In this document: positions 1-35,891 of the stretch, piece after piece
Layout: every line of letters starts with the position of its first letter
Numbering within the stretch: the stretch's first letter is position 1
NCBI GenBank assembly: GCA_003553795.1
Contig: PWFH01000222.1
Coordinates: 1 to 35,891 of the forward strand
From: Egibacter sp.
GTDB taxonomy: Bacteria; Actinomycetota; Nitriliruptoria; Euzebyales; Egibacteraceae
Length of the DNA stretch: 35,891 bases
Direction of reading: 5' to 3'
Notes under the pieces: model-generated
Databases searched by the model: none
The model's input: the letters and a program-made list of their open reading frames with translations, nothing else
Told to the model about the DNA's origin: nothing
Made by a program: the position numbers and the translations under genes

Positions 1-37
1 CGGCGGGCTCGCCGCCACCCGCACCCTGCCCTGTGGT

Positions 38-51
38 AGAACGCATGTTCG
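38..51. promoter_or_regulatory. LexA (SOS) box-like site
   Basis: The sequence AGAACGCATGTTCG has perfect GAAC/GTTC arms around a GCAT centre. It matches 13 of 14 positions of the Gram-positive/actinobacterial SOS consensus CGAACRNRYGTTCG, including the R, R and Y positions. No gene in the window starts just downstream on the plus strand, so the regulated gene, if any, probably lies left of the window and reads leftward. Bases 52-204 show no convincing gene. The match is seen; LexA binding is inferred. Confidence 0.45.
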
Positions 52-204
52 ACATACCCGCATCATGCCAGACCCCTCCGACATCACCCCAAGGTCCCTC
101 ACCCCACCTGGGGACAACCACGGGTCTTCGCTGTTTGCCAGGGAGCGTCGTCCTCGTGGCGCACGCCGACGACCTGCGCAGCTCGGGGCCCAAAGACGAA
201 CGAA

Positions 205-226
205 GCCCCGCCGTCGCCGGCGGGGC
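205..226 (-). terminator. Intrinsic terminator of the HU gene
   Basis: A perfect 9-bp G/C stem (205-213 with 218-226) encloses a 4-nt TCGC loop. It lies 23 bp beyond the HU stop codon. In the HU reading direction it is followed by a moderately T-rich stretch (TTCGTTCGTCTTT), so it resembles a classical factor-independent terminator. Confidence 0.7.
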
Positions 227-248
227 CCGATGCTGCGGTGGCAGTGCG

Positions 249-524
249 CTACTTGTTCACGGCCTCCTTGAAGGCGGTGCCAGGCTTGAAGCCGGGGTTC
301 TTCGAGGCCTCGACGCGCATCTCCTCGCCCGTCTGGGGGTTGCGGGCGGTGCGGGCGGCGCGCTCACGGCGGTCGAACGTGCCGAAGCCGGAGAGGGCGA
401 CCTTGTCGCCGCGGGCAACGGTCTCGGTGATGGTGTCAAGCACCGCGTCGAGGGCGGCGGCGACGTCCTTCTTCGAGAGCTCCGCCTTGTCGGCGGCGGC
501 TTCGACGAGCTCGGACTTGTTCAC
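249..524 (-). CDS. hup: HU family DNA-binding protein
   Basis: This 91-residue protein has the length and full pattern of HU, a small dimeric nucleoid protein that bends DNA without sequence specificity. It starts NKSELVEAAADKAELSKKD, has the conserved GFGTFDRRERAAR turn, and carries the DNA-gripping arm region with RNPQTGEEM and NPGFKPG. The GTG start at 522-524 is chosen because GAGGAG lies 6 nt upstream and because the HU fold begins exactly there; upstream in-frame sequence does not resemble HU. There is no Lys/Ala-rich C-terminal tail of the mycobacterial or streptomycete HupB/HupS kind, so this is a plain short HU. It is monocistronic, with its own upstream region and a terminator at 205-226. 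Confidence 0.96.
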   Translation of the reverse strand: MNKSELVEAAADKAELSKKDVAAALDAVLDTITETVARGDKVALSGFGTFDRRERAARTARNPQTGEEMRVEASKNPGFKPGTAFKEAVNK

Positions 525-644
525 GATGGACTCCTCGTTCAGGTGGTTGGTCGTCAGCGTCGGGGTCTGGTCGTCGCGTTCTCGTCTCTCGCTCGCATGG
601 CCGGCGACCGTCGTCCCGGTGCCGCGACCCACGACGTCGGGCGC

Positions 645-674
645 TACGTTGCCCGCTTTGCCGTCGCACTGCAA
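645..674 (-). promoter_or_regulatory. Putative HU promoter
   Basis: On the minus strand, TTGCAG (669-674) and AACGTA (645-650) are separated by 18 bp and lie about 120 bp before the HU start. The -10 match is only partial. The rest of 525-720 holds no gene. Confidence 0.3.
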
Positions 675-720
675 GCACCCACGACCCCGACGATCGGCCG
701 AGTCGCCCTCAGGTGGCGCG

Positions 721-1083
721 CTAGCCGGCGTCGTGCGCCGCGTCGGCGACCGCCTGCCAGGCCTCCGGGTCCTCCCCCACCGCGAGCACGTTGCCGCAGC
801 GCACGAGGGGCAAACGCAGCAGCCGCGGGTCGTCGGCGAGGCGCTCCAGCCAGCCGTCGTCGTCGAGCGCGAGGTAGGCCAAGCCGCCGTCCTGAAAGGG
901 CTTCGAGGCCTCGTCGACGAGCGCCTCCGCCCCGAGGCGGTCGGCCCACCGCCGCAGCTCCTTGGGCGAGGCGGGACGCTTGCGCAGGTCACGCTCGTGG
1001 ACGTCGATGCGCCGTTCGGCGAACCACCGGGACGCCTTGCGCGTGGCCTGCGACTTGGGGTGACCGAGCAGGAGGACCTCCAT
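721..1083 (-). CDS. ArsC/Spx-like thioredoxin-fold protein lacking the catalytic Cys
   Basis: The 120-residue product matches the ArsC/Spx/YffB family along its length. It has a beta-strand then GHPKSQATRKA at residues 7-17, a RRIDVHERDLRKRPAS segment, and a late LLRLPLVRCGN segment holding the conserved Arg-x-Pro-Leu-Val of arsenate reductase. In true ArsC the loop reads N-P-x-C; here the equivalent position is Ser11 (codon TCG), so classical Cys-based arsenate reduction is unlikely. A Cys remains at about residue 95 in the C-terminal loop. No arsR or arsenite pump lies nearby. Related thiol-less ArsC-like proteins exist in databases as far as I recall, and their function is unknown. The ATG start is supported by a leaderless-type -10 element 8 nt upstream. 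Confidence 0.75.
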   Translation of the reverse strand: MEVLLLGHPKSQATRKASRWFAERRIDVHERDLRKRPASPKELRRWADRLGAEALVDEASKPFQDGGLAYLALDDDGWLERLADDPRLLRLPLVRCGNVLAVGEDPEAWQAVADAAHDAG

Positions 1084-1091
1084 GCCGGGGC

Positions 1092-1097
1092 AGGCTA
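1092..1097 (-). promoter_or_regulatory. Leaderless-type -10 element (TAGCCT)
   Basis: On the minus strand TAGCCT fits TANNNT and ends 8 nt before the ATG at 1083. There is no Shine-Dalgarno sequence in between, so transcription probably begins at or next to the start codon. Confidence 0.45.
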
Positions 1098-1166
1098 GCG
1101 CAGCGTGCGAGACTCGGAGCGCAGCGCGACGCGAGCCGTTGACGACGACAGGAAGGGCGACGCGGC

Positions 1167-1919
1167 ATGCGCCAGCACCCCACGGTCCTCATCACCGGCG
1201 CGTCGAGCGGCATCGGCGAGGCCTGCGCGCGGGCGTTCGCCGAACGCGGCGCGCGGCTCGTGCTCGCGGCCCGCCGCCGTGACCGGCTCGAGGCGCTCCA
1301 GGCCGCGCTCGCGGCCGACAGTGTCGTGCTGCCCCTCGACGTGCGCGACCGGGCGGCGGTCGAGGAGGCCCTCGCGGGCCTCACTCCCCCCTTCGACGAC
1401 CTCGACGTCCTCGTGAACAACGCCGGGCTCGCCGCCGGGCTCGACCCGCTCCCGGAGGGCGACGTCGACCACTGGGACCGCATGCTCGACACGAACGTCC
1501 GCGGGGTGCTCAACGTCACCCGTCCGGTCGTGCGGGGCATGGTCGCGCGGGGCCGTGGTCACGTCATCACCATCGGCTCGATCGCCGGGCAGGAGACCTA
1601 CCCCGGGGGCGCGGTGTACTGCGCGTCGAAGGCCGCGGTCGACCGGCTCACCGAGGGCTTGCGCATGGACGTGCTCGGCAGCGGCGTGAGGGTCTCCACG
1701 ATCGACCCCGGCCTCGTCGAGACGGAGTTCTCGATCGTGCGCTTCGACGGCGACACCGAGCGCGCGGGCAAGGTCTATGAGGGGCTCACGCCGCTGCGCG
1801 CCGAGGACGTCGCCGACGCCGTGCGCTGGGTCGCCGAGCGGCCCGGGCACGTCCAGGTCGCCGAGATGCTCCTCCTGCCGACCGACCAGGCCTCGGCCAC
1901 CCGCACCGCCCGGCGTTGA
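1167..1919 (+). CDS. NADP-type short-chain dehydrogenase (YdfG-like)
   Basis: A classical SDR of 250 residues, predicted to be a cytoplasmic oxidoreductase for a small hydroxy compound. The cofactor loop TGASSGIG is at residues 10-17. Arg residues after the second strand (AARRRDR) favour NADP over NAD. NNAG is at 84-87, and the catalytic tetrad Asn110, Ser138, Tyr151, Lys155 is complete, with the YCASK signature. The closest overall pattern is the YdfG/serine 3-dehydrogenase (3-hydroxy acid dehydrogenase) group, including the TYPGGAVYCASK stretch and the PGLVETEF loop that contacts cofactor. The exact substrate cannot be read from sequence. AGGAAGG lies about 11 nt before the ATG. It runs convergently into the EamA gene, with only 6 bp between the stop codons. 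Confidence 0.9.
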   Translation: MRQHPTVLITGASSGIGEACARAFAERGARLVLAARRRDRLEALQAALAADSVVLPLDVRDRAAVEEALAGLTPPFDDLDVLVNNAGLAAGLDPLPEGDVDHWDRMLDTNVRGVLNVTRPVVRGMVARGRGHVITIGSIAGQETYPGGAVYCASKAAVDRLTEGLRMDVLGSGVRVSTIDPGLVETEFSIVRFDGDTERAGKVYEGLTPLRAEDVADAVRWVAERPGHVQVAEMLLLPTDQASATRTARR

Positions 1920-1932
1920 GCCGGCTCAGCGC
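1913..1932. terminator. Bidirectional hairpin spanning two convergent stop codons
   Basis: A 20-bp near-perfect palindrome (GCGTTGAGCC / GGCTCAGCGC, with one position that is G-U in RNA) contains the TGA stop of the SDR gene and, on the other strand, the TGA of the EamA gene. It would fold in RNA from either side with a CCGG loop. There is no U-tract, as is common for actinobacterial terminators. Confidence 0.5.
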
Positions 1933-2843
1933 CGCTCGGTGAGCGTGCGCCCGAGGCCGGTCTCGTCCACCAGGCGTTGACGCCGCTCGGTGCGACGGCC
2001 GCCCTCGATGGCGACGACGACGGCGATCAGACCGACGACGTGCGGCCAGCCGAAGGGCTCGTCGAAGAAGAGCCGCCCCCACAGCGCGGCGAGCAGCGGC
2101 ACGCCGGCGAGCACGATCGAGGCGAGCGCGGCGCTCACCCTCGCGTGGGCCCAGTTGAGGAGCAGGTGGCCGTTGCCGGGCACGAGCGCGAGCACGACGA
2201 GCCACGTCGCGTCGAGCGCACTCGGTGGGGCGAGGTCGCCGACGAGCAGCGCGACCGGCAGGAGGGCCAGCCAGGCGACGCCGAGGAAGCCGAGCGTGAG
2301 GGTCAGCGTCGGCGCACCCGCGGAGCGCGCGCGCTTGGCCGCGAGGAAGTAGGCGGTGAACAGGCCGAGGTTGAGCAGCGCCAGGGCGTCGCCGAGCAGG
2401 TTGCGGCTGTCGTCGCCGGCCGTGCCGTAGAGGACGACGCCGATGCCGGCGATCGCGACGAGGGCCCAGCCGAGCAGGGCCGGGGGCACCCGCTCGCCGA
2501 CGGCACGGCGGCTGACGAGGGTGACGACGAGCGGCTGCAGCGCGACGACGAAGGTCACGACCGCGATCGCCGTGAGCTTCGTCGCCTCGATGAAGACGAG
2601 CTGGTGACCGGCGAAGGCGAGGCCGGCCACGATGACGGGTCCACGGGCCCGTGGCAGCGGCGTGCGCAGCGCGAGGGCGGCGAGCCCGAGGATCACCACG
2701 CCGAGGCCGAGGCGCCAGAAGGCGATCGCCGAGGCCGGCAGGTCGATGCCCTTGACGATCGGGAAGCCGGTGGAGAAGCCGACGGTGGCGAGGACGAGGG
2801 CGGCGACGCCGACACCGGTGCGCTGGCGCGCCCGCTCGCTCAC
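1926..2843 (-). CDS. EamA/DMT-superfamily membrane transporter
   Basis: A 305-residue polytopic protein with about ten hydrophobic segments arranged as two tandem EamA repeats, which is the usual drug/metabolite transporter layout. The first repeat starts at about residue 12 (ALVLATVGFSTGFPIVKG) with the helix ending SAIAFWRLGLG; the second starts at about residue 148. The FWRLG motif after helix 2 and the late LNWAHARVSAALASI plus FFDEPFGWPHVVGLI motifs are typical of the family. These exporters move amino acids, nucleotides or other metabolites; the substrate here is unknown. The ATG overlaps the stop of the glutaredoxin-like gene by 4 bp, so the two are translationally coupled. The short C-terminal tail is basic and cytosolic. 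Confidence 0.88.
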   Translation of the reverse strand: MSERARQRTGVGVAALVLATVGFSTGFPIVKGIDLPASAIAFWRLGLGVVILGLAALALRTPLPRARGPVIVAGLAFAGHQLVFIEATKLTAIAVVTFVVALQPLVVTLVSRRAVGERVPPALLGWALVAIAGIGVVLYGTAGDDSRNLLGDALALLNLGLFTAYFLAAKRARSAGAPTLTLTLGFLGVAWLALLPVALLVGDLAPPSALDATWLVVLALVPGNGHLLLNWAHARVSAALASIVLAGVPLLAALWGRLFFDEPFGWPHVVGLIAVVVAIEGGRRTERRQRLVDETGLGRTLTERR

Positions 2844-3109
2844 GACGCCTCGTCCGCAGGGTCGGCGGCGTCCGCGGCGTCGACCGCGGCGAGCACCTCG
2901 GTGAGGCTGGGGTTGGCGAGCATGCGCGCGCCGACCCGCACCGTGGGCACGAGCGCGTCGCCGCCGTTGGCAGCGCGCACCGTGGCGTTGCCTCGCCGGT
3001 CGCGCCAGATGTTCACCTGCTCATGGGCGAGGCCGGCACGGCGGAGGTCGCGCTTGAGCGCCATGGAGAAGGGGCACAGCGGCCGCCAGTAGAGCGTGAC
3101 GGTGGGCAC
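2840..3109 (-). CDS. Glutaredoxin-like (mycoredoxin-type) thiol protein
   Basis: An 89-residue thioredoxin-fold protein. It begins with a beta strand (TVTLYW) leading into RPLCPFSM, so the active site is a monothiol C-P-F-S with Cys12 instead of a CxxC pair. The cis-proline strand ALVPTVRVG and the following ANPSLTEVL helix match mycoredoxin/NrdH-like glutaredoxins of actinobacteria, which act in mycothiol-dependent redox. The last ten residues are acidic and low in complexity. GAGGAG lies 6 nt before the ATG. The gene is the first of a two-gene unit with the EamA transporter. Monothiol family members can reduce mixed disulfides or be redox-inactive; I cannot decide which applies. Confidence 0.82.
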   Translation of the reverse strand: MPTVTLYWRPLCPFSMALKRDLRRAGLAHEQVNIWRDRRGNATVRAANGGDALVPTVRVGARMLANPSLTEVLAAVDAADAADPADEAS

Positions 3110-3212
3110 GGGCGCTCCTCGGTCCGGCGGCGCCCGGGCATGCGGTGGCCGCGGGCGGGTCGCGCCGCCACGCTAGCGTCCCGCCACCGGCGCCGAAGCG
3201 CGGGCGGCGGGC

Positions 3213-4388
3213 TCAGGCGGTGAGGCTGCGGCGCAGGCGCCACGTCGCGACGACGAGCAGGGCGCCCGCCCACGCCGCGAGGACCGCGAGCGCGGAGGTG
3301 ACGTCGCCGAGGCCCTCACCGGCACGGGCGGCCCGCAGGCCGTCGATGGCCCAGGCGTGCGGCGTGAGGCGCCCGATGGCCTGCATCGTCGGCCCGACGA
3401 TCTCGAGGGGCCAGAGCGCCCCGCCGAGCATGCCGAGGGCGATGCCGGCGGGCGGGGCGATCGCCCAGGCCTGCTCGGGGTTGGACAGGCTCGCGCCGAA
3501 GAGCATCGAGGCGCCGGTGGCCACGAGGCAGAAGAGCCCCACGATGGCGACGACGACGGTGGGGGTCCCCCAGGCGACCCCGAAGAGCAGCGCCGCGCCC
3601 CCGACGATGAGCGCGGCCTGCAGCGCGCACAGCGCGAAGCGCGCCGTGCCCTCGCCGAGCAGGATCGTCGTGGCCGACGACGGGCTCGCGAGCATCCGGC
3701 GGGCGGTGCCCCGCCGGCGCGACTCGATGAGCGCGACCCCGCCGGTGAGGCCGGTGATGAAGATGAAGAGCACGGCGTTCTGCTGGGCGACCTCGTCGAC
3801 GCCCCAGGCGAAGCGGGCGTCGCCGAGGGCCTCCTCCTCGACTCCGAGGAGGCGGCCCTCGGGGGTCTCCGCGGCCGCTGCCACGGCGTCGGCCCGGGGG
3901 ACGCCGAGATCATCGACGGCCACGGCGACCGCGGTGAGCCGGGCGTCGAGCTCGCCGAGCACGGCGCGCACGGCGACCTCGGTGGCCACCGCGCGCGTCG
4001 AGGCAGGGTCGGCGAGCCAGCGGACCTCGGCGGTGCGCCCCGCCGCGAGGTCGGCCTCGAGGTCGTCGACGACGAGGCCGCCGACGAGGTCACCGCGCCG
4101 TACCGCCCTGCGCAGCGCGGAGGCCTCCGCGTAGCGCTCGACGCTGAGCGCCGCGTCGGCCTCGAGCGCCTCGGCGAGGGCGGAGGCCTCGGGACCGTCG
4201 TCGACCGCGAGACCGATGGCGGCGGTGGCGATGCCGGCGCCACCGACCCCGAAGAGCAGGATGATGATGAACGGCAGCACGACGATGAAGAAGAGCCCGA
4301 GGCGGTCGCGGACGACGAGGCGCAGCGCGGTGAGGACGATCGCGGGGACCGTGCGCAGCGCCGAGGCGGCAGGGGTCGGCGACGTCAT
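3213..4388 (-). CDS. ABC-2 type exporter permease (second)
   Basis: A 391-residue permease of the ABC-2/YhgE type: one N-terminal TM helix (about residues 26-46, LGLFFIVVLPFIIILLFGVG), a large extracytoplasmic domain of about 160 residues, then five or six TM helices. The sequences ALIESRRRGTARRMLASPSS and PLEIVGPTMQAIGRLTPHAWAI are hallmarks of ABC-2 permeases. The ATG at 4386-4388 is chosen because it overlaps the upstream permease stop in ATGA and begins just before the first TM helix; a longer open frame upstream is only the shadow of that gene. It is last in the exporter unit and likely forms a heterodimer with the preceding permease. Confidence 0.88.
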   Translation of the reverse strand: MTSPTPAASALRTVPAIVLTALRLVVRDRLGLFFIVVLPFIIILLFGVGGAGIATAAIGLAVDDGPEASALAEALEADAALSVERYAEASALRRAVRRGDLVGGLVVDDLEADLAAGRTAEVRWLADPASTRAVATEVAVRAVLGELDARLTAVAVAVDDLGVPRADAVAAAAETPEGRLLGVEEEALGDARFAWGVDEVAQQNAVLFIFITGLTGGVALIESRRRGTARRMLASPSSATTILLGEGTARFALCALQAALIVGGAALLFGVAWGTPTVVVAIVGLFCLVATGASMLFGASLSNPEQAWAIAPPAGIALGMLGGALWPLEIVGPTMQAIGRLTPHAWAIDGLRAARAGEGLGDVTSALAVLAAWAGALLVVATWRLRRSLTA

Positions 4389-5552
4389 GGCGCGACGAGG
4401 CGGTGGAGTCGCGGTGCGGCCAGGGCGGCGGCGGCCGCGGCGAAGGCGAGGTTGCCGGCGACGGGGACGACGACGACCTCGAGCCCGCCGCCGGCGGCGA
4501 GGTCGACGAAGCCGCGCAGCGCGAGGCCGTTGGGCGTGGCCAGCGACAGCGGCTCGAGGGCGGGCGGCAGGGCACCGAAGGAGCCGCCGAGCAGCGCGAG
4601 CGTGAAGACGATGATCGAGGTCCACCCCGAGACCTGCTCCTCGGTGCGCGCGAGCGTCGCCACGAAGGTCGTCAACGCCATCGCCGCGGCGGTGACGCCG
4701 GCCGCCAGCGCGAGGACGCCGAGCGGCTCGCCCCAGCGCGCGCCGAAGCCGAGGCTCATCACGAGCCACAGCGTCGCGATCGAGAGGAACGCGAGCGCGC
4801 CGACCGACGCGGCGGTGCCGAGCGCGATCGCGCCGCGCGGGATCGGTGCGGCAGCGAGTCGGGCGAGGCTGCCCTCACGACGCTGCCGCAGCAGGCTCTG
4901 CGGGCCCGCCCCGACGACGAAGAAGACGAAGAAGACCGCCATCGCGGGCCCGAAGTAGCTCGCCGCCCCCGACAGCCCGCCCTCGACGTCGTCGTCGACG
5001 AGCGCGAGGGCTGCCGGCCGGGCACGGGCGGCGGCGGCGACGCCCTCGCCCTGCCCCGGCGGCAGGGCCCCGGCGGCCACCGCGAGCTCCACGGCCAGCC
5101 GGCCGCGCTCGATCTCGTTGGCCGCGCCCTGGGCGATCGCGGTGGCGAGGTCGCCGGAGAGCCCGGCGTCGGGGTCGCGCAGGACGAGGAGGTCGCCACC
5201 TGCCTCGGACGCGAGCGACTCGCTGAGGCCCTCGGGCACGACGAGGGCCGCCAGCGCGCTCCCGTCGGCGAGCGCACGGCGTGCGGCCCCGGCGTCGGCG
5301 ACCTCGACGACGTCGACGATCTCCGCGAGCTCGCCGCCGGCGAGCGCCTCGCGCAGCCCCTCACCGAGGGACCCGCCGTCCTCGTCGGCGAGGGCGATCG
5401 TCGTCTCGAAGCCCTCGTCGGGGCCCCCGAGGGCCACCGAGAGGATGACCGCGAGGACGAGCGGCGCGGCGAACGCGGTGACGAGGGCCGAGCGGTCGCG
5501 CAGCCGGGAGCGGAGGTCGCGCCGCGCGATCGTCGCCGCGGCGCGCAGGCCC

Positions 5553-5560
<8 letters not shown>
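4385..5560 (-). CDS. ABC-2 type exporter permease (first)
   Basis: A 391-residue membrane protein with the same plan as its downstream neighbour. It has an N-terminal TM at about residues 25-45 preceded by RRDLRSRLRDRSAL, an acidic extracytoplasmic domain to about residue 200, then further TM helices. The cytoplasmic coupling sequence LLRQRREGSLARLAAAPIPR and the late NGLALRGFVDLAAGG region are ABC-2 hallmarks. Equal length and parallel layout suggest that the two permeases arose by duplication and pair with each other. The start overlaps the ATPase gene by 8 bp and the end overlaps the next permease by 4 bp, so the three genes form a tightly coupled exporter. The substrate (drug, antibiotic or lipid-like compound) is unknown. 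Confidence 0.88.
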
Positions 5561-11179
<5,619 letters not shown>

Positions 11180-11197
11180 GGTGGGCCTCCTCGGGAC

Positions 11198-13153
11198 TCA
11201 GGCCTCGGCGAACTGGGTGCGGAAGAGCTCAGCGTAGGGCCCGCCGGCGGCGAGGAGGTCGCGGTGGGTGCCGCGCTGGACGATCTCGCCGCCGTCGAGG
11301 ACGAGGATCTCGTCGGCGTCGACGACGGTGGACAGCCGGTGGGCGATGATGAGCGAGGTCCGCCCCTCGAGGGCGGTCTCGAGCGCCGCCTGCACCGCGG
11401 CCTCCGACTCGCTGTCGAGGTGGGCGGTCGCCTCGTCGAGGACGACGATCGCGGGATCCTTGAGCAGGACGCGGGCCAGGGCGATGCGCTGCTTCTCGCC
11501 GCCGGACATGCGGTAGCCCCGCTCGCCGACGAGGGTGTCGTAGCCCTCGGGCAGGGCGGCGATGACCGCGTGGATCTGGGCGGCGCGGCAGGCCCGCTCG
11601 ATGTCCACGTCGCTGGCGTCCTCCCGGGCGTAGCGCAGGTTCTCCCGCACGGTGTCGTGGAAGAGATGGGCGTCCTGGGTGACGACCCCGACGGCGTCGG
11701 CGAGCGAGCCGAGGGTGACCTCGCGCACGTCGCGCCCGTCGATGCGCACCGCGCCGTCCTCGACGTCGTAGAGCCGCGGCACGAGATGGCAGATCGTCGT
11801 CTTGCCCGCGCCGGAGGGGCCGACGAGGGCGATGCGCTGGCCCGGCTCGGCGACGAAGCTGATGTCGGCGAGGACCTGCGGCCCGGGGGTGGCGTCGAGG
11901 ACGCCCGCGAAGCCGCGCTCGAGGGAGGCCAGCGAGGAGTCCGCCGCCGAGGGGTAGCGGAAGCTCACCCCGTCGAACTCCACCCGCCCGGCCACCGGGC
12001 CATCGGCGTCGAGCGGTCGGGCGTCGTCGGCGTCGTCGATGGGCCGGCGCAGGTCGAGGACCTCGAAGACCCGGTCGAAGGAGACGAGGGCGGTGAGGAT
12101 CTCGACGGGGGCGTTGGACAGGGCCGCGAGCGGGCCATAGGCCTGGGTGACGAGGATCCCGAACTCGACGACCTGCCCGGCGGTGAAGGTGCCGTCGAGG
12201 ACCCCGCGACCACCGACCCAGTAGGCCAGCGCGGTGCCGAGGGCGCCGACCAGGGTGAGCGTGACGAAGAAGAGCCGGCCGACCACGGCGGTGCGCACGC
12301 CGATGTCGGCGACGTCGCGCGCGTCCTCGGCGAAGACCTCCGACTCGCGGTCGGGCTTGCCGAAGAGCTTGACGAGCTGGGCGCCGGCGACGTTGAGGCG
12401 CTCGGTCATCTGCGTGTTCATCTCGGCGTTGAGCGCCATCGACTCGCGGGTGAGCGCCTGCAGGCGCCGTCCGACGAGGCGGGCGACGACGACGAACACC
12501 GGCAGCACCCCGAGCACGAGCGCGGTGAGCAGCGGGCTGATGCGCAGCATGAGCGCCACCGCGACGGCGGTCTGCACGACGTTGGCGACGAGCGTGCCGA
12601 AGGTGCCGGTGAGCGCGCGCTGTGCGCCGATGACGTCGTTGTTGAGCCGGCTGATGAGCGCCCCGGTCTGGGTGCGCGTGAAGAACGCCATCGGCAGGCG
12701 CTGGACGTGGTCGAACGTCGCGCGCCGCAGGTCGTAGATGAGGTGCTCGCCGATCGACGCCGACAGGTAGCGCTGCCACAGGCTGAAGCCCGCGGCGCCG
12801 AGGGCGATGAGGACGAGCAGGCCGACGAGGAGGTCGAGGCGGCCGGTGGCCTGCGCGGCGAAGGCGTCGCGGGCAGCGCCGGTGAGCCCCCCGGCGCCCT
12901 CGATCACGTCGACGATCTCGCCGATCACCCGGGCCGGCAGCACCGTGAGCGTGCTCGCGCCGGCGATGGCGACGACGAGGAGGGCGAGCCGCCCGCGGTA
13001 GGGGCGGGCGAACTCCCGCCAGACCCGCCCCACGAGCCCCTTGGGCAGGCGCGTGCCCTTGCCGACCTCGAGGCCCTGCCGCACGCGGCCGGTGCCGGGC
13101 ATCATCCCGCTGCCGCCACCGAGCCGGGGCGAGCCCATCGGCGAGCCCATCAT
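11198..13153 (-). CDS. ABC exporter, fused membrane and ATPase domains
   Basis: A 651-residue half-transporter of the type I (MsbA/BmrA/Rv1272-like) exporter class. A Gly/Met/Pro-rich N-terminus of about 45 residues leads to a six-helix membrane domain (about residues 55-340) with the coupling sequence FFTRTQTGALISRLNNDV. The C-terminal ATPase (about 385-640) has Walker A GPSGAGKTT, signature MSGGEKQRIALARVLL, Walker B AIVVLDEATAHLD and the switch region IAHRLSTV. It would work as a homodimer, or as a heterodimer with a partner elsewhere, exporting lipids, drugs or peptides. The start is uncertain: ATG-ATG at 13153 has no well-spaced ribosome-binding site, and a strong GAGGAGG lies 23 nt upstream. 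It sits between the ABC-F gene (52 bp away) and gltB (18 bp away). Confidence 0.92.
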   Translation of the reverse strand: MMGSPMGSPRLGGGSGMMPGTGRVRQGLEVGKGTRLPKGLVGRVWREFARPYRGRLALLVVAIAGASTLTVLPARVIGEIVDVIEGAGGLTGAARDAFAAQATGRLDLLVGLLVLIALGAAGFSLWQRYLSASIGEHLIYDLRRATFDHVQRLPMAFFTRTQTGALISRLNNDVIGAQRALTGTFGTLVANVVQTAVAVALMLRISPLLTALVLGVLPVFVVVARLVGRRLQALTRESMALNAEMNTQMTERLNVAGAQLVKLFGKPDRESEVFAEDARDVADIGVRTAVVGRLFFVTLTLVGALGTALAYWVGGRGVLDGTFTAGQVVEFGILVTQAYGPLAALSNAPVEILTALVSFDRVFEVLDLRRPIDDADDARPLDADGPVAGRVEFDGVSFRYPSAADSSLASLERGFAGVLDATPGPQVLADISFVAEPGQRIALVGPSGAGKTTICHLVPRLYDVEDGAVRIDGRDVREVTLGSLADAVGVVTQDAHLFHDTVRENLRYAREDASDVDIERACRAAQIHAVIAALPEGYDTLVGERGYRMSGGEKQRIALARVLLKDPAIVVLDEATAHLDSESEAAVQAALETALEGRTSLIIAHRLSTVVDADEILVLDGGEIVQRGTHRDLLAAGGPYAELFRTQFAEA

Positions 13154-13205
13154 GCGGGCATCGCCCGCGGCCTGATCCTCCTCATGGCGGCCAGCATGCC
13201 GCGCC

Positions 13206-15179
13206 TCAGCCGCGGTCGCGCGCGACGGCGGCCTCCGCCTGGTCGACGGCGTCGACGAGGCCCTCCCAGCGCTCGGTGAGGCGGGCGACGCGCTCCTCGG
13301 CGAGGCCGTGGGCGCTCACGAGCTCACGGACCCGCCCGGCGTCCTCGTAGGCCTCGGGGTCGGCGAGGGCAGCCTCGAGTCGGCGCTCCTCCTCCTCGGC
13401 GGCCTCGAGCTCCGCCTCGACCTCGGCGAGCTCGGCCCGCAGGTCCTTCGTGGCGGCGTAGCGGCGCTGGCGCTCGTCGGCCTCGGCCCGGCGGCGCTCC
13501 GCGGCGTCGGCCTTCGAGCGCCGCGGAGCCGCCGGGGCGGTGCCGGTGGCGTGCCCGGCGACGAGCCCGGCGTCGGTGCGCGTGGCCTCGGCGGCGTGCC
13601 GGGCGAGGTAGTCCTCGTAGCCGGTGGGGTGCAGCGTCGCGCCCCCGTCGCCGACGGCGATGACGGTGTCGGCCACCGCGCGGATGAGGTGGCGGTCGTG
13701 GGTGATGAGCACGACGGTGCCGGGGTAGGCCGCGAGGGCCTCCTCGACCACGTCGCGGCTCGCGACGTCGAGGTGGTTGGTCGGCTCGTCCATGCACAGG
13801 AGGTTGGCGGGGTCGGCCATGAGCGTGGCGAGCGCGAGGCGGGCGCGCTCACCGCCGGAGAGGACCGCGACGCGCTTGTCGGCCTCCTCGCCGGGGAAGC
13901 GGAACGCGCCGAGGACGCTGCGGGGGTTGACCCGGGAGGTGTCGACGCGGGCGGCGATCTCCTCGAGGGCGGTGCGCTCGGGGTCGAGGCGGTCGAGGGC
14001 GTGCTGGGCGTAGTAGGCGACCTCGACGTGGTGGCCGTAGCGCCGGGTGCCGGTGTCGGGGTCGAGCACGCCGGCGAGGAGCTTGAGCAGCGTCGACTTG
14101 CCCGCGCCGTTGGGTCCGACGAGGACGGCCTTCTGCCCGCGCTCGACGACGAGGTCGAGGCCGTCGTAGACGAGGTGGCCACCGAAGCCCTTGCGCACCC
14201 CCTCGAGGGCGACGACGTCGCGCCCGGAGCGCGGCGGCTCGGGGAAGCGCAGGCGCATCGTCTTGCGGTCGCCCTCGGGGGTGCCGATGCGCTCGGTGCG
14301 CTCGAGCATCTTCACGCGGGACTGCACCTGCGTCGCCTTCGTGTTCTTCGCCCGGAAGCGCTCGATGAAGCGCTCCTGCTGGGCGATCCAGCGCTCCTGG
14401 TTCGCCGCGGCGGCGGCCTGCTGCGCCCGCCGCTGCTCGCGCTGGGCGACGTAGTCGGTGTAGGTGCCGGCGTACTCGGTGAGCGTGCCGCCGTCGAGCT
14501 CGGCGATGCGGTTGCAGGTCGCGTCGAGGAAGTCGCGGTCGTGGCTGACGATGAGCACCGCGCCGGCGTACTCGGCGAGCACCCCCTCGAACCAGGCGAT
14601 GCTGTCGAGGTCGAGGTGGTTGGTGGGCTCGTCGAGGAGGAGCACATCGGGGGCACGCAGCAGGAGACGGGCCAGCGCGATGCGCATCATCCACCCGCCG
14701 CTGAAGGTCGCGACGTCGCGGCCCATCTCCTCCTCGCCGAAGCCGAGCCCGGCGAGGGTCTTGCGGGCGCGCGCCTCGAGGGTGTAGCCGTCGAGGGCCT
14801 CGAAGCGCTCGAGGACGCGGCCGTACTCCTCGAGCAGCTCGGGGTCGTCGCCACGCGCCCCCACGGCCGCCTCGAGCTCGGCGAGGCGGGAGGCGAGGGC
14901 GGTGACGTCGCCGGCGGCGGCGATGACCTCCTCGAGCGCGCTGCGCCCCCGGGTCTCGGCGACGTCCTGGCGCAGGTGGCCGACCTCGACGCCCTTCGCG
15001 CGGCTGACCTCGCCCCCGTCGGGGTCGCGCTCGCCCATGAGGATCTTCAGCAGCGTCGTCTTGCCGGCCCCGTTGGGTCCCACGAGGCCGATCCGCCGGC
15101 CGGGCGTGATCTGCAGGCTGACGTCGTCGAAGAGCACGTCGAGGCCGAACGACGCGCCGACGCCGGTGAGCGTGAGCAT
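13206..15179 (-). CDS. ABC-F family ATPase (ribosome-associated type)
   Basis: A 657-residue soluble protein with two ABC ATPase domains and no membrane segment. Domain 1 has [15 protein letters not shown] near residue 30 and signature [16 protein letters not shown]; domain 2 has [14 protein letters not shown] near residue 355 and signature [15 protein letters not shown]. Both have DEPTNHLD Walker B motifs. Between them lies the linker with [20 protein letters not shown], the P-site tRNA interaction motif region of ABC-F proteins. The C-terminal 100 residues form a charged coiled coil ([20 protein letters not shown]). Family members act on the ribosome, relieving stalls or antibiotic block; the exact subtype is not clear, but EttA- or Uup-like housekeeping roles are likeliest. 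The ATG at 15177-15179 is favoured because a leaderless -10 lies 8 nt upstream. Confidence 0.93.
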
Positions 15180-15187
15180 CACCCGTG

Positions 15188-15215
15188 AGCCTAGCGCCCG
15201 TCCCGGCGCTACCGT
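15188..15215. promoter_or_regulatory. Back-to-back leaderless -10 elements
   Basis: The 42-bp gap between two divergent genes holds TAGGCT on the minus strand (15188-15193, 8 nt before the ABC-F ATG). It also holds TACCGT on the plus strand (15210-15215, 6 nt before the ATG at 15222). Both fit TANNNT, and neither gene has a Shine-Dalgarno sequence, so both messages are probably leaderless. Confidence 0.5.
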
Positions 15216-15221
15216 TGCGCC

Positions 15222-15611
15222 ATGACGCTGACGCTCCTGCACTCCTGGGTCGGCTACGGCATCGTCGGGATCTGGGCGGTCGTGACCGGCTGGGGCCTGG
15301 CCCTGCGCCTCCTGCCCTACGAGGAGACCCCGATGTTCTGGCGGGTCGTCACCCTCGCCCAGGTCGGCCTCGCCCTCCAGCTGCTCGTCGGCACGGTCCT
15401 GCTCGCCCTCGGCCGCCTGCCCGCGGGCCAGGACTGGTTCGACAACGTCTTCCACGTGCTCTACGGCTTCGTCTTCCCCGTCGTCGTCCTCGTCGTGGCC
15501 CACCGGCTCAGCGGCGCCGGCCGGGTCAACCCGCACCTCGCCTTCGCCGTGGCCGGGCTCGTCCTGTTCGGGCTCACCGCCCGGGCGTGGATGACCGGGA
15601 TGGGCATGTAG
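15222..15611 (+). CDS. Unknown four-helix membrane protein
   Basis: I do not recognise this 129-residue protein. Four hydrophobic segments are visible at about residues 8-28, 43-63, 78-96 and 104-122, with short loops. Histidines at the membrane surface (LLHSWVG near the N-terminus, [10 protein letters not shown] before helix 3, and AHRLSG after it) and the DWFDN loop may be functionally conserved positions; a heme or metal role is possible but not shown. The start is supported by a leaderless -10 at 15210-15215. It ends about 107 bp before the probable PgpH start and reads in the same direction, so a link with c-di-AMP or cell-envelope physiology is only a neighbourhood inference. Confidence 0.72.
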
Positions 15612-15717
15612 CGGTCGCGGCGTCCCCGGCGCGGCGCGCCGGGCCACGGTGTACCGTCGAGGTGGTGCCAGCGCGCCCGCTGCGCCGTCCCCGCCTCGCG
15701 AACCGGAGTGCGACGCC

Positions 15718-17820
15718 TTGGCCCCTCTCAGCGGCTCGGAGCGAGCGCAGCGCCTCGGCGCGCTCGTGCTCGTCCTGCTCGTCGTGCCCGGGATCTTGAG
15801 CGTGGCGGCGTTCCTGCAGGACACGCCGATCCGGGAGGGCGAGCCCTCGCCGAGGACGGTCATCAGCCCCGACCTCATCCGCATCCCCGACCCCGAGGCC
15901 ACCGAGCGCGAGCGCCGGGCCGCCGCCGACGCCGTCGACGAGGTCCTCGTCGACGACGATGAGGCCAGGCGCGAGATGGTCCAGGAGGTGCGCGACGCCT
16001 TCGCACGGGTGCGCGATGCGCGCGCGGCCGAGGGCGACGACGAGCCGAGCCCCGAGGAGCAGCGCGAGGCGCTCGCCGACCGTCTCGACGCGCTCGACGA
16101 GGAGGGCGTCGACCTGCTCGTCTCCCTCGACGACGGCGAGCTCGACGCGGTGCGTGACGACACCGTCGAGATGGTCCAGCAGCTCGCCCGCCAGGAGATC
16201 CGCGAGGGCGAGACCGACGAGGCCCTCGACGCCCAGCTGCGCGGTGAGCTCGTCGTGCGCGCCCTTCCCGAGCGGATCGCCGAGGAGGTCGTCGAACCGC
16301 TCATCCGCGATGCGGCGCGCCCAACGGTCATGGTCGACGACGCGGCCACCGCCGAGCGCCGCGAGGCGGCCGCCGACGAGGTCGGCGAGGTCGTCCGCAC
16401 CTTCGTCGGGGGCACCCCGATCGTCACCGCCGGCGAGGTCGTCGACGAGATCCAGATGGAGGCGCTGCGCGCCCGGGGCCTCGAGGGCGCCGAGCCGTGG
16501 CAGTGGATGCTGCGCGCGCTCGGCCTCGCCGGCGCGGCGGCACTCGCCGTCGGCTTCTACCTGCGCTCCTACCGCCAGCGGGTGTGGGGCTCGGCGCGCA
16601 AGGTCCTCCTGCTCGCCGTGCTGCTCACCGCCTTCACCGGCATCGTCGAGGCGATCGCGCTGCTCGCGCCCGCCCCGACCGGCGGCTGGCTCTACCTCGT
16701 GCCCGCCGGGGCGGTGGCGATGCTCGCGACGATCCTCTTCGACCCACCGGTCGGGGTGCTGTCGGCGCTGCCGATGACCGCGGTCGTGGCCTTCATCGCG
16801 CCGGGCGAGCCGGGGGTCATCGTCTTCACGGCCCTCTCGGCGGTGGCGAGCGTGCCCCTCGTGAGCCGGCTGTCCGCCCGTGGGGACCTGCGCAAGGCCG
16901 CCCTGCGCTCGACGCTGCTCTACGTCGCCCTCGCCACCGCCCTCGCCGCGGTCTTCGAGGGCCCGTGGGCCGTCGCCGCCGCGGCGGGGCTGCTCGGGGG
17001 GGTCGGCGGGGCGATCATCGTCAATGGCAGCCTGCCGTTCCTCGAGTCGGTGTTCGGCGTCCTCACGGCCACGAGCCTGCTCGACCTGCAGGACCGCAAC
17101 CACCCGCTGCTGCGCGAGCTCGAGCAGAAGGCCCTCGGCAGCTACAACCACTCGATCCAGGTCGCGACGATGGTCGAGCGCGCGTGCCGGGCGATCGGGG
17201 CGGACTCCCTGCTCGGCAGCGTCGCGGCGCTCTACCACGACATCGGCAAGGTCCGCCGCCCCTACTTCTTCGTCGAGAACCAGTTCGGCGTCGGCAACCC
17301 CCACGACGACCTCCCGCCGGAGACCTCCGCGGAGATCATCCAGCGCCACGTCACCGACGGCATCGAGATGGCGCGCAGCTCACGGCTGCCCGCCGAGATC
17401 GTCGACGGCATCGCCACCCACCACGGCACGACCCTCGTGACGTACTTCTACCGCCAGGCGGTGAACTCCGCCGCCGACGGCGAGGAGGTCGACGAGGCGA
17501 CGTACCGCTACAAGGGGCGCAAGCCGTCGACGAAGGAGCTCGCCGTGCTCATGCTCGCCGACTGCTGCGAGGGCGCGGCGCGCGCGGCCGCGCAGCACGA
17601 CCGCAACCTCACCCGCGAGGATCTCGAGCGCATCGTGCGCGGGCTCATCGGCGACCGGATCGACGACGGCCAGCTCGACGAGGCCAACCTCACCTTCGCC
17701 GAGCTCACGATCGTCGAGGAGTCCTTCATCGAGGCACTCGTCGGCGTCTACCACCCGCGGATCGCCTACCCGACGCTCGACCCGGCCAAGGCCGGCGACG
17801 AGGCCGGCGCGACGCCCTGA
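15718..17820 (+). CDS. pgpH: PgpH-like 7TM-HD c-di-AMP phosphodiesterase
   Basis: The product matches the 7TMR-HDED/PgpH family in layout and length (about 700 residues). It has one N-terminal TM helix, a large acidic extracytoplasmic domain (about residues 35-265), seven TM helices (about 270-460) and a C-terminal HD hydrolase domain. The HD metal ligands are all present: His478 (SYNHS), His507-Asp508 (YHDIGK), the QRHVTDG His, the THHGT histidines and the Asp of ADCCEG. Family members such as Listeria PgpH hydrolyse c-di-AMP to pApA. The start is uncertain. I prefer TTG at 15718 because GGAG lies 9 nt upstream and the TM helix follows at once. GTG at 15649 would add 23 Pro/Ala-rich residues, has no ribosome-binding site, and overlaps a possible -10 (TACCGT, 15652-15657). 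Confidence 0.9.
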
Positions 17821-17836
17821 GCGCGGCGGCGGGGTC

Positions 17837-18295
17837 CTACCCGGGACGCCCGGAGGCGTCGACCTCCTCGTCGGGACCGCCGCCGCCGGGCCAGCGCCAG
17901 GTGGCCACCCCGACGGCGAGGCCGGCGAGCGCGAGGCTGCCCGCGCGCGCGGGCAGGTAGCCGGTGACCGCGTCAGGCTCGGTGAAGCCGGTGGCGATCG
18001 CGCTGTACGCCGCGGCGACGAGGACCCCGCCGAGGGCGCCGACGGCGACCGGCCGGCCGACGCGGCGGAGGATCGGCCGGGCGGCCACGGCGGCGACGGC
18101 CACGGCGAGCAACCAGACCGCGACGTCGTAGGCCCCACCGGCGGTCCCGGGACCGGGTGAGAACGTCACGGCGATCGCGCTGAGCATCGCGCCGGCGACG
18201 AGGTGCGCGAAGAGCATCGCCGCACCGACGACGACCGCGGGGGCGAGCAGGCCGGTGGCGACCGGCGGCTCGGCGTGGAGGAGGTGCTTGGCCAT
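17837..18295 (-). CDS. Unknown four-helix membrane protein after the NuoF-like gene
   Basis: A 152-residue protein that I do not recognise. Four hydrophobic segments are visible (about residues 14-40, 57-77, 82-103 and 115-134), separated by short loops with RRVGR and TEPDAVTG, and followed by a hydrophilic Gly/Asp-rich tail. It lacks the conserved quinone or heme residues that I would look for, although His5/His7 and a His in the first helix (LFAHLV) are present. The start is 6 bp after the stop of the NuoF-like gene, so they are almost certainly co-transcribed. It could anchor or receive electrons from that soluble flavo-iron-sulfur protein. It converges on pgpH with 16 bp between stop codons. 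Confidence 0.68.
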   Translation of the reverse strand: MAKHLLHAEPPVATGLLAPAVVVGAAMLFAHLVAGAMLSAIAVTFSPGPGTAGGAYDVAVWLLAVAVAAVAARPILRRVGRPVAVGALGGVLVAAAYSAIATGFTEPDAVTGYLPARAGSLALAGLAVGVATWRWPGGGGPDEEVDASGRPG

Positions 18296-18301
18296 CGGCG
18301 A

Positions 18302-19681
18302 TCAGTAGGCCGGCCAGGGCTCGGCCACGGCGACGTCCTCCGGCGCGACGTAGGACCAGTCGGGCCGCTTGCGGTGGTACTCGGGGTCGAAGACCACCTC
18401 GCCGGCGTCCTCGTCGACGTCGATGATCTTCGGGCAGAGCACCTTGACGTCCTCGGGGGTGGGGCTCGCGAGGCGGGCCTCGAAGGCCTCCGGGAAGGTG
18501 TCGAGGGTGGAGCGCACGACGAGGGCGCCGCCGACCGGCAGGTAGCAGCGGTTCTGGTCGGTGACGATCTCGGTGCGCTTGCGGAGGTCCTCGAGGTCGC
18601 TGCGCTCGGCCTCGCCGCGGACGAAGCGGTCGAGCACCTCGGCCATGAAGAGGTTGCCGAGCTTGCAGGCGTTGCACTGCCCGCAGGACTCGTTGGCGAG
18701 GAAGCGCTCGAGCTGGGCGGTGACCTGCACCATGCAGCGGCTGCGGTCGTAGACGACGAAGCCGCCGGAGCCGAGCCCGAGGCCGGCCTCCTTCATCGAC
18801 TCGAAGTCCATCGGCAGGTCGAGGAGGTCGGGGGTGATGACGCTGTTCGAGACCCCCGACCAGATCGCCTGGACGTCCTCGGCGTCGATCCCGCCGATGT
18901 CACAGACGAGGGTGCGCAGCGACGTGCCGAGCGGCAGCTCGAAGAACCCGCCGTTGGCCACGTCGCCCGAGACGGTGAAGATCATCGTGCCGGGGCTCTC
19001 CTCGGTGCCCTGCTGGCGGAAGGCCTCCGCCCCACGGGCGAGGATCCAGGGGATGTGGGAGAGCGTCTCGGCGTTGTTCACGCAGGTCGGGTTGGGGTTG
19101 GCGGTGTCAGCCCAGAGCCCCACCTGGAAGGGCGGCACGAGGCGCGGCATCGGCAGCTTGCCCTCGACGACCTCGAGCAGGGCCTTCTCCTCTCCGAAGA
19201 GGTAGGAGTCGGGCCCCGGGACGATCTCGATGTCGGCGGCGCGCGCCCAGCCGGCGTCGGCCATGGCGTCACGCGCCCCGACGAGGCGGCCGAACTCGTG
19301 GGTGAAGCGCTCCTTCGTCGCGACGTAGCCGCGCTCGGCCCCGATCGTCACGAGCGCGATGCACATCCCCTCGAGGAGCTGGAAGGGGTTCTTCGCCATG
19401 AGCGGGCGGTCCTTGTACGTCCCCGGCTCGCCCTCGGCGGCGTTGCAGGCGACGTAGGCCCGGCCGTCAGCGGTCGCCGCGTCGGCGACGCCGCGCCACT
19501 TGATCCCCGTGGGGAACCCCGCGCCGCCGCGGCCGCGCAGGCCCGACGCGCGGACCTCGGCGATGACCGCGTCGGTGCCGATCTCCTGCGCCCGGGCGAG
19601 GCCCGCTCCCCCGCCCATGGCGACGTAGGCGTCGAGGTCCGCCACGGGCTCGTCGGGCAGCAGCTGGTAGCCGTCGTCCAT
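18302..19681 (-). CDS. Orphan NuoF-like FMN/iron-sulfur NADH dehydrogenase subunit
   Basis: A 459-residue protein with all landmarks of complex I NuoF/HoxF. They are the FMN loop GRGGAGFPTGIKW near residue 50, NAAEGEPGTYKDRPLM, the NADH-site loop SYLFGEEKALLEVVEGK, an SLBB-like region, and the cluster motif Cys333-x2-Cys336-x2-Cys339 with a distant Cys379. In standard NuoF the cluster loop reads SCGxCxPCRxG; here it is SCGQCNACKLG, with Pro and Arg replaced. No nuoE, nuoG or other complex I gene is nearby, so it is an orphan oxidoreductase, probably NADH-dependent. GTG (19684) and ATG (19681) are adjacent starts; ATG is chosen because AAAGG lies 8 nt upstream. It forms an operon with the small 4-TM protein downstream. 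Confidence 0.88.
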   Translation of the reverse strand: MDDGYQLLPDEPVADLDAYVAMGGGAGLARAQEIGTDAVIAEVRASGLRGRGGAGFPTGIKWRGVADAATADGRAYVACNAAEGEPGTYKDRPLMAKNPFQLLEGMCIALVTIGAERGYVATKERFTHEFGRLVGARDAMADAGWARAADIEIVPGPDSYLFGEEKALLEVVEGKLPMPRLVPPFQVGLWADTANPNPTCVNNAETLSHIPWILARGAEAFRQQGTEESPGTMIFTVSGDVANGGFFELPLGTSLRTLVCDIGGIDAEDVQAIWSGVSNSVITPDLLDLPMDFESMKEAGLGLGSGGFVVYDRSRCMVQVTAQLERFLANESCGQCNACKLGNLFMAEVLDRFVRGEAERSDLEDLRKRTEIVTDQNRCYLPVGGALVVRSTLDTFPEAFEARLASPTPEDVKVLCPKIIDVDEDAGEVVFDPEYHRKRPDWSYVAPEDVAVAEPWPAY

Positions 19682-19720
19682 CACGTGCGCCTTTCTCCCC
19701 GCCGCCGGAGCCTGCCACCC

Positions 19721-19744
19721 CGACGTTACGGCCTGGCAACGTCG
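19721..19744. promoter_or_regulatory. Operator-like inverted repeat before the NuoF-like gene
   Basis: Perfect 7-bp arms CGACGTT (19721-19727) and AACGTCG (19738-19744) are separated by 10 bp. The repeat sits about 40-63 bp upstream of the start codon, where a repressor or activator of this small operon could bind. No regulator gene is adjacent. Confidence 0.4.
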
Positions 19745-19802
19745 TCCTCACCTGCGCGCCACATCGCGTCGCTACGGTACTGCCCGGTCGGTCGCGCTCG
19801 CC

Positions 19803-19828
19803 GGGGCACCGCCCGAGGGCGGCGCCCC
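19803..19828. terminator. Second GC hairpin after the GH13 gene
   Basis: An 11-bp stem with one mismatch (GGGGCACCGCC with GGCGGCGCCCC) and a 4-nt loop lies 20 bp beyond the stronger hairpin at 19848-19889. It is probably a backup terminator before the NuoF-like operon. Confidence 0.45.
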
Positions 19829-19847
19829 CTTCGCGACCACCGCTCGC

Positions 19848-19889
19848 CCGGCCGCGGCGGGCCTCTCGGCTCGGGCCCGCCGCGGCCGG
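19848..19889 (-). terminator. Strong GC-only terminator of the glgP-GH13 operon
   Basis: A 16-bp perfect stem (19848-19863 with 19874-19889) with a 10-nt loop starts 10 bp after the GH13 stop codon. No U-tract follows, which is typical of the I-shaped terminators of high-GC actinobacteria. Confidence 0.7.
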
Positions 19890-19899
19890 CGCGCGGGCG

Positions 19900-21489
19900 T
19901 CACGGGCCCAGGCGCACGACGGCGGCGGCGTCGGAGGGCAGCGCGAGGGCCCGACCCTCGAGCACGGTCCCGCCGTCGCTGGCGAAGGCGACCTCGACCG
20001 CGCCGGGGACGTCGACGGTGGCACCGCTCGCGCCGAGGTTCGCGGCGACGAGCAGCGTGCCACGGCGGTAGGCGACGACGCCGTCGGCGACGTCGTCGAT
20101 CCACGCCAGCGGGGCGTCGACGAGGTCGGGCTCGGCCTTGCGCAGCGCGACGAGCGCGCGGTAGCGCTGCAGCCACGAGCCGGGGTCGTCGCGCTGGACG
20201 GCGACGGTGTCGGCCTCGCCGCGCGGCCCCATCGGCAGCCAGGGCCGCTCGGCGCTCGTGAAGCCCAGCCCAGGGCCCGGCTCCCATGGCAGCGGGGTGC
20301 GGCAGACGTCGCGGCTGCGGTGGTACGCACCGGCGCGCACGGCGATCGGATCCTCGGCCTGCGACGGGTCGACGACGACGTCGGCGAGCCCGAGCTCCTC
20401 GCCCTGGTAGAGGAAGGGCACGCCGGGCAGGCCGTGCTGCAAGGTCGCGAGGACGAGGGCGCGGTGGGGGCCGCCGAGGCGGGTGGCCGCGCGGGAGACG
20501 TCGTGGCTCGAGGTGATCCACGCGACCGCGCCCTCGGCGATGCCTGCCCCGGCGGCGAGCACCTCGCGGACCGCGGAGGCCTCCCAGGCGACGTCGAGCG
20601 GGGCGAACCAGAAGGCGAGGTGCAGGCCGTCCTGGTCGACGACGTAGGGGGCGAGCGTCGCGACGTCGGTGAGGTAGACCTCGCCGAGCAGGAGGCCGTC
20701 ACGTGGCTCGGCGACCGCGCGCCAGCGCCGGTAGACCTCCAGGACGCCGGGGCGGTTCGTGTCGTAGACGTGCTCGAACCGGTCGAAGACGCTGAGCAGG
20801 TCGCCGGGGGCGGCCTCGGCGGGGCTTGCCGCCGGCGGCAGGTCCGGCAGGTCGGGGTGCTTGACGAGGGCGTGGGCGACGTCGATGCGGAAGCCGTCGA
20901 CCCCGCGGTCGAGCCAGTCGGCGATGAGCCCCTCGAAGGCCTCGGCGACCTCGGGGTTGGCCCAGTTGAGGTCGGGCTGCTCGGGCAGGAAGAGGTGGCA
21001 CCACCACTGCCCGGTGGCCTCGTCGTAGGTCCACGCGGGTCCGCCGAAGTGGCTCACCCAGTTGTTCGGCGGGCCGCCGTCGGGCGCGGAGTCGCGCCAG
21101 AGGTACCAGTCACGCTTGGGGTCCGAGCGCGACGAGCGCGAGGCCCGGAACCAGGGATGCTCCGAGGAGGTGTGGTTGGGCACGAGGTCGAGGAGCACGC
21201 GCATGTCGCGGGCGTGGGCCTCGTCGAGCACGCGCGCCAGCGCCGCGTCGCCGCCGTACTCCTCGGCCACGCGGCGGTAGTCGGCGACGTCGTAGCCGTG
21301 GTCGGCGAGCGGCGAGGGGAAGCACGGGGTGATCCAGAGGAGGTCCACACCGAGCCAGGCGAGGTACTCGAGCCGCTCGGCGAGACCGAGGAGGTCGCCG
21401 ACGCCGTCGCCGTTGCCGTCGGCGAACGAGCGCAGGTAGACCTCGTAGCCGACGCGACCCGACCACCAGCGCCGCGTGGCCTCGCTCAT
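19900..21489 (-). CDS. GH13 alpha-glucosidase (oligo-1,6-/alpha-1,4-glucosidase type)
   Basis: A 529-residue cytoplasmic glycoside hydrolase without signal peptide. It opens directly with the (beta/alpha)8 barrel (VYEVYLRSF-like start, GVDLLWITPCFPSP), has the family region DLVPNHTS, and shows the catalytic nucleophile Asp203 in GFRIDVAH, acid/base Glu270 in LLGEVYL and transition-state Asp330 in SSHDVSR. The last motif reads SHD where most relatives have NHD. The QPDLNWANPEV motif places it among alpha-glucosidases and oligo-1,6-glucosidases that release glucose from short dextrins. The ATG overlaps the glgP stop by 4 bp (ATGA); open frame further upstream is shadow. Coupling to GlgP suggests joint breakdown of glycogen or imported dextrins. 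Confidence 0.93.
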   Translation of the reverse strand: MSEATRRWWSGRVGYEVYLRSFADGNGDGVGDLLGLAERLEYLAWLGVDLLWITPCFPSPLADHGYDVADYRRVAEEYGGDAALARVLDEAHARDMRVLLDLVPNHTSSEHPWFRASRSSRSDPKRDWYLWRDSAPDGGPPNNWVSHFGGPAWTYDEATGQWWCHLFLPEQPDLNWANPEVAEAFEGLIADWLDRGVDGFRIDVAHALVKHPDLPDLPPAASPAEAAPGDLLSVFDRFEHVYDTNRPGVLEVYRRWRAVAEPRDGLLLGEVYLTDVATLAPYVVDQDGLHLAFWFAPLDVAWEASAVREVLAAGAGIAEGAVAWITSSHDVSRAATRLGGPHRALVLATLQHGLPGVPFLYQGEELGLADVVVDPSQAEDPIAVRAGAYHRSRDVCRTPLPWEPGPGLGFTSAERPWLPMGPRGEADTVAVQRDDPGSWLQRYRALVALRKAEPDLVDAPLAWIDDVADGVVAYRRGTLLVAANLGASGATVDVPGAVEVAFASDGGTVLEGRALALPSDAAAVVRLGP

Positions 21490-24062
21490 GCGCCGTCGCC
21501 GTTGCCGACCGCCCACACCGCCCGGCCGAGCTCGAGGGAGGTCGTGAGGTCGGGGTGGCCCGGCACGACGCGGACGGCGAGGCCGTACTCGCCGGCCGAG
21601 GCCGCGCAGAGCTGGCCGCGGTAGACCGCAGGGGCGCCCTTCGGCGCGGCCTCGAGCTCGAGCTCGACGGTCGTGCGGTCGGTGAGCGCCCCGTCGGCGT
21701 CGACGGGTCCGTGGAGCAGCTCGACGCGCACGTCGTCGGTCGTGAGCTCCCCGAGGTCGACGGTCACGCGGGCGTCCCGGCACTCACCGAGCGAGCCCAC
21801 CGCGTCGTCGACGTCGACGTCGGCGATGGCCACCGAGGGCCAGCGCTCCTCGAGCTCGCCGCGCCAGCGGGCGAGATCCCGGGCGGGCCGCCGCGATCGC
21901 GCCTGGAGCCGCTCGGAGCGCTCGGCGATCGGCACGTAGAAGTCACGGGCGTAGTCCTGGACCATGCGCGTGGCGAGCACCGGCCCGCCGAGGGTCGACA
22001 GCGACCGCCGCACCGTGCGCAGCCAGCGCCGCGGGAAGGGCCCCTCGCTGCGGTCGTAGAACGACGGCACGAGGACCTGCTCGAGCAACTCGTAGAGCGC
22101 CTGGCAGTCCGCGGCGTCCTGCTGGGCGGTGTCGGCGAGCTCCTCGCCGGCGCCGATCGCGAAGCCGTTGGCACCGTCGAAGAGCTCGTCCCACCACCCG
22201 TCGAGGGTCGAGCAGTGCAGCGCACCGTTGAGCACGGCCTTCTCCCCGCTCGTCCCGCAGGCCTCGTGGGGCCGGCGCGGGTTGTTGAGCCACACGTCGA
22301 CGCCGGCGTAGAGCGTCCGGGCGAGATCCATGTCGTAGTCCTCGAGGAAGACCAGGCGCGTGCGGATCTCGGGATCGGCGGAGAAGTGGACGAGCTGGCG
22401 GATGAGGTCCTTGCCGCGCTCGTCGCGCGGGTGGGCCTTGCCGCTGAAGACGAACTGCACCGGGCGGTCGGTCGACAGCAGCATCGCCCGCAGGCGCTCG
22501 GGCTGCTGCAGCAGGAGCGTGCCGCGCTTGTACTCCGCGAACCGTCGGGCGAAGCCGATCGTCAGCGCGGTGGGGTCGAAGACCTCGTTCGTCCAGCCGA
22601 GACCGCTCGAGGGCTCGCCGCGTCGCTCGCGCTGCGCGCGCACCCACTTGCGCAGCTCGACGACGAGGCGCTCCCGCGCGCGCTCGCGCAGCCGCCACAG
22701 CTCGTCGTCGCCGATGGCATCGACCTCGCGCCAGGCCTCGGGGTCGATGGCCCAGTCGGCGGGCAGGTGGCGGTTGAAGGTCGCCGAGGCCTCGGGCCCC
22801 ACCCAGGTCGCCGCGTGCACGCCGTTGGTCACCGCGTCGATCGGCACCTCGGAGACGGCGAGGTCGGGCCAGAGGCCGGCGAACATCGCCCGGGCGACCT
22901 TGCCGTGGAGCTGGGACACCCCGTTGGCGCGCGCGGAGAGGCGCAGGCCCATGACCGCCATGTTGAAGTCGTGCTCGCCCGGGCCGGGCCGCGGCTGGCC
23001 GAGGGCCATGAGCGTGTCCATGTCGATGCCGCAGTCGCCGGTGAACCGCGTGAAGTAGCGCTCGATGAGATGGCGCGGGAAGACGTCGATCCCGGCGGGC
23101 ACCGGGGTGTGGGTGGTGAAGAGCACCGAGGCGCGGGAGGCCTCGATCGCCTCGTCCCACGACAGCCCCTCGGCGGTGATGAGCCGGCGGACGCGCTCGA
23201 GCCCGAGGAAGCCCGCGTGGCCCTCGTTGGAGTGGTAGACCGTCGGCGCGGCGGGGATCTCACCGGCCTCGAGGGCGACGTCGAGGGCGCGCATCCCGCC
23301 GATGCCGAGGACGATCTCCTGGCGCAGGCGGTGCTCGTTGTCCCCGCCGTAGAGCTTGTCGGTGACCTGGCGGTCCTCGGGGGTGTTCTCCGGCAGGTCG
23401 GTGTCGAGCAGGAGCAGCGGGATGCGCCCGACATCGGCGCGCCAGATCTGGCAGGCGACGTGGTGGTCGGCGAGGCGCACCATGACCTTGCGCGGCTGGC
23501 CGTCGACCTCGAGGCGGGTCAGCGGCAGCCCGTGGGGGTTGAGGTCGGGGTAGGACTCGCGCTGCCAGCCCTCGCTGTCGAGGAGCTGGCGGAAGTAGCC
23601 GTGGCGGTAGAGCAGCCCGACGCCGACGAGGTCGAGGCCGAGGTCGCTCGCGGCCTTGAGGTGGTCGCCGGCGAGCACGCCGAGGCCGCCGGAGTAGGTC
23701 TGCATGACGTGGGTGATGCCGAACTCCGGGGAGAAGTAGGCCACACGTGGCGGGGCGACCTCCTCGACCTGCGCCCAGCGGTCGCCGGTGAGGTACTCCC
23801 GCAGGTCCTCCTGGCGGCGCGCGAGCTCGGCGCGGAAGGCCTCGTCGTCGGCGAGCTCGGCGAGGCGGTCCGTGGTGAGCCGCCCGAGCAGCTCGACCGG
23901 GTTCTCCCCGCTGGCCTCCCAGGCCTCGGGGTCGGCCCAGCGGAACAGCTCCCGCGTGGGACGGTCCCACGCCCAACGGAGGTTGCCGGCGAGCTCGTTG
24001 AGGCCGGCGAGCTCGTCGGGCAGGGACGGCTGGATGCGGAAGGTGCGCAGAGCCTTGATCAC
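21486..24062 (-). CDS. glgP: Alpha-glucan (maltodextrin/glycogen) phosphorylase
   Basis: An 858-residue GT35 phosphorylase that releases glucose-1-phosphate from alpha-1,4-glucans. It belongs to the shorter, archaeal/actinobacterial branch: VAYFSPEFGI at the start of the catalytic core, TYSGGLGVLAGDHLKAASDLG, SNEGHAGFLGLERVR, and TTHTPVPAGIDVFP. The pyridoxal-phosphate lysine is Lys608 in CGTSGEKAVLNGAL, followed by STLDGWWDE. The N-terminal about 100 residues form the DUF3417-like domain (LAGNLRWAWDRPTRELF). The GTG start at 24060-24062 is chosen because AGGAG lies 6 nt upstream and the family N-terminus aligns there. It is first in a two-gene operon with the GH13 enzyme and is divergent from the DASS transporter gene. 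Confidence 0.96.
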   Translation of the reverse strand: MIKALRTFRIQPSLPDELAGLNELAGNLRWAWDRPTRELFRWADPEAWEASGENPVELLGRLTTDRLAELADDEAFRAELARRQEDLREYLTGDRWAQVEEVAPPRVAYFSPEFGITHVMQTYSGGLGVLAGDHLKAASDLGLDLVGVGLLYRHGYFRQLLDSEGWQRESYPDLNPHGLPLTRLEVDGQPRKVMVRLADHHVACQIWRADVGRIPLLLLDTDLPENTPEDRQVTDKLYGGDNEHRLRQEIVLGIGGMRALDVALEAGEIPAAPTVYHSNEGHAGFLGLERVRRLITAEGLSWDEAIEASRASVLFTTHTPVPAGIDVFPRHLIERYFTRFTGDCGIDMDTLMALGQPRPGPGEHDFNMAVMGLRLSARANGVSQLHGKVARAMFAGLWPDLAVSEVPIDAVTNGVHAATWVGPEASATFNRHLPADWAIDPEAWREVDAIGDDELWRLRERARERLVVELRKWVRAQRERRGEPSSGLGWTNEVFDPTALTIGFARRFAEYKRGTLLLQQPERLRAMLLSTDRPVQFVFSGKAHPRDERGKDLIRQLVHFSADPEIRTRLVFLEDYDMDLARTLYAGVDVWLNNPRRPHEACGTSGEKAVLNGALHCSTLDGWWDELFDGANGFAIGAGEELADTAQQDAADCQALYELLEQVLVPSFYDRSEGPFPRRWLRTVRRSLSTLGGPVLATRMVQDYARDFYVPIAERSERLQARSRRPARDLARWRGELEERWPSVAIADVDVDDAVGSLGECRDARVTVDLGELTTDDVRVELLHGPVDADGALTDRTTVELELEAAPKGAPAVYRGQLCAASAGEYGLAVRVVPGHPDLTTSLELGRAVWAVGNGDGA

Positions 24063-24324
24063 GCGGAACTCCTGGGAGGATGCTGGGTCGGTCGTCGTGG
24101 CCGCGGTGCCGTGCGGTGGTCCCCGCGCGCCTTCGCGGGCGTCACCGCCGGATCGCCGTCGAAGGGTAGCCCCGCTGGCCCGCGGAGTCGAAGCCGCGTC
24201 GCCCTGTCCGTCGGACGCGGGGAGGACGGGTTCGCGCTCGCGGCGATGATGTGCAGAATCCGTGCTTGGTCGTCCCCCCGTCCCGTCCGCGCGGGCCACC
24301 CCGCTTGCCACGCCAGGTCACCAC
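24063..24324. promoter_or_regulatory. Divergent promoter region glgP / DASS transporter
   Basis: This 262-bp gap has no gene. On the minus strand TTCGAC (24187-24192) and TACCCT (24163-24168), spaced 18 bp, form a plausible glgP promoter. On the plus strand TTCGCG (24231-24236) and CAGAAT (24254-24259), spaced 17 bp, are a weaker candidate for the transporter operon. I see no strong shared operator. Confidence 0.35.
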
Positions 24325-25734
24325 ATGAGCGAAGAACAGGAACGCACCCTCCTCCAGCGGCTCGGCCTGCCCTTGGCCGTCGTGGCCTTCCTGCTGCCGA
24401 TCGTGCTGCAGCCCGACGGGCTCGACGCGGCGGGCCACCGGATGTTCGGCATCTTCCTCGCCGCGATCGTCCTGTGGATCACCGAGGCGGTGCCGCTCTA
24501 CGCCACCGCGGTCCTCATCATCTTCGGGGAGATCCTCTTCATCTCCGAGGCCTCGGTGATGCCGCTGCCGGAGGGCTTCGAGGCCCCGCCGATCGACGAC
24601 TTCTACTCGGCGCTCGCCAACCCCGTGCTCATGCTCTTCCTCGGCGGGTTCTTCCTCGCCGAGGGCGCGGCGAAGTACCGCCTCGACCGCAACCTCGCGC
24701 GGGTGCTGCTGCGGCCCTTCGGGACCTCGCCGACCGGGATCATGCTCGGGCTCATGCTCATCACCGCGGCGCTCTCGATGTTCATGAGCAACACCGCGAC
24801 CGCCGCGACGATGACCGCGGTCGTGCTGTCGGTGACCGCGACCCTGCCGCCGGGTGACCGGTTGCGCACGAGCCTCGCGCTGTCGATCCCCATCGCCGCG
24901 AACGTCGGCGGGATCGCCACCCCGGTCGGCACCCCGCCCAACGCCATCGCCCTCGCCGGCCTCACCGAGCGGGGCATCTCGATCAGCTTCCTCGAGTGGA
25001 TGCTCGCGACGCTGCCGTTCGTCATCCTCATCCTGGTCGCCGCCTGGTGGCTGCTCGGCCGACTGCACCGCTCCGAGACCAAGGAGCTCAAGCTGGAGAT
25101 GGAGGGCGAGTTCGACATGAGCCGCCCGGCGATCCTGTTCTACGGCGTCTTCGCGCTGACGATCGCGCTGTGGCTCACCGAGCCCCTCCACGGCGTCCCT
25201 GCCACCGTCGTGGGATTCCTGCCCGTCGTCGTGCTCCTGTCGACGCAGGTCTTCGGCGTCACCGAGCTGCAGAACGTCCGCTGGGACGTCCTCTGGCTCG
25301 TCGGCGGCGGCATCGCGCTCGCCACGGGCATGGCCGCTGCCGGCGTCGACGAGTGGCTCGTCGCCCTCGTCGCCTGGGAGAACCTGCCCGTCGCGCTCCT
25401 GCTCGTCGTCCTCGCGGTGATCTCGCTCGCCCTGTCGACGACGATCTCGAACTCCGCGACGGCCAACCTCCTCGTGCCCATCGGCCTCACCCTCGCGATG
25501 AGCGACGCCGTGGCCGTCGACCCGCTGCTCGCGGGGATCATCATCGCCGTGGGCTGCTCGCTCGCGATGGCCCTGCCGATCTCGACCCCGCCCAACGCCA
25601 TCGCCTACGCCACGGGCGCGGTGCGGACGAAGGACCTCGCCGTCGTCGGGCTCCTCGTCGGCGCGATCGGCCTCGTCCTCTTCCTCGCCGTGGCGCCGCT
25701 GTGGTGGAACCTCCTCGGCATCGCCGGGATGTAG
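24325..25734 (+). CDS. DASS-family (SLC13) sodium/anion symporter
   Basis: A 469-residue polytopic protein with 11-12 hydrophobic segments and the internal repeat of the divalent anion:sodium symporter family. The two Ser-Asn-Thr/Ser signature loops are present as FMSNTATAATM and ISNSATANLL, each followed later by the substrate/sodium loop (TPVGTPPNAIAL and ISTPPNAIAYATG). Family members carry C4-dicarboxylates, citrate, sulfate or similar; the VcINDY-like motifs favour a dicarboxylate, but this is not certain. The ATG at 24325 is chosen because the family N-terminus (LGLPLAVVAFLLPI) follows it; upstream open frame is intergenic. It is first in a probable operon with a histidine kinase 10 bp downstream and a receiver protein, suggesting that the kinase responds to, or controls, transport. 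Confidence 0.92.
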   Translation: MSEEQERTLLQRLGLPLAVVAFLLPIVLQPDGLDAAGHRMFGIFLAAIVLWITEAVPLYATAVLIIFGEILFISEASVMPLPEGFEAPPIDDFYSALANPVLMLFLGGFFLAEGAAKYRLDRNLARVLLRPFGTSPTGIMLGLMLITAALSMFMSNTATAATMTAVVLSVTATLPPGDRLRTSLALSIPIAANVGGIATPVGTPPNAIALAGLTERGISISFLEWMLATLPFVILILVAAWWLLGRLHRSETKELKLEMEGEFDMSRPAILFYGVFALTIALWLTEPLHGVPATVVGFLPVVVLLSTQVFGVTELQNVRWDVLWLVGGGIALATGMAAAGVDEWLVALVAWENLPVALLLVVLAVISLALSTTISNSATANLLVPIGLTLAMSDAVAVDPLLAGIIIAVGCSLAMALPISTPPNAIAYATGAVRTKDLAVVGLLVGAIGLVLFLAVAPLWWNLLGIAGM

Positions 25735-25744
25735 CGGGGCGTCG

Positions 25745-27337
25745 ATGATGAGCGAGGAGGAGCCCCAGGGCCTCATGGGCGGCGCGCTGCTGCCCGACGT
25801 CGACGACGACAAGCTCGAGTCGATGATGATCGCCGAGCTCGACCGGGCGCTCGACGGGCCGCCGCGCGAGGAGGTGCCCGCCGGCACGATCCTGTTGTGG
25901 GAGGGCCAGGTCGTCGACCGGATCGCCGTCCTGCTCGACGGCCGCGTCGAGCTCACGCGCTCGACCGACGAGGGCCACGTCGTCGTCCACGGCGAGTCGA
26001 CCGGGCGGATCATCGGCCTCGCCTCGCTCACGAGGGCCCGCAAGGCCTCCTTCACCGTGCGCGCGGCGACCAACCTCACGCTCCTGCCGATCGCCCTGCC
26101 GCAGCTCGACCGCGCCCTGCGCGCCGACCCCGAGCTGTCCCAGCACTTCGTCAACGTCCTCATCCGCTCGCTGGCGCGCCGCCACCGCCGCGCCGTCGAG
26201 CTCCAGGTCGAGAACACCCAGCTCGCGCGCTCCCTCGAGGAGGAACGCGACCAGCTCCGTGACGCCCTCGCCCAGCTCGAGGACGCCCAGGCGCAGGTCG
26301 TGCAGTCCGCGCGCATGGCCACGCTCGGGGAGATGGCCGCCGGGCTCGCCCACGAGCTCAACAACCCCGTGGCCGCGCTGACCCGGGCTGCGGAGCACAT
26401 CGCCGAGGACGCCACCGAGCTCGTCACCGACTGCGCGCAGAGCACCTGGCGGCAGACGGTGCTCGAGCGCGCGATCCGCGCGCCCGCACGCTCGACCGCC
26501 GAGCACCGCCGGCGCCGCCGCGAGCTCGCCGCCGAGGTCGGGGACCGCCGGCTCGCCGAGCGGCTCGTCGCCGCCGGGGTCGAGGAGCCCGCCGACGCCG
26601 AGCGGCTGCTCGCCGAGGCCGGCCTCACCGACCGCGAGGCGCTGCTCGACGAGCTCGAGCGGCTGCGCCGTCTCGGCGACGCGGTGCGCAACCTCCGCGG
26701 CGCCGCCGGGCGGGTCTCCGAACTCGTCTCGAGCCTGCGCTCCTACGCCAGGGCGGGCTCGGACCTCCAGCCCGGCATCGACGTGCGCGAGGGCCTCGAG
26801 GACACGCTGCGCCTGCTCAACCACCGGCTCGGCGCGGTCGACGTCGTCCGCGCCTACGACGACGTGCCGACGATCACCGCCCAGCCCGGCGAGCTCAGCC
26901 AGGCCTGGACGAACATCATCGCCAACGCGCTCGACGCGATGGAGGACGAGGGCCGCCTCATCGTCGAGGTGGGCGCGCAGGATGAGGCCGTGCGCGTGCG
27001 CGTCGCCGACTCCGGCCCCGGCGTCGACGACGTCGACCTCGACCGGGCCTTCGAGCCGCACTTCACGACGAAGGACGGTCGGGTGGCCTACGGTCTCGGC
27101 CTCGGCCTGTCGATCACCCGCCGCATCGTCGAGCGTCACGGCGGCGAGATCGCCCTGCAGCCCGCCGAGGAGGGCGCGGGCGCGGAGGTCGTCGTCACCC
27201 TGCCGGTGCGCCAGCCCGACGGCGCAGGGTCGCCCTCCGCCGAGGAGGCGTCCGAGCCCGACGAGGCGGCGTCACCCGATCCCAGCACCGGGCCCGCGAG
27301 CGAGGGGCCCGCACCCAGCCAGGAGGAGCCCTCATGA
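25745..27337 (+). CDS. Soluble histidine kinase with a cNMP-binding-fold sensor and an H-box insertion
   Basis: A 530-residue kinase without TM helices. Residues about 35-135 form a cyclic-nucleotide-binding-like beta-roll, but the phosphate-binding cassette (GLASLTRARKASFTVRA) lacks the Glu and Arg of CAP, so true cNMP binding is doubtful. A coiled coil (about 150-190) leads to the H-box MAAGLAHELNNPVAAL with phospho-acceptor His203. About 90 extra, Arg/Glu-rich residues then separate it from the second dimerisation helix (RVSELVSSLRSYAR). The ATPase domain has the N-box (TNIIANALDAM), G1 (VADSGPGV), F-box (FEPHFTTK) and G2 (GLGLGLSI). The last 55 residues are Pro/Glu/Ser-rich and probably disordered. 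It overlaps the receiver gene by 4 bp. Confidence 0.92.
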   Translation: MMSEEEPQGLMGGALLPDVDDDKLESMMIAELDRALDGPPREEVPAGTILLWEGQVVDRIAVLLDGRVELTRSTDEGHVVVHGESTGRIIGLASLTRARKASFTVRAATNLTLLPIALPQLDRALRADPELSQHFVNVLIRSLARRHRRAVELQVENTQLARSLEEERDQLRDALAQLEDAQAQVVQSARMATLGEMAAGLAHELNNPVAALTRAAEHIAEDATELVTDCAQSTWRQTVLERAIRAPARSTAEHRRRRRELAAEVGDRRLAERLVAAGVEEPADAERLLAEAGLTDREALLDELERLRRLGDAVRNLRGAAGRVSELVSSLRSYARAGSDLQPGIDVREGLEDTLRLLNHRLGAVDVVRAYDDVPTITAQPGELSQAWTNIIANALDAMEDEGRLIVEVGAQDEAVRVRVADSGPGVDDVDLDRAFEPHFTTKDGRVAYGLGLGLSITRRIVERHGGEIALQPAEEGAGAEVVVTLPVRQPDGAGSPSAEEASEPDEAASPDPSTGPASEGPAPSQEEPS

Positions 27338-27831
27338 CCACGCCACGCCTCGTCGTCCTCTGCGTCGAGGACGAGCCCGACGTGCGCGATGCCATCGTCC
27401 GTGACCTCGCGCCCTTCGAGCCGGCCGTGGTCACCGAGACCGCCGAGAGCGCCGACGACGCGCGCGAGGCCATCGCCGAGATCACCGAGGGCCGCGACCG
27501 CCTCGGGCTCGTCCTCGCCGACCACCTCCTGCCGGGCACGACCGGCGTGGACTTCCTCGTCGAGCTACACGAGGGCGAGGCGACCGCGCGCGCGAAGAAG
27601 GTCCTGCTCACCGGCCAGGCCGGGCTCGACGACACCGTCAAGGCCGTCAACCGCGCCGACCTCGACCGCTACGTCGCCAAGCCGTGGGACCCCGAGGAGC
27701 TGCGCGCGGTCGTGCGCGACCAGCTGACCGAGTTCGCCTGCGAGCACGTCGACGACGTCCTGCCCTACCTCACCGTCCTCGACAGCGCCCGGCTGCTCGA
27801 GGTGCACGGCACCCGCGCCGCCGACCGCTGA
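27334..27831 (+). CDS. Stand-alone response-regulator receiver protein
   Basis: A 165-residue protein whose first 125 residues form a complete receiver domain: acidic pair Glu12-Asp13 (CVEDEPD), phospho-acceptor Asp63 (VLADHLLPG), Thr93 (LLTGQAG) and Lys116 (YVAKPWD). No DNA-binding or enzymatic output domain follows; the last 40 residues are helical with no recognisable motif. The start overlaps the kinase stop as ATGA, making the pair a dedicated two-component system. A lone receiver must act by protein contact, for example on the neighbouring transporter, or as a phosphate shuttle. It converges on the LacI gene with 15 bp between stops. Confidence 0.92.
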   Translation: MTTPRLVVLCVEDEPDVRDAIVRDLAPFEPAVVTETAESADDAREAIAEITEGRDRLGLVLADHLLPGTTGVDFLVELHEGEATARAKKVLLTGQAGLDDTVKAVNRADLDRYVAKPWDPEELRAVVRDQLTEFACEHVDDVLPYLTVLDSARLLEVHGTRAADR

Positions 27832-27850
27832 GCCGCGGGGCGCCGCTCAG
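27828..27850. terminator. Hairpin spanning convergent stop codons (receiver / LacI)
   Basis: CTGAGC (27828-27833) and GCTCAG (27845-27850) form a 6-bp stem around an 11-nt GC-rich loop. The stem contains the TGA of both convergent genes, like the palindrome at 1913-1932. It is a possible weak bidirectional terminator. Confidence 0.35.
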
Positions 27851-28887
27851 GGGGCGGACGCCGCGGGCTGACGCAGCGGGCCGGTCGAGCCTCGCGCGAT
27901 GAGCTCGGCGCGGAAGAGGTGCTCCCCGCGGTGCGGGGCGCCCTCCCCGGCGAGCTCGGCGAGCAGCGCGTCGGCCGCGGCCGTGCCGAGCGCGGCGATG
28001 GGTTGGCGCATGCTCGTCAGCGGCGGGTCGACGAGGGCCATGAGCGGGGTGTCGTCGAAGCCGACGACCGACACGTCGCCGGGGACGTCGAGGCCCCGTG
28101 CACGGACCGCGCGGACCGCTCCCAGGGCGATGAAGTCGCTGCCGCACACCACGCCGGTGACGCCCTGCTCGAGCAGCGGGCCCATCGCCGCCTGCCCGCC
28201 CTCGACGGTGTAGGAGGTCTCGACGACGAGGCCCTCATGGGCCGCGGCCGCCGCCGCGCCGAGACGGTCCTCGAGCCCGCGGTGGAAGCCGATGACCTTG
28301 CGGTGCGAGGGCTGGTAGCGCGAGGGGCCGACGATGAGCGCGATGCGCTCGTGCCCGAGCGCGGCGAGGTGGCCGACGGCGCGCTCGGTCGCGGTCGCGT
28401 CGTCGGTGGAGAGGAACGGGGCGTCGACCTCGGGCATGAACCCGTTGACGAAGACCGCCGGCACGCCGTGGCGGACGAGCAGGGCGTAGGCGCCGCGCTC
28501 ACCGCGGGCGTCGGCATGCTGGCCCGAGACGAAGACGAAGCCGCCGACCCCGCGGGCCAGGAGGGCCTCGACGTAGGACTGCTCGCTCGTGCCATCGAGC
28601 GTGGAGGTCGCGATGACGGTGACGTGGCCGGCGCGCGCGAGGCGCGCCTCGACGGCCTTGGCCACGAGCGGGAAGGCCGGGTTGTCGAGCTCGGGGATGA
28701 TCACGCCCAGCAGGCCGCGCTCGGGCAGCCGCGCCGCGCCGACGCCCTCGTAGCCGGCCTCCCGCAGGGCGAGCAGGACCGCGGCGCGGGTCTGCTCCCC
28801 CACCCCGGGCTTGCCGTTGACGACGCGGCTGACGGTGGCCTCGCTCACACCCACCGCCAGGGCGACGTCCCGCAACGTCGTTCGCAT
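27847..28887 (-). CDS. LacI-family repressor of the maltodextrin operon
   Basis: A 346-residue regulator with the LacI layout. The N-terminal HTH and hinge helix are at residues 1-55 (LRDVALAVGVSEATVSRVVN then GKPGVGEQTRAAVLLAL), followed by a periplasmic-binding-protein-like effector domain (GLLGVIIPELDNPAFPLV, and the late VVGFDDTPLMALVDPPLTSMRQP). Divergent position beside malEFG makes it the likely local repressor, released by a maltose-type sugar, like MalR of Streptomyces. There is no Shine-Dalgarno sequence; TACGCT on the minus strand (28894-28899) lies 6 nt before the ATG, so its message is probably leaderless. That element is close to the operators, so autoregulation is plausible. 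Confidence 0.93.
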   Translation of the reverse strand: MRTTLRDVALAVGVSEATVSRVVNGKPGVGEQTRAAVLLALREAGYEGVGAARLPERGLLGVIIPELDNPAFPLVAKAVEARLARAGHVTVIATSTLDGTSEQSYVEALLARGVGGFVFVSGQHADARGERGAYALLVRHGVPAVFVNGFMPEVDAPFLSTDDATATERAVGHLAALGHERIALIVGPSRYQPSHRKVIGFHRGLEDRLGAAAAAAHEGLVVETSYTVEGGQAAMGPLLEQGVTGVVCGSDFIALGAVRAVRARGLDVPGDVSVVGFDDTPLMALVDPPLTSMRQPIAALGTAAADALLAELAGEGAPHRGEHLFRAELIARGSTGPLRQPAASAP

Positions 28888-28893
28888 GGCGGG

Positions 28894-28967
28894 AGCGTAC
28901 CTGAGTGAACCGGCGAAAGAAAGTCTTTGCGTCGCCCTTGCGCAACCTTGCAGGACCTTGTTACCTT
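28894..28967. promoter_or_regulatory. Divergent lacI / mal control region with phased operators
   Basis: CCTTG occurs three times exactly 10 bp apart (28936, 28946, 28956), the first inside the palindrome TTGCGCAA (28938-28945) with a CG centre as in LacI-family operators. The second reads CTTGCAG, the repeat that I recall from Streptomyces MalR targets. TTGCGC (28938-28943) and TACCTT (28962-28967), spaced 18 bp, could be the mal promoter, so a bound repressor would cover it. An AAAGA/TCTTT dyad is at 28916-28928. The lacI -10 is at 28894-28899. The remainder, to 29074, is mal leader. Confidence 0.55.
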
Positions 28968-29074
28968 CCCGTTACTGAACGACCTGGCATATGGGGTCAA
29001 CGGCACGATCCGCCAGCGGCCCGCTGCCACAGGGGCGCCCAACGAGGGCCGTCCACGCAACCGAAGGAGTCGCT

Positions 29075-30388
29075 GTGAAGCCCACCATGAGACTGCTTGC
29101 GCTCATGCTCGCCGCGCTCCTCGTCCTCGCCGCCTGCGCGGAGGACGAGGAGGCCGTCGACGAGCCCGAGGACGACGACGTCGACGTCGAGGAGCCCGAC
29201 GAGGAGCCCGACGAGGAGGAGCCGGACGAGGAGGAGCCCGAGGAGGAGCCCGTCACCCGGGCCGACGCCGACCTCGTGATCTGGGCCGACGACACGCGCA
29301 CCCCCGCCCTCGAGCCGTTCGCCGAGGAGTTCGGCGCGGACAACGACGTCGAGGTCGTCGTCCAGGAGCTGCCCTTCGACGAGCTCGACGACCAGCTCAT
29401 CACCGCCGGCCCGGCCGGTGAGGGCCCCGACGTCATCATCGGCGCCCACGACTGGACCGGCCGCCTCGTCGAGAACGGGGTCATCGCGCCGATCGACCTC
29501 GGCGACGTGGCCGACGAGCTCGCCGACGTCGCCGTCGAGGCCTTCAGCTTCGAGGGCCAGGTCTACGGCCTGCCCTACGCCACCGAGAACGTCGCGCTCA
29601 TCCGCAACGCCGAGATGGTGCCCGAGGCTCCCGAGACCTGGGACGAGCTCATCGACGTCGGCGAGGGACTCGTCGACGACGGCGAGGCCGAGGAGGCCAT
29701 CGTGTGGCCGACCGAGCCGGCCGACCCCTACCACAACTACCCCGTCATCACCGCCTACGGCGGCTACGTCTTCGGCCAGGACGAGGACGGCTCCTACGAC
29801 CCCACCGACCTCGGCATCGACAGCGAGGGCTCGATCGAGGCGGCCCAGGCCTACCGTGACTGGGTCGAGGAGGGCATCCTCAACGTCGACGTCACCTACG
29901 ACCTCATGATCGAGCTCTTCGCGGGCGGCGACGCGCCGTTCACGATCGGCGGGCCATGGACCCTGCCGGACTTCGACGAGGCCGGCGTCGAGTACGAGGT
30001 CACCCCGATCCCCGAGATCGATGGCGGCACCCCGCAGCCGTTCGTCGGCGTGCAGGGCTTCATGCTCTCGGCCTTCGCCGAGAACGAGCTGCTCGCGCAG
30101 ACCTTCCTCACCGACTACATGGCCACCGAGGACGCCCAGCTCGCCCTCTACGACGCCGACCCCCGCCCGCCGGCGATGCTCTCGGCCTTCGACGAGGTCG
30201 CCGAGGACCCCGACATCGAGGGCTTCGGCGAGAGCGGCCTCGACGGTCAGCCGATGCCGAACATCCCCGAGATGGACTCGGTCTGGGAGTCCTGGACCGA
30301 CGCCTACGAGCTCGTCTGGGAGGACGCCGAGGACCCCGAGACGGCCTTCACCCAGGCCGCGGACCAGATCCGCGGGCTCATCGAGTAG
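29075..30388 (+). CDS. malE: Maltodextrin-type ABC importer, solute-binding lipoprotein
   Basis: A 437-residue family 1 solute-binding protein, anchored outside the membrane as a lipoprotein. The signal peptide is residues 1-20 with lipobox LAAC at Cys21. An extremely acidic tether (about residues 22-62, almost only Asp, Glu, Pro and Val) follows. The mature domain has DVIIGAHDWTGRLVENGVIAPID, GLPYATENVALIRN, AYGGYVFGQ and FTIGGPWTLPDF, matching maltose/maltodextrin-binding proteins. The GTG at 29075-29077 is chosen because GAAGGAG lies 5 nt upstream and the signal peptide begins there. It is first gene of malEFG-GH13 under the LacI repressor. Confidence 0.93.
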   Translation: MKPTMRLLALMLAALLVLAACAEDEEAVDEPEDDDVDVEEPDEEPDEEEPDEEEPEEEPVTRADADLVIWADDTRTPALEPFAEEFGADNDVEVVVQELPFDELDDQLITAGPAGEGPDVIIGAHDWTGRLVENGVIAPIDLGDVADELADVAVEAFSFEGQVYGLPYATENVALIRNAEMVPEAPETWDELIDVGEGLVDDGEAEEAIVWPTEPADPYHNYPVITAYGGYVFGQDEDGSYDPTDLGIDSEGSIEAAQAYRDWVEEGILNVDVTYDLMIELFAGGDAPFTIGGPWTLPDFDEAGVEYEVTPIPEIDGGTPQPFVGVQGFMLSAFAENELLAQTFLTDYMATEDAQLALYDADPRPPAMLSAFDEVAEDPDIEGFGESGLDGQPMPNIPEMDSVWESWTDAYELVWEDAEDPETAFTQAADQIRGLIE

Positions 30389-30421
30389 GACACCGAACGA
30401 CACATGGAGAGGGGCTCTGGC

Positions 30422-32059
30422 ATGGCCGGAACGGTCGACGACACCGAGGCCTCCGGCCAGCCGGGGCCCCCTCCGGCACTCGGTCCCCCGAAGCCGCCAG
30501 GCGTCCTCGCGCGCTTCGGGGAGACGACCTCGGGGGTGATCGCCAAGCTCCTCGCGCTCGCGGCGATGAATGCCGCGGCGCTGTGGATGATCCTGCGGAT
30601 GGTGACCCTCGAGGCGCCGTGGTGGGCACTGACGCTCACGGTCCTCGCGACGCTCGTGCTGAACTGGGTCTACCTCGGCAAGCGCAAGCTCCCCTTGAAG
30701 TACCTCGTGCCGGGGACGATCTTCCTCATCGTCTTCCAGCTCTACCCCTTCGTCTACACCTTCTACATCGGCTTCACGAACTACGGCCAGGGCCAGGTGC
30801 TCACCCAGGAGCAGGCCAGCGACGTCATCGAGCGGCGCTCGGTGCAGGCCATGCCCGACGCCCCGCGCTTCGGCGTCACCCCGATGGCCGACGACGGCAC
30901 CCCGGCGATGCTGCTCGAAGCGGCTGACGGCAGCCTCGCCCTCGGCACCGCGGAGGGCTTCCTGCCGCTCGAGGAGGCCGACGAGGTCGTCCGCGAGGCC
31001 GACGAGGTCGTCGCCGTCGAGGGCTTCGAACGGCTCTCCCTCGGCGAGGCGCAGGACCGCATCGACGAGTTCGCCGAGCTCGAGGTGCCGCTGCCCGACG
31101 AGGGCGTCATCGAGCTCACGAGCCTGACCCAGGCGACCCAGCTCGAGCAGCGCTTCGTCTACGACGAGGAGGCCGACGCCCTCGTCGACCAGCTCGACGG
31201 GACGGTCTACCCCGCCGATCCCGAGGCGGGGGCCTACCGCGACCCCGACACCGGGCAGCGACTGGCCGGCGCCCCCGGCTGGCGCGTCGTCGTCGGCTGG
31301 GACAACTTCACCCGCGCCTTCACCGACGAGCGGATCCGCGACCCCTTCCTCGGCGTGCTCGTCTGGACCTACGTCTTCGCGCTGGGATCGACCGCGGGGA
31401 CCTTCGCCCTCGGGCTGCTGCTCGCGCTCGTCCTCAACCATCCGGGGGTCAAGGGCCGGCGCCTGTGGCGCGCGCTCATCATCATCCCCTACGCGCTGCC
31501 GACGTTCCTCACCGCCCTCATCTGGCGGGGGATGATGAACCGCAGCTTCGGGGTCCTCAACGACCTCATCGGCTACCCGATCCCCTGGCTCGTCGACCCG
31601 ACGATGGCGAAGGTCAGCGTCCTGCTCGTCAACCTCTGGTTCGGCTTCCCCTACATGTTCATCATCATCACCGGGGCGCTGCAGTCGATCCCCGGCGACC
31701 TCTACGAGGCCGCGCAGGTCGACGGCGCGTCCGGCTGGGGCCGCTTCCGCCGCATCACCCTGCCGCTGCTGCTCGTGTCGACCGCGCCGGTGCTGCTCGC
31801 GACCTTCGCCTTCAACTTCAACAACTTCAACGTCATCTACCTCGTCACCGGGGGCAACCCGCCGGTGTCAGGGGCGGCGAGCCCGGTGGGGCACTCCGAC
31901 ATCCTCATCAGCTACACCTACCGCATCGCCTTCGAGACCGGCGGGGGGCAGGACTACGGCCTCGGGGCGGTCGTGGCGATCGTGACCTTCCTCATGGTGG
32001 CGATCATCTCGGCGATCACCTTCCGCTACATCCGCCCGCTCGAGGAGGTCCACCGATGA
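30422..32059 (+). CDS. malF: Maltodextrin ABC importer permease MalF
   Basis: A 545-residue inner-membrane permease. A Pro-rich cytosolic start precedes three TM helices (to about residue 120), then a large extracytoplasmic loop of about 175 acidic residues in the MalF P2 position, then five further TM helices. The ATPase-docking EAA loop is present as EAAQVDGASGWGRFRRITLP. The long P2-like loop is a MalF hallmark and contacts the binding protein. I prefer the ATG at 30422 because GAGAGG precedes it with about 9 nt spacing; the ATG at 30404 lacks a ribosome-binding site. The stop overlaps malG by 4 bp. Confidence 0.93.
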   Translation: MAGTVDDTEASGQPGPPPALGPPKPPGVLARFGETTSGVIAKLLALAAMNAAALWMILRMVTLEAPWWALTLTVLATLVLNWVYLGKRKLPLKYLVPGTIFLIVFQLYPFVYTFYIGFTNYGQGQVLTQEQASDVIERRSVQAMPDAPRFGVTPMADDGTPAMLLEAADGSLALGTAEGFLPLEEADEVVREADEVVAVEGFERLSLGEAQDRIDEFAELEVPLPDEGVIELTSLTQATQLEQRFVYDEEADALVDQLDGTVYPADPEAGAYRDPDTGQRLAGAPGWRVVVGWDNFTRAFTDERIRDPFLGVLVWTYVFALGSTAGTFALGLLLALVLNHPGVKGRRLWRALIIIPYALPTFLTALIWRGMMNRSFGVLNDLIGYPIPWLVDPTMAKVSVLLVNLWFGFPYMFIIITGALQSIPGDLYEAAQVDGASGWGRFRRITLPLLLVSTAPVLLATFAFNFNNFNVIYLVTGGNPPVSGAASPVGHSDILISYTYRIAFETGGGQDYGLGAVVAIVTFLMVAIISAITFRYIRPLEEVHR

Positions 32060-32979
32060 GCGCCGCGCCCGACACCGACACCACCCGTCGCGGGCCGGCG
32101 CCGCCGCGGCGCAAGGACCCCGGCACGGGCTTTCGCTGGTCGCGCTGGTTCGCCGAGGTCGGGTGGCGCTACCTCGTGCTCGCGGCCGCGCTCGCCTTCG
32201 CGCTCTTCCCCGTCGTCTGGGTGGTCTCGGCGGCCTTCAACCCCACCGGCTCGATCGCCGCCCAGCAGCTCATCCCCGACGAGCCGAGCGTCGTGAACTT
32301 CGAGGTGCTCTTCGCCCGGCCCTTCTGGCGCTGGTTCGCCAACTCGATGATCGTCGCGGGCGTCAGCGCCGCGGGCACGGTCCTGCTCACCGCCCTGTCG
32401 GCCTACGTCTTCAGCCGCATGCGCTTCAGCGGCCGGCGCACGTCGCTGCTGGGCCTGCTGCTGCTGCAGATGCTCCCGCAGTTCCTCGCGATCATCGCGA
32501 TCTTCCTCATGATGACCTCGATCGGGCGCTACTTCCCCGAGTTCGGCCTCAACACCCTCGCGGGGCTCATCGCGATCTACCTCGGCGGCGCGCTCGGGCT
32601 CAACACCTGGCTCATGAAGGGCTTCTTCGACACCGTGCCCGCCGACCTCGACGAGTCCGCCGCGGTCGACGGGGCGAGCCACGCGCAGATCTTCTGGCGG
32701 ATCATCATGCCGCTGGTCACGCCGATCCTCGCGGTCATCATGCTCCTGTCGTTCATCGTCGCGCTCAACGACTTCATCGTGCAGTCGGTGCTGCTGCGCA
32801 GCGAGGAGCAGTACACCCTCGCCGTCGGGCTCTACCTCTTCGTCGCCGAGGACTACGGCGCCCGCTGGGGGCCCTTCGCCGCCGGGGCCCTGCTCGCCGG
32901 CGTGCCGGTGGCGATCCTCTTCCTCTTCCTCCAGCGCTACATCACCTCCGGGCTCACCCTCGGCGCGGTGAAGGGGTGA
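32056..32979 (+). CDS. malG: Maltodextrin ABC importer permease MalG
   Basis: A 307-residue permease with six TM helices after a 30-residue basic, Pro-rich N-terminus. The EAA loop is ESAAVDGASHAQIFWRIIMP (first residues Glu-Ser-Ala-Ala instead of Glu-Ala-Ala), and the protein ends YITSGLTLGAVKG, the conserved MalG C-terminus that reaches into the ATPase dimer. The ATG at 32056 overlaps the malF stop; open frame further upstream is shadow of malF. No malK gene follows. In actinobacteria a shared ATPase (MsiK) often serves such importers, so the ATPase is probably encoded elsewhere. Confidence 0.94.
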   Translation: MSAAPDTDTTRRGPAPPRRKDPGTGFRWSRWFAEVGWRYLVLAAALAFALFPVVWVVSAAFNPTGSIAAQQLIPDEPSVVNFEVLFARPFWRWFANSMIVAGVSAAGTVLLTALSAYVFSRMRFSGRRTSLLGLLLLQMLPQFLAIIAIFLMMTSIGRYFPEFGLNTLAGLIAIYLGGALGLNTWLMKGFFDTVPADLDESAAVDGASHAQIFWRIIMPLVTPILAVIMLLSFIVALNDFIVQSVLLRSEEQYTLAVGLYLFVAEDYGARWGPFAAGALLAGVPVAILFLFLQRYITSGLTLGAVKG

Positions 32980-34790
32980 GGCCGACCACGCCGCTGGCTG
33001 CGCCCCACCACGACGGCTCCCCGCGCTACGCCGCCACCGAGGCCCCGGCCCTCGGCGAGCACGTCGAGGTGAGGGTGCGCGTGCCCGACGCCGCCGGGGT
33101 CGACGCGGTCACGACGCGGTGGGTCGCCGACGGCGAGCCCGAGTACGCCGCCGCCGAGGTCGCCGCCCGCGAGCCCGGGGTGACGTGGTGGCGCGCGCGT
33201 GTGGAGGTCGCCAACCCCCTCACCCCCTACCGCTTCCTCCTCCAGGGGCCAGGGGGCTACCGCTGGCTCACCGCCGCCGGCGTCGTCGACTTCGACCCTG
33301 CCGACGCGACCGACTTCCGCCTCAGCGCCCACGAGCCGCCACCGACGTGGGCCGGCGACGCGGTGTGCTACCAGGTCTTCCCCGACCGCTTCGCGCGCGC
33401 CGGGGAAGCGCCGCTGCCGGACTGGGCGCTGCCGGCGGACTGGGAGGACCCGGTGCGCCGCGGCGGGCCCGAGGCGATGCGCCAGCTCTATGGCGGAGAC
33501 CTCGACGGCGTCACCGCCCGCCTCGACCACGTCGCCGACCTCGGCGCCGACGTCGTCTACCTCAACCCGGTCTTCCCGGCCCCGTCGAACCACCGCTACA
33601 ACGCTGCGAGCTTCGACGAGGTCGACCCCGCCCTTGGCGGCGACCCCGCCCTCGCCCGCCTGCTCGACGCCGCCGCAGCCAGGGGCGTCCGCGTGCTCGG
33701 CGACCTCACCCCCAACCACTGCGGCTCGACGCACCCGTGGTTCCTCACCGCCCAGGCCGACGCCGGGAGCGTCGAGGCCGGCTTCTTCACCTTCGAGCGC
33801 CACCCCGACCGCTACGCGACCTGGCTCGGCGTCCCGACGCTGCCCAAGCTCGACCACCGCGACCCCGAGCTGCGACGGCGCCTCTTCGACCCCGACGACG
33901 GCATCGTCGCGCGCTGGGTCCGCGCGGGCCTCTCCGGTTGGCGCGTCGACGTGGCGAACATGACCGGGCGGCAGGGCGCCACCGACCTCACCCGCGAGGT
34001 CGCGCGGGACATGCGGGCGGCCCTGCGCGCCGCCGACCCCGAGGCGCTGCTCATCGCCGAGCACGCCTTCGACGCCTCCGCCGACCTCGCCGGCGACGGC
34101 TGGCACGGGACGATGGACTACGCGGGCTTCACCCGGCCGGTGTGGTCGTGGCTCGCCACCACCGGGGAGGTCGACTACCTCGGCTCGCCACTGCCCCTGC
34201 CGCGCTTCGACGGCGGCCAGCTCGTCGCGTCGCTCACCGCCCTGCGCGCGGCCATGCCCTGGCGCAGCGCCCGGCACAACCTCACGCTCCTCGGCTCCCA
34301 CGACACCTCCCGCTTCCGCACCGTCGTCGGCGGCGACCGCGCACGGCAGCGCGTCGGGCTCGGCCTGCTCATGACCCTGCCGGGTGTGCCCTCGGTCTTC
34401 GCCGGCGACGAGATCGGCCTGACCGGACGCGACAACGAGGAGGCGCGCCAGCCGATGCCGTGGGACCGGCGGCGCTGGGACCACGACACCCTCGCGACCT
34501 ACCGCGAGCTCATCGGCCTGCGCCGCGCCCACGTCGCGCTGCGCCGCGGCGGGCTGCGCTGGGCCCACGTCGGCGCCGACGTCGTCGTCTTCCTCCGCGA
34601 GCACCCCGCCGAGCGCCTGCTCGTCGCCATCGCCCGCAGCGCCCACGAGCCCGTCGACCTCGATGCGCGCGGCGTCGGCGCCGAGCGCGCCAGCGCCCTC
34701 CTCGACGGCGAGGACCTCGTGGCCGCCGATGGTCGGCTGCGCCTCGGCGGGGACGGCCCGCGCGTCGCGCTGTGGCGCCTCGAGGCCTGA
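32976..34790 (+). CDS. Cytoplasmic GH13 neopullulanase/maltodextrin glucosidase-like enzyme
   Basis: A 604-residue GH13 enzyme without signal peptide. The first 110 or so residues form a beta-sandwich like CBM34 (VEVRVRVPDAAG to YRWLTAAGVVDFDP), then the barrel starts at AVCYQVFPDRFARAG. That domain order is typical of GH13_20/GH13_21 (cyclomaltodextrinase, neopullulanase, MalZ). Catalytic Asp325 (GWRVDVANM), Glu362 (LLIAEHAFD) and Asp443 (LLGSHDTSR) are present. It would cut imported maltodextrins to glucose and maltose. The GTG at 32976-32978 overlaps the malG stop as GTGA; no ATG lies near the domain start, so translational coupling is likely. Confidence 0.92.
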   Translation: MRPTTPLAAPHHDGSPRYAATEAPALGEHVEVRVRVPDAAGVDAVTTRWVADGEPEYAAAEVAAREPGVTWWRARVEVANPLTPYRFLLQGPGGYRWLTAAGVVDFDPADATDFRLSAHEPPPTWAGDAVCYQVFPDRFARAGEAPLPDWALPADWEDPVRRGGPEAMRQLYGGDLDGVTARLDHVADLGADVVYLNPVFPAPSNHRYNAASFDEVDPALGGDPALARLLDAAAARGVRVLGDLTPNHCGSTHPWFLTAQADAGSVEAGFFTFERHPDRYATWLGVPTLPKLDHRDPELRRRLFDPDDGIVARWVRAGLSGWRVDVANMTGRQGATDLTREVARDMRAALRAADPEALLIAEHAFDASADLAGDGWHGTMDYAGFTRPVWSWLATTGEVDYLGSPLPLPRFDGGQLVASLTALRAAMPWRSARHNLTLLGSHDTSRFRTVVGGDRARQRVGLGLLMTLPGVPSVFAGDEIGLTGRDNEEARQPMPWDRRRWDHDTLATYRELIGLRRAHVALRRGGLRWAHVGADVVVFLREHPAERLLVAIARSAHEPVDLDARGVGAERASALLDGEDLVAADGRLRLGGDGPRVALWRLEA

Positions 34791-34913
34791 GCGTCTCGGC
34801 CCGGGCCGGCGAGCTGGGGCGCGGCGCTACAGGTGGGCCGCGGTGCTGCCGACACTGAGGTCAGCCCGCGACGTCGCCGCCGCGGCGCGACGACCGTGAC
34901 GAGAGAGGCGAGC

Positions 34914-35891
34914 ATGCCGCCCAGCGCCGAGTCCCCCCAGACCCTCGACCACGTCGGCTCGAGCGACTACGCGCGCCGCTTCGGCCGCATGCTCCGCCGC
35001 GCGCGGCACACCCAGGGCCGCAGCCGTCGTCAGCTCGCGGCGACCGCCGGCTCGACGCTGTCGGCCCGCGACCTCGGCACCTACGAGCGCGGAGGGGTCC
35101 GGCTGGGCGTCGCCGACGTCGAGCGCCTCACCGACCTCTACGGCCTCGACCTCGCCGACGTCGAGCGCGGCCGCCAGGTCGTCGTCATCGACCTCGACGC
35201 CGGGCAGCTCAACGTCGCCGGCGAGGTCGTCGCGCTGCCCGCCGACGCCGACCCGGCCGAGGCGCTCCAGCGCTACGTCGGCGTCGTCAACCGCCTGCGG
35301 CAACAGCCGATGCGCACACCCGCGACGCTGCGCACCGACGACGCCCGGGCCCTCGCCGAGGCCTTCGAGCTCGACAGCGAGGAGCTCATCGAGCTGCTCA
35401 CCGAGGCACTCGGGGAGTACGCCACGCAGCGCCGCCGCCTCCACGCGCTGCGCGGCGGCGGCGGCAGCCTCGCCGTCGTCGTCGTGCTCGGCGTCGCGGG
35501 CGCGACGCTCGGCGAACGGGGCCATGCCGACCTCGACGACGCGCTCGCCCCCGCCGCGGTGAGCGCCGAGCCCGAGGGCCTCGACGCCGAGGACGCGACC
35601 GCGCTCCCCGAGCCGGAGCCGCTCGCCGACCCCGCCACCCGCTTCGGCCCCGACCTCGACCCAGCCGTCGAGACGCGCGAGCCGACGGCGGAGCCCTCCA
35701 CCGAGCCCTCCCCGCAAGCCCAGCCGGCACCAGAGCCCTCACCCGAGCCCTCCCCGCAGGCCCAGCCGGCACCAGAGCCCTCACCCGAGCCCTCGCCCTC
35801 CCCGTCGCCCGAGGCGACCGACGAGGCCTTCGTCGACGAGACGAACATCGACGCCCCCGACGGCCCCGTCGTCATCGAGGCCGAGGAGGCC
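34914..35891 (+). CDS. Membrane-tethered BldD-like regulator (3' end cut by window)
   Basis: At least 326 residues, open to the right edge. Residues 19-85 match the BldD helix-turn-helix (DYARRFGRMLRRAR, LGTYERGGVRLGVADVERL). Residues 88-170 match the BldD ligand domain (VVVIDLDAG, LQRYVGVVNRLR, LRTDDARALAEAF). From memory, BldD binds c-di-GMP through RGD-x8-RQDD; here the aligned positions read Arg129-Gln-Gln, eight residues, then Arg140-Thr-Asp-Asp, so the first half is degenerate. A Gly stretch and a short hydrophobic segment (about 185-200, LAVVVVLGVAGATLG) follow, then a long Pro/Glu/Ser-rich tail with two 14-residue repeats. Cytosolic HTH, one TM and an outer disordered tail resemble RodZ in topology. 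GAGAGG precedes the ATG. The gap 34791-34913 holds nothing else clear. Confidence 0.8.
   Translation, partial: MPPSAESPQTLDHVGSSDYARRFGRMLRRARHTQGRSRRQLAATAGSTLSARDLGTYERGGVRLGVADVERLTDLYGLDLADVERGRQVVVIDLDAGQLNVAGEVVALPADADPAEALQRYVGVVNRLRQQPMRTPATLRTDDARALAEAFELDSEELIELLTEALGEYATQRRRLHALRGGGGSLAVVVVLGVAGATLGERGHADLDDALAPAAVSAEPEGLDAEDATALPEPEPLADPATRFGPDLDPAVETREPTAEPSTEPSPQAQPAPEPSPEPSPQAQPAPEPSPEPSPSPSPEATDEAFVDETNIDAPDGPVVIEAEEA
35703..35786 (+). repeat. Two 42-bp tandem repeats within the BldD-like gene
   Basis: 35703-35744 and 35745-35786 are identical except for one synonymous base (CAA/CAG). Each encodes EPSPQAQPAPEPSP. A partial third unit follows. The near-identity suggests recent duplication, so the length may vary between strains. 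Confidence 0.85.

Follow-up and report, generated by a model that had tools for sequence, protein, structure and literature searches.

The window analyzed here, a stretch of 35,891 nucleotides that makes up the whole of contig C211 of an Egibacter sp. genome, ends in a gene for a membrane-type paralogue of BldD (mBldD), which belongs to a separate and apparently undescribed branch of BldD-like proteins. BldD is the c-di-GMP-controlled regulator of Streptomyces development and the textbook regulator glued together by tetrameric c-di-GMP; as its reference entries we take the family model NF050110, the domain models PF13560 and PF21179, and the PDB structures 2ewt, 4ob4, 4oaz, and 5khd. The homology of mBldD, its clade, its motif pattern, its reversed conservation, and its linkage to glgE are evident from sequence comparison. 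As our main reading, to which we give about an even chance, we propose that mBldD is a single-pass BldD paralogue with a guanine-dinucleotide half-site that would act at the membrane, either on expression of the GlgE pathway or as a scaffold.

A previous, sequence-only reading of the window had predicted a BldD-type architecture for this gene, i.e., a helix-turn-helix (HTH), a C-terminal ligand domain (CTD), a hydrophobic segment, and a Pro/Glu-rich tail. This layout was borne out, the tail being acidic as well, and the presence of a membrane-type BldD-like gene in the window is confirmed (Table 1). The open reading frame starts with the ATG at 34914 and meets no stop codon up to position 35891, where both window and contig stop, so that the gene is truncated. 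A chance origin is disfavored, as a full-length orthologue is 73% identical and others are 47, 40, 31, and 29% identical, which is more than chance.

Table 1. Features of the mBldD gene and its upstream neighbors in the window (G001 and G010 are two other genomes with the gene).
Feature	Position	Strand	Basis or remark
Histidine kinase with N-terminal cyclic-nucleotide-binding domain	25745..27337	+	Orthologue upstream of mBldD in G010
Receiver-only response regulator	27334..27831	+	Immediate upstream neighbor of mBldD in G001 and G010
LacI-type regulator, maltose-type ABC transporter, and amylase block	27847..34790		
mBldD gene (membrane-type BldD paralogue)	34914..35891	+	326 codons present; 3' end outside window
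XRE/BldD-type HTH, residues 16-86	34959..35171	+	PF13560, 37.4 bits (Pfam cut-off 27); VIA-align; pLDDT 95-98
BldD_C-like ligand/dimerization domain, residues 88-165	35175..35408	+	PF21179, 21.8 bits, E 1.7e-4, just under cut-off 27; hhalign; pLDDT mostly 85-96
Motif 1, RQQ: R129 = BldD R114; Q131 replaces D116	35298..35306	+	Alignment
Motif 2, RTDD: R140 = BldD R125; D143 = BldD D128	35331..35342	+	Alignment
Probable single transmembrane (TM) segment GGGSLAVVVVLGVAGATLG, residues 182-200	35457..35513	+	RRR before, acidic stretch after
Acidic Pro/Glu/Ala-rich tail, net charge -29 over 126 residues	35514..35891	+	Predicted outside membrane
73-bp repeat coding FVDETNIDAPDGPVVIEAEEA	35819..35891	+	Matches end of contig C134
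Window share of recurring tail motifs	35829..35891		

Homology to BldD had been proposed for both domains, and the profile matches to the HTH and the CTD agree with this. Among them is the match to the NCBIfam BldD model NF050110, which covered residues 16-164 with 39.6 bits, far under the equivalog cut-off of 250; the genome's own soluble BldD, with 208.6 bits, was likewise under that cut-off. The closest PDB match of the HTH was the BldD DNA-binding domain 2ewt, ranked first by VIA-align with a Z of 10.7. When profiles of the membrane-type and soluble BldD CTDs were aligned with hhalign, the probability was 97.5 (E 5e-12), compared to E values of 0.02 to 0.84 for 20 column-shuffled control profiles, and judged by these profiles the CTD of mBldD is a divergent homologue of that of BldD. 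A phmmer search of the PDB with the single mBldD protein matched BldD via the HTH only, and the family profile matched BldD CTD chains at just E 0.2 to 0.7. The structure-search lists (Foldseek and VIA) were filled by the HTH, so the CTD match comes from sequence profiles and not from structures. AlphaFold2 gave a poor model from 9 sequences (pLDDT 65) and good models of both domains from 53 sequences (pLDDT 82.6). A separate soluble BldD, a point raised by the earlier reading, is present in the same genome on contig C16 (79.7 bits), and a soluble BldD also coexists in most carriers of the membrane type.

The last 73 bases of the window recur, as two copies with 97% identity, where contig C134 ends. 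There, the reading frame reaches a TAG after the two repeat copies, and glgE starts approximately 150 bases past it, followed by treS, a maltokinase gene, and glgB. Because the repeat is common to the ends of C211 and C134, the assembly would have broken within it, and in G001, a genome of the same genus, the orthologue is followed by glgE on a single contig in the same order. From this gene order and the shared repeat we infer that C211 joins C134, so that the terminal part of C134 very probably carries the 3' end of mBldD, right before glgE-treS-maltokinase-glgB.

Searches of 66 genomes of the class, and then of 396 genomes of the phylum, yielded 17 proteins with a membrane-type CTD in 16 genomes. 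In a tree made by a quick method and containing several long branches, a single branch (SH-aLRT 100) split these proteins from 56 soluble BldD relatives, and by this tree the membrane types are an old lineage that stands apart from soluble BldD. In 16 of the 17 members, the CTD is directly followed by a strong hydrophobic segment and then by a tail, which is 51 to 852 residues long, while three (L054/L077 in G039, L099 in G094, and L128 in G247) lack the HTH and consist of CTD, TM segment, and tail alone. The member in G051 (L078:350-904, minus strand) is truncated, ends after the hydrophobic stretch, and adjoins a tandem-repeat region. A pattern scan of the genome collection matched two Nitriliruptorales MAGs only (G008 and G010).

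The motif RQQ-x8-RTDD is located at residues 129-143, as had been claimed. It had also been called degenerate, and this holds for the lost D116 equivalent; the motif is otherwise intact, with the equivalents of R114, R125, and D128 invariant in all 73 proteins (17 membrane and 56 soluble types). Across 53 aligned proteins, exactly three columns were invariant: R129, R140, and D143. The RXD-X8-RXXD signature of BldD lacks its D116 in mBldD and in all 17 clade members: position 116 is D in 54 of the 56 soluble types and E in the other two, whereas among the membrane types it is never D and is E in two. The phosphate contact R130 is kept in 2/17 membrane types and N118 in 0/17, which weakens the main reading. 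Of the two c-di-GMP dimers bound by BldD, one is read by motif 2 (R125 and D128) and one by D116, with R114 contacting both, and c-di-GMP binding was abolished when R114 and D116 (motif 1) were swapped together (PMC4151990), so that the loss of D116 also weakens it. The half-site proposal weighs this need for motif 1 against the finding that BldD can nevertheless dimerize with just one c-di-GMP dimer bound (PMC11082216). For the loss of D116 alone in BldD, we found no account of the effect in the open-licence literature. The window's genome encodes 27 GGDEF domains, which makes c-di-GMP signaling plausible.

Conservation was compared as mean pairwise identity for the HTH, the CTD, and the recognition region, giving 0.61, 0.45, and 0.78 for the soluble types, 0.33, 0.35, and 0.36 for the membrane types, and 0.49, 0.61, and 0.51 for the window (glgE) clade, respectively. 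Conservation is reversed: the DNA-binding half is the most conserved in the soluble types, whereas the CTD is at least equal to it in the membrane types. mBldD resembles BldD in its domain order, in having BldD as the best PDB match of its HTH, in its homologous CTD, and in keeping R114, R125, and D128. It differs in the absence of D116, in the added TM segment and tail, in belonging to a separate clade with R130 mostly gone and HTH/CTD conservation reversed, and in having a true soluble BldD alongside it in the genome. The weak conservation of the HTH, together with the three HTH-less members, implies that DNA binding is perhaps not a shared output of the clade, which further weakens the main reading and suggests that DNA reading is not its strongly shared property. 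The earlier proposal that envelope state is coupled to DNA binding thus gains no support, and the earlier interpretation as a whole is supported only in part. Operators may differ from one membrane type to the next, or the HTH may be a protein-binding module like that of RodZ.

With a protein-binding HTH, mBldD would be a RodZ-like scaffold that ties a cytoplasmic partner to the envelope and does not control transcription, the candidate partners being GlgE-pathway enzymes, the cytoskeleton, or the chromosome. An HTH less constrained than the CTD, an unconserved recognition region, and the members without an HTH all fit such a role. A cross between BldD and RodZ had in fact been suggested, and in layout the two are alike, with a cytoplasmic HTH, one (probable) TM segment, and an external C-terminal part; the RodZ HTH 2wus was also among the structural matches (Z 9.2). 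That match was, however, tied with many ordinary XRE domains, and the RodZ family model HTH_25 (PF13413) was absent from the window protein and reached just 14 to 15.6 bits, below the cut-off, in two relatives, while a PF13560-type HTH scored above the Pfam cut-off in 4/4 members of the window's clade. Moreover, mBldD has a BldD-type CTD before the TM segment, and the window's clade has no folded external domain. We therefore regard the scaffold as rather unlikely, although worth keeping in view.

A further alternative is a ToxR/CadC-like transmembrane regulator, in which the ectodomain would be the input and the CTD a mere structural linker with no nucleotide bound. Membrane-anchored one-component or transmembrane transcription regulators are a known and widespread class (PMC10269533, where BldD is not mentioned), to which mBldD belongs by layout. 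The earlier reading knew of no described membrane-tethered BldD, and we likewise found no description, in the open-licence literature, of a BldD-type membrane regulator with a consistent one-residue change in the ligand site. mBldD shares with ToxR and CadC a DNA-binding-type domain, a probable TM segment, and an external part in a single chain; the ectodomains vary (acidic repeats in the window clade, approximately 300 residues in a G001 paralogue, and long tandem repeats in G366), and D116 and some further ligand contacts are lost. However, its HTH is XRE/BldD-type and not ToxR-type, a domain bearing a nucleotide site stands between HTH and membrane, and most tails are short and of low complexity and would make poor sensors. 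A bare linker would also leave unexplained why R114, R125, and D128 are the sole invariant columns across the 53 proteins, HTH-less ones included, and we consider this alternative unlikely.

The second membrane-type BldD of G001 (L076:661-3213, minus strand) has a tail of approximately 660 residues, including a region of balanced composition of approximately 300 residues that looks folded and gave no Pfam or PDB match. In the G366 member (L121:7594-10710, plus strand), an Asp-rich linker with GDQDDT repeats accompanies long near-identical tandem repeats of approximately 121 residues, which appear adhesin-like by eye. Two tail motifs, picked after inspection of the tails, recur outside the window clade: VIE[RA] in 3/12 tails and E[RA]xPDG in 4/12, where shuffling predicts 0.02 and 0.05, respectively. 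Motif-bearing low-complexity tails occur in distant families (L011, L012, L013, L098, L100, L124 in G188, L123 in G324, L128, and L099). A search of the other proteins of the window's genome for the tail motif gave no support for its recurrence there, and the motifs offer no more than a hint that the tails share an external partner.

The TM segment predicted within residues 181-205 coincides with a hydrophobic stretch at 182-200 that shows a charge bias and is conserved in orthologues. Its Kyte-Doolittle (KD) value is 1.78, and KD is 1.56 to 2.46 at the equivalent place in 16/17 clade members; K+R counts summed over the 17 proteins were 65 before the segment and 14 after it. On the Wimley-White octanol scale, the segment was weaker (+1.8), the value being positive, and the segment failing, in the window, G008, and G010. 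Since AlphaFold2 does not build a helix in this short, Gly/Val-rich segment, membrane insertion through a single TM segment is probable and not proven, and these features, together with the octanol failure, weaken the main reading. A soluble protein, in which the stretch would be a buried helix or an oligomerization segment, is compatible with the octanol values and the unstructured model but highly improbable given the hydrophobicity at the same place in 16/17 members, the charge bias, the acidic low-complexity tail beyond, and the fact that soluble relatives stop ≤12 residues past the domain with a maximum KD of ≤1.46.

All four genomes that carry the window's family (G000, G001, G010, and G008) have mBldD immediately before glgE, with G000, the window's genome, counted across the inferred contig join, and the full GlgE pathway set (glgE, treS, maltokinase, and glgB) follows downstream; in this lineage, mBldD thus heads the genes for synthesis of alpha-glucan (glycogen). 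The family includes 13 further genomes with glgE and with the upstream DNA covered, and in these, other genes and no mBldD were found at that place. The gene order in G010 is transporter, kinase, receiver, mBldD, glgE, treS, maltokinase, and glgB; the window has otherwise the same gene set, with the LacI/ABC-transporter/amylase block splitting the receiver from mBldD. In G324, G188, G358, and G333, the membrane-type gene has other neighbors, with a kinase/regulator pair and MoxR/DUF58-like genes (named by eye only) nearby and, in G324 and G188, an adjoining glycosyltransferase. A role at glgE would thus be specific to the window's lineage, and the confinement of the linkage to the window's family narrows the main reading.

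Under the main reading, we infer the ligand, dimerization, target, and tail role of mBldD as follows. The HTH and the BldD-type CTD would lie in the cytoplasm, the chain would cross the membrane once, and the acidic, disordered tail would be exposed outside. The CTD would keep a half-site (equivalents of R114, R125, and D128) with which BldD holds its tetramer in place and recognizes the c-di-GMP dimer of motif 2, and would miss D116, which in BldD reads the remaining dimer. Two CTDs would then be bridged at the membrane, and their HTHs paired, by a guanine dinucleotide, for which one c-di-GMP dimer is the likeliest candidate. For the lineage of the window, the proposal is that the adjacent glgE-treS-maltokinase-glgB alpha-glucan genes would thereby be controlled from the membrane, through DNA binding near glgE or through scaffolding. 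Only tentatively, and leaning somewhat against it, do we extend this to an undescribed actinobacterial family of membrane-anchored BldD paralogues, whose natural half-site would accommodate one c-di-GMP dimer or another guanine dinucleotide and would so link the messenger level to the membrane, here for control of GlgE alpha-glucan synthesis.

What emerges is a sister clade of BldD in which one of four base-reading residues has been universally lost and the other three kept without exception, and in which constraint has moved off the DNA-binding half and onto the ligand half, while the protein most likely became membrane-bound. Such a clade would offer a natural experiment on the evolution of the tetramer site and on whether half of it suffices.
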